The position numbers and the translations under genes are program-made. From contig CACWHY010000030.1 of the NCBI GenBank assembly GCA_902760805.1, positions 1-47,724 on the forward strand: DNA of 47,724 nt, in the 5' to 3' direction. Below are positions 1 to 47,724 of this stretch, in pieces. The stretch's first letter is position 1; each line of letters starts with the position of its first letter. Source of the stretch: Ruminococcus flavefaciens (GTDB taxonomy: Bacteria; Bacillota; Clostridia; Oscillospirales; Ruminococcaceae). A model generated the notes under the pieces. It searched no databases, was not told the DNA's origin, and worked only from the letters and a program-made list of their open reading frames with translations.

Positions 1-240
1 GTTTTCCTCTCTGCACTCTCTTTTCCCTCACTCCCCACCCCCACCGGCTTTTGACTGTTCTTCGCAGAACCCTTCGGGTCTGCTGGGTTTTGATATTCGT
101 TATTGCGGGCGGATAATATCCGCCCCTACATTTTTTTGTGGCGGCCGGGCGGACACATGGGTCCGCCCCTACAATTCGTTTCGGCGCACATCATCAAAAA
201 ATGCCGCCTCCTCATTTGCCCAAGAACAAATTTTCGATTT
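1..240. repeat. Intergenic repeat block with palindromes
   Basis: No gene is supported in positions 1-304. Positions 1-21 and 42-86 recur almost unchanged at 35584-35604 and 35606-35650. A small hairpin lies at about 64-83. Positions 107-125 are a palindrome built on GGGCGGATA/TATCCGCCC. Positions 147-168 are an inverted repeat GGGCGGAC/GTCCGCCC followed by CCTACA, found again at 35673-35699 and in variant form at 47521-47544. This is seen directly. That it is a dispersed, non-coding family in this genome is inferred. Confidence 0.75.
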
Positions 241-244
241 TCTG

Positions 245-273
245 TTGACAAGAGCTGCTCTGACGTGTATAAT
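245..273 (+). promoter_or_regulatory. Sigma-A promoter for the 305 lipoprotein gene
   Basis: TTGACA at 245-250 and TATAAT at 268-273 are separated by 17 bases, an exact match to the housekeeping consensus. An AAGGAGT ribosome site follows at about 293-299, just before the ATG at 305. Confidence 0.9.
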
Positions 274-304
274 TATATTATATCCACGTTTTTAAGGAGT
301 CTTT

Positions 305-1399
305 ATGCGTAAGATCTTTCTTTTGGCAGCTGCGGCTTGTCTGGCGCTTTGTGGCTGTAATTCGGCAAAAACTGACAGCAGCTCTGCTCTCCCTCAGCCC
401 TCGGCAGAGGCACAGACTCAGCCGGTAACTGCCCCCGTGACCGCCGCTCTCACTGAGCTGCCCGTCACTGCTCCGGGGGAATTCGGCCAGCCCGACCCAT
501 GGACTCAGGACAGCAATATAGTCCTCATCGGCGAGGACGGCAGCTACTACTACAGCTGCGAGACCGGCTGGTATGAGGGGCCGTTTTCCGTGTGGTACAG
601 GGACGACCTTGCCGGGAATATCACTCAGCTTGACATTCCAGCCGGTATCGACGAGACCGGTTATAATTACTATGATGTGCTGGCAATGGCTGACGGAGCG
701 CTTTGGGTGGAATTCCGGAAGGCCGGTGACGAGAGCTCTGACCTGTGCGCTTACAGGGACGGCCAGCTGGAGGACTTCCCCGAGCCTGCCGGAAGCTCGA
801 AGATCCGGGCTTTTTCGGAGGATGGCATATACTTCGTCCATGAAGGAGGGATCTGGCTGGCGGAGTATTCCGGCGGTCAGGAGCAGGTCTGCGTACCGGA
901 CACGGGGACTGCTGACATTACCGGGATCTGCGTCCACGAAGGCACCGCTTATCTGGACGCAGCCGGAGCCGATTCGGGGATATATTCTTGTGACCTAAAA
1001 ACCGGAGAATGCCGCTATATCTCGCCGGGAAACGCCTCTTTTATCGCAGGGGACCGGCTCTACTTCCGCCAGCCCGAGGGGATCTTCCGGGTGAGCCTTG
1101 ACGGAACGGCCACTGAGCGCCTTACAGACAAGGCGGCGTCCCATTTCTGTCTGTGTGACGGTAAGCTGTACTACACCACATACCAGGAAAATTCCGCACT
1201 ATATTGCCTTGACGAAAACGGAGAGACAACTGTCGTGCTGGGAGCCGGAGATCTTCCGGAATGCACCGGGATCAACCGGGTCAGCGCCGTGGACGGACAG
1301 CTCTTCGCCGAGGGCTATTCCGGAGCCTTCTGGTACGTTATTGCAAAAATGCAGCCTGACGGCTCCTGGGATATAGTCCACCAGGGAGAGGAGGGCTGA
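305..1399 (+). CDS. Lipoprotein with beta-propeller-like repeats (DUF5050-like)
   Basis: This 364-residue protein begins with a lipoprotein signal peptide whose lipobox is LCGC (Cys18), so it should be lipid-anchored outside the membrane. A Ser/Thr/Pro-rich spacer follows to about residue 55. The rest has repeated short strands of the type 'xLYY...', 'GIYxV', 'GIFRVSLDG' and 'ALYCLDENG' spaced about 40-50 residues apart, as in DUF5050/YWTD-like beta-propellers. No catalytic motif is visible. It has its own consensus promoter and a good ribosome site, and is followed after one base by a DUF2726 gene, probably co-transcribed. The substrate or partner is unknown. The fold assignment is inferred from the repeat pattern. 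Confidence 0.7.
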   Translation: MRKIFLLAAAACLALCGCNSAKTDSSSALPQPSAEAQTQPVTAPVTAALTELPVTAPGEFGQPDPWTQDSNIVLIGEDGSYYYSCETGWYEGPFSVWYRDDLAGNITQLDIPAGIDETGYNYYDVLAMADGALWVEFRKAGDESSDLCAYRDGQLEDFPEPAGSSKIRAFSEDGIYFVHEGGIWLAEYSGGQEQVCVPDTGTADITGICVHEGTAYLDAAGADSGIYSCDLKTGECRYISPGNASFIAGDRLYFRQPEGIFRVSLDGTATERLTDKAASHFCLCDGKLYYTTYQENSALYCLDENGETTVVLGAGDLPECTGINRVSAVDGQLFAEGYSGAFWYVIAKMQPDGSWDIVHQGEEG

Positions 1400-1400
1400 T

Positions 1401-1874
1401 TTGAACGACAAGGATCTGATCCTCCTGCTGATCTTCGGGGCAGCCCTTGCCCTGGGGATCTGGCTGTGGAGGCGCTTTCGCAAGCCGGACATCACCAAGC
1501 TCTACCAGCCCAAAACGATCCTCACCGACCGTGAGTATGAGTTCTACACAAGGCTGCTGCCCGTTGCGGAGGAATACGGCCTTTTCGTGCTGATGAAGGT
1601 CAGGCTGGCGGATCTTCTTGAGCCCAAGCCAAAGGACGTAAATCCCCTTTGGATGGAGTGCTTCAACAAGATCAAGGCCAAGCATATCGACTTCGCACTG
1701 GCTGACCGGGATACGAATATCGTTGCCCTGATCGAGCTGGACGACTCCACCCACGCCCGAAAGGACAGAACTGAGCGGGATATTTTCGTAAATGCGATCC
1801 TGGAGAACACCGGCTATACGCTGCTGCGCACATACGGCGACACCGATGTGATCCGGGAGTTTCTGGGGAATTGA
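1401..1874 (+). CDS. DUF2726 domain protein with N-terminal membrane anchor
   Basis: This 157-residue protein starts with TTG at 1401, one base after the upstream stop. A purine-rich GGGAGAGGAGG stretch at 1383-1394 supports this start. Residues 5-22 form a single hydrophobic segment. Residues about 35-155 match the DUF2726 pattern: a basic/aromatic start (LYQPKTILTDREYEFY), then DFAL...IELDDSTH followed by an R/D/E-rich stretch. This layout resembles PD-(D/E)XK or VSR-like nuclease cores, but the family's activity is not established. It ends base to base against the convergent spoIID-like gene. Family assignment is fairly secure; function is unknown. Confidence 0.75.
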   Translation: MNDKDLILLLIFGAALALGIWLWRRFRKPDITKLYQPKTILTDREYEFYTRLLPVAEEYGLFVLMKVRLADLLEPKPKDVNPLWMECFNKIKAKHIDFALADRDTNIVALIELDDSTHARKDRTERDIFVNAILENTGYTLLRTYGDTDVIREFLGN

Positions 1875-2894
1875 TCATGAGACCGGCTGGACCTTGCAGC
1901 CGGGATAATAGTGAGCCAGGATCTCCTGCCAGGTGCTGCCGGCCTGTGCCATGGCATTTGCACCGTACTGGCTCATACCAACGCCGTGTCCGTAGCCCTT
2001 TGTGGTGAACACGGCGTTTCCGTCTTTCACGGAGTAGTCGAAGCAGGCCGAGCGCAGTCCAAGAGCCGTGCGGAGCTCGCCCCCGGAGACCTCTTTCCCG
2101 CCCACTGAGGCCGAGAGCACTGTTCCCGAGGAGGAAAGCTCCAGCACCTTCACCCAATCAGCCATATCCTCACCCAGCTCAAGCTCACCAAAGGCGGAGG
2201 TCAGCTTCTCCCGGAGCACCTCCTGGGAGAGCTGTGTTTCCTCCATGAACCGGGGAGCGTTCACGTCCTGAGGGCTGTCCACCGGCACAAGGTAGTCCAC
2301 CGCCGCACCCCAGGCGTTTTCGGCGCTTTCCGTGCGGCCGGAGGACATGGAGTGAAAGGCGGAGATTATCGGCTCGTCCTCATAGGTGATGATGTAGGGC
2401 ATTACCTCGTCTGCGGCATGGCTGACCTTTTCGTAGAGCTGGTCAAAGTCCTGGCCGTAGTATGTGCGGATCTGGTCAAGGGTCAGATAGCCCTGATATT
2501 TGGCGGTATCATTGGAAAGATCCGCCCCCTTCAGATCGGGATCCGGAGAGGTGAGCCTCTTCCGGCGGAGCCTCTCTGCGTAGGTGTGGGCAGCAGCAGC
2601 CTGCGCCTTGAGAGCCTCCTCCTCAAAGGCAGCCGGCATCTCCGCACAGACCGCCCCGATAACGTAGTCCCGGACAGGCACTTCTGTCACCTCTCCCGTG
2701 GCTGTGTCAAGCACCCTGTAGGGCTCCGGAGCAACTTCCTCCGGCTCACTGCCCGGCGAGAGCTCCCCCACGTCGGAAAATTCCCGGATCTCCGGCAGCT
2801 GCACCGGCTTTTTCCCGGACATTGCCGCCGGAAGTGCCGGTATCACAGCCGCTGATAATGCGATCAGTGCAAGACTCAGCAGATCTCTTTTCAT
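1875..2894 (-). CDS. spoIID: SpoIID/LytB-domain protein (stage II sporulation protein D-like)
   Basis: The 339-residue protein has an N-terminal signal or membrane segment (about residues 5-25), an acidic/proline spacer, and a SpoIID domain from about residue 58 to the end. SpoIID is a lytic transglycosylase that cleaves peptidoglycan stripped of stem peptides during engulfment of the forespore. The conserved EMPAxFxxEALKAQA block with its likely catalytic Glu (E85) is present, as is the C-terminal GYGHGVGMSQYGA motif. A GGAAAGAG ribosome site precedes the ATG. It is divergent from citrate synthase and convergent with the DUF2726 gene. It could instead be a vegetative LytB-type paralogue, because no other engulfment gene is next to it. 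Confidence 0.85.
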   Translation of the reverse strand: MKRDLLSLALIALSAAVIPALPAAMSGKKPVQLPEIREFSDVGELSPGSEPEEVAPEPYRVLDTATGEVTEVPVRDYVIGAVCAEMPAAFEEEALKAQAAAAHTYAERLRRKRLTSPDPDLKGADLSNDTAKYQGYLTLDQIRTYYGQDFDQLYEKVSHAADEVMPYIITYEDEPIISAFHSMSSGRTESAENAWGAAVDYLVPVDSPQDVNAPRFMEETQLSQEVLREKLTSAFGELELGEDMADWVKVLELSSSGTVLSASVGGKEVSGGELRTALGLRSACFDYSVKDGNAVFTTKGYGHGVGMSQYGANAMAQAGSTWQEILAHYYPGCKVQPVS

Positions 2895-2921
2895 TTTTAC
2901 TCTTTCCTTCCTTTAAAGTAT

Positions 2922-2950
2922 TTGACAGAACGCCTGAATTGGTGTATAAT
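2922..2950 (+). promoter_or_regulatory. Sigma-A promoter for the citrate synthase operon
   Basis: TTGACA at 2922-2927 and TATAAT at 2945-2950 are 17 bases apart, a perfect consensus. It drives the plus-strand run that begins with the ATG at 2984 and lies in the 89-base divergent gap with the spoIID-like gene. No further promoter of this quality was seen before the hairpins near 13790. Confidence 0.92.
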
Positions 2951-2983
2951 TGATAATGAATATGTTGATTGGAGAGTGATACT

Positions 2984-4345
2984 ATGCCGACATTTATCTC
3001 TGGCGCCAATATTACAAGTTTATGCAGTCAGCTTGCGGAAAATACCGCTATCGACCCTAAGCTGTATGAAAAATATCATGTTAAGAGGGGTCTTCGCAAC
3101 AGCGACGGCACAGGCGTTATGGCCGGCATTACTAATATATGCAACGTTCACGGCTATCTGATGAACGAGGGCGAGGTTGAGCCGATCCCCGGCCAGCTCT
3201 TTTTCCGTGGCTACAGCATCAACGACATCGTTGCCAATGTTGAGGCCGAGGACCGCTTCGGCTATGAGGAGACCGCATTCCTGCTGCTCTTCGGACACCT
3301 TCCCACTGAGAAGGAGCTGAAGAACTTCACCACCTATATCTCGCTGAAAAGAGACCTTCCCAACGGCTTCGTGGAGGACATGATCCTGAAGGCTCCCTCA
3401 AAGAACGTCATGAACAAGCTGGCTCGTTCTGTGCTGGCTCTGTATTCCTACGACGACGACTGCGAGAGCAAGGGCCTTGAAAACGAGATGCGCACAGCCG
3501 TTAGCCTTATCGCTAAGCTGCCCGTCATAATGGCGGCTGCTTACCAGGTGAAGCGCAGAGTCTTCGACAACCAGTCCATGATCATGCACCCCCTCAATTA
3601 TGAGGAAAATACCGCCCAGACCATTCTCTCCCTCCTTCGCCCTGACAGGCAGTATACCAAGGAGGAGGCTCAGATGCTGGACACTCTGCTGATGCTCCAG
3701 GCTGAGCACGGCGGCGGAAACAACTCCACCTTTACCTGCCGAGTGCTGACATCCTCCGGCACAGACCCCTATTCAGCCTACTCTTCAGCTATCAGCTCCC
3801 TCAAGGGTCCCCGTCACGGCGGAGCTAACCTCCAGGTGATCAATATGCTGGACAACTTCAAGGCCAACATCAAGCACTGGGACAACGAGGGCGAGGTGGC
3901 TGACTATATGCGCCGCACTATCCGCAAGGAGACCAATGACGGCTCCGGCCTGATCTACGGAATGGGCCACGCCGTTTACACTATATCCGATCCCCGTGCT
4001 GTTATCCTCAAGAAGAAGGCCTTCGAGCTGGCTAAGGGCAGGGAGATCGAGGCGGAATTCCGCCTTCTGGAAACTGTTGAGCGCCTTACCCCCGAGATAT
4101 TCAAGGAGGTCAAGGGCAGCGCTAAGACCATGTGCGCCAACGTTGATATGTACTCAGGACTTGTTTACCGTATGCTGGGTATCCCCGACGAGCTGTTCAC
4201 GCCCCTTTTCGCAGTTGCGAGAATGTCAGGCTGGGCTGCTCACCGCATGGAGGAGATCCTCACCGGCGGCAGGATAATCCGTCCCGCTTACAAGGCTATC
4301 GCCAAGGAGCGTGAGTACATAAAGATCGGCGACAGGGGAGAATGA
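2984..4345 (+). CDS. gltA: Citrate synthase
   Basis: This 453-residue enzyme condenses oxaloacetate and acetyl-CoA to citrate, the entry to 2-oxoglutarate and glutamate synthesis in an anaerobe. The family's residues are visible: EHGGGN around His242, GPRHGG with His278, GMGHAVY with His329, and NVDMYSG with Asp388. These correspond to the substrate-binding and catalytic His/His/Asp set. A TTG five codons upstream (2969) is open, but GGAGAG at 2971-2976 sits seven bases before the ATG at 2984, so that start is chosen. It is the first gene of a long plus-strand operon, and its last four bases overlap the next gene. The length is normal for the family. Confidence 0.95.
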   Translation: MPTFISGANITSLCSQLAENTAIDPKLYEKYHVKRGLRNSDGTGVMAGITNICNVHGYLMNEGEVEPIPGQLFFRGYSINDIVANVEAEDRFGYEETAFLLLFGHLPTEKELKNFTTYISLKRDLPNGFVEDMILKAPSKNVMNKLARSVLALYSYDDDCESKGLENEMRTAVSLIAKLPVIMAAAYQVKRRVFDNQSMIMHPLNYEENTAQTILSLLRPDRQYTKEEAQMLDTLLMLQAEHGGGNNSTFTCRVLTSSGTDPYSAYSSAISSLKGPRHGGANLQVINMLDNFKANIKHWDNEGEVADYMRRTIRKETNDGSGLIYGMGHAVYTISDPRAVILKKKAFELAKGREIEAEFRLLETVERLTPEIFKEVKGSAKTMCANVDMYSGLVYRMLGIPDELFTPLFAVARMSGWAAHRMEEILTGGRIIRPAYKAIAKEREYIKIGDRGE

Positions 4346-5670
4346 ACACCGTGAAAACGGCTTGCCTTCTGGGAGCAGCTCTATTGCTGCCGGCGGCCTC
4401 AATGACGGGCTGTTCCTTCGGAACAAGCATCGACAACATCATGGCTCCGCCCAAGCTCAGCGTTGAGCAGGAGCAGATATACAGCGCCCTTACCGACGCA
4501 GCAGGCTCCTCCATAAGCCTGAAATACCCCCGATCCGGCAAGTACCTCTCCGCATTCATCGTGGAGGACATCGACGGCGACGGCGGCAACGAGGCCGTGG
4601 TATTCTACGAAAGATCCGGCCTTGGCGTTGAGGAGAACACCCTGCGCATAAACGTGCTGGACAAAGACGGCGACGACTGGCGGTCAGTCTGTGACACTCC
4701 GGCGGAGGGCTCTGAGATCGAGAAGGTCATGATCTCACGGCTGGGCACCAATGACAGGGTCAACCTGATCATCGGAAGCAGCCTTATCAACCGCTCAGAG
4801 AAGAACGTGACCATGTACAACTACGAAAACGGCTCGATCACCGCAAATTTCTCTGAGTCCTACTCCTTCTTCGACGTCACTGACCTGGACGGCGATGAGG
4901 AAAACGAGTTCTTTCTCCTTGCCGGAGCAGCTACCGGCTCCCCTGCAAAGGCGGAGGTCTTCAAGCTGGACGGCAAGGGCATCTACACTAAATACAGCTG
5001 CGACCTCAGCGGCAGCTTCTCCGAGTTCGACAGCCTCAGCTACGGCACCCTGGAGGACGGCCGTCAGGCCCTTTACATCGACGCTGTTTCGGGAGCCGGA
5101 TCTGTCCAGACCGACATGATCTACCTGGACGGCGAGCGGCTGAAAAAGATCTTCGAGACCCCCGAGGAATCCGCCTCAACTGTCCGGCCGGCCGGCTGCT
5201 CCTGTATGGACGTGGACGGCGACGGCGTGCTGGAGATCCCCGTGCAGACCATTGCCGAGGGCTATGAGGAGGTCCCCGAGAGCGAGCAGATCCGCCTTAC
5301 CAACTGGATGAAGGTGGGTCAGGACAACCGCCTTGAACGGAAATACTCCTCCTACTACAGCGTGGGCGACGGGTATATCTTCATTTTCCCCGAAAAATGG
5401 CGGGGAAAGGTCACGGTGAAGCGTGACGCAGTAAACGATGAGATGGTCTTTTGCACCTATGAGGACGGCAAGGCCGGCAGCGAGCTCATGAGGATCTTCG
5501 CCGCCGAGGACGTGGCCTCCCGTGAGGACCGTATCTCCACCGGATATATGCTTTTGCACACAAAGGGCGAAACGGCATATCTTGCCTATGTTCCGCCCCT
5601 TACCGAGAGCAGCAGTGAGCTGGCTCTCTCACCGGCAGACGCCGCCGTGCGCTTCTGCTTTAGGGAATAA
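4342..5670 (+). CDS. Lipoprotein with FG-GAP/VCBS-like Asp-rich repeats
   Basis: This 442-residue protein has a signal peptide ending in a lipobox-like MTGC (Cys24) and should be membrane-anchored outside the cell. It carries three acidic calcium-loop-like motifs, DIDGDGGNE, DLDGDEENE and DVDGDGVLE, each at the start of a strand-rich unit. This is the pattern of FG-GAP/VCBS beta-propeller repeats. It overlaps citrate synthase by four bases (ATGA), so translation is probably coupled. It is followed after 26 bases by a response regulator and a sensor kinase. That order suggests, but does not prove, that the lipoprotein is a partner or input of that sensor. No enzyme motif is seen. Confidence 0.75.
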   Translation: MNTVKTACLLGAALLLPAASMTGCSFGTSIDNIMAPPKLSVEQEQIYSALTDAAGSSISLKYPRSGKYLSAFIVEDIDGDGGNEAVVFYERSGLGVEENTLRINVLDKDGDDWRSVCDTPAEGSEIEKVMISRLGTNDRVNLIIGSSLINRSEKNVTMYNYENGSITANFSESYSFFDVTDLDGDEENEFFLLAGAATGSPAKAEVFKLDGKGIYTKYSCDLSGSFSEFDSLSYGTLEDGRQALYIDAVSGAGSVQTDMIYLDGERLKKIFETPEESASTVRPAGCSCMDVDGDGVLEIPVQTIAEGYEEVPESEQIRLTNWMKVGQDNRLERKYSSYYSVGDGYIFIFPEKWRGKVTVKRDAVNDEMVFCTYEDGKAGSELMRIFAAEDVASREDRISTGYMLLHTKGETAYLAYVPPLTESSSELALSPADAAVRFCFRE

Positions 5671-5696
5671 CGGTATCAATACAAAGGAGTGATCTT

Positions 5697-6398
5697 ATGA
5701 AACGTATCCTTATCTGCGAGGACGAGGCAACGATCCGTGAGTTCGTTGTGATCAACCTCAAGCGTGCCGGCTATGACGTGGTCGATGTGGACTGCGGCGA
5801 GGCGGCTCTGGCCACATTTGAGGCCGAGCACGGGAACTTCGACATCGTGTTGCTGGATATAATGATGCCAGGCATCGACGGCTTTACGGTGTGCAAGAAG
5901 ATAAGGGAGAAAAGCTCTACTATCGGTATCATCATGCTCACCGCAAGAACTCAGGAAATGGACAAGGTCAGCGGTCTTATGATCGGTGCTGACGATTATA
6001 TCACCAAGCCCTTCTCTCCCTCTGAGCTCAATGCAAGAGTTGACGCTATCTACAGAAGAGTCTGCATGAGCTTCATCAAGAACGAAAAGCAGTCTGTTAT
6101 CGAGAGCGGCCCCTTCGTCCTCAACCTGAAGAGCCGCACTGTTACCAAGAACGGCACTCCCATCGAGCTGACTCAGGTGGAATACCAGATCCTTGAGTAT
6201 TTCATGAACAACAAGAACACCGCTCTTGACCGCTCAAGCATTCTCAGCCACATCTGGGGCGAGAGCTACTACGGCGATGACAAGATCGTTGACGTTAATA
6301 TCAGACGTATCCGCATGAAGATCGAGGAAGAGCCCTCAAACCCCAAGTATATCATAACTATCTGGGGCTATGGATATAAATGGAATGATACTCAGTAA
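5697..6398 (+). CDS. OmpR/PhoB-family response regulator
   Basis: The 233-residue protein has an N-terminal receiver domain (about 1-120) with the phospho-acceptor Asp54 in DIVLLDIMMPG, the acidic pair E9/D10, and a conserved Lys in the DDYITKPF motif. A C-terminal winged-helix DNA-binding domain (about 130-232) ends with VDVNIRRIRMKIEEE and IITIWGYGYKW, typical of OmpR/PhoB. An AAAGGAGTG ribosome site precedes the ATG. The stop codon overlaps the start of the kinase gene by one base (TAATG), so the pair is translationally coupled. PhoP/PhoB-like identity is possible, but the target genes cannot be told from the sequence. Confidence 0.92.
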   Translation: MKRILICEDEATIREFVVINLKRAGYDVVDVDCGEAALATFEAEHGNFDIVLLDIMMPGIDGFTVCKKIREKSSTIGIIMLTARTQEMDKVSGLMIGADDYITKPFSPSELNARVDAIYRRVCMSFIKNEKQSVIESGPFVLNLKSRTVTKNGTPIELTQVEYQILEYFMNNKNTALDRSSILSHIWGESYYGDDKIVDVNIRRIRMKIEEEPSNPKYIITIWGYGYKWNDTQ

Positions 6399-7804
6399 TG
6401 GCTAAAAAAAGTATTACCAAGCGCTGGATCTTCAACAATCTGGGCGTTGTGGTGCTGGCACTCATGGTGATCGAGATGACGGTCATCTATGCGGTACACA
6501 GCTATTTCTATAATTCGGCCAAGCAGTACCTCTTCTCAAAGATAAACGCAGTTACAAGCGTTTTGAGCATACACTCTCAGGACAGCGCTGCAAATTTCTC
6601 CGCAGAGATGAGGACCATGCTTGAGACCTTCAACGAGAAGGACAAGATCGAGCTCATGGCCATAAACTCCAAGGGCAGAGTGGTGCTGACCTCATCGGGA
6701 TTTTCTCCGGACGAGGACTCGCTGATGCCTGACTATCAGGAGGCTATGGACGAGGGCGAGGGCTCCTATGTGGGAAAGCTCTCCAGCGGCGAGAAGATCC
6801 TTGCAGTATCGGTGCCTATAACCTCACTGAGCAGCGAGTACAGCTCTGTGCGAATGGTCACCTCACTGACGGAGATCGACAATACGATCAAGGGCTATAT
6901 CCTGGCGGTCACGGTGATCGTCTCAGCCATTATCCTGATCATCATCGTCACCGGTCTTTACTTCGCAGGATCCATCGTCAGGCCTATCCGCCAGATCAGC
7001 GGCATCGCCAGAAAGTTCGCAATGGGCGATTTCTCCGTCCGTATCGAGAACGACAGCGATGACGAGATCGGCGAGCTGTGTACGGCTATCAACCACATGG
7101 CCGACGAGCTCTCTACCGCTGAGGCTATGAAGAATGAGTTCATCTCATCTGTTTCCCACGAGCTGAGAACTCCCCTCACAGCGATCAAGGGCTGGGCAGA
7201 GACCCTTATGGTGGACGGCGGCGAAAGTCCTGACACTATGAAAAAGGGCGTTGGCGTCATCGTCAACGAGACTGAGCGACTCTCCCAAATGGTTGAGGAG
7301 CTGCTGGACTTCTCCCGTATGCAGAACGGCCATTTCACTCTGCAAAAGGCAAATATGGACATCTTGGCCGAGCTGGGCGACGCTGTGCTGATATACAGCG
7401 ACAAGGCTAGGCGTGAAAATAAACAGATCATCTACGAGGAGCCGGAGATGCTCCCCATAGTATTTGGCGACAAAAACCGCATAAGACAGGTGTTTATCAA
7501 CATTATCGACAACGCCGTGAAGTATTCCTCCTCAGGCGATACGGTGACTATCCGTGCTTGGGAGGAGGGCGGACGGGTATTGGTCTCGGTAACTGATACG
7601 GGCTGCGGTATCAAAAGCTCGGATCTTTCCAAGGTCAAGACCAAGTTCTATAAGGCCAACCACACCCGCAGAGGCTCAGGCATCGGCCTGGCAGTTGCGG
7701 ACGAGATCATGGCTATGCACGGCGGATCTATGGACATAACCAGCCCCGGCGAGGGCAAAGGCACTACCGTTACTATCTCACTGCCGGCTAAGAGCTCGCA
7801 GTGA
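6398..7804 (+). CDS. Membrane sensor histidine kinase
   Basis: This 468-residue kinase pairs with the regulator just upstream. It has membrane segments at about residues 13-38 and 166-194 bracketing an extracytoplasmic sensor region of about 125 residues. A HAMP linker (about 192-245) follows, then a HisKA domain with phospho-acceptor His254 in SSVSHELRTPL. The HATPase_c domain has an N-box (INIIDNAVKYS), G1 (VTDTGCGI) and G2 (GSGIGLAVADEI) motifs. It senses an extracytoplasmic signal and phosphorylates the response regulator. The ligand is unknown. The Asp-rich lipoprotein encoded two genes upstream is the obvious candidate partner (inference). Confidence 0.93.
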   Translation: MAKKSITKRWIFNNLGVVVLALMVIEMTVIYAVHSYFYNSAKQYLFSKINAVTSVLSIHSQDSAANFSAEMRTMLETFNEKDKIELMAINSKGRVVLTSSGFSPDEDSLMPDYQEAMDEGEGSYVGKLSSGEKILAVSVPITSLSSEYSSVRMVTSLTEIDNTIKGYILAVTVIVSAIILIIIVTGLYFAGSIVRPIRQISGIARKFAMGDFSVRIENDSDDEIGELCTAINHMADELSTAEAMKNEFISSVSHELRTPLTAIKGWAETLMVDGGESPDTMKKGVGVIVNETERLSQMVEELLDFSRMQNGHFTLQKANMDILAELGDAVLIYSDKARRENKQIIYEEPEMLPIVFGDKNRIRQVFINIIDNAVKYSSSGDTVTIRAWEEGGRVLVSVTDTGCGIKSSDLSKVKTKFYKANHTRRGSGIGLAVADEIMAMHGGSMDITSPGEGKGTTVTISLPAKSSQ

Positions 7805-7822
7805 CCGCAATTAGGAGAAAAT

Positions 7823-8776
7823 ATGGGAAAAGAAAACACTCAGGCCGATCAGCAGTGCTGTGAGAAATTCAAGTCGAAGATCGGCGGTCAGGCTCTGGTG
7901 GAGGGCATAATGATGCTGGGTCCGGACACAGGCGCAATGGCCTGCCGGCTGCCCGACGGCACTATCGACCTGGAGACCTGGAAGGAAAACAACGGAAAGA
8001 ACGCTCCCTGGTATAAGAAGATCCCCCTTGTGAGAGGCTGTACCAACTTCGTCATCTCGCTGGCGAAGGGCTACAAGTACATGATGAAGTCCGCTGAAAA
8101 GCAGATGACCGAGGAGGAACTGAAGGAGCAGAAGTCCGAGGACGGCAGCAACAAGACCATCTATGAGCTGGCCATGGTGGTGGGAGTGCTCTTGGGAGTG
8201 CTCATCGCTGTGGGACTGTTCATCTTCCTGCCGAAATTCATCGTGGGACTCTTCCCGGCGATCAAGAAAATGCGGATCCTCCGCTCCATTCTTGAGGGCG
8301 TGGTGAAGATCGCACTTTTCGTGGCTTATATGGCCGCTGTGAGCCTGATGAAGGACATAAGGCGCCAGTATATGTACCACGGCGCCGAGCACAAAACTAT
8401 CGCCTGCCATGAGGCGGAGCTGCCCCTGACTGTGGAGAACATCAGGAAGCAGAGCCGTTTCCACAAGCGCTGCGGCACCAGCTTCATCTTCATCGTGCTG
8501 CTGGTGAGCATCTTCGTGATGTGCTTCGTGCCGTTCACAGTCACCTGGCAGAGGATCGTGGCTTCGCTGGTGCTCCTGCCGCTGGTGGTGGGAGTTTCCT
8601 ACGAGTGCATTCGCATTGCCGGAAACAACGACAACCTGTTCACAAGGATACTCTCCGCCCCGGGTCTGGCCATGCAGCGCATCACCACCCGTGAGCCGGA
8701 CGACTCCATGATAGAGATCGCTATCGCCGCCATGAAGCCCTGTATCCCGGCGGATAAGTCGGAGGACAAATGGTAA
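7823..8776 (+). CDS. yqhQ: DUF1385 membrane protein, YqhQ family
   Basis: This 317-residue protein carries the DUF1385/YqhQ signature: a GGQALVEGIMMLGP start, and the central YMYHGAEHKTIACHE motif followed by an RxHKRCGTSF block. Four or more hydrophobic stretches are visible (about 110-140, 152-172, 213-230 and 236-262). The function of the family is not established. In many Firmicutes it lies next to prmC/prfA, and here prmC follows with a seven-base overlap. An AGGAGAAAAT ribosome site precedes the ATG, 18 bases after the kinase stop, so it is probably in the same transcript. Confidence 0.9.
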   Translation: MGKENTQADQQCCEKFKSKIGGQALVEGIMMLGPDTGAMACRLPDGTIDLETWKENNGKNAPWYKKIPLVRGCTNFVISLAKGYKYMMKSAEKQMTEEELKEQKSEDGSNKTIYELAMVVGVLLGVLIAVGLFIFLPKFIVGLFPAIKKMRILRSILEGVVKIALFVAYMAAVSLMKDIRRQYMYHGAEHKTIACHEAELPLTVENIRKQSRFHKRCGTSFIFIVLLVSIFVMCFVPFTVTWQRIVASLVLLPLVVGVSYECIRIAGNNDNLFTRILSAPGLAMQRITTREPDDSMIEIAIAAMKPCIPADKSEDKW

Positions 8777-9648
8777 GGCGTGAGCTTTTTGAGGAGTGCG
8801 TTTCCCTCCTGGAAAAGTCCGGGAATGAGGACGCAGCCTTCGATACGACCTGCATTTTTGAGGACATTTTGGAGGAACGCCACCCGCTGTTTTCGCCGCT
8901 TAGCCAAGTCCCCTCTGACAAGGAGAGGACGATCCGCAGTCTGGCGGAAAGGCGCAGTGAGGGCTATCCCCTGCAATATCTGCTGGGTAAGTGGGAATTC
9001 TTCGGCTACCCCTTCGCAGTTGGCGAGGGCGTGCTGATCCCCCGGCCGGACACAGAGGCTCTCTGCGAGCTGGCCATTGAGATCTGCCGGAAGGAGCAGC
9101 TCAGCTCCCCGAGGATCATGGATCTTTGCTCAGGAAGCGGCTGTCTGGCCATAACTCTGAAAAAAGAGCTGCCGCTGGCGCAGGTCACTGCGGCGGAGCT
9201 CTCAGAAAAGGCGCTGCCCTTTCTGAAAGAGAACATAAAGCTGAACGACGCCCAGGTGGAGCTGGTGCAGGGGGACGTTACCGACCCTCAGCTGGCCGCA
9301 GCCCACGCAGGCCTTGACATGATCGTCAGCAATCCGCCCTACCTTACGGCGGAGGAAATGGCGTCCCTCCAGACCGAGGTCACCCATGAGCCGGCTATGG
9401 CTCTTGACGGCGGCAGGGACGGTCTGGACTTCTACCGTGCTATCGCTAAGATCTGGCGGAGCTCCCTTAAAGAAGGCGGCTGGATCTGCTTTGAATTCGG
9501 CGATAAGCAGCATGAGGACGTTGGAAAAATACTTGCCGAGAACGGCTTTGAAAATATCACCTTCCGCCGGGACCTTGCCGGGATAGTCCGGTGTGCGGCG
9601 GCAAAAAGATCAGGAGGACCTAACAATGGCAAAGAAGGAACTTGCTAA
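8770..9648 (+). CDS. prmC: Peptide chain release factor N5-glutamine methyltransferase
   Basis: This 292-residue enzyme methylates the GGQ glutamine of release factors RF1 and RF2 using S-adenosylmethionine. The N-terminal helical domain includes the substrate-recognition stretch with [16 protein letters not shown]. The Rossmann-like methyltransferase domain has motif I around LCSGSGCLA (about 119-127) and the catalytic NPPY at residues 188-191. The start overlaps the yqhQ stop by seven bases. The 3' end overlaps recA by 23 bases, and the recA ribosome site lies inside prmC. Length and motifs are normal. Confidence 0.95.
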
Positions 9649-10825
9649 AAAGCCTACAGTTGTGCGTGTTACTGCCAAGGAGGACAAGAAGTCCGCTCTG
9701 GACACCGCCCTGAAGCAGATCGAGAAAAAATACGGCGCCGGCGCTGTTATGCGCCTTGGCCAGACCAAGACCCTGAACGTGGACGCTATCCCTACCGGCT
9801 CGCTGACCCTGGATATGGCTCTGGGCATCGGCGGCGTCCCCAGAGGACGTATCGTCGAGATCTACGGACCTGAGAGCTCCGGTAAGACCACAGTTGCGCT
9901 CTCAGTCATCGCCCAGGCTCAGAAGCTGGATGGCGAGGCCGCATTCATCGACGTTGAGCACGCCCTTGACCCTGAATACGCAAAGGCTCTTGGAGTTGAC
10001 ATCGACAACCTGCTGGTATCTCAGCCGGACAGCGGTGAGCAGGCTCTTGAGATCGCCGAGGCTCTGATCCGCTCAGGCGCTATCGACGTCATCGTTCTTG
10101 ACTCGATCGCCGCTATGACTACCCGTGCCGAGATCGACGGCGAAATGGGTGACCTCCACGTTGGACAGCTGGCAAGACTTATGTCTCAGGCCATGAGAAA
10201 GCTGACTGCGGCTATCTCCAAGTCCAACTGCGTTGCGATCTTCATCAACCAGATCCGTGAAAAGATCGGCGTTATGTACGGCAACCCCGAGACCACTCCC
10301 GGCGGCCGTGCCCTGAAATTCTACTCCTCAGTTCGTATCGAGGTCAGAAAGGGCGAGGCTATCAAGGAGGGCTCAAACATCATCGGCGCAAGCACCCGCT
10401 GCAAGGTGGTAAAGAACAAGGTTGCTCCTCCCTTCAAGGAAGCAGAGTTCGATATGATGTACGGTCAGGGCATCTCCCGTACAGGCGAGCTCCTCGACCT
10501 GGCGGTGGAGCTGGACATCATCAAGAAGGGCGGATCTTGGTTCAGCTATAACGACCAGAAGCTGGGACAGGGCCGTGACAACGTTAAGGAGCTGCTGAAA
10601 AACGACCCCGAGCTCATGAAGGAGATCGAGGATCAGGTAATGGCCCGCAAGGACGAGCTGGGAAGCGCTCCTGCTGCTAAGAAGGAAAAGAAGGGCAAGG
10701 CCGCTGCTGCCGCTAAGGAGGCCGCAGAGGACGCTCCCACTGGAAACGCTCCCGCCGGCGGCGAGGACGACATCCTGGCCAATATCGACGAGGACTTCGA
10801 GGAGTTCACTCCTGCTGAGGAATAA
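9626..10825 (+). CDS. recA: Recombinase RecA
   Basis: RecA binds single-stranded DNA, drives strand exchange, and activates LexA cleavage. The Walker A motif GPESSGKTT is at about residues 81-89. [10 protein letters not shown] (Walker B region), the L1/L2 loop regions and [10 protein letters not shown] are all present. An in-frame start at 9593 is open, but AGGAGG at 9612-9617 is nine bases before the ATG at 9626 and the MAKKEL start fits, giving 399 residues. The C-terminal tail (from about 345) is long and low-complexity, with a Lys/Ala stretch followed by an acidic end. It overlaps prmC by 23 bases and recX by one. No intein is present. Confidence 0.97.
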
Positions 10826-11460
10826 TGGAGATCGTTGGCCTGAAGCTATATAAGGGCACTACCTTTGAGGCTGAGCTGGACGACGGCCGGAGGCTCTACC
10901 TCCATGCCGACATCATCAGCGACTTCGGCGTCCGGAAGGGCATGATCCTTGATTGGGATCTGCTGAGAAGGATCGTTTACGCCTCAAACCTCCGCAGAGC
11001 CTATCAGTATGCACTGTACTGCCTGGACTACCGGGACTATTCGGCGGAGGATATGTTTGAAAAGCTGAAAAAGACATATAAAAGCGAAAAGCTCTGCCTT
11101 GACGTGGTCAGGAAGCTGGCTGCGGCAGGCCTCATCGACGACAGGCGCTATGCGGAAAAGCTGGCCAGACGCCTTGTGGTCTCACGGAAGTTCGGCTATC
11201 GCCGGGCAAAGCGTGAGATCCTGCAAAAGGGCATCGACCCGGACACCGCCGAGGAGGCGCTGGAGGGTTTTTCCCAATATTTCGAGGAAAATCTGGCGGA
11301 GCTCATAGAGAACAAGCACTCCCGGCTGCTCACAGACAGCAGCGACAGGAGAAGCATCGAAAAAGTTAAGAGCGCTCTTGTGCGCTACGGCTACGGCTAT
11401 GACGAGATCAACCGGGCCGTGAGCGAATATCTGGAGAGCGCAGATGAGATGGAGGACTGA
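10825..11460 (+). CDS. recX: Regulatory protein RecX
   Basis: The 211-residue protein starts on the last base of the recA stop codon (TAATG). RecX proteins bind RecA filaments and limit their activity. The sequence shows the three-helix repeats typical of the family: ALYCLDYRDYSAEDMFEKL, then VVRKLAAAGLIDDRRYAEKLAR, then REILQKGIDPDTAEEALE and a fourth unit near KVKSALVRYGYGYDEINRAV. An N-terminal extension of about 65 residues is also usual in Firmicute RecX. Coupling to recA matches the known regulatory relationship. It is highly charged and has no enzyme motif. Confidence 0.93.
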   Translation: MEIVGLKLYKGTTFEAELDDGRRLYLHADIISDFGVRKGMILDWDLLRRIVYASNLRRAYQYALYCLDYRDYSAEDMFEKLKKTYKSEKLCLDVVRKLAAAGLIDDRRYAEKLARRLVVSRKFGYRRAKREILQKGIDPDTAEEALEGFSQYFEENLAELIENKHSRLLTDSSDRRSIEKVKSALVRYGYGYDEINRAVSEYLESADEMED

Positions 11461-11463
11461 CTG

Positions 11464-12795
11464 ATGCCTATTAAGGTTGGAATGGTATCGCTGGGCTGCT
11501 CAAAAAATCTGGTGGATTCCGAGAGAATGCTCAGCAAGCTCAGGCGAAAGGGCTATGAGCTCGTTACAGAGCCCGGCCTTGCCGATGTTGCGGTGGTCAA
11601 TACCTGCGGATTTATCCAGTCCGCTAAGGAGGAGGCTATCGAGACTATCCTGGAGCTGGGCAAGCTCAAGGAGGACGGCACCCTGAAAAAGATCGTGGTC
11701 ACAGGCTGCCTTGTTGAGAGGTACAAGGAGCAGGTAGCTGAGCAGTTTCCCGAGGCCGACGCTGTTGTCGGTATCGGCAGCAATAAGGACATCACCGACG
11801 TGCTGGATCACGTCCTTGCAAACGAGAGATACATCAAGTTCGCACCCAAGCTGGATGCCGAGCTCACAGGCGAGAGGATCATCTCCACCCTGCCGTTCTT
11901 CTCCTATCTGAAGGTGGCTGAGGGCTGCTCAAACTGCTGCACCTACTGCGCTATACCTCAGATCAGGGGAAAATTCCGCAGCGTCCCCATGGAGGACGTG
12001 CTGAAGGAGGCAAGGTGGCTGGCGGAAAACGGCGTCACTGAGCTGGTGGTCATCGCACAGGACACCTCACGCTACGGCGAGGACCTTTACGGTGAGTCAA
12101 AGCTGCCGGAGCTCCTTCGTGAGCTGTGCAAGATCGAGGGCCTGCGCTGGATTCGCACCCTGTACTGCTATCCCGAGCGGATCACAGATGAGCTGCTGGA
12201 GACCATTTCAAGCGAGGAAAAGCTGGTGAAGTACATGGAGATACCGATCCAGCACTGCAATAAGGACATTCTCTCCCGCATGAACCGCTGGGGCAGCACC
12301 GAGGAGCTTGAGGCTCTCTTCGCCCATATCCGTGAGAAGATCCCCGGCGTTATCCTGAGAACCACCCTGATCACCGGCTTCCCCGGTGAGACTGAGGAGC
12401 AGTTCACCGAGCTGGCAGAGTTCGTCCAGAGAGTCCGCTTTGACAGGCTTGGCTGCTTCGCCTACTCCCGTGAGGACGGCACCAAGTCCTATGACTTCCC
12501 CGACCAGATCGAGCCGGAGGTGGCTGGCCGCCGTGCTGAGATCATAATGGAGCAGCAGCTCCTCGTCAGCAGCAGCAACAACGAAAAGCTCATGGACAAA
12601 GAGCTCACCGCAGTTGTTGAGGGCTTTGACCGCTTTGCTGAGTGCTGGTTCGGAAGAACTGAGATGGACGCTCCCGACATTGACGGAAAGGTGTTCTTTA
12701 CCTCGGAAAAGCCCTTATCTGTGGGAGAATACGTCAAGATAAGGATCACTGACACGCTTGACTATGACCTGATAGGAGAGGTGATCGAAGAATGA
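11464..12795 (+). CDS. rimO: Ribosomal protein S12 methylthiotransferase RimO
   Basis: This 443-residue radical-SAM enzyme adds a methylthio group to the conserved Asp of ribosomal protein S12. The N-terminal MTTase domain has the three cluster cysteines C12 (SLGCSKN), C48 (NTCGF) and C82 (TGCLVE). The radical SAM motif is C155-x3-C159-x2-C162. A C-terminal TRAM domain follows (about 375-440). The SLGCSKNLVDSE start distinguishes RimO from MiaB. It starts three bases after recX stops and its end overlaps pgsA by four bases, so it is part of the operon. The length is normal. Confidence 0.95.
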   Translation: MPIKVGMVSLGCSKNLVDSERMLSKLRRKGYELVTEPGLADVAVVNTCGFIQSAKEEAIETILELGKLKEDGTLKKIVVTGCLVERYKEQVAEQFPEADAVVGIGSNKDITDVLDHVLANERYIKFAPKLDAELTGERIISTLPFFSYLKVAEGCSNCCTYCAIPQIRGKFRSVPMEDVLKEARWLAENGVTELVVIAQDTSRYGEDLYGESKLPELLRELCKIEGLRWIRTLYCYPERITDELLETISSEEKLVKYMEIPIQHCNKDILSRMNRWGSTEELEALFAHIREKIPGVILRTTLITGFPGETEEQFTELAEFVQRVRFDRLGCFAYSREDGTKSYDFPDQIEPEVAGRRAEIIMEQQLLVSSSNNEKLMDKELTAVVEGFDRFAECWFGRTEMDAPDIDGKVFFTSEKPLSVGEYVKIRITDTLDYDLIGEVIEE

Positions 12796-13376
12796 ATCTC
12801 CCAAATAAACTGACTCTTCTGCGAGTCCTCCTCATACCCTTCTTCCTGGTATTCATGTACTGGAAGATCCCCTACCACTACCTGATTGCCCTGATCATCT
12901 ACGCAGGGGCCTCCATTACTGATGCCCTTGACGGAAAGATCGCAAGGAAGAACAACCTGGTGACCAATTTCGGAAAGTTCCTTGACCCCCTTGCCGACAA
13001 GATCTTAGTGCTTGCGGCACTGGCTGTTTTTGTGGAGATCCCTGAGATCCGCATCGGAGCTATCCCTCTGATCATCATCAGTGCAAGAGAATTCATGGTG
13101 TCCGGACTGCGCCTTCTTGCGGCAAACAGCGGCGTAGTAGTTGCGGCCGGAATGTGGGGCAAGCTGAAAACTGCCTTCACCATGGTGGCAATAATCGCCT
13201 CGCTGGTATGGCTAAGCGCCTGCAAGGACTTCAGCTTCGGCTTCCCCAAGGCATTTGTCAGCGCTGTGGACAACGTTGTGATCCCGATCCTCATGTGGAT
13301 CTCAGTGATACTGACAGTGATCTCAGGCTGCATTTACCTAAAGGGCTATTGGCACCTTATCGACTCCGACAAGTAA
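12792..13376 (+). CDS. pgsA: CDP-diacylglycerol-glycerol-3-phosphate 3-phosphatidyltransferase
   Basis: This 194-residue membrane enzyme makes phosphatidylglycerol phosphate from CDP-diacylglycerol and glycerol-3-phosphate. The CDP-alcohol phosphotransferase motif is complete: D44-x2-D47-G48-x2-A51-R52-x8-G61-x3-D65-x3-D69. Several hydrophobic helices surround it (about 8-24, 29-44, 73-90, 95-112, 125-140 and 160-182). Its ATG overlaps the rimO stop (ATGA). The recA-recX-rimO-pgsA order resembles the pgsA-cinA-recA neighbourhoods common in Firmicutes, although cinA is absent. Confidence 0.93.
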   Translation: MNLPNKLTLLRVLLIPFFLVFMYWKIPYHYLIALIIYAGASITDALDGKIARKNNLVTNFGKFLDPLADKILVLAALAVFVEIPEIRIGAIPLIIISAREFMVSGLRLLAANSGVVVAAGMWGKLKTAFTMVAIIASLVWLSACKDFSFGFPKAFVSAVDNVVIPILMWISVILTVISGCIYLKGYWHLIDSDK

Positions 13377-13400
13377 ACGCTTTCGCAAAGGAGGGTGCGT

Positions 13401-13781
13401 ATGAAACACTGTGCAGGCCAGATCAAATATCTGGTCGCCATAAGAGAACTCTCCGAGAAGGACGAGTTCATCAGATGCGTGACGATCTCCCGTCATCTGG
13501 GAGTTTCCCGGCCCAGCGTCAGCAAGATGCTCAGATGTCTTGCCAACTCAGGGCTGGTCTATGAAGACTTCTGCAACAGCGTAGTGCTGACTCCCGAGGG
13601 CGAGAAGGCGGCTGACGAGATCTTCTCCAGCTTTGGGGAGGTCTACACATTTTTCCACAAGTTCCTGAAGCTGCCGGCGCAGGAGGCTCATGAGCAGGCC
13701 ATAAAGTTCGTGACGGAGTTCCCCACAGACACCTGTGACCGCCTAAAGCACATCGTAAGGCGCACGCTGAAGAAGAAATAA
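13401..13781 (+). CDS. DtxR/MntR-like winged-helix regulator
   Basis: The 126-residue protein starts at the ATG at 13401 behind AAAGGAGGG. A GTG two codons earlier is open but too close to the ribosome site. Residues about 8-65 form an HTH: YLVAIREL...VTISRHLGVSRPSVSKMLRCL, followed by a wing with LTPEGEKAADEI. This is the arrangement of iron/manganese-dependent DtxR/MntR repressors. The C-terminal half (about 75-126) is a short helical dimerisation-like region. It retains a few acidic, His and Cys residues (HEQ, DTCD) but no SH3 domain. The metal and target genes are unknown. It is the last gene of the operon, before the hairpins. Confidence 0.78.
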   Translation: MKHCAGQIKYLVAIRELSEKDEFIRCVTISRHLGVSRPSVSKMLRCLANSGLVYEDFCNSVVLTPEGEKAADEIFSSFGEVYTFFHKFLKLPAQEAHEQAIKFVTEFPTDTCDRLKHIVRRTLKKK

Positions 13782-13784
13782 AAA

Positions 13785-13843
13785 CGGGCGGAGATCTCCG
13801 CCCCGCATATACAAAAAGGGGCTGCGGTCGCAGTCCCTTTTTC
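13785..13843 (+). terminator. Stacked hairpins closing the citrate synthase-recA operon
   Basis: Positions 13786-13803 are a perfect 18-base palindrome (GGGCGGAGA/TCTCCGCCC). It is followed by a second hairpin at about 13813-13842 with arms A5G3-GCTGCG and CGCAG-TCCCTTTTT that ends in a T run. Together they should end the plus-strand operon. Confidence 0.8.
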
Positions 13844-13871
13844 ATGCTCTTGCTTGCTGCAAGGGCGCAAA

Positions 13872-13899
13872 AAAACGGAAGCCAAAAGGCTTCCGTTTT
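13872..13899 (-). terminator. Rho-independent terminator of secDF
   Basis: A 12-bp stem, AAAACGGAAGCC/GGCTTCCGTTTT, with an AAAA loop is flanked by A and T runs. It lies eight bases beyond the secF stop on the minus strand. Its symmetry means it could also stop plus-strand readthrough. Confidence 0.88.
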
Positions 13900-13906
13900 A
13901 GTTTCA

Positions 13907-14875
13907 TTACTTCTTTGCGCTTGCCTTCTTCTTGGCCTCTCTGCCCTTCAGCCATGACCATGTTACAGGTGCAACGAAGAGCGATGAGTAGGTACCAGAG
14001 ATAAGACCGAATACCAGCGGTACTGAGAATGTCAGCAGCGATGTATAGCCGCTTACCAGTACCACGATGGTAACTACCAGCATGGTGCCGATAGTTGTCA
14101 GCGAAGTTCTGATAGAACGTGTGAGAGACTGTGTGCAGCCAAGGTTGATCAGCTCATTGAGAGTTGCCTTGGGATAGAGGGCTCTGTTCTCACGAATTCT
14201 GTCGTAGATAACGATAGTATTGTTGATAGAGTAGCCCAGGATCGTCAGGATAACGGCAACGATGTTTGAGTTGAACTCGAAGCCGAAGAGGATCGAAGCT
14301 GCTAAGGCTACCAGCAGGTCGTGGCAAAGTGCGAAAATTGAGCAGATACCAGCTGACCAGCCGCCGATCTTCTTAAATCTGATAGCGATGTAGATGATGA
14401 TAACGATAGCTGCAAAGATGATAGCTACCAGACACTTCAGCAGGAACTCACGTCCTGATGAGGGGCTAACGTCGTTTGAATCGAAGAGCTCAAGCTGTGC
14501 ATCGGGGAACTGTGTGTTCAGCTTCTCGGTGAGCTCGTGCTGTCTGTCAGCGTTGAGGCCTTCCTCAGAAGTGAAGGAGATAGTGAGCTGATCTCCGCCT
14601 GTATCCAGGTTCTTACCTGTTCTGACAGTTACGGGAACATTTACCAGCTCCTTGACGGAAGACTGAGCTGCATTAGTATCAATGCTGCCGGAGTAGTTAT
14701 AGGTGATAACAGTACCGCCCTTGAACTCGATAGCGAAGTGTACGCCACGAATGATGATGCCTGCGGTAAGTGCCACAACAACTGCGATGACGATACCCAG
14801 GATCATTCTTTTCTTTGAGCAGAAATCGTATGCTTTCACATTAGCTGCGGGAGTAACGTTCTTGTTCTTGCTCAT
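13907..14875 (-). CDS. secF: Protein translocase subunit SecF
   Basis: This 322-residue inner-membrane protein works with SecD and SecYEG, using the proton gradient to help secreted proteins off the translocon. It has one N-terminal membrane helix (about 24-44), an extracytoplasmic domain with the SecD/SecF FAIEFKGGT motif, and a cluster of five helices after about residue 150. The cluster contains the conserved SINNTIVIYDRIREN and SLTRSIRTSLTT blocks. It begins four bases inside the end of secD (ATGA), as expected for a coupled pair. The end is basic and Lys/Ala-rich. Confidence 0.95.
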   Translation of the reverse strand: MSKNKNVTPAANVKAYDFCSKKRMILGIVIAVVVALTAGIIIRGVHFAIEFKGGTVITYNYSGSIDTNAAQSSVKELVNVPVTVRTGKNLDTGGDQLTISFTSEEGLNADRQHELTEKLNTQFPDAQLELFDSNDVSPSSGREFLLKCLVAIIFAAIVIIIYIAIRFKKIGGWSAGICSIFALCHDLLVALAASILFGFEFNSNIVAVILTILGYSINNTIVIYDRIRENRALYPKATLNELINLGCTQSLTRSIRTSLTTIGTMLVVTIVVLVSGYTSLLTFSVPLVFGLISGTYSSLFVAPVTWSWLKGREAKKKASAKK

Positions 14876-16281
14876 TTCTCGTCACCTCCATAAAGCTTTC
14901 TGTTCCTGATCATCTTCGACAGTGAAGTTACCATAAGGCGTGATGCGAATACGCCGAAGATGAAGTTGCAGATAACACCTGCAAGGAGGGTAAATCCGAA
15001 GGAGTAAACAACGCCCTCAGCAGTTGCGCCGAACATACGGAAGATCGTGCTGTTGAGGATCTTCGAGAAGAAGCTGGAGGGAACTCCAAATGCGCCCATG
15101 AGTATGATAGCGATGAGAACGTTAGTAACGTTACCGTCAAGGATAGCCGAGAAGGCTCTCTTATAGGCAACACGGATAGCGGAGTCAAGGGGCTTTCCTG
15201 AGCGGAGCTCCTCCTTGATACGCTCGCCTGTGATGATGTTTGCGTCAACGCCCATGCCGACTGACAGGATGATACCGGCGATACCGGGGATAGTCAGTGT
15301 TGAGCCGTGCATGAAGCCAAACCAGCCTGTTACGGCTGCGATAGAGCCTGCGATCTGACCGCAGAGAGCGATGACTGCCACAAAGCCGGGGACCTTGTAG
15401 AGGATCATCATGTAAACTGCGATAAGTCCGAAGGAGATAGCTGCTGCAAGAAGGATAGCGTCCAGAGAGCCCTCACCCATTGTAGGAGAAATGGTCTTGA
15501 AGCTGGAGGTTATCATCTTGAAGGGCAGCGCACCTGAGTTGATCTGATCTGAGAGCTTCTTAGCGGAGTCGCTGTCGAAGCTGCCGGAGATAACAGCGTT
15601 TCCGTCAGTGATGATGCTGTTGACGGAGGGAGCTGAGATCATGGTGTTGTCCATCCAGATCGAGATAGGTGTTGATGTACCTGCAAGCTCGCCTGTAGCG
15701 TCGGCGAACTTCTGCTTGCCTGAATCGTTGAGTTTCAGTGAAACTACCCACTGAAGGTCTCCGTTGTCGTTAGGCTGCTGGCCATAGTTAGCCTCAGCGA
15801 TGTCCTCACCCTTGAGAACGATCTCGCCGGTAGGGATAGATTCGCCGTTTGCGTCCTGCTCCGTATCAGTGCCTTTACGGAAAGTGAGCTCAGCCATTTC
15901 ACCCAGCTCCTTAACGGATGCCTCGGGGTCGAAGTCGGTCTCGCCGGCCTGCCAGGGGAAACGGACGATGATCCTATCGCTCTTTTCGTCGCTGTATACC
16001 TCGTTATCGGTGATACCGAGAGAGGAGAGACGGGTCTTGATGACCGCAGTAGCAGCAGCAAGCTGAGTCTCGTTAGCGTCGTAGCCGTCAGCGGGAGCAA
16101 AAGTGACGTCAACACCGCCCTTGATGTCGATACCAAGGCGGATATCGTCTACACCCTTGACAACTGTCTTAGCGTTATCGCCGTAGTAGTAATCAAAACC
16201 GGCGACAGCTGAGAATGAGAAAAGTGCGATCAGGACAACGACAATGAAGAAAGTTGACTTGTTGATCTTTTTCACAGTCAT
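14872..16281 (-). CDS. secD: Protein translocase subunit SecD
   Basis: The 469-residue protein has an N-terminal helix (about 9-29), then the LGIDIKGGVDV motif and a large extracytoplasmic P1 domain (to about 270). Six C-terminal helices follow, including GVDANIITGERIKEEL and the conserved PTMGEGSLDA junction. SecD/SecF assist export, which fits an organism that secretes cellulosomal enzymes and lipoproteins. An AGGAGG site precedes the ATG, and a consensus promoter lies about 50-75 bases upstream. It overlaps secF by four bases. Length and motifs are normal. Confidence 0.95.
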   Translation of the reverse strand: MTVKKINKSTFFIVVVLIALFSFSAVAGFDYYYGDNAKTVVKGVDDIRLGIDIKGGVDVTFAPADGYDANETQLAAATAVIKTRLSSLGITDNEVYSDEKSDRIIVRFPWQAGETDFDPEASVKELGEMAELTFRKGTDTEQDANGESIPTGEIVLKGEDIAEANYGQQPNDNGDLQWVVSLKLNDSGKQKFADATGELAGTSTPISIWMDNTMISAPSVNSIITDGNAVISGSFDSDSAKKLSDQINSGALPFKMITSSFKTISPTMGEGSLDAILLAAAISFGLIAVYMMILYKVPGFVAVIALCGQIAGSIAAVTGWFGFMHGSTLTIPGIAGIILSVGMGVDANIITGERIKEELRSGKPLDSAIRVAYKRAFSAILDGNVTNVLIAIILMGAFGVPSSFFSKILNSTIFRMFGATAEGVVYSFGFTLLAGVICNFIFGVFASRLMVTSLSKMIRNRKLYGGDEK

Positions 16282-16326
16282 GTGCCTCCTAATAAATAAA
16301 TATGTGTCGCTATGACAATTACAATT

Positions 16327-16355
16327 ATTGTACTATATTTTCACAAGAAAGTCAA
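16327..16355 (-). promoter_or_regulatory. Sigma-A promoter for secDF
   Basis: On the minus strand TTGACT (16350-16355) and TACAAT (16327-16332) are separated by 17 bases, with an AT-rich leader leading to the secD ribosome site. Confidence 0.87.
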
Positions 16356-16449
16356 GCAATACTGGCAACAAAACAGTATTTTTCAAAATTCTGCACAATA
16401 AGCGGAGCTCATTTTTGCCATTACTGACAAAGGGGAGCCCCGTTCATGA

Positions 16450-16860
16450 TCATTTGAAGTGCTTCTGTGACAGCTTCAGGCGGTTCATAGCACGATTGAG
16501 TGCAGCCTGAGTCTGATAGTATTCCTTTATGCTCTGCTTTTGGCGGAGCCTTTCCTCGGCACGGGCACGGGCTTCCTCCGCACGCTTTACATCGATCTCC
16601 TCCGGGAGCTCGCAGGTATCCGCAAGGATGATAGCGTGGTCAGGCATGACCTCGATGAAGCCCTCAGAGATAGCGGCATACTGCCACTTGCCGTTCACCA
16701 TGTATTTCAGCTCACCTGTAGGCAGAGCCGTAACAAGGGGCTCATGACCGGCCATTATGCCGATGAGTCCGTCGATAGCGGTGATCACAAGGTGCTCGGT
16801 CTCGCCTTCAAAGAAGACCCTGTCCGAAGCGATTATCTCAAGATGAAAGGTCTTGCTCAT
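16450..16860 (-). CDS. atpC: ATP synthase F1 epsilon subunit
   Basis: The 136-residue protein has the N-terminal beta-sandwich (TFHLEIIASDRVFFEGE..., GLIGIMAGHEPLVTALPTG) and a C-terminal helical hairpin rich in Arg/Glu/Ala (about 88-135). Epsilon sits on the central stalk with gamma, links it to the c ring, and can inhibit ATP hydrolysis through the helical hairpin. A ribosome site, AAGGAGGG, lies in the 12-base gap after atpD. It is the last gene of the atp operon. No strong T-run hairpin was found downstream, only a short GGGGCTCCCC palindrome near 16433. Confidence 0.95.
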   Translation of the reverse strand: MSKTFHLEIIASDRVFFEGETEHLVITAIDGLIGIMAGHEPLVTALPTGELKYMVNGKWQYAAISEGFIEVMPDHAIILADTCELPEEIDVKRAEEARARAEERLRQKQSIKEYYQTQAALNRAMNRLKLSQKHFK

Positions 16861-16872
16861 GAGGGACCCTCC

Positions 16873-18303
<1,431 letters not shown>

Positions 18304-19212
18304 TTATTTTTCAACACTGCTCGCACCGCTGCATACCTCAGTTATCTCCTGAGTGATCGCAGCCTGACGTGCCCGGTTGTAGAGAAGGGACAGCTCCCTG
18401 ATCATGTCCTTAGCGCTGGTGGTGGCAGCGTCCATGGCAGTCATTCTTGCGTGCTGCTCGGAGCAGAATGCCTCTACCATAGCGCCGTAGATGATGCCCT
18501 TGGCGTAGTTTGGTATGAGGTAGCTCATTACCTCCTCTGGGTTAGGCTCGAATGAGGCCTTTGGCAGCTTTTTCATGGTGCCGTCAACTGCCTTTCCGAA
18601 GTGCTTTCTCTCAAAGGGCAGCAGCCGAACTGTTCTTGGCTCAGACTGGCTGGAATTGACCATATCCGTATAGATCAGGTGTACCTCGTCAAGCTCATGG
18701 TTCTCGAACTTCTCCAAAACAAGCTCAGCGATCTCTCTGGCACGGTAAAGGGTGGGATTTTGGGTGGTATACAGGAACTCGCTGTCAACGTAGGCTTTTT
18801 TGGCTTCACGCTTGCGGTTCTGGAAGTGCATACGTCCCACCTGACCCATGATGAAGAGGTAACAGTTGTCTATATCAGGAGCCTTTTTCAGCTCCTGCTC
18901 AGTGTATTTCAGGATATTGTGGTTGTAGCTCCCGCAAAGGCCCTTATCGGCGGTAATGACGATATAGCCCCTTTTTCGCTTATCCTCGGGGATATTGTCA
19001 CGCCTGTCGAAGTAGAGCTGGCGGGTGTGGGGAGTGTGCTCAAGAACGCTCTCGATAGTTGACTGTAGCTTGTAGAAGTAGGGCTCGGTGGCCTCAAGGG
19101 ACTTCCTGGCCTTTTTCAGCTTGGACGAGCTCATCAGGTACATCGCATTTGTGATCTTGAGGATCTGCTGGATACTGGCAACACGCTCCCGGATCTCTCT
19201 TATATTAGCCAC
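18304..19212 (-). CDS. atpG: ATP synthase F1 gamma subunit
   Basis: The 302-residue rotor subunit starts with GTG behind GAGGTGATCTC. The N-terminal coiled-coil helix (MANIREIRERVASIQQILKITNAM) and the C-terminal helix with MTAMDAATTSAKDMI and LYNRARQAAITQEITEV are the paired helices that turn inside the alpha3beta3 ring. ITADKGLCGSYN marks the Rossmann-like middle domain. It is slightly longer than many bacterial gammas because of charged insertions in the middle. It lies 11 bases after the fused delta-alpha gene. Confidence 0.95.
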   Translation of the reverse strand: MANIREIRERVASIQQILKITNAMYLMSSSKLKKARKSLEATEPYFYKLQSTIESVLEHTPHTRQLYFDRRDNIPEDKRKRGYIVITADKGLCGSYNHNILKYTEQELKKAPDIDNCYLFIMGQVGRMHFQNRKREAKKAYVDSEFLYTTQNPTLYRAREIAELVLEKFENHELDEVHLIYTDMVNSSQSEPRTVRLLPFERKHFGKAVDGTMKKLPKASFEPNPEEVMSYLIPNYAKGIIYGAMVEAFCSEQHARMTAMDAATTSAKDMIRELSLLYNRARQAAITQEITEVCSGASSVEK

Positions 19213-19223
19213 GAGATCACCTC

Positions 19224-21251
19224 TTATTCCTCAAAGGCGGTGATGATCCGCTCGATGCGCTCGCCGATCTCGTCGGTGAGGACCTTCTTGCTCTCGATCT
19301 CCTCGATGAGATCCTGGCCGTAGCTGCGGACGTAGCTCATGAGCTCTGTGCGGTAGCTGCGCAGATCCTTCAGGGGGATCGTGTCGAAAAGCCCGTGCTG
19401 AGCGGCATACAGCAGGATCACCTGCTCATAATGGGGAAGCGGGTTGTACAGGGGCTGCTTGAGCAGCTCTGTGAGCATATGGCCGTGGTTGAGAAGGTCA
19501 GTAGTGGCCTGATCCAGCTCAGAGGAGAACTGTGTGAAGATCTCCATTTCCTTGAACTGAGCAAGGTCGATACGCAGGTTACCTGCGGCCTTCTTCATGG
19601 CCTTGGTCTGAGCAGCTCCTCCGACACGGGAAACTGACAGTCCGTAATTCACCGCAGGACGCAGGCCTGAGTTGAACAGCTCGCTCTCCAGGAAGATCTG
19701 ACCGTCGGTGATAGAGATAACGTTTGTGGGGATATAGGCTGAGATGTCGCCGGCAAGGGTCTCGATGATAGGCAGAGCCGTCAGAGAGCCGCCGCCGTGC
19801 TCCTCATCCAGACGGCTGGAGCGCTCCAGCAGACGGGAGTGGAGGTAGAAGACGTCGCCGGGGTAGGCCTCACGTCCCGGAGGACGGTGGAGCAGAAGGG
19901 ACATGGCTCGGTAAGCCACAGCGTGCTTTGAAAGATCATCGTAAACGATCAGCACGTCCCTGCCCTTTGACATGAAGTATTCAGCCATAGCCGTTCCCGA
20001 ATAGGGAGCGATATACTGGAAGGGCGCAGGCTCGCTGGCAGAAGCAGAAACTACCACCGTGTAGTCCATAGCGCCGTATTTTTTGAGGGTGTTCACTACC
20101 TGCGCAACGGTAGAGGACTTCTGTCCGATAGCGACATAAACGCAGATAACGTCCTGACCCTTCTGGTTGATGATAGTATCGACTGCGATAGAGGTCTTAC
20201 CGGTCTGGCGGTCGCCGATGATCAGCTCACGCTGTCCACGGCCGATAGGGAACATTGAGTCGATAGCCAGGATACCTGTCTGAAGAGGAACGTTTACAGG
20301 CTGACGCTCGATAACTCCGGGAGCCTCACGCTCGATAGGGAAGTAGTCCTCGGCATTGATCTGGCCAAGGCCGTCTATAGGCGAGCCAAGAGCGTCCACA
20401 ACTCTGCCAAGGAGCTCATCGCTGACGCCGACGCCGGCACGCTTGCCTGTGCGGATAACGGAAGAGCCCTCTGTGAGGCCGTGGTCGTCGCCAAGGAGGA
20501 CTACGCCGATGCTGCGCTCCTCCAAATTCTGGACGATGCCACGAACGCCGGTCTCGAACTCTACCAGCTCGCCGTACATAACGCCGCTCATACCGTAAAC
20601 GCTGGCGATACCGTCACCGATACGGGTAATGAAGCCTGTCTCAGTTGCTCCGGACTTCACGGTGAAGTCCTTGACCTCGGTCTTGAGGACTGAGATGATG
20701 TCGCCGGAGCTTACCTCCTCATCCTCCACAGCCTCAGCCACCTCAGCGGCACGGCTCTTGAGGTTTTCACGGATCATGCGGAGACTTGTGCGATAGCTGC
20801 GGTCGTACTCCACATCGCCGGCATTCAGGATAAATCCGCCCAGGATCTCAGGATCGTAGCGGTATTCGATGTCAACGTCCTCCTTGACGAAGCGGTCCAT
20901 GATGAACTTCTTCAGGTCGGCCTGCTGAGAGTCGGTAAGGGGCGTAACATAGCGGACTACAGCCTTTATGCTGCCCTGCTTGTCGATGAGCACCTCGGAG
21001 TATTCCTCCAGGATCTCGCCGATGTTCTGGATACTGCCGCTTCTGACAGCGGTCATGAGCACTCGCTCCATAGAAGTGGGGAAGAGCCTCTTGATGATCC
21101 CACGCTTCTCGTCATGAGTAACAAGGGGATTTGAAAGAGTCTCGGTAACGTCTGGGCAGGCAGTGATGACGGCCTTTGCGGTATCGTTGTCCTCCTGAGA
21201 GATCTCCAGGCGGATCAGCTCCTTGAGGAGCTCCTTCTCGGTCTCTTTCAC
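19224..21251 (-). CDS. atpHA: Fused ATP synthase delta-alpha subunit (AtpH::AtpA)
   Basis: One 675-residue open frame holds two subunits. Residues about 1-168 match delta: [19 protein letters not shown], then the C-terminal [20 protein letters not shown] signature. Residues about 183-675 are a complete alpha subunit: [17 protein letters not shown], Walker A GDRQTGKT at 346-353, [20 protein letters not shown] and the alpha C-terminal domain. Delta normally joins F1 to the b stalk as one copy per three alphas. The link (about 169-182) is Glu/Ala-rich with no Met or stop codon. Delta lacks the usual N-terminal YAxALF helix and is about ten residues short. The start is GTG, overlapping the atpF stop as GTGA, with GAGGAGGT nine bases before it. 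No other atpH or atpA is in the operon. Confidence 0.93.
20709..20720 (-). promoter_or_regulatory. Shine-Dalgarno-like site at the delta-alpha junction
   Basis: Inside the fused gene, codons 178-180 read GAG GAG GTA, giving GAGGAGGT on the mRNA exactly where delta ends and alpha begins. No ATG, GTG or TTG follows in frame at normal spacing; the nearest candidates are two ATC codons (I185, I186). It may be a remnant of an old atpA ribosome site or chance Glu codon use. Confidence 0.35.
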
Positions 21252-21739
21252 TGCTCATCGACCTCCTCTTCTGCGAGGAACTGGTCGACCAGCTTTCTGT
21301 TCTTCTCGTCGTCGAGGTTTGCACCAACGACCTTAGAAGCGGCCTCGATAGCCAGATCTGCGATCTGGGTCTGAGCCTGCTGGAGAACTCTTCTGCGCTC
21401 GTTCTCGATAGTTTTGCTTGCGGCGCTGACGATCTCATCGGCCTCCTCCTGAGACCTTCTGATGATAGCAGCACGCTCGGACTCGGCCTGATCATGCGCC
21501 TTAGTGATGATACGGCCGGCCTCTTCCTTGGCCTCGCTGATAGAGTCAGAATACTGTGCTCTCAGCTCCTCGGCCTCTTCTCTGGCCTTTTTAGCCTCGT
21601 CGATATCGTTCTGGACGGCCTGAGTCCTGTCGTCCATCATTTTGCTGATCGGTTTGAAAAGGAATATCCTCAGCAGCACGAACAGTATGATAACGTTGGC
21701 AACTGCCTCGACGATGCTCCAGAATTCAAATTTTAGCAT
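21248..21739 (-). CDS. atpF: ATP synthase Fo b subunit
   Basis: The 163-residue protein has one N-terminal membrane helix (about 8-28, [21 protein letters not shown]) followed by a long, highly charged Ala/Glu/Arg coiled coil to the end. This is the form of the peripheral-stalk b subunit, which acts as a dimer. Its C-terminus normally binds the C-terminal domain of delta. Here delta is fused to alpha, so this is the subunit whose binding partner is changed. The AAGGAGGG ribosome site is good. It overlaps the fusion gene by four bases. Length and composition are ordinary. Confidence 0.95.
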
Positions 21740-21772
21740 TGTTTGCCCTCCTTATGTAAATTGTCATGCGGC

Positions 21773-21967
21773 TCACATCTTGCCGATAATAAGGAGTGCG
21801 ATAACAAATCCGTAAATAGCCGTAGCCTCTGCCAGAGCACAGCCCAGCAGGAGAGCTGTTCTGATGTCGCCCTTTGCCTCAGGCTGACGGGCGATGGACT
21901 CTGTTGCCTTTGCAGCACCTGCGCCTGTAAGAACAGCAATCGCTGCACCTAATGCTATCATTCCCAT
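21773..21967 (-). CDS. atpE: ATP synthase c subunit, copy 2, with 24-bp in-frame deletion
   Basis: The frame is open for 64 residues, against 72 for the intact form. Compared with copy 1, 24 bases are missing at about 21914/21915. This removes the eight residues GVGIGIAT from the glycine-rich first helix (GAGA-AKATES remains). The second helix is intact, with the ion-binding Glu in CALAEATAIYGF. A c subunit forms a two-helix hairpin in the rotor ring, so loss of two helical turns of the packing motif should be damaging. A GGAGGT ribosome site precedes the ATG. The sequence is nearly identical to copy 1, with only synonymous differences outside the lesions. Misassembly is the leading explanation. 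Confidence 0.85.
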   Translation of the reverse strand: MGMIALGAAIAVLTGAGAAKATESIARQPEAKGDIRTALLLGCALAEATAIYGFVIALLIIGKM

Positions 21968-22136
21968 AGTTTTATACCTCCAAGTGTTTGTCTGTTACAT
22001 CTTACCGATGATGAGAAGTGCGATAACGAATCCGTAGATAGCCGTAGCCTCTGCCAGAGCACAGCCCAGCAGGAGAGCTGTTCTGATGTCGCCCTTTGCC
22101 TCAGGCTGACGGGCGATGGACTCTGTTGCCTTTGCA
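21816..22136. repeat. Tandem atpE duplication with a 99-bp identical core
   Basis: Positions 21816-21914 and 22038-22136 are identical over 99 bases. They lie within two copies of atpE that otherwise differ at about ten third-codon positions. Both lesions (14-bp duplication, 24-bp deletion) begin at the same TTTGCA edge of the identical core. The ribosome-site region is also repeated. Confidence 0.9.
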
Positions 22137-22227
22137 CTGTTGCCTTTGCAGTTGCGATACCGATACCCACACCTGCACCTGCGCCTGTAAGAACGGCGAT
22201 AGCCGCACCTAATGCTATCATTCCCAT
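21995..22227 (-). pseudogene. atpE: ATP synthase c subunit, copy 1, frameshifted by a 14-bp tandem duplication
   Basis: The gene starts normally (MGMIALGAAIAVLTGAGAG) behind GGAGGT. A perfect 14-base tandem repeat (22123-22136 and 22137-22150) after codon 31 then shifts the frame, and translation continues as unrelated sequence. Removing one repeat unit restores a 72-residue c subunit ending IIGKM with a TAA at 21995-21997, identical in protein sequence to an intact copy 2. All substitutions between the copies outside the lesions are synonymous, which says both were under selection. Either this is a real recent mutation or, more likely, an assembly error within the tandem repeat. Confidence 0.85.
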
Positions 22228-22247
22228 AGTTTTATACCTCCGTGAAG

Positions 22248-22913
22248 TTAGTGTTCTTCCTCTTCTAAGGCCTCAGCCATATAGAGGGATGTAAGGAATA
22301 CGAATACATAAGCCTGGAGCAGACCGTCGAAAATATCGAAGTATGCGCTGGCGATGACCGGCACGCCGATCGGGATGAGTCCCTTTACCAGCTCCATTAC
22401 AACGAAGGCTCCCAGAACGTTTCCGAAAAGTCGCATACACAGCGACAGCGGACGGGTGATGAGATCCAGGATATTGATCGGATTAAGGAAGCTCTTCAGC
22501 CACTTGACCGAGCCCTTCTCGATAATGAAAGCGGCCTGGACGAAGATAATAGCGATGCCTGCCAGAGCAGCCGTCACGTTGATGTCCTTAGTTGGCGGAA
22601 CGAAGCCGAAAAGTCCGATAAGGTTTGCAAAGGCGATGTAGATGATAAGTGTCTCAAGGAAGGGCAGGTACTTCTTTCCCTTAGGGCCAAGGATGTCCGT
22701 AAAGAAATTGTCCAGCCAGCCTATGAGCCCTTCCAGCAGGCACTGCTTGCCTGTAGGAACTCGTTTCAGCCTGTGTGTGAAGATAATTGAAAGCAGAACA
22801 ATTGCTCCCATGATGATCCATGTGACAACACAGGAATCCGCAACAGGTATCCCCCCTAAGATCGGGATGGTGAATGCCGTTTTTGATTGCAGCTCCTCCA
22901 TCATATTGTCCAT
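22248..22913 (-). CDS. atpB: ATP synthase Fo a subunit
   Basis: The 221-residue membrane protein forms the proton half-channels against the c ring. The essential Arg is R161 in SLCMRLFGNVLGAF, and a C-terminal DGLLQAYVFVFLTSLY helix follows. Five or more hydrophobic segments are visible (about 30-46, 85-105, 114-131, 165-187 and 196-212). An in-frame start at 22988 is possible. The ATG at 22913 is preferred because AAGAAGGTG lies five bases before it, and because the longer form would run through a leader hairpin without membrane character. It is the first gene of the atp operon. No atpI was found upstream. Confidence 0.92.
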   Translation of the reverse strand: MDNMMEELQSKTAFTIPILGGIPVADSCVVTWIIMGAIVLLSIIFTHRLKRVPTGKQCLLEGLIGWLDNFFTDILGPKGKKYLPFLETLIIYIAFANLIGLFGFVPPTKDINVTAALAGIAIIFVQAAFIIEKGSVKWLKSFLNPINILDLITRPLSLCMRLFGNVLGAFVVMELVKGLIPIGVPVIASAYFDIFDGLLQAYVFVFLTSLYMAEALEEEEH

Positions 22914-22946
22914 ATTAACACCTTCTTTCGGTATAAGAATAGAAAA

Positions 22947-22976
22947 ACGGAGACCGCCAATGGCAAACATCTCCGT
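22947..22976 (-). promoter_or_regulatory. Hairpin in the atp operon leader
   Basis: Arms ACGGAGA (22947-22953) and TCTCCGT (22970-22976) enclose an inner GCC/GGC pair, between the promoter and the atpB ribosome site. It has no T run, so it is a leader structure rather than a terminator. A regulatory role is unproven. Confidence 0.45.
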
Positions 22977-23024
22977 TGATATTGTCAAAATAAGCAGTTA
23001 TTCCTTTAACAAGGGCCTCTGTTA

Positions 23025-23053
23025 ATTATATTACAAACCGCCTGTAAAGTCAA
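23025..23053 (-). promoter_or_regulatory. Sigma-A promoter for the atp operon
   Basis: On the minus strand TTGACT (23048-23053) and TATAAT (23025-23030) are 17 bases apart. Transcription would start near 23018, giving a leader of about 105 bases before the atpB ATG. Confidence 0.88.
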
Positions 23054-23088
23054 GCATTTCGGTGAAATTTTCACAATTTTACCCTATT

Positions 23089-23427
23089 TCAGTCGTCGCC
23101 ATCGCCTGTTACCAGACGCATTGCACGGTCAAGGCGCTCGATAGCTCCGGAATTGAGCTTTTCCGCAAGGCGGATCCGGTCCATCTCCTTCTTGAAAGCA
23201 GCCAACTCCTCCGCCACACGGCGCAGTATATCCTCGTTTTTGAGCTGCTTCTCCTCAAGGGCGCAGACTCTTACGATGAGGTCGTTGATATTTGCAGCCA
23301 TGGCCTCGTTTGCGGCATTCTGCTTCTGGCCGAACTCAGTCAGCTTTGCGGCGGCACTGAAAGTGCCTATCTTAGCGTGGCCGTCGAAGGCCTGCATTTT
23401 CTCGTTTGTTAGCTTCATATCTGACAT
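23089..23427 (-). CDS. Small coiled-coil protein of unknown function
   Basis: This 112-residue protein starts at an ATG behind AAGGAAGGGAA. Most of it is helical and heptad-like: an Ala/Asn-rich stretch (AAAKLTEFGQKQNAANEAMAA), then LIVRVCALEEKQLKNEDILRRVAEELAAFKKEMDRIRL, ending with acidic TGDGDD. There is no signal peptide, membrane segment or enzyme motif. I do not recognise it. It lies 34 bases after rmd on the same strand and just before the atp promoter, so it is probably the last gene of the polysaccharide operon. A scaffold or ZapA/ZapB-like role would be a guess. Confidence 0.7.
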   Translation of the reverse strand: MSDMKLTNEKMQAFDGHAKIGTFSAAAKLTEFGQKQNAANEAMAANINDLIVRVCALEEKQLKNEDILRRVAEELAAFKKEMDRIRLAEKLNSGAIERLDRAMRLVTGDGDD

Positions 23428-23461
23428 TTCTGTTCCCTTCCTTTCTCTTTTTGTCTGGTTT

Positions 23462-24409
23462 TCAGCCTCTGCGCAGCTTTTCTCTCCACCACTCCAGGGT
23501 ATCCCGGACGGTCTCCTCGATGGAGATCTTGGCACTCCAGCCCGTATCTGCAAAAATAAGCGAAACATCGGGCTCGATGATCGGTATATCCGAGGCACGA
23601 AGGCGCTTTGGATCCCGGATCACAGTGATCTGCACCTGAGACATAGAGAGCGCAGTCTCAAGGATCTGACCGATCGCAGCGGCACTTCCCCGGCCCACGT
23701 TGTAAACTCTGCCGGAAACGCCCTTCTCCGCCAGCAGCCTGTAGGCTCGCACCACGTCCCGAACATCGGTGAAATCACGCTTTGCATCGGTATTTCCGAT
23801 AAGCAGCTCAGCCGGTGCTCCCGGCTGCTCAGCCGCAGCTATCTGCCGGCAGATCTCAGACACAACGAATGTGGGGGACTGGCCGGGGCCGGTGTGGTTG
23901 AACGAGCGTGTCATCACTATGTCCATGCCGTAGGAGCGGCTGTAGATCTGGCCGATCATCTCCTGACAGACCTTTGTTGCGGCGTAAATGTTCCCCGGGC
24001 GCAGCTTCTCCTCCTCACTGAGGGGGCAGGCGTCCTTAGGGATGAAGCCGTATTCCTCACCCGATCCGATCAGCAGCAGCCTTGTGTCCGGGCGCTGAGA
24101 GAGCCGCACTGCCTCCAGCACGTTGACAGCGCCCACCACGTTCACCTGAGCGGTTAGGGCAGGCTTTTTCCAGGACACCGCCACTGAGCTCTGGGCGGCA
24201 AGGTGGAACACCACGTCGGGCATGACCCTGGCCAAAAGCCCTTCTATTGCGGAAACATCGCCGATGTCAAGGCTGTAAACGGCGCAGTCCCCGCAGATCT
24301 CTTCCTCCGGGAGACAGGTGGCGTGGACCTCGTATCCGGCGGCAGTCAGCTCCCGGATAAGATACCCTCCGGCAAAGCCTCCTCCGCCAATTATCAGAGC
24401 CCGTTTCAT
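23462..24409 (-). CDS. rmd: GDP-6-deoxy-D-mannose reductase (GDP-4-keto-6-deoxymannose reductase)
   Basis: This 315-residue short-chain dehydrogenase has the NAD(P)-binding GGGGFAGG at 8-15 and the catalytic Tyr142/Lys146 in IYAATKVCQE. Rmd reduces the product of Gmd to GDP-D-rhamnose. The start (MKRALIIGGGGFAGGYL) and the SFNHTGPGQSPTFVV block resemble Rmd rather than the fucose-forming Fcl/WcaG, which begins differently and is also an epimerase. With manC and gmd in the same operon it completes a GDP-D-rhamnose route. It overlaps the preceding glycosyltransferase by four bases (ATGA). The Rmd versus Fcl choice is the main uncertainty. Confidence 0.85.
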   Translation of the reverse strand: MKRALIIGGGGFAGGYLIRELTAAGYEVHATCLPEEEICGDCAVYSLDIGDVSAIEGLLARVMPDVVFHLAAQSSVAVSWKKPALTAQVNVVGAVNVLEAVRLSQRPDTRLLLIGSGEEYGFIPKDACPLSEEEKLRPGNIYAATKVCQEMIGQIYSRSYGMDIVMTRSFNHTGPGQSPTFVVSEICRQIAAAEQPGAPAELLIGNTDAKRDFTDVRDVVRAYRLLAEKGVSGRVYNVGRGSAAAIGQILETALSMSQVQITVIRDPKRLRASDIPIIEPDVSLIFADTGWSAKISIEETVRDTLEWWREKLRRG

Positions 24410-25527
24410 TGGCTCAAAATGTCGTAAAGACGGCGGATAACGTTCTTCTCATTGAATTCCTCCATAACACGCTCGGCGCCGGCTTTTCCCAGCTTTTCAC
24501 GGTAGTCCGGGCGGCTGACCAGCACGTTTATGGCCTTGGCCAGCATCTTGGGGTCGCTGGGCCTTACGGTGAAGCCGGTCTGCTTGTGGAGGCTGACATA
24601 GGGCACTCCCGAGGGCAGAGCGGTGTTGATAACGGGCTTTCCGTAGACCATGGCCTCGATCTGGACGATACCGAAGGCCTCGCTCTTCACCACTGATGGC
24701 AGCACGAAAATATCGCAGTCAGCGTAGGCCTGTTTCAGCTCCTCGTCCGGGAGAAATCCCAGAAAATGGACTCTTTCGGCAACTCCGTTCTTCTGGGCGA
24801 AGTCCTTCAGCTCCTCCTCCAGCTCGCCTGTGCCTGCGATGAACAGCTCGCAGCCCTCAGTGTAAGGCAGAGCTTTCAGCAGCACGTCCACGCCCTTATA
24901 GTAGACCAGTCTGCCGGTGAAGAACACCTTCACGGCGCTCTTGTCGGTGAGCTTTTCGGTGAGTATGGGGCGGCGCTCCACAGAAAGGTAGTCCTCCGGT
25001 ATGATGCCGTAGGGCAGGATCTTGCACTTCTCACGGAACTGAGGCAGCCAGTCCGAGCCCTCAACGTGTCCCTGAGTTGCGGTGAGGATCACGTCTGCAC
25101 GGCGCAGAAGGCTCATCAGCAGGGGCTTGTAGACCTTCAGCAGCTTCTTCTGCTTAACGATGTCGCTGTGCCAGGAAACTACCACCTTTCCCTTGAAGCC
25201 GGACAGCAGGAGAGCTGCGTCCGCCAGGGGGAAAGGCACGTTTATATGCACAACATCGGCGTTTTTCGCCATTTTTCTGAACAGCTTGATGAAGGAGAAC
25301 GAAAGCGGACATGAGAAGTATGTTCCCAGACTTCCTGCACGGGTAACGTCTGCGCCGTTCACTTCCTCACGGATAGTTCCGCCACGGCCGTCACGGCAGA
25401 CCAGAGTCTTCACCTCGACGCCCTCGAACTGACCCAGCTCCTCAGAATACTGCTTCACAAGGCTCTCGATACCGCCGACATGGGGGTAATAGGCCTTGTT
25501 CACTTCTAAAACTCGCAATTTTTTCAT
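24406..25527 (-). CDS. Glycosyltransferase family 4
   Basis: The 373-residue enzyme has a GT-B fold. The N-terminal domain starts MKKLRVLEVNKAYYPHVGGIE with the acceptor-side PHVGG loop. The C-terminal donor domain has VFFTGRLVYYKGVDVLLKA, PSVVKSEAFGIVQIEAMVYGKPV (the EX7E motif) and a C-terminal helix. The frame extends to 25623, but the upstream 32 residues are not GT4-like and would overlap the neighbouring gene, so 25527 is used. It is probably a rhamnosyl- or mannosyltransferase using a GDP sugar, given manC, gmd and rmd nearby (inference). It is cytoplasmic or membrane-associated and coupled to rmd. Confidence 0.88.
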   Translation of the reverse strand: MKKLRVLEVNKAYYPHVGGIESLVKQYSEELGQFEGVEVKTLVCRDGRGGTIREEVNGADVTRAGSLGTYFSCPLSFSFIKLFRKMAKNADVVHINVPFPLADAALLLSGFKGKVVVSWHSDIVKQKKLLKVYKPLLMSLLRRADVILTATQGHVEGSDWLPQFREKCKILPYGIIPEDYLSVERRPILTEKLTDKSAVKVFFTGRLVYYKGVDVLLKALPYTEGCELFIAGTGELEEELKDFAQKNGVAERVHFLGFLPDEELKQAYADCDIFVLPSVVKSEAFGIVQIEAMVYGKPVINTALPSGVPYVSLHKQTGFTVRPSDPKMLAKAINVLVSRPDYREKLGKAGAERVMEEFNEKNVIRRLYDILSQ

Positions 25528-25543
25528 ATCTATCGCCTGTTCC

Positions 25544-26692
25544 TCAGAACAGCTCCTTATAAACGTTATACAGCTTTTCCGCCGAGCTGTCCCAGGTGAA
25601 CAGCTCCGCACGCTTCCTGCCACGCTCAGAAAGATCCTTTCTCAGCTCTCCGTCATCGCAAAGCCTTGCAAGGCCCTCAGCGATGCTCTCCTCAGAGAAG
25701 GCGTCGCAGGTCACTGCGCAGTCGCCCGTTACCTCCGGCAGAGAGGCGGCGTCAGAGGCCAGCACAGGCACTCCGCAGGCCATAGCCTCCAGAGGAGGTA
25801 TGCCGAAGCCCTCATATATCGAGGGAAAGACGAATGCCAGGGCTCCGCACATCAGGGGGTTCATGTCCTCTGAGGGGATATACTTGGTGAAGATCACCTG
25901 CTTGTCAAGGCCGAGCTCCTGCACCTTTCCGTAAATGCCGTCGTAGAGCCAGCCCTTTCCGCCGGCAAGCACCAGCTTAGGCACGTCGCCGCCCTTTCGC
26001 TTGCTGAAAATGTCGTAGGCGATGATCAGCCGCTCCAGGTTTTTTCTGGGCTCGATCGTTCCGACGTAGAGGAAGTAGTCCCCCTCGATGCCCAGGGACT
26101 GCTTCACCTGAGGGATCCTTTCCGGCTCAGTACAGGGCTTGAACCGGTCAAGGTCAACTCCGCATGGCACGACTCTCAGCTTCTTTTCGTGCTCCGGGAA
26201 CCATTTCAGGATCTCGCTTTTGGAGAATTCCGACACGGTAACGATCATATCCGCACGCTTCATTGACTTTTTCAGTCCCATGTTCAGCATGGCTCTCGTT
26301 CTTCCACGGACTGTCTCCGGGAAGGCCTTGTAGGTCATGTCGTGGACGGTGACAACGGTCTTTCCGTGAACTCCCGGCGGAACGATGAAGTTGAAAAAGT
26401 GTGTCAGGTCGGCTTTTTTCCCGAAAAAGCTCTTGTACGGCCAAGGCAGGAATGCAGAGGCCGCCCTATAGATATAGCCCGAAAAATGGGCGATCTGAGT
26501 GTCTATATCATCTCCGGCAAAGGGCGCTATGCGCTCCAGCTTGATGTGGTCGTCCTTCCGGGAGAAAAAGCTGTAGGTGTAGCTGTTCTCCGGGTGGAGC
26601 CTTGCCATTGCGGTGGTCTGTCCCACCTCGCACCAGCCCACGCCGGTGATCTTGTCGCTGATAAGGGGTACAGCGTCGAAAGAAATATTCAT
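25544..26692 (-). CDS. Glycosyltransferase family 4 (mannosyltransferase-like)
   Basis: The 382-residue enzyme opens MNISFDAVPLISDKITGVGW, like WbdA/MtfB-type GT4 proteins. It contains VVTVHDMTYKAFPE in the N-domain and YVGTIEPRKNLERLI, LVLAGGKGWLYDG and PSIYEGFGIPPLEAMACGVPV with the EX7E motif in the donor domain. It should transfer a sugar, likely mannose or D-rhamnose, from its GDP form onto the growing lipid-linked chain. A strong AAAAAGGAGC ribosome site precedes the ATG. It lies between a small unrecognised gene and the second GT4. Donor specificity cannot be read from the sequence. Confidence 0.88.
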   Translation of the reverse strand: MNISFDAVPLISDKITGVGWCEVGQTTAMARLHPENSYTYSFFSRKDDHIKLERIAPFAGDDIDTQIAHFSGYIYRAASAFLPWPYKSFFGKKADLTHFFNFIVPPGVHGKTVVTVHDMTYKAFPETVRGRTRAMLNMGLKKSMKRADMIVTVSEFSKSEILKWFPEHEKKLRVVPCGVDLDRFKPCTEPERIPQVKQSLGIEGDYFLYVGTIEPRKNLERLIIAYDIFSKRKGGDVPKLVLAGGKGWLYDGIYGKVQELGLDKQVIFTKYIPSEDMNPLMCGALAFVFPSIYEGFGIPPLEAMACGVPVLASDAASLPEVTGDCAVTCDAFSEESIAEGLARLCDDGELRKDLSERGRKRAELFTWDSSAEKLYNVYKELF

Positions 26693-26704
26693 AGTTGCTC
26701 CTTT

Positions 26705-26953
26705 TTATTTGGAAGTCCAGTACAGTATGCGCTCTCTGAGCTCGGCAACATAGCTGTCAGTGTCTTCCTTGTTAAATCCGCTGAATACGGTCTTTATGGG
26801 AGCCGAAACAGCCTCCTCAGACTGCTCCAGAGCCTCCTCCTTGGTGATGAGGCCTTCCTCCAGCCCCATCAGCAGAACGTTCAGCGTGTCGATCCGCCTC
26901 AAAACTTCGGCCTTGTCGTAGCCCCGAAAGGCCGCTCTCAGAACTCCCGGCAT
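26705..26953 (-). CDS. Small protein with two DivIVA-like motifs
   Basis: This 82-residue protein starts at the ATG at 26953 behind AGGAGG with seven-base spacing; upstream in-frame starts are poorer. Two similar motifs are visible: LRAAFRGYDKAEVLRRIDTLN near residue 5 and KTVFSGFNKEDTDSYVAELRER near residue 55. Both follow the F-x-G-[YF]-[DN]-K-x-[ED]-V-D-x-[FY] pattern seen at the N-terminus of DivIVA/GpsB proteins. An acidic Glu-rich helix joins them. There is no membrane segment. It is 12 bases upstream of a GT4 gene and 14 downstream of a membrane gene. A membrane-curvature or scaffold role is only a suggestion. Confidence 0.65.
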   Translation of the reverse strand: MPGVLRAAFRGYDKAEVLRRIDTLNVLLMGLEEGLITKEEALEQSEEAVSAPIKTVFSGFNKEDTDSYVAELRERILYWTSK

Positions 26954-26967
26954 GGCAGCTCCTCCTA

Positions 26968-27714
26968 TCATGCGTATTTCCAAAAGAAAATTGTGATCCC
27001 CAGAACAGCCAGCTCCACTGCGGTCATGATGCTGAACAGAATGACGCTTCCCATAAGGTCGCTCTTCACCAGGCAGGCCTTGTCCGGGTCGAACTCATCA
27101 TAGGCCACTTCTACCGGTGTACCGAGCTTTTTTGAGCGGATCATGAAGCCGCCGTCCATTTCCTTTACGCAGTGCCGATCATTTGCGGTGTAGGCCACCA
27201 CGGGGACAGAATTGCCCCTGCCACTCCAGCAGATGATCTGACCTGTGCAGCGCTGACCCTGCTTTTCAAGGCGCCTGTACCTGATGATGTCACGCAGAGC
27301 CAGTGCCGGGAAAATGCAGAAGAAGCCGTTTGCTGCAACGGCTGCGGCTGCTCCAAATCCAAAAATCAGCCCCACTGCTATGACGAAGGCGCAGGCTGCA
27401 AGAGTGATGAGCACAGTTTTCAGCACGCCCTTCGGGTCGTTGATCAGGAAGAACACAAAAAATGCTCCCAAAATGATCAGGTACATTATCTTGCCCCAGA
27501 GATCAGGGTCGATGAACAGTCCCGGCACCACCAGCGCCGCCAGAACTCCGAAAACTGCCAGAAATGCGCCGATAACGCCCTTCAGGTCGGCCTTCGCAAG
27601 CTGGAACAGCTTCCGGAAAAGCAGGAACAATATCACAGCCACCGGCATCATGCTCAGCAGGAACTGCCAGTTTTCCCGGAAAAACAGGGCTATGCTGTCA
27701 ATGCTCAGTCTCAT
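26968..27714 (-). CDS. Membrane protein of unknown function (paralogue of the 27728 gene)
   Basis: The 248-residue protein has about five N-terminal hydrophobic helices (about 15-35, 45-65, 75-92, 98-120 and 122-140). A soluble segment follows with RYRRLEKQGQRCTGQIICW and VEVAYDEFDPDKACLVKSDL, then a last helix (about 223-243). The [YV]-x-V-x-YD-x2-DP-x-KAC block and the helix after it recur in the next gene upstream (27728-28129), so the two look like paralogues. The small strand-rich domain resembles DUF3592, but that is tentative. It starts with GGAGGAGCC before the ATG. Polysaccharide operon context suggests an envelope role. Confidence 0.7.
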   Translation of the reverse strand: MRLSIDSIALFFRENWQFLLSMMPVAVILFLLFRKLFQLAKADLKGVIGAFLAVFGVLAALVVPGLFIDPDLWGKIMYLIILGAFFVFFLINDPKGVLKTVLITLAACAFVIAVGLIFGFGAAAAVAANGFFCIFPALALRDIIRYRRLEKQGQRCTGQIICWSGRGNSVPVVAYTANDRHCVKEMDGGFMIRSKKLGTPVEVAYDEFDPDKACLVKSDLMGSVILFSIMTAVELAVLGITIFFWKYA

Positions 27715-27727
27715 GGCTCCTCCGGTG

Positions 27728-28129
27728 TCAGCTTACGATCATATAGACAAGGGGTATGATAAATATGGCTGTCAGCATCAGGCTGAACAAGACTATGTCT
27801 GCGATACAGCCCCTTACTGATATCTTTTTTACGCAGGCCTTATTAGGGTCGGCCGGGTCGTAGTATACTGTATATCCGTGAGTTTTCGGCAAAAACAGCC
27901 GGGTCTGAACGATAAGGCCGTAGCTCCTGCCGCCGACCTCATAGGAGAAGCGTGAACCGAACTTATTGTAGCTGCCCCAGTAAACTCCCGGCACGAACCT
28001 GTCAAGGCTCATTATCCTGCGGATCTCGGCTATTTCCCTGGCCTTCTTCACGATACCCACTACAAGCAGCACCGATACCGGCAGGAAAACCACGAATAGC
28101 CCTTCAAGATATGAAGCTGTGAAGTTCAT
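27728..28129 (-). CDS. Small membrane protein, DUF3592-like
   Basis: This 133-residue protein has an N-terminal helix (about 8-28), a soluble strand-rich middle, and a C-terminal helix (about 112-131). The middle has RFSYEVGGRSYGLIVQTRLF, then the YTVYYDPADPNKACVK block. The 'YY-D-P-x-[DN]-P' ending is typical of DUF3592-type envelope proteins. The same block occurs in the larger neighbour downstream. It starts on the last base of the gmd stop codon (TAATG), so it is translationally coupled to gmd. The function is unknown. Confidence 0.68.
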   Translation of the reverse strand: MNFTASYLEGLFVVFLPVSVLLVVGIVKKAREIAEIRRIMSLDRFVPGVYWGSYNKFGSRFSYEVGGRSYGLIVQTRLFLPKTHGYTVYYDPADPNKACVKKISVRGCIADIVLFSLMLTAIFIIPLVYMIVS

Positions 28130-29142
28130 TATTCGTTTTCAGCAAGGCGCAGGTCGTTCTTTGCCATGCGCTCCACAAGCTGCTCGAAGGAGATCTGTCT
28201 CTCCCAGCCAAGAACGCTGTGAGCCTTTGTGGAGTCTCCCAGCAGCACGTCCACCTCAGCAGGGCGGAAAAAATCGGGGTTTACCTTAACGAGTGTCTTG
28301 CCGGTAGCCTTATCGGTACCGATCTCGTTTACGCCCTCGCCGCTCCAGGCAACGTCTATCCCCAGGCAGCCAAAGGCTGCGGTGACGAAATCCCGGACGG
28401 TCCTTGTTTCGCCGGTAGCAACAACGTAGTCGTCGGGCTTATCCTGCTGTAACATGAGCCACATTGCACGAACGTAGTCCTGAGAGTGTCCCCAGTCACG
28501 CTGTGCGGAGAGGTTGCCCAGCTCCATGTGATCCAGCTTCCCCAGCTTTATGAGGGCAGCGGAATGAGTGATCTTCCGGGTGACGAATTCCAGTCCCCGG
28601 CGCTCGCTCTCGTGGTTGAAAAGTATACCTGAGCAGGCGAACATATCGTAGCTCTCACGGTAATTCCGGGTGATCCAGTGGCCATATAGCTTGGCCACAC
28701 CGTAGGGGCTCCTTGGCGAGAAGGGAGTGGTCTCCTTCTGGGGAGTCTCCTGCACCATGCCGAACATCTCGGAGGTAGAGGCCTGATAGAACTTAGCGTC
28801 AGGCTTCACCATGCGGATCGCCTCAAGTATATTTGTAACGCCCAGGGCGTTTATGTCTCCTGTACTAAGGGGAGTGTCCCAGCTGGTAGCCACGAATGAC
28901 TGCGCTGCCAGGTTATACACCTCGTCTGGCTGAGACTTCTGCACAGCCATTATCAGCGAGGCCGGGTCTGTCATATCGGCATAGATCAGGTGCAGCCTGT
29001 CCTTCAAATGGGCGATGTTGCCGTAGTCCACGTTGGCCTTTCGCCGCCAGATGCCGTAGACCTCATAGCCCTTCTCCAGCAACAGCTCTGCCAGATATGA
29101 GCCGTCCTGACCGGTAATGCCTGTTATGAGTGCTTTTTTCAT
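28129..29142 (-). CDS. gmd: GDP-mannose 4,6-dehydratase
   Basis: The 337-residue enzyme converts GDP-D-mannose to GDP-4-keto-6-deoxy-D-mannose. It has the NADP-binding GITGQDG at 8-14, active-site Thr/Glu in QASTSEMFG (T123, E125), and the Tyr147-x3-Lys151 pair in SPYGVAKLYGHW. ESERRGLEFVTRKI and DWGHSQDYVRAMW are hallmark Gmd blocks. It provides the substrate for the Rmd encoded further down the operon. An AAGGAGC site precedes the ATG. It is separated from manC by a 266-base repeat-bearing gap but is on the same strand. Confidence 0.95.
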   Translation of the reverse strand: MKKALITGITGQDGSYLAELLLEKGYEVYGIWRRKANVDYGNIAHLKDRLHLIYADMTDPASLIMAVQKSQPDEVYNLAAQSFVATSWDTPLSTGDINALGVTNILEAIRMVKPDAKFYQASTSEMFGMVQETPQKETTPFSPRSPYGVAKLYGHWITRNYRESYDMFACSGILFNHESERRGLEFVTRKITHSAALIKLGKLDHMELGNLSAQRDWGHSQDYVRAMWLMLQQDKPDDYVVATGETRTVRDFVTAAFGCLGIDVAWSGEGVNEIGTDKATGKTLVKVNPDFFRPAEVDVLLGDSTKAHSVLGWERQISFEQLVERMAKNDLRLAENE

Positions 29143-29216
29143 TTTATTGCTCCTTGATCTTGATGTGGAGAATACTATATGTTTTGTTCAGAACATAGTT
29201 AAAAGTCCGGCATCCG

Positions 29217-29380
29217 GAGGGGACGCCCTCTCTTGCAGGGCGTCCCCTCTCCCAAAACAGTCCACCGGACTGTTTTGGAATTCACCCCTTGCGGAGCGCC
29301 TTCGCCGGGAGAGTTCCGCACTCTGCGGAGTGCGGCCAGGGACGCCGTCCCTGGACCCTGCAAGCCTTTGAAAAGGCTTG
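29217..29380. repeat. Five-hairpin modular palindromic element
   Basis: In the gap between manC and gmd, five inverted repeats stand in a row. These are 29217-29249 (13-bp stem), 29252-29278 (12-bp), 29316-29335 (8-bp), 29336-29354 (8-bp) and 29361-29380 (8-bp). Coding potential was rejected in all frames. The layout suggests a non-autonomous REP/MITE-like element or a structured RNA. The rest of the gap (29143-29216 and 29381-29408) shows nothing recognisable. Confidence 0.8.
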
Positions 29381-29408
29381 ACCGAAACTTTTGTATTCAG
29401 CCGTCAGC

Positions 29409-30473
29409 TTAAACCAGCTCGCTTCTTCCTTCTTCCTTCAGCTTTGCGATGACCTTCTTCACGTCCTGAGTGTTGTTCTTCGAGCAGACCAGCAGCACGT
29501 CGTCGGTATCCACGATGATGATGTCTCTTGTGCCGATAGCCGCCACAAGTCTCTTTCCGCCGCAGATAGTAGTTCTCTTTGAGTCAACTGTGATGACGTC
29601 GCCCTCAGTGTAATTCTTGTCGTCGTCGGTCTCGTTTATGCGCTCAACAGCCAGCCAGCTCCCCACGTCGTCCCAGCCGAAGCTGCCGGGGATAGTGAAG
29701 ATATTGCTGGCCTTCTCCATGATGCCGAAGTCGATGGACTCGCTGCGGAAGGCTGTGAATTCCTTAACAAGAGTCTCGGTAAAGCCCGCAGTGCCGAAGG
29801 CCTCGCCGATACGGAGAGCGCCCTCATAGATGTCGGGCATGAATTCCTTCAGGTCAGCCATGATCGAGGACACCTTCCACACGAACATACCGCTGTTCCA
29901 AAGGTACTTTCCTGAGGAAAGATACTCCTTGGCTGTAGGCAGGTCGGGCTTCTCTACGAAGCGCTTTACCTCATAGGCATCGCCGGACTCCTGACCGAAG
30001 TTGATATAGCCGTAGCCGGTCTCGGGATAGGTAGGGGTTATGCCGATAGTTACCAGGTTCTTGCCCTCCTCGGCAACGCTTATGGCCTTTTTCAGGGTGT
30101 TGACGTAGATGTCCTCATAGCCGATAAGGTGGTCTGAGGGCAGCACCAGCATAACTGCGTCGTCGTACTTTCTGCTGATGACTGAGGCTGCGAATGCGAT
30201 ACAGGGCGCTGTATTCCTTGCGCAGGGCTCAGCAAGGATATTCTCCTCGGGAATGTCGCTGAGCTGATCCAGCACCAGATCCTTGTAGGCTGCATTCGTG
30301 ACAACGTAAACGTCCTTGATGTCAACAAGGGGCATAAGGCGCTTTACGGTCTTCTGTATCATGGTCTCGCCGTCTGATGTCAGCGAGAGGAACTGCTTGG
30401 GGCAGGAATTTCTGCTCTTGGGCCAGAAGCGCTCGCCTCGGCCGCCTGCCATGATGACTGCTGTTGTTTTCAT
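29409..30473 (-). CDS. manC: Mannose-1-phosphate guanylyltransferase
   Basis: The 354-residue enzyme makes GDP-mannose from GTP and mannose-1-phosphate. The nucleotidyltransferase motif GGRGERFWP is at residues 10-18, with KQF just after. The sugar-binding FVEKPDLPTAKEYL and the WNSGMFVWK block are present. It ends without the phosphomannose isomerase domain found in bifunctional ManC/AlgA, so isomerase activity must come from elsewhere. AGAAGGAG precedes the ATG, four bases after the transferase stop. It supplies GDP-mannose to Gmd and possibly to the GT4 enzymes. Confidence 0.95.
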   Translation of the reverse strand: MKTTAVIMAGGRGERFWPKSRNSCPKQFLSLTSDGETMIQKTVKRLMPLVDIKDVYVVTNAAYKDLVLDQLSDIPEENILAEPCARNTAPCIAFAASVISRKYDDAVMLVLPSDHLIGYEDIYVNTLKKAISVAEEGKNLVTIGITPTYPETGYGYINFGQESGDAYEVKRFVEKPDLPTAKEYLSSGKYLWNSGMFVWKVSSIMADLKEFMPDIYEGALRIGEAFGTAGFTETLVKEFTAFRSESIDFGIMEKASNIFTIPGSFGWDDVGSWLAVERINETDDDKNYTEGDVITVDSKRTTICGGKRLVAAIGTRDIIIVDTDDVLLVCSKNNTQDVKKVIAKLKEEGRSELV

Positions 30474-30477
30474 AGAT

Positions 30478-31857
30478 TTACTCCTTCTTATGGTCGTCGC
30501 TCTCCGCAGAAAGTATGCCCTCGCCGGTCTTGGCGTTGGAGCTTCCGGGGAAAAGCATGGTTTTTAGCGTCATTAGGATTATTTGCAGATCCATGCGGAT
30601 CGAATAATTCTCGATATACATAAGGTCCATTTTCAGCTTGTCGTAGGGCGAGGTGTCATAAACGCCCGTTACCTGGGCATAGCCCGTAAGACCGGCCTTT
30701 ACCTTCAGTCTGAAGCCGAATTCCGGCATTTCCTTCTTGTACTCACGGTGGATCTCGGGGCGCTCGGGACGTGGTCCCACAACGCTCATCTCGCCCTTGA
30801 GGATATTCAGCAGCTGAGGCAGCTCGTCCAGTCTGGTCTTTCGGAGGAATCTTCCCACCGGCGTGATCCTGGGGTCGTCGTCGGAGGCAAGCTGTGGGCC
30901 TGAGCCCTTTTCAGCGTCCACCACCATGCTGCGGAACTTGTACACGTCGAATTCCTTCTCGTCGATGGTGAGCCTGCGCTGCTTGTAGAACACCGGGCCG
31001 CCGTCGCAGAGCTTGATCGCCAGCGCTGAGATCAGCATGAATGGGCTGGCGATGACCAGCATCACCAGAGAGAAAACGATGTCGAAGGCTCGCTTGATGA
31101 AGCGCTGCTCATAGTCAAGGCCGTAGTTTCGGCACAGCATCAGGGGAGTATCGAAAAGCCGTATGTCGTCGGCTCCTCTTACGATAATATCTGAGATCTT
31201 GGGAGCGATATACGCTCTGATCGACTTCTCGAAGCAGAATTTAAGGTAGTCGTTCCTCAGTTCAGCGGGGATGTCGCAGATGATAACGCCCTCGTATTTC
31301 ATGATCAGGTCACGGACCTTCTCCGGGTCCTCGGAAACGCTCACCGACTCGCAGATCATGTACTTGTCCACACGCTGGCTCATTTTCAGCACAAGTGCGG
31401 CAGCCTGGTGGCTTCCGTAGAGGATCACCAGCTTTCTCGGGGGATAGATCAGGAAGTACAGCCTTCCGGAGATCACCGTCCACACGGCGATGAAGCCGAA
31501 ATGGGCGAAGGTCAGAGCCAGCATCGGCCCCACACGCATGAAGTCTCGTCCGATAAGGCTTATGAGGAAGTATGCGGTGAAGTCCACACAGGTTATGGAT
31601 ATTAGCTGAGAATACAGCATATCCGTCTTTTTCAGGTAGCCCAGCTTAAATCCGCCGTAGGCCTTGAAAAATATCCAAACCAGCAGACAATAGATGCCGA
31701 TCAGCACCCAGTTTCCTCGCCTGTAGAAAGGCAAAACGATGACCTCGCTGTAGTATTGGTACCAGACCAGTCCGAAGGTCAGGGTCAGGATACCGATAAG
31801 CACAACTGCCGATCCAAGTGAGATCAGCCGTTTATATCTGTCTCTTTTACTGTTCAT
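30478..31857 (-). CDS. Undecaprenyl-phosphate phosphoglycosyl transferase (WcaJ/WbaP family)
   Basis: This 459-residue membrane enzyme transfers the first sugar-1-phosphate to undecaprenyl phosphate and so starts the polysaccharide repeat. It has four N-terminal helices (about 12-34, 48-66, 83-103 and 113-138), a Rossmann-like middle (about 141-230) and the C-terminal bacterial sugar transferase domain (about 254-455). The latter has a membrane hairpin (258-285), VYKFRSMVVDAE, TRLDELPQLLNILKGEMSVVGPRPE and LKVKAGLTGYAQV. It is the first gene behind a consensus promoter. The primer sugar (hexose or GalNAc type) cannot be told. The ribosome site is weak (GGCGGGAC). Confidence 0.92.
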   Translation of the reverse strand: MNSKRDRYKRLISLGSAVVLIGILTLTFGLVWYQYYSEVIVLPFYRRGNWVLIGIYCLLVWIFFKAYGGFKLGYLKKTDMLYSQLISITCVDFTAYFLISLIGRDFMRVGPMLALTFAHFGFIAVWTVISGRLYFLIYPPRKLVILYGSHQAAALVLKMSQRVDKYMICESVSVSEDPEKVRDLIMKYEGVIICDIPAELRNDYLKFCFEKSIRAYIAPKISDIIVRGADDIRLFDTPLMLCRNYGLDYEQRFIKRAFDIVFSLVMLVIASPFMLISALAIKLCDGGPVFYKQRRLTIDEKEFDVYKFRSMVVDAEKGSGPQLASDDDPRITPVGRFLRKTRLDELPQLLNILKGEMSVVGPRPERPEIHREYKKEMPEFGFRLKVKAGLTGYAQVTGVYDTSPYDKLKMDLMYIENYSIRMDLQIILMTLKTMLFPGSSNAKTGEGILSAESDDHKKE

Positions 31858-31954
31858 AGCTTTGTCCCGCCAAAGGGCGCTCCTCTTTTATCTATTTCTG
31901 CGGACTTTTTTCGGGGAAAGAAAGTGCCCTTCCTGAAAATGCCGCTACATAGTC

Positions 31955-31983
31955 ATTATAACAAGAAACTTCCTCCCTGTCAA
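31955..31983 (-). promoter_or_regulatory. Sigma-A promoter for the polysaccharide operon
   Basis: On the minus strand TTGACA (31978-31983) and TATAAT (31955-31960) are 17 bases apart, a perfect consensus. The leader to the transferase ATG is about 90 bases. The 31858-32202 gap holds this promoter and a divergent one at 32061-32089, and no gene. Confidence 0.92.
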
Positions 31984-32060
31984 TAGCTGGGAAATAAAGC
32001 TGCCAGACAGCGGGTTTTTCCCCTAGTGACAGGCAGACTTCGCACATAAACGGAAAAAGG

Positions 32061-32089
32061 TTGATTTTTTTGAAATAGTGTGGTATAAT
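32061..32089 (+). promoter_or_regulatory. Sigma-A promoter for the VanY-like gene
   Basis: TTGATT (32061-32066) and TATAAT (32084-32089) are 17 bases apart. A leader of about 105 bases follows, with a GGAG ribosome site ten bases before the ATG at 32203. Confidence 0.85.
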
Positions 32090-32202
32090 AGCTTCGTATG
32101 AGACATAAAGCCCAGCACCGGCCTATTATCCACAGCCGCTCAGCCGCAGCAGCTGCCGGAAGACCGTTCGTGGGTCATTGCGGCAGAACGGAGTAGAACA
32201 GA

Positions 32203-33297
32203 ATGCCTAATCAGAAAATTAGCAAGGAAAAAAGTATAAAGCGCACAAAGACCTTTGTTGAGGTCGCCATTTGTGCTGTTCTGCTGGCAGCAGGAGGCTT
32301 TCTCATAAAGGGCGCCATGGACCGCTCAAAGCCCGTCGGACGCTCAGATTACGAAGCCAGCGAGGTGGAGGTGGACATTCCCGTTCCCGAGGATACCACC
32401 GATCCCAATATGCTGCTGTATACCTCAGTCAATGTCCCCACAAAGGACAAGTTCTACGGCGATCTTATCCTGGTCAACAACGACCACCAGTATTACCACT
32501 CCGGCGAGGAGGATCTGGTGAGCATCAACGAACTCAACGACGAGCAGGGCATCAGTTTTTTCAGCGCAGTTGACTATGATTATACTATCCTCCGTCAGGC
32601 ATATCAGCCTATGGTGGATCTGATAACAGACTATTATAATAAGTATTTCGACGACACCATCATCATCTACGGCTCCTACAGAACTACCGAGTTCCAGAAA
32701 TCCCTCTACGACGACGACCTGGCTCAGACAGGCAATGAGGAGTCCACCAGAGTCGCAAAGGCCGGCTTCAGCGAGCACGAGACCGGTCTGGCCATCGATC
32801 TGAGCGAGACAGTCGACTATGACTACACCGGCGAGGGCGACCAGGCCTGGATCAACCAGAACTGCTACAAATACGGATTTATCGAGAGATACCAGGAGGA
32901 CAAGACCGAGCTGACCTATATCCAGCCCGAGCCCTGGCATTTCCGCTATGTGGGCATCCCCCACGCCGCCTATATCACAAGAAGCGGCATCTGTCTGGAG
33001 GAGTACATTGACCTCCTCAGGACCACCTACCCCTATGAGGGCGACCACCTGAGCTTCGCAGACGATGACGGGAACAACTATGAGGTGTACTTCGTGGCCT
33101 CAGACGACGGCGCCGACACCACCAGCGTGCCCGTTCCCTCAGGTCTGAAGTACGATATTTCGGGAAATAACGTTGACGGCTTCATCGTTACAGTTTACAA
33201 GGACGTTCCCGAGACCGCCGAGCCCACTTATCCCGCACAGGAGACCACTGAGGCTGAGGAAACTACGGAAGCCGAGCCCGATGAGGTTGCCGGATAA
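32203..33297 (+). CDS. D-alanyl-D-alanine carboxypeptidase, VanY/M15B type
   Basis: The 364-residue protein has a basic N-terminus and one membrane anchor (about 19-36), then a metallopeptidase domain (about 120-265). The M15 zinc site is complete: His192 and Asp199 in SEHETGLAIDLS, His246 and the catalytic Glu243 in QPEPWHFRYV. Such enzymes trim the terminal D-Ala from peptidoglycan stem peptides. An added C-terminal domain (about 266-340) and a Thr/Glu-rich tail ending at 364 are of unknown role. No vanRS or ligase genes are nearby, so a cell-wall housekeeping role is more likely than glycopeptide resistance. Confidence 0.9.
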   Translation: MPNQKISKEKSIKRTKTFVEVAICAVLLAAGGFLIKGAMDRSKPVGRSDYEASEVEVDIPVPEDTTDPNMLLYTSVNVPTKDKFYGDLILVNNDHQYYHSGEEDLVSINELNDEQGISFFSAVDYDYTILRQAYQPMVDLITDYYNKYFDDTIIIYGSYRTTEFQKSLYDDDLAQTGNEESTRVAKAGFSEHETGLAIDLSETVDYDYTGEGDQAWINQNCYKYGFIERYQEDKTELTYIQPEPWHFRYVGIPHAAYITRSGICLEEYIDLLRTTYPYEGDHLSFADDDGNNYEVYFVASDDGADTTSVPVPSGLKYDISGNNVDGFIVTVYKDVPETAEPTYPAQETTEAEETTEAEPDEVAG

Positions 33298-33332
33298 GGC
33301 GAAGATCCGGCGTATCTTCCAATAAGACCAGG

Positions 33333-33363
33333 CAGGGGAGGTCCCGGGAAAGGGCCTCCCCTG
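33333..33363 (+). other. GC-rich hairpin between the VanY-like and GDPD genes
   Basis: Arms CAGGGGAGG(T)CCC (33333-33345) and GGGCCTCCCCTG (33352-33363) pair with one bulge. No T run follows, so it is not a classical terminator; it may be an RNA-processing or attenuation structure. Confidence 0.5.
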
Positions 33364-33385
33364 TTCCGAGCATGAACGAAAGGGC

Positions 33386-35212
33386 GTGAGCCAAGTGAAG
33401 AATTTTTTCCGGTCAATGGGCGTATTCCTCAAGGCCATGCCCCATTTTCTGGTATTTGAGCTGATCTTCAGACTTCTGCTTCTGGCCGTGGGAGCGCCGG
33501 TGCTGGTGGGTCTTATCAAGATCACCATGAAGGCCTCTCACATCAATTACCTTTCCGACGAGCACCTTGCCGTCTACCTAAAGCACCCCGTGACCATTCT
33601 GGCGCTGCTGGTGCTGCTGTTCATCCTGGCATTCTTCTCATTTGTGGAGCTGTCTGCTCTGGCGGCCTGCTTCTCCTGCTGCTCGCAGAAAAAGCGGATC
33701 ACCGCAGGCGTCATGCTCCGCACAGGCACCGCCGCCTTCCGCAAGGCCTTCCGCAGAACAGGCGTGCTGAGATTCATGCTGTTCATGCTGTTCATGCCCC
33801 TGGCGCAGTTCACCCTTTCCTCCGGAGCCTTCATGGCGCCCATGCTGCCGGTGCTCCGAAGAGCCCTGAGCGACCTTGGCAGCGGAACAGTCATGGCGGT
33901 CTACATTCTGGTGCAGATCATGTTCGTGCTGCTCATCGCAACTAAGAGCTACAGCCTGCATTTTTTGGTGCTCACCGACTCTTCCTTCCCGGAAAGCGTG
34001 AAGAAGAGCCTCAGCCTCCTAAAGGGCAAACGCCTGAAAATGGCCCTGGGACTGTTCCTGTGGAGCCTTTTCATCGTGGCAGTGCTGGCAGCAGCGATCT
34101 TCGGTATCAGCTTCGTGATCGTGCTCTTCAAAAAGGGAGTCTCACGGCCCCATAAGGCACTTGTTTCAGCCCTGAAGATCCTTCGCTACGCCGGACAGAT
34201 CTTCGTGGCGGCCTCGTCGTTTATCTCCGCCCCGGCTATAATGTGCTGGCTCACCGGAAGATTTTTCGCCGACACAGAGAACTCCGAGAAGATCATCCTC
34301 CCCGTTGAGAGGGACACCTTCGGCCTGTCAAGACCTACACGGATCGCGATCGTTTCACTGGTGACGGTGCTGAGCCTGCTGCTCAACCGCTCCTACCTGA
34401 AGGCTCTGTATAAGGGCAACATCAACCTGAACGTGGGGATCCTCACCCACACACAGATCACGGCGCACAGGGGATTTTCCAAGGTCGCTCCGGAGAACAC
34501 CCTCTACGCTTTTGAGGCCGCTCTGGACAGCGGCGCCGACTATATCGAGCTGGACGTGCAGCTCACCAAGGACGAGCAGCTCGTGGTCTTCCACGACGAG
34601 ACCCTGGACCGTGTCACCGACCGGAAGGGAAAGCTCCGTGACTACACCTACTCTGAGCTCCAGCATATCTCTGTAGGGGAGTGGTTCAAGGGCGGAGATT
34701 TCGCCGATGCGAGAGTTCCCCTGCTTTCGGATGTGCTGGATCTTGTGGGGGACGACATCATGCTGAACATCGAGATCAAGAACAACGGCAACATGAAGGA
34801 GACCGTCCGCCAGACCGTTGAGCTGATCCAGCTATACGGGATCGAGGACTCCTGCTACGTCACCTCCTTCTCCTATGCGGCGCTGAAGCAGGTCAAGAGC
34901 CTCGACCCCAGCATAAAGACCGGCCTTATCGCAAACGTGGCCACCACAACGGCCATGACTCAGCTGAAATACATCGACGCCATGAGCATGAACTACATCT
35001 TCGTCAACCAGACCGTGGTCAACGCCGCCCACCAAAACGGCAAGCGTATCTTCGTTTGGACAGTTGACCGGAAGGGCGATATGCAGCAGATGATCGCTCT
35101 GGGCGTGGATAATATCATCACCAACCGCCCCGATCAGGTTGCCGAGCTGGTGTACTCAAGAAGCCTCAGCGATGTGATACTGACTGTGGTAAAAGCGGTG
35201 TTCGGAACGTAA
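33386..35212 (+). CDS. Membrane-linked glycerophosphodiester phosphodiesterase
   Basis: This 608-residue protein joins an N-terminal multi-helix membrane domain (about 1-345, six or more segments; the 'GDPD membrane domain' type) to a cytosolic or external GDPD domain. The catalytic block is HRGFSKVAPENTL with His361, followed by ELDVQLTKDEQLVVFHDETLDR and MLNIEIKN with metal-binding Glu/Asp. It hydrolyses glycerophosphodiesters to glycerol-3-phosphate, or may act on lipoteichoic acid. A GTG at 33386 is used; another GTG at 33395 fits the AAGGG site slightly better and would remove three residues. A T-run terminator follows directly. Confidence 0.9.
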   Translation: MSQVKNFFRSMGVFLKAMPHFLVFELIFRLLLLAVGAPVLVGLIKITMKASHINYLSDEHLAVYLKHPVTILALLVLLFILAFFSFVELSALAACFSCCSQKKRITAGVMLRTGTAAFRKAFRRTGVLRFMLFMLFMPLAQFTLSSGAFMAPMLPVLRRALSDLGSGTVMAVYILVQIMFVLLIATKSYSLHFLVLTDSSFPESVKKSLSLLKGKRLKMALGLFLWSLFIVAVLAAAIFGISFVIVLFKKGVSRPHKALVSALKILRYAGQIFVAASSFISAPAIMCWLTGRFFADTENSEKIILPVERDTFGLSRPTRIAIVSLVTVLSLLLNRSYLKALYKGNINLNVGILTHTQITAHRGFSKVAPENTLYAFEAALDSGADYIELDVQLTKDEQLVVFHDETLDRVTDRKGKLRDYTYSELQHISVGEWFKGGDFADARVPLLSDVLDLVGDDIMLNIEIKNNGNMKETVRQTVELIQLYGIEDSCYVTSFSYAALKQVKSLDPSIKTGLIANVATTTAMTQLKYIDAMSMNYIFVNQTVVNAAHQNGKRIFVWTVDRKGDMQQMIALGVDNIITNRPDQVAELVYSRSLSDVILTVVKAVFGT

Positions 35213-35239
35213 AAAAGAGCCCATCGGGGCTCTTTTTTT
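35213..35239 (+). terminator. Terminator of the GDPD gene
   Basis: The stem AAAAGAGCCC/GGGCTCTTTT with an ATCG loop and a run of T lies immediately after the stop codon. Confidence 0.93.
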
Positions 35240-35715
35240 ATGCGTGGCAGGAGGCCGAGGGCGGCATCCCGGCCATTTGGTCAACGCATGGAAAATGTAG
35301 GGGCGGATATTATCCGCCCGGCCATTTGAATGACGTTTCCGAAAACGAATTGTAGGGGAGGCCGCCCTCGGCCTCCCGGAGGTTCGGACAACGTATGCGG
35401 AAAACAACACGGGCGCACAATGTACGCCCTGCCGCATATCCAAACAAAACGGCCACGAAATACATTTTCCGCCCTCATAATTCGTCAGACCTACGCCTCG
35501 CAGGGCAAAGAGGAACACCTCCTAGAGGGGAGGGGCTAAAATAAAACCGGTGCAAAAGCCGGTGCGCCCCTCCCCTCTATACGGTTTTCCTCTCTGCACT
35601 CTCTGCACCGGCTTTTGACTGTTCTTCGCAGAACCCTTCGGGTCTGCTGGCCTACCATATAAAAATCGGCACGGGCGGACACATGGGTCCGCCCCTACAT
35701 TTCCGCATACGTTGT
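35240..35715. repeat. Repeat-rich intergenic region
   Basis: No gene is supported here. Palindromes include 35301-35319 (GGGCGGATA type, the reverse complement of 107-125), 35356-35377 (GGGAGGCCG/CGGCCTCCC) and 35409-35427. A long inverted repeat at 35523-35579 has 14-bp outer arms and an inner CCGG stem. Positions 35584-35650 repeat 1-21 and 42-86, and 35673-35699 repeats 147-173. Reading frames across it are shadows of the palindromes. Confidence 0.8.
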
Positions 35716-35757
35716 CCCAAAAACAAAGACCCCCTGTGTTGTGAGATACACAGGGGG
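35716..35757 (-). terminator. Terminator of rpsT
   Basis: A 10-bp stem (35730-35739 with 35748-35757, CCCCCTGTGT/ACACAGGGGG) is followed on the minus strand by a T-rich stretch. It lies just beyond the rpsT stop. Confidence 0.88.
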
Positions 35758-35779
35758 CATTCTTTTATAAAACCTGAAA

Positions 35780-36040
35780 TTAGTCAGCAGAGTTCAGCTT
35801 CTTAGCGAGCTGAGCCTTCTTTCTTGCAGCAGCGTTCTTGTGCATAAGACCCTTAGCGCAAGCCTGATCTACTCTCTTGATAGCAGCTCTAACAGCCTCT
35901 GTCTTGTTCTCAGCACCTGTAGCAACAGCTACGTCAGCCTTCTTGAGAACTGTCTTGAGGTTAGACTTTCTTGCCTTGTTAGCAGCAGCCTTGGTTGCGT
36001 TTACCTTAACTCTCTTCTTTGCAGATTTAATGTTCGGCAT
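35780..36040 (-). CDS. rpsT: 30S ribosomal protein S20
   Basis: The 86-residue, very basic protein binds 16S rRNA. It starts MPNIKSAKKRVKVNATKAAAN and ends with the HKNAAARKKAQLAKKLN block usual for S20. Its AAGGAGG site is good, with a leader of about 105 bases from a consensus promoter. S20 is known to regulate its own synthesis in some bacteria through its leader, but nothing specific can be shown here. As in many Firmicutes it is divergent from gpr. Confidence 0.97.
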   Translation of the reverse strand: MPNIKSAKKRVKVNATKAAANKARKSNLKTVLKKADVAVATGAENKTEAVRAAIKRVDQACAKGLMHKNAAARKKAQLAKKLNSAD

Positions 36041-36153
36041 TCCTTACACCTCCTTGATAAGCGCACGCATAAAAGCCCACGCCTTGCAAATAATAGGCAC
36101 AGCGTTTGTGCCCGACAGCTGCAACGCACAACTGTCATACTGAGACATTGTTA

Positions 36154-36182
36154 ATTATAGCATTTTTCCCTGTTTTTTTCAA
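36154..36182 (-). promoter_or_regulatory. Sigma-A promoter for rpsT
   Basis: On the minus strand TTGAAA (36177-36182) and TATAAT (36154-36159) are 17 bases apart. Confidence 0.88.
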
Positions 36183-36250
36183 TAGGCAAATGTGGAGATC
36201 ATCGCCGGTTTTTCCACATCAAGATCAAGCATTATGCACAAGGAGGAGCC

Positions 36251-37099
36251 ATGGATCTGAGAACAGACCTTGCTTTGGAGCAGTTTTCCGCAGACGATCT
36301 TCCGGAGGGCGTCACCTGCCGGACCCGGGGAGGAGCCTTTCGTGTCACTGAGATCACCATCGCAGACGACTCTCTTCGCCCGGTCATGGGGAAGGGAAAG
36401 GGCCGCTATATCACGCTGGAGGGCGATGATCTGAGCCGCTTCTCCGACGACTATGAGGAGCTTGCCCGGGAGCTGGCAGAGGAGCTGAGGGGATTCATCC
36501 CTGAGGGCGATGTGCTGGTAGCCGGATTGGGCAACATGGACATAACCCCCGATGCTGTGGGGCCTATGACCGTTTCACGAGTGCTGGCTACAAGGCACCT
36601 TCAGGACGAGCTGGATCCCCATGAGGAGGACTTCCTGACCTCGCTGCGGAAGGTCAGCACCGTGGCTCCGGGCGTCCTCGGTCAGACAGGAGTGGAAACT
36701 GCTGAGCTGCTGAAGGGTATCTGCCGGGAGATAGAGCCGGCGGCCATTGTTGCGGTGGACGCACTGGCCTGCTCGGACATCAGCCGCCTTGGCACCACGA
36801 TCCAGATCAGTGACGCCGGGATCTCGCCGGGGAGCGGTGTGTCCAACGCCCGGAAGGAGCTCAGCTCCGCCCTTTACGGGATCCCCGTTATCGCCGTGGG
36901 AGTCCCCACGGTGGTGGATATGCACACCATCGTTCGCAGCTCCACAGGGGAAGAGCCCTCGCCGGATCTGCCGAATATGCTGGTGACTCCCAGGGACATC
37001 GACAGGCTCACTGAGCGTGCCTCACAGCTGTTGGCCTTCGGGATAGATCTGGCTCTTCACCCGGCGCTGACCTTCGATGACGTCAGAGGGCTGTTTTAA
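36251..37099 (+). CDS. gpr: Spore germination protease GPR
   Basis: This 282-residue protease degrades small acid-soluble spore proteins during germination. The family blocks are clear: MDLRTDLALEQ at the N-terminus (near the usual prosequence), VLVAGLGNMDITPDAVGP, VAPGVLGQTGVET, IVAVDALACSDISRLGTTIQISDAGISPGSGV and AVGVPTVVDM. AAGGAGG lies four bases before the ATG. It is shorter than B. subtilis Gpr by several dozen residues, mainly at the C-terminus, as seen in other Clostridia. No convincing sigma-F/G promoter could be defined upstream. With the spoIID-like gene it indicates spore-forming ancestry. Confidence 0.93.
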   Translation: MDLRTDLALEQFSADDLPEGVTCRTRGGAFRVTEITIADDSLRPVMGKGKGRYITLEGDDLSRFSDDYEELARELAEELRGFIPEGDVLVAGLGNMDITPDAVGPMTVSRVLATRHLQDELDPHEEDFLTSLRKVSTVAPGVLGQTGVETAELLKGICREIEPAAIVAVDALACSDISRLGTTIQISDAGISPGSGVSNARKELSSALYGIPVIAVGVPTVVDMHTIVRSSTGEEPSPDLPNMLVTPRDIDRLTERASQLLAFGIDLALHPALTFDDVRGLF

Positions 37100-37260
37100 G
37101 GGGAAAATAGTGCTTTTTTCGGACTATATTGCCCCGTTAAAGTGCACAAGATCAAGCGATAAATTTAGGCAGAATGGAGAATATTCAAAATTCGGCCACA
37201 ATTTACTGTATTGTAATTTCTATGTAACCATTTTGTAACTTAATTTCAAGAAAAACCCTG

Positions 37261-37306
37261 TATAATGTGGTTATGGGCGATTAGTAGGCTATAATATTAT
37301 AACCTA
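37261..37306 (+). promoter_or_regulatory. -10 element and leader palindrome of the GH9 gene
   Basis: TATAAT at 37261-37266 follows an AT-rich region with no good -35 hexamer 17 bases upstream. Positions 37285-37306 form an inverted repeat (TAGGCTATAAT/ATTATAACCTA) about 20 bases before the start codon. It could be an operator or an RNA hairpin covering the ribosome site. The gap 37100-37325 holds nothing else clear. Confidence 0.55.
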
Positions 37307-37325
37307 ATGAAAGAAGTGTGGTAAC

Positions 37326-39470
37326 ATGAACATCAACAAGATCAAAGCCGGGATCATCGGCGGTGCAATGACTGTAGCCTCCGTTCTCGGTGCTTTCTCT
37401 ACAGCTGTCCCCTCTATAACAGCTGACGCTGCCGGCGGCGGCAACGACTACGCAAGACTCCTTCAGTACTCTCTCTATTTCTACGACACAAATATGTGCG
37501 GCTCTATCGACTCGAAGTGCGGCATCTCCTGGAGAGGCAACTGCCATACCCAGGACGGCGTTCCCGGCGGCTTCCACGATGCCGGCGACCATGTAAAGTT
37601 CGGACTTCCTGCCGGATATACCGCTTCCGTCCTGAACTGGAGCTATTATGAGTTCAAAGACGCTTACACAAATTCAGGACTTACATCTCACCTCCAGATG
37701 CTCACCGATCATTTCTGCGAGTTCTTCAAAGCCTCAACTACCCTCTCAGGCGACTCAGTAAGCAGCTTTGTTTATCAGGTGGGCGAGGGTCACGCTGACC
37801 ACGACTACTGGGGCCCCCCTGAGAAGCAGGACGCTTCCAGCAGACAGATATTCAAGACATCCAACAGCGCCAGCGACATCGCTGCTGAGTACGCTGCTGC
37901 TCTGGCTGCTAACTATGTGAACTTCGGCAAAGCTGAGGATCTGAAATACGCTAAGGCTCTGTTCAACTTCTCAACAAAGAACAACTCCTTCGCAACTGAA
38001 GGCACAACGGACTTCTACTACGATCCTCAGTGGGCAAGCTACAAGGACGACCAGGCCTGGGCTGCTGCTTGGCTGTACCTGGCTACAAAGGACAATTCAT
38101 ACAAGTCATTCCTTGACAACATCATGAGCTCAGAGTACCAGTGGGGCATCTACAACTGCATGGGCTGGAACAACGCTGAAATGGGTGCTGCCTGCCTCCA
38201 GGCTGAGATCGAAGGCGACTGGAGCAAGGTAACTGACTGTATCGGACGCAAGGGCGGCGGAAGCAATAACTACTTCTTCGACCAGAAGTGGGGCAGCGCT
38301 AGATATAACTGCTCTGCACAGATGGCTGCTCTCGTTGCTACAAAGCGTGGCGCAGGCAACTATGCTGACTGGGCTGCCGGTCAGATGGACTACATCCTCG
38401 GAAACAAGGGCGTTGGAAGCCACGCAGCAGTCTGCTTCGTAACAGGCTTCGCTGACAACTCCGCTAAGAACGCTCACCACAGAGCTGCTTCCGGCTATCA
38501 GAGCGGTGCTGAAATGTCAAACCAGACAGGCTACGCAAGCAGCGGTCATACACTCATCGGCGCTCTCGTTGGCGGACCTGTTTCCGCAGACGGTGAGTAC
38601 TACGATACTATCCAGGACTACACAGCTAACGAGGTAGCTATCGACTACAACGCTGGCCTGGTAGGAGCTGCTGCTGGTCTGTATTCTATCAAGAAGACAG
38701 GTAAGGTAGTCGATCCTTCCACTATCCCCGGCGTAAAGGGCGGCTCTATCATCGTTGAGCCCACTCAGCCCCCTGTAACTACAACTCCTCCCGACGATCC
38801 GATCTATACAACTCCTGTGCCTGTTACAACTAAGGCACCCGAGGGCGGCAACGAGAAGCGTGTTCAGGCTACACTCGGCACAGACGGCGGCTATCCTTCA
38901 TTTGATCCTGCCGGCGCTGACAAGGCTATCATCACGATAAGCGGTCTTCCTGCAAATCAGAGCGGCTTCAACGGCGGCGCAGGCTACACAGGCGCTTCCG
39001 GCTGGACAACTGATAGATTTGAGTTCAGCTCAGACGCCAGCGGCAAGGCAAATGTTACAGTTGATCTTTCCGGCGCAAAGAACGCAAACTCAGTACAGGT
39101 TCAGATCTGGTGGCCTCAGGAGGGCTCTAAGGTAGACAGCGTATGGCTGGTATATGAAAGCGGCACGACAGTTGTTACAACTGCTGCTCCTCAGACAGAC
39201 GCTCCTTATAAGCCCACTGTAGCCTACGGCGATGCTAACTGCAACGGCTCTGTTAAGCTCAACGACGCTGTTCTGATCCTCCAGCACGTTGCTCTTCCTG
39301 CAAAGTACACTCTCACCGACCAGGGCAAGCTCAACGCTGACGTTGTTGACAACGGCACAAGCGGTATCAACGGTAAGGATGCTCTTGCTATCCAGATGAT
39401 CGATGCCGGCCTGCTCACAGTGGCCAAGCTCCCGATCACAAGCGCTCAGCTCGACGCACTCATTAAATAA
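37326..39470 (+). CDS. Cellulosomal GH9 endoglucanase with dockerin
   Basis: This 714-residue secreted enzyme hydrolyses beta-1,4-glucan. It has a signal peptide (about 1-35) and a GH9 catalytic domain (about 38-460). Catalytic Asp85/Asp88 lie in GGFHDAGDHVKFG, the GH9 His block is NAHHRAASGYQSG, and the acid Glu436 is in YTANEVAIDYNAG. A Thr/Pro linker (about 475-510) follows, then a strand-rich module (about 512-613) that may bind carbohydrate. A second linker leads to a dockerin from about residue 634, with two calcium-loop repeats (GDANCNGSVKLNDAV and a second ending INGKDALAIQ). The dockerin implies docking to a scaffoldin elsewhere. The middle module is not confidently assigned to a CBM family. 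Confidence 0.93.
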   Translation: MNINKIKAGIIGGAMTVASVLGAFSTAVPSITADAAGGGNDYARLLQYSLYFYDTNMCGSIDSKCGISWRGNCHTQDGVPGGFHDAGDHVKFGLPAGYTASVLNWSYYEFKDAYTNSGLTSHLQMLTDHFCEFFKASTTLSGDSVSSFVYQVGEGHADHDYWGPPEKQDASSRQIFKTSNSASDIAAEYAAALAANYVNFGKAEDLKYAKALFNFSTKNNSFATEGTTDFYYDPQWASYKDDQAWAAAWLYLATKDNSYKSFLDNIMSSEYQWGIYNCMGWNNAEMGAACLQAEIEGDWSKVTDCIGRKGGGSNNYFFDQKWGSARYNCSAQMAALVATKRGAGNYADWAAGQMDYILGNKGVGSHAAVCFVTGFADNSAKNAHHRAASGYQSGAEMSNQTGYASSGHTLIGALVGGPVSADGEYYDTIQDYTANEVAIDYNAGLVGAAAGLYSIKKTGKVVDPSTIPGVKGGSIIVEPTQPPVTTTPPDDPIYTTPVPVTTKAPEGGNEKRVQATLGTDGGYPSFDPAGADKAIITISGLPANQSGFNGGAGYTGASGWTTDRFEFSSDASGKANVTVDLSGAKNANSVQVQIWWPQEGSKVDSVWLVYESGTTVVTTAAPQTDAPYKPTVAYGDANCNGSVKLNDAVLILQHVALPAKYTLTDQGKLNADVVDNGTSGINGKDALAIQMIDAGLLTVAKLPITSAQLDALIK

Positions 39471-39480
39471 AAACATCAAG

Positions 39481-39507
39481 GGGAACGCTCAGGCGTTCCC
39501 TTTTTTT
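39481..39507 (+). terminator. Terminator of the GH9 gene
   Basis: GGGAACGC/GCGTTCCC with a TCAG loop is followed by seven T. Confidence 0.93.
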
Positions 39508-39520
39508 GCCGGATAAACTG

Positions 39521-39549
39521 TTGATTTATCCGCAGAAATATGGTACAAT
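39521..39549 (+). promoter_or_regulatory. Sigma-A promoter for the uridine-kinase-like gene
   Basis: TTGATT (39521-39526) and TACAAT (39544-39549) are 17 bases apart, 35 bases before the ATG, with AAGGAG in between. Confidence 0.82.
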
Positions 39550-39583
39550 AAAGTATATCTTACTCAAAAGGAGACCCTCATAA

Positions 39584-40504
39584 ATGAACATAGAGATAAA
39601 CAGGATCAATCATCAGGTGGAAACTCAGCCCTCCGGTTTCGTCCAGCAGGTAAATCAGGAGTACGGCTATCAGCTGGAAAAGATCGTTGACAACATCGTT
39701 AAAACTCGGGAGGAGCGCCCTGTTATCCTGCTCTCAGGACCCTCCGGCTCAGGAAAGACCACTACCGCTTTTATGATAGAAAAACTCCTGGACGAGAAGG
39801 GCAGCGAGACCCACACGATCTCCATGGACAACTACTTCCGCCCCCTCACCAACGAGGAGAAGGAGCTGTCCCTCCAGGGAAAAATGGACCTTGAGTCGCC
39901 CCTGCGTGTGGACGAGGATCTGCTCAACTCCCAGATCGTGGCCTTTGAGCGTGGAGAGGAGATCGAGATCCCCAAGTACAACTTCGCCGACTCAAAGCGT
40001 GAGAAGTCCGGCATAAAGCTGCGCAGAAAGCCCGGCGAGCTGATCATCTTCGAGGGCATACACGCCCTCAACCCAAATGTTATCACCGTTTCCGACGACA
40101 GGCTCAACAAGCTCTACGTCAGCGTGAGAACAAGGATAACCTGCGGCGACATCGTCCTCCACCCCTCAAAGGTAAGGCTCCTCAGAAGAATGATCCGTGA
40201 CAGCAGCTTCCGCAAGCGCTCTATCCGTGAGACCATGAATATGTACCACAGCGTGGAGGAGGGCGAAAATAAGTACATCATGCCCTACAAGAACCGCTCA
40301 GACTACGACATCGACACCTTTATGGCCTATGAGCTCTGCGCTTATAAGGACAGCCTTCTTGCTCAGCTTAGGGAAATGAAGGATACTCCCGAGCTGGCAG
40401 ACGTCACCGAGGTGCTGGAGAACACTGAGTCTCTGGACAAGGGCCTGATCACGCCGGATTCGCTGGTGTGCGAATTCATCGGCAACAGCCAGTTCAAATA
40501 CTGA
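39584..40504 (+). CDS. Uridine kinase / phosphoribulokinase-family nucleoside kinase
   Basis: This 306-residue P-loop kinase has GPSGSGKTT at about residues 52-60, and SMDNYFRPL and KYNFADSKR blocks. LIIFEGIHALNP follows with the uridine-kinase type acid residues. An N-terminal extension of about 45 residues precedes the P-loop. Related Firmicute proteins, often annotated as uridine kinase, carry longer N-terminal parts (TGS/threonyl-tRNA-like domains), which are lacking here. It probably phosphorylates uridine or cytidine with GTP or ATP, but the substrate is not certain. It has its own promoter and a hairpin terminator just after it. Confidence 0.82.
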   Translation: MNIEINRINHQVETQPSGFVQQVNQEYGYQLEKIVDNIVKTREERPVILLSGPSGSGKTTTAFMIEKLLDEKGSETHTISMDNYFRPLTNEEKELSLQGKMDLESPLRVDEDLLNSQIVAFERGEEIEIPKYNFADSKREKSGIKLRRKPGELIIFEGIHALNPNVITVSDDRLNKLYVSVRTRITCGDIVLHPSKVRLLRRMIRDSSFRKRSIRETMNMYHSVEEGENKYIMPYKNRSDYDIDTFMAYELCAYKDSLLAQLREMKDTPELADVTEVLENTESLDKGLITPDSLVCEFIGNSQFKY

Positions 40505-40508
40505 TACT

Positions 40509-40536
40509 GAGCGGCGCTGACTGCCGCTCTTTTTTT
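40509..40536 (+). terminator. Terminator after the uridine-kinase-like gene
   Basis: GAGCGGC/GCCGCTC with a seven-base loop is followed by a run of seven or more T, 17 bases before the next gene's start. Downstream expression therefore needs readthrough or another promoter. Confidence 0.85.
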
Positions 40537-40552
40537 CCGAAGGAGGTGTACC

Positions 40553-41395
40553 ATGGACATTTCAAGAGCCGCCGAGAGCTCCATACAGGGGGAATTCCGG
40601 AAGAAGATCTGGGCAAAGCTGGTGAAGGCTATCAGCGATTATCAGCTGATCCAGGACGGCGACAGGATCTGCGTCTGTATCTCAGGGGGAAAGGACTCAG
40701 TCCTCATGGCTAAGTGCCTGCAAATGCTACAGCGCTTCGGCAAGCCCTCCTTCACCTGTGAATACATCGTCATGGACCCGGGATATGCTCCCAAAAACCG
40801 CCGTAAGATAGAGGAAAACACCCAGAAGCTGGGGATCCCGGCAAGGTTTTTCGACACTAAGATCTTCTCCTCGGTGGAAACTCAGGCCAAGCACCCCTGC
40901 TTCCTCTGCGCTAAGCTGAGAAGAGGCTGGCTGTACAAGACCGCCGGAGAGCTGGGCTGCAACAAGATCGCCCTGGGACACCACTTCGACGACGTGATCG
41001 AAACGATCCTCATGGGAATGCTCTACGGCTCGCAGATGCAAACCATGATGCCCAAGCTCCACAGTGAGAATTACCCGGGAATGGAGCTCATCCGGCCCCT
41101 GTACCTGATCCGTGAGGAGGACGTTATCGGCTGGGCCAAGGCTAACGGCCTGGACTTTATCCAGTGTGCGTGCAGCGTCAGCGAGAACCGTGAGAGCGGC
41201 TCTAAACGGGCAAAGGTGAAGGCTCTGCTGAGAGAGCTGCGCAAGACCGACCCCGCCGTTGACATGAATATCTTCCGCAGCGCCGAAAACGTCAACCTGC
41301 AAACTCTGATCTCGTACCACTTAGGGGAGGAAAGGCATCACTTCCTTGACTCCTACGATCAGGGGCTGTCTATCAGAGGCACGAAAAACCAGTGA
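40553..41395 (+). CDS. PP-loop ATPase, TtcA-like tRNA 2-thiolation family
   Basis: The 280-residue protein belongs to the TtcA/TilS ATP-pyrophosphatase family. The PP-loop SGGKDS is at residues 44-49. A PCFLCAKLRRG motif (C116, C119) and a later QCACSVSE (about 205-207) give the cysteines expected for an iron-sulfur TtcA-type tRNA thiolase. GHHFDDVIETILM is the usual second ATP-binding block. The reaction would be 2-thiolation of cytidine in tRNA. GAAGGAGG precedes the ATG. Many Firmicutes carry TtcA-like paralogues of unproven substrate, so the exact tRNA target is uncertain. Confidence 0.82.
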   Translation: MDISRAAESSIQGEFRKKIWAKLVKAISDYQLIQDGDRICVCISGGKDSVLMAKCLQMLQRFGKPSFTCEYIVMDPGYAPKNRRKIEENTQKLGIPARFFDTKIFSSVETQAKHPCFLCAKLRRGWLYKTAGELGCNKIALGHHFDDVIETILMGMLYGSQMQTMMPKLHSENYPGMELIRPLYLIREEDVIGWAKANGLDFIQCACSVSENRESGSKRAKVKALLRELRKTDPAVDMNIFRSAENVNLQTLISYHLGEERHHFLDSYDQGLSIRGTKNQ

Positions 41396-41429
41396 TCTGA
41401 GCCTTCGCCGGAGACATTCCGGAAGGGGC

Positions 41430-41458
41430 TTGACATTTGCTGAGTTATACATTAAAAT
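41430..41458 (+). promoter_or_regulatory. Sigma-A promoter for glyS
   Basis: TTGACA (41430-41435) and TAAAAT (41453-41458) are 17 bases apart, followed by an AT-rich start region and ATGAGGTAA before the ATG at 41496. The leader is too short for a T-box. Confidence 0.82.
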
Positions 41459-41495
41459 ATAATAGATAACATCATTTTGAAATGAGGTAACCTTT

Positions 41496-42902
41496 ATGCT
41501 GAAAAACAATGAAAAAGTAATGGACAAGATCGTTGATCTGTGTAAGTCGAAGGGCTTCGTTTACCCCGGCTCTGAGATCTACGGCGGTCTTGCTAATACA
41601 TGGGACTACGGCCCGCTTGGTGTTCTGCTGAAGAACAACATCAAGAACGCCTGGCTGAAAAAGTTCGTTCAGGAGAACAAGTACAACGTTGGCCTTGACT
41701 CCGCTATCCTCATGAATCCCCAGACCTGGGTGGCTTCCGGCCATATCGGCGGCTTCTCAGATCCTCTCATGGACTGTAAGGAGTGCAAGACCCGCCACCG
41801 TGCAGATAACCTCATCGAGGACTTCGACGGAACTAACGTTGCCGGCTGGTCCAACGAGGCTATGATGGACTACATCAAGGAGCACAACATCACCTGCCCT
41901 AACTGCGGCAAGCAGAACTTCACCGACATCCGTCAGTTCAACCTGATGTTCAAGACATTCCAGGGCGTTACCGAGGACAGCAAGGCTGAGCTCTACCTCC
42001 GCCCCGAGACCGCTCAGGGTATCTTCGTAAACTTCGCTAATATCCAGAGAACTACCCGCAAAAAGGTGCCCTTCGGCGTTGCTCAGGTGGGTAAGTCCTT
42101 CAGAAATGAGATCACTCCCGGAAACTTCATCTTCCGTGTTCGTGAGTTCGAGCAGATGGAGCTTGAGTTCTTCTGCAAGCCCGGTACAGACCTTGAGTGG
42201 TTCGACTACTGGAGAAGCTACTGCAAGAACTTCCTGCTGTCTCTCGGCCTGAAGGAGGAAAATCTCCGCCTTCGTGACCACGATCAGGAGGAGCTTTGCT
42301 TCTACTCAAAGGCTACAACTGACTTCGAGTACCTCTTCCCCTTCGGCTGGGGCGAGCTGTGGGGCGTTGCTGACCGTACAGACTACGACCTTACTCAGCA
42401 CATCAACACCAGCGGAAAGTCCCTGGAATACTTCGATCCTACCACAAACGAGAAGTACATCCCCTACGTTATCGAGCCTTCTCTGGGCGTTGAGAGACTG
42501 TTCCTCTCAGTCGTTACTGAGGCTTACGACGAGGAGGAGCTCATCTCCACCGACAAGGACGGAAACGAGAAGAAGGACGTGCGTACTGTTATGCACTTCC
42601 ACCCGGCTCTCGCTCCCTTCAAGTGCGCTGTTCTGCCTCTGGTAAAGAAGCTCACTCCCAAGGCTGAGGAGATCTATGATATGCTCTCCAAGAAGTTCAG
42701 CGTGGACTTCGACGAGACAGGTACTATCGGTAAGAGATACCGCCGTCAGGACGAGATCGGTACTCCCTTCTGCGTAACTGTTGACTTCGACACTATCGAG
42801 AAGGACAACTGCGTTACCGTTCGTGACCGTGATACTATGGAGCAGCAGCGTATCGCTATCGACGATCTGGCTGCCTTCCTTGAAAGCAAAATGGAATTCT
42901 GA
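41496..42902 (+). CDS. glyS: Glycyl-tRNA synthetase (one-chain type)
   Basis: This 468-residue class II synthetase charges tRNA-Gly and is the dimeric single-chain form, not the alpha2beta2 GlyQ/GlyS form. The N-terminal [22 protein letters not shown] is diagnostic. A zinc-site pair, [11 protein letters not shown] and CPNCGKQNF, is present. Motif 2 region ([14 protein letters not shown]) and motif 3 ([13 protein letters not shown]) follow, then an anticodon-binding domain with [15 protein letters not shown]. The length and motifs are normal. It has its own promoter and a clear terminator. Confidence 0.97.
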
Positions 42903-42908
42903 TCCTGC

Positions 42909-42934
42909 CGCCCCGGTGACCCCGGGGCGTTTTT
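42909..42934 (+). terminator. Terminator of glyS
   Basis: An 8-bp stem CGCCCCGG/CCGGGGCG with a TGACC loop is followed by a T run, just after the stop codon. Confidence 0.92.
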
Positions 42935-42947
42935 GCGTCCTGAGCCC

Positions 42948-42976
42948 TTGCATATTGGCCGGGATCATGGTATAAT
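42948..42976 (+). promoter_or_regulatory. Sigma-A promoter for the transglutaminase-like lipoprotein
   Basis: TTGCAT (42948-42953) and TATAAT (42971-42976) are 17 bases apart. An AAAGGGAGAAA site lies before the ATG at 43023. Confidence 0.85.
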
Positions 42977-43022
42977 CAGTAGGGACACTGTTCCAATTCA
43001 TCATGATAAAGGGAGAAACTAA

Positions 43023-44096
43023 ATGAAAAAACGCATCTTCGCCGCAGCTTTGGCTGCCATTTCGCTCACAGGCTGCGGAAACTCGGCAAAAGGCTCTGAC
43101 TATGAGCCGCCGGAATTCATCGAGCCCTATGAGGTGGTAGAGGTGGAGTCGGATTTCGACCCCAGCGCACCTTGGTACGGGGAATTCTACAACGGCCTGA
43201 TGAACTTCACCACCCACGTTGAGCTTGAGGATAAGCTGGACAGGGACGACATCAAGGCTGCTATGCGTCAGCTCAATTCCGACCACCCGGACGTTTTCTG
43301 GATAGGCGTTTACTACGTCGATCACAAGAAAAACCGCACAAATGTGGACTTCGAGCCCCAGGAGGGCATAGGCGAGGACGACATCCAGCCCATGCACAGC
43401 GACCTTGAAGATGCCGCCAGAAAGCTCATCGACTCGATCCCCTCCGGTCTGGACGACTACCATAAAGTGCTCTACGTCCACGACTACATCGCCGAAAATT
43501 GCAGCTATGACTATGCGGCGCTAAAGGCCGGAAACGATATGCTGATCTACACAGCTTACGGTGCTCTGGTCAACGGAAAAGCCGTCTGTCAGGGCTATGC
43601 TGAGGCGTTTTCCTACATTATGAGCCTCATCGGGATCGAGGCCGGCACCGTTCAGGGCGACACCTACAACTACATCGGCCACGCCTGGAATTACGTCAAG
43701 CTGGACGGAGAATATTACTGGCTGGATATTACCTGGGACGACACCGACTCAAAGAAGCTCCCCACCTCTCACGCCTATTTCCTGATCAATGACGAGATGC
43801 AGGCCCGCACCAGGCGCCTTGAGTGGGAGCAGAATTTCGCCCCTGTATGCACCTCCACAGAGCTGAACTACTCCGTGCAGAACGGCCTGTATTTCGAGGA
43901 ATACGACAAGGACGAGATCCAAAAGACCCTGGACAGCTTCGGCGAGGGCACCTGCGAGCTAAGATTTGCGGACTTCGACACCTACAAGGAGGCCATAGAC
44001 GACCTCATCGGCAAGAAAAAGCTGGGAAAGCTGATCGACGGCGAATACAGCTTCTCCAGAGATGATAGAAATTTTATACTTTCCGTATATCTTTGA
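43023..44096 (+). CDS. Lipoprotein with transglutaminase-like domain
   Basis: The 357-residue protein has a lipobox SLTGC (Cys18) and should be anchored outside the membrane. Residues about 120-260 form a transglutaminase-like (papain-fold) domain with a Cys-His-Asp triad: Cys189 in GKAVCQGYAEAF, His220 in YIGHAWNYV and Asp235 in YWLDITWDD. Such domains act as proteases, peptide N-glycanase-like enzymes or cross-linkers. The target is unknown, though cell-surface or peptidoglycan-linked protein is likely. It is a single-gene unit with its own promoter and terminator. Confidence 0.88.
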   Translation: MKKRIFAAALAAISLTGCGNSAKGSDYEPPEFIEPYEVVEVESDFDPSAPWYGEFYNGLMNFTTHVELEDKLDRDDIKAAMRQLNSDHPDVFWIGVYYVDHKKNRTNVDFEPQEGIGEDDIQPMHSDLEDAARKLIDSIPSGLDDYHKVLYVHDYIAENCSYDYAALKAGNDMLIYTAYGALVNGKAVCQGYAEAFSYIMSLIGIEAGTVQGDTYNYIGHAWNYVKLDGEYYWLDITWDDTDSKKLPTSHAYFLINDEMQARTRRLEWEQNFAPVCTSTELNYSVQNGLYFEEYDKDEIQKTLDSFGEGTCELRFADFDTYKEAIDDLIGKKKLGKLIDGEYSFSRDDRNFILSVYL

Positions 44097-44136
44097 TAAG
44101 AGCTCCTCTTCCTCAGGATCTCTTATAAGTTTTTTG
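44096..44136 (+). terminator. Terminator of the transglutaminase-like lipoprotein
   Basis: A 12-bp stem (44096-44107 with 44115-44126, one mismatch) has a seven-base loop and ends in AAG plus a T run. It begins on the last base of the stop codon. Confidence 0.88.
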
Positions 44137-44147
44137 CCTTTTACTTA

Positions 44148-44176
44148 TTGCAATTTGCTGCAATTTGTGTTATTAT
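44148..44176 (+). promoter_or_regulatory. Promoter for carB, with a 10-bp tandem repeat in the spacer
   Basis: TTGCAA (44148-44153) and TATTAT (44171-44176) are 17 bases apart. The region reads as two near-identical 10-mers in tandem (TGCAATTTGC, TGCAATTTGT) across the -35 and spacer, which could be a regulator-binding site. Confidence 0.72.
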
Positions 44177-44250
44177 ATAAGGTAAGAAATTATGCCAAGT
44201 CAAATGGTAAATATTTTTCGTACTGAAATGTACGGGTTGGGAGAAATAAT

Positions 44251-47469
<3,219 letters not shown>

Positions 47470-47472
47470 TAA

Positions 47473-47500
47473 AAAAAGCTCCCTTGCGGGAGCTTTTTCT
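47473..47500 (+). terminator. Terminator of carB
   Basis: AAAAAGCTCCC/GGGAGCTTTTT with a TTGC loop lies immediately after the stop codon. Confidence 0.95.
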
Positions 47501-47520
47501 TGTCAAGAGCTCGATACACA

Positions 47521-47547
47521 GGGGCGGACAAACGGGTCCGCCCCTGC
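47521..47547. repeat. GGGCGGAC-type palindrome
   Basis: GGGGCGGAC/GTCCGCCCC inverted repeat followed by CCTGC, related to those at 147-173 and 35673-35699. It sits between two convergent terminators. Confidence 0.75.
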
Positions 47548-47564
47548 TTTTTGCCTATCCCCCC

Positions 47565-47596
47565 AAAAAAAGCCCCACTCAAAAGAGTGGGGCTTT
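47565..47596 (-). terminator. Terminator of the wall-anchored protein gene
   Basis: A 12-bp stem (47569-47580 with 47585-47596) and AAAA loop, with a T run on the minus strand, lies 10 bases beyond the stop at 47607. Confidence 0.92.
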
Positions 47597-47606
47597 GGTT
47601 TAAGGC

Positions 47607-47724
47607 TTATTCCTCGTCCTTCTTGGAGCGAAGTGCCAGAGCTGCAACTGCTGCCATTGCCAGTGCGAAGAGAGGTATTGCTACGCCCTTGTCGCCGGTC
47701 TTAGGAGCCGATGTTGAGCCAGCC
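47607..47724 (-). CDS. C-terminal end of a sortase-anchored surface protein (partial)
   Basis: Only the last 38 codons are in the window; the gene continues beyond the right edge. They read as a wall-sorting signal: a small-residue stretch, PKTGDKG (an LPXTG-like motif of the [NA]PKTGD type common in Clostridia), a hydrophobic helix rich in Ala/Leu/Val, and the positively charged RSKKDEE end. The protein would be cut by a sortase and attached to peptidoglycan. Its main function is unknown. Confidence 0.82.
   Translation of the reverse strand, partial: AGSTSAPKTGDKGVAIPLFALAMAAVAALALRSKKDEE

Follow-up and report, generated by a model that had tools for sequence, protein, structure and literature searches.

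A delta subunit and an alpha subunit of the F-type ATP synthase are encoded as one protein in the window (by which we mean the whole stretch of 47,724 nucleotides that was analyzed). Within a single reading frame, a true two-domain delta subunit is joined through a short linker to a complete alpha subunit, and this fusion is the sole delta and the sole F-type alpha found in the genome. The cell thus appears to have one F-type ATP synthase, and with moderate confidence, we interpret the fusion as its natural delta-alpha subunit, made as one chain and present in three copies per F1 head. Found in most of the genus, the fusion would equip each head with three stalk-docking modules.

The fusion gene and its operon

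The frame of 675 codons (19224 to 21251, minus strand) is unbroken; it starts with a GTG at 21251, which overlaps the atpF stop, has no internal stop, and ends with TAA at 19226 to 19224. The ribosome-binding site AGAGGAGGT lies upstream of the GTG at 21251 (position counted along the sequence). The operon order is a, c (two damaged copies), b, delta-alpha, gamma, beta, epsilon, and the features are as follows; the docking role of the delta C-domain is taken from Ueno et al. 2025 (PMC12229609).

22248 to 22988, minus strand: atpB, a subunit; the sole PF00119 match in the genome (profile search)
21773 to 22227, minus strand: two tandem atpE (c subunit) copies, both damaged (sequence, relatives)
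21248 to 21739, minus strand: atpF, b subunit, its stop overlapping the fusion GTG (in relatives, a profile built on this gene hits the one preceding the fusion)
21262 to 21267, minus strand: Shine-Dalgarno AGGAGG of the fusion gene, within the end of atpF (upstream sequence)
19224 to 21251, minus strand: atpH-atpA fusion gene, 675 amino acids, GTG start, TAA stop (frame, profiles, genus genomes)
20979 to 21251, minus strand: delta N-domain, residues 1 to 91, six predicted helices (AlphaFold2; OSCP profile from position 23)
20730 to 20978, minus strand: delta C-domain, residues 92 to 174, the b2-docking module (AlphaFold2; aligns with the start of 9jc1_I)
20709 to 20729, minus strand: linker, residues 175 to 181 (AlphaFold2)
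20655 to 20708, minus strand: alpha N-terminal helix, residues 182 to 199 (AlphaFold2; alignment A1)
19227 to 20708, minus strand: complete F1 alpha, residues 182 to 675 (TIGR00962)
18304 to 19212, minus strand: atpG, gamma subunit (named by order and relatives)
16873 to 18270, minus strand: atpD, beta subunit (PF00006 match, order)
16450 to 16860, minus strand: atpC, epsilon subunit (named by order and relatives)

Both families score above their cut-offs in this protein, bearing out the single stop-free delta-alpha frame proposed in a first-pass annotation of the window. The Pfam OSCP family (PF00213) matches residues 19 to 164 with 89.5 bits (cut-off, 22.3; profile positions 23 to 172 of 172), and three ATP-synt_ab domains (Pfam; residues 205 to 269, 326 to 541, and 548 to 673) each exceed their curated cut-off. 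The NCBIfam atpA model TIGR00962, matched at full length over residues 182 to 674 with 766.4 bits (cut-off, 484.45; positions 4 to 498 of 503), identifies an F-type alpha equivalog, and the N-ATPase (alternate F1F0) model TIGR03324 stays below its cut-off (627.8 versus 750.5 bits). An AlphaFold2 model built on 54 aligned fusions, of moderate confidence (mean pLDDT, 74.8), predicts six N-domain helices at residues 3 to 91 (block pLDDT, 74 to 87), the delta C-domain at 94 to 174 (50 to 78), a low-confidence linker at 175 to 181 (pLDDT of <50 at residues 176 to 180), the alpha N-terminal helix at 182 to 199, and then alpha. The first part is thus identified as delta both by the OSCP score and by the prediction of both domains, and the limits given earlier for the two parts (1 to 168 and 183 to 675), which came with no strand named, prove right within a few residues by Pfam, NCBIfam, and AlphaFold2. 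Loss of delta helix 1, as the OSCP profile start at position 23 might suggest, was rejected: the first predicted helix spans residues 3 to 14, and free Lachnospiraceae deltas are about equally short at the N terminus.

Profile searches of the window's genome (96.5% complete) returned one PF00213 match, and thus no second delta, and four PF00006 matches, namely, the fusion alpha, the beta gene, and a pair on contig 1, and thus no second F-type alpha. The contig 1 pair (148899 to 151081; frames of 590 and 462 codons) represents a second rotary ATPase and, judged by frame length, would be the V/A-type A and B subunits. In the operon itself, the first atpE copy is frameshifted via a short duplicated stretch and the second is without an internal in-frame segment. 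This damage probably stems from misassembly of a repeat, because the relatives L066 and L150 keep an intact tandem atpE pair; some other genus members also have two atpE genes.

Distribution, architectures, and evolution

A junction profile from alignment A1 was used to search genomes of the genus, order, and phylum, in line with the architecture search that the first-pass annotation had called for. It matches 120 of 125 genus genomes; the five without a match are 64 to 82% complete. An uninterrupted delta-alpha frame is present in 116 of the 125, the nearest relatives included, with frames of at least 670 amino acids in 113 of these 116 (those in G018, G033, and G025 are shorter), and the OSCP profile gives a similar genus distribution. 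The nearest named relative protein, from the Ruminococcus metagenome-assembled genome (MAG) L066, is 95% identical, and L150 has the same protein as L066. Close relatives with separate genes, or a second free delta and alpha, had been named beforehand as evidence that would speak against the fusion. Neither the PF00213 nor the PF00006 search found either in the window's own genome; within the genus, four genomes (G061, G089, G102, and G110) lack a fused copy and have separate delta and alpha genes with a stop between them, and a second F-type operon with separate delta and alpha accompanies the fusion in 11 of the 116 (G029, G038, G041, G044, G045, G056, G057, G060, G068, G077, and G086). Those second-operon alphas that were included in the alpha tree belong to other lineages, and mixed complexes are conceivable in these genomes. 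A 758-amino-acid OSCP match on contig 19 of G060 was dismissed as a further fusion, as it has no alpha match and a weak delta score.

At the level of the order, A1 finds a match of some form in 207 of 394 genomes, and at least 68 of the 394 have an unbroken frame spanning the delta C-domain and alpha; the matches listed comprise 53 frames of 579 to 706 amino acids and 16 of 736 to 784, one genome having both. At least 18 of 398 genomes in the phylum sample have an unbroken delta(C)-alpha frame. All eight phylum loci examined are C-domain-only fusions in the order a, c, b, delta-alpha, gamma, and three further loci (L200 to L202) comprise one full fusion and two C-domain-only fusions. The OSCP profile matches 282 of 396 genomes in the family sample, and all deltas among the matches listed are free (frames of about 175 to 217 amino acids); since this listing is ordered by score and fusions score lower, it says little on fusions in the family.

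Three architectures can be distinguished. Full-length delta-alpha fusions (about 665 to 706 amino acids) occur in the window's genus and in several Lachnospiraceae, with records titled Lachnospira, Pseudobutyrivibrio, Agathobacter ruminis, Oribacterium parvum, and strain GAM79, among others. Fusions of only the delta C-domain to alpha (about 580 to 660 amino acids) are found in Butyrivibrio, Shuttleworthella, Absicoccus, and others, where the fusion directly follows b with no N-domain gene in between (operon rows L105 onward). The third type, a b'-delta(C)-alpha triple fusion of 736 to 784 amino acids found in the same taxonomic order as the window's genus, has an N-terminal hydrophobic helix and a coiled region, then the C-terminal half of OSCP, then alpha, with a separate b gene upstream. 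Its N terminus matches ATP-synt_B in five of five proteins at an E value of <1e-4, four of them above the curated cut-off. Judged by frame length, at least 16 of the 394 order genomes carry it. Nine loci with frames of 739 to 784 amino acids are of this type (L184 to L191 and L195, from genomes G858, G667, G597, G852, G599, G819, G623, G531, and G774); L186 to L189 and L195 were moved here from the C-domain class because, starting at the membrane segment, they can be aligned with L184, L185, L190, and L191. An AlphaFold2 model of one such protein, built on nine sequences (mean pLDDT, 64.6), predicts two long b-like helices (3 to 53 and 57 to 129), the C-domain at 168 to 241 (blocks with pLDDT of 78 to 90; last helix, 63), and then alpha.

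Thirteen genomes carrying a C-domain-only or a triple fusion were searched for further OSCP matches. Ten, including that of Shuttleworthella satelles DSM 14600 (C-domain-only), returned none, and a free delta lies elsewhere in G852 and in two Butyrivibrio genomes, among them the C-domain-only Butyrivibrio hungatei DSM 14810. The OSCP match in G872 and G875, both among the 10, extends back across a stop into the b gene frame, which we took for chance. Carriers of fusions include, by record title, culture-collection strains such as Butyrivibrio hungatei DSM 14810, Pseudobutyrivibrio xylanivorans DSM 14809, and Shuttleworthella satelles DSM 14600, as well as ATCC 27753. Two further frames were noted in passing. 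One, in L198 (2504 to 4291, reverse strand), passes from a gamma match to one of the alpha/beta type, which reaches the end of the contig; seen in a single genome, it may reflect either a frameshift or a gamma-beta fusion. The other, a 349-codon frame in L211 (G1178) with delta at its end, overlaps the b gene and could be a b-delta link or a delta with a long N-terminal extension.

A fast alpha tree of 181 rows and a careful tree of 80 hand-picked rows from it were built. The careful tree omits several long-branch rows (among them L193, L194, L168, L182, and L183) and most near-copies; both exclude the window copies L001 and L163, the truncated L196, L137 (a fusion cut by the contig end), L080 and L100 (second frames of their loci, beta-like by place), alphas of <430 amino acids, and identical alphas. 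The genus fusions form one clade, whose partners on the tree are free alphas from Anaerovorax and from another Clostridia MAG, not those of its own family; the triple fusions also form one clade, and the full fusion of Candidatus Onthocola (L082) is nested in a free-gene group of Mediterraneibacter and kin. Between fused and free states, five changes are needed on either tree, and starred branches force four of them. The full and C-domain-only classes are intermingled: they require 6 and 9 changes on the careful tree, of which 6 and 8 are forced, and 8 and 9 on the fast tree, of which 4 and 6 are forced; on the careful tree, the C-domain-only fusions are scattered among the full ones with six class changes forced by starred branches. 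Change counts alone do not separate gain from loss, and the simplest story suggested by these trees would be repeated fusion with repeated loss of the N-domain after fusion.

The divergence of the delta domains relative to alpha was compared between 51 of the 58 full fusions (L001, L163, L021, and identical deltas were left out) and the 68 of 72 free rows with a usable delta; the pairs compared are not independent. The N-domain diverges in fusions much as in free deltas (4.70 versus 4.86 at alpha identities of 0.8 to 0.9 and 6.43 versus 7.03 at 0.9 to 1.0), and the C-domain less (1.94 versus 4.54 at 0.8 to 0.9). The ratio of N- to C-domain divergence is 2.49 in genus fusions (resampling, 2.24 to 2.81; 29 rows picked by alpha identity), 1.35 in other full fusions (1.24 to 1.48; 22 rows), 1.02 in free deltas (0.99 to 1.07; 68 rows), and 1.27 in 10 free deltas from second operons in the genus. 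A genus set picked by C-domain identity (28 rows, biased) gave 2.62 and the same outcome. The view of the N-domain as a decaying remnant was rejected because its pace equals that of free deltas; it is the C-domain that has slowed. The tight C-domain in the genus appears to be a feature of the fused state and would suit a module permanently touching alpha. In the window, the constraint on the N-domain would count against a simple three-stalk reading.

One chain or two, one stalk or three

The first-pass annotation had listed three ways in which such an enzyme could work, by tolerating three deltas, cutting the linker, or starting alpha separately, and this is the right set. In-frame start codons near the alpha start were counted on distinct rows when preceded by a Shine-Dalgarno sequence of at least five or at least four matching bases. 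At five or more bases, 51 of 68 free alphas have one, compared with 3 of 53 full fusions, 3 of 57 C-domain-only fusions, and 2 of 9 triple fusions; at four or more, the numbers are 67 of 68 versus 14 of 53, 14 of 57, and 2 of 9, respectively. On the stricter count, a conserved internal alpha start was rejected, which makes the fused chain the probable gene product. The window and L066, two of the three full rows, share a GTG at codon 175 (the first codon of the linker) with an SD-like GAGGTG 11 bases upstream. It is the sole internal start candidate of such strength in the window and may be a species-private alpha start.

A conventional alpha3 delta1 enzyme made from the one gene, through a posttranslational cut or an internal alpha start, appears improbable to us. 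The candidate at codon 175 would allow it in the window and L066, the weaker four-base motif precedes a start in 14 of 53 full fusions, and the linker is among the lowest-confidence stretches of the AlphaFold2 model; set against this are the rarity of the stronger motif in fusions compared with free alphas and the variability of the linkers, which differ in length and sequence and, by eye, share no motif in A1. An assembly or sequencing artefact has a negligible chance: the adjoining tandem atpE copies do look damaged in the same assembly, but the unbroken fusion in 116 of 125 genus genomes and in named strains of other genera excludes it.

Under the favored interpretation, a delta-alpha subunit in three copies, the chain would be made whole and remain uncut, and three fused chains would enter each F1 head and bring three deltas, so that each alpha bears its own tethered b2-docking C-domain and delta N-domain. 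One delta would be seated as usual and the other two would be idle in most complexes, which would most often have one stalk. The tether would render the N-domain dispensable, and relatives without it would arrive at a three-site (delta-C)-alpha design. A single canonical stalk is favored because the N-domain is retained and normally constrained, and we give it an even chance; since relatives without the N-domain exist, two or three stalks in a good share of complexes are a lesser but real prospect.

How a head with several docking modules can behave is illustrated by the work of Ueno et al. 2025, who removed the N-domain of the PS3 delta and joined its C-domain to alpha (PMC12229609). According to that paper, the engineered enzyme has up to three b2 stalks and up to three a subunits, with an H+/ATP ratio of 5.8 versus 3.0; before it, all known ATP synthases had a single a subunit, set by the single stalk. 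The first-pass annotation's statement that a single delta can bind b2 is therefore no rule. Its account of the N-domain as binding the N-terminal helix of one alpha also differs from the description of Ueno et al., in which delta touches one alpha through its C-region and the remaining two through its N-region, the N-domain sitting on the pseudo-threefold axis and limiting stalks to one (PMC12229609).

A natural multistalk enzyme, in which the three C-domains dock b2 pairs, each with an a subunit, and H+/ATP is raised two- to threefold, is a reading that we hold to be possible, short of probable. The engineered chain is its model and 9jc1_I the best match to the window junction; the C-domain is unusually constrained in the genus, C-domain-only relatives are dispersed over the alpha tree, and in the order there are b'-delta(C)-alpha proteins with a membrane segment, of which three alphas would bring three anchored stalks unless cut. 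These points are countered by the window's retention of the N-domain that Ueno et al. argue to be limiting, by the normal rate, relative to alpha, at which window-type N-domains evolve, and by the engineered particles themselves, of which 15, 51, 26, and 8% have zero, one, two, and three stalks, respectively (PMC12229609). The triple fusions may be the strongest sign that natural multistalk enzymes exist, because three uncut alphas would bring three membrane anchors.

If the multistalk reading is true, the enzyme would work at low proton-motive force or pump more ions per ATP, the N-domain would have been discarded several times in relatives, and three stalks would have been built into the membrane-anchored b'-delta-alpha lineage; H+/ATP would exceed 5, breaking the one-stator-stalk rule for F-ATPases. 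That gut Clostridia carry such enzymes, with the full-length fusion of the genus already having two or three b2 stalks and a subunits, is a tentative proposal. The relatives look like steps, from free delta through full fusion and C-domain fusion to b'-delta-alpha fusion, and the series lets one test directly whether nature sets H+/ATP by stalk number.

Comparison with known fusions and subunits

The first-pass annotation, which stands in part, had taken the delta-alpha fusion to be undescribed. Fusion as such is already described: besides the engineered protein, Ueno et al. mention natural N-domain-less fusions from Acidaminococcus fermentans and two UniProt entries (PMC12229609), and the window's protein differs from these in keeping the N-domain. 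Searches of the open-licence PMC literature turned up no description of a delta-alpha fusion of full length or of a b-delta-alpha fusion. Fusions of b and delta in Gordonia and Mycobacterium, and Clostridia units without delta, are listed in PMC5709465; we suspect that some of these delta-less units hide fusions, and annotation that looks for a separate delta may be led by fusions to report delta-less Clostridia.

Among solved structures, the best relative of the window's delta part is the Bacillus PS3 delta (6n2y chain I), of the same family; it is a free subunit with one copy per enzyme, unlike the window's. Closer in design is the engineered PS3 (delta-deltaN)-alpha (PDB 9jc1), in which the delta C-domain sits on the alpha N terminus as in the window. 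Over the window junction (residues 93 to 258), no sequence matches better than its chain 9jc1_I (81.9 bits, the next at 62.9), which is also the best PDB fold match, a score that is mostly alpha, with plain alphas close behind. The window likewise encodes the C-domain and alpha in one chain, but its fusion is natural and keeps the N-domain with six predicted helices at residues 3 to 91. The fusion of Acidaminococcus fermentans joins the same two subunits naturally, as in the window; according to PMC12229609, it is without the N-domain, unlike the window's, and the C-domain-only fusions (e.g., L107, L113, L123, and L218 to L225), likened by description, resemble this kind. In the mycobacterial b-delta protein (PDB 7jg5 chain d), which weakly matches the window delta, delta is also joined to a neighbor that it binds, but that partner is b and alpha is separate; in the window, the partner is alpha, and atpF is a separate gene that ends at 21248. 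The b'-delta(C)-alpha triple fusion unites the b-delta and delta-alpha designs in one chain.
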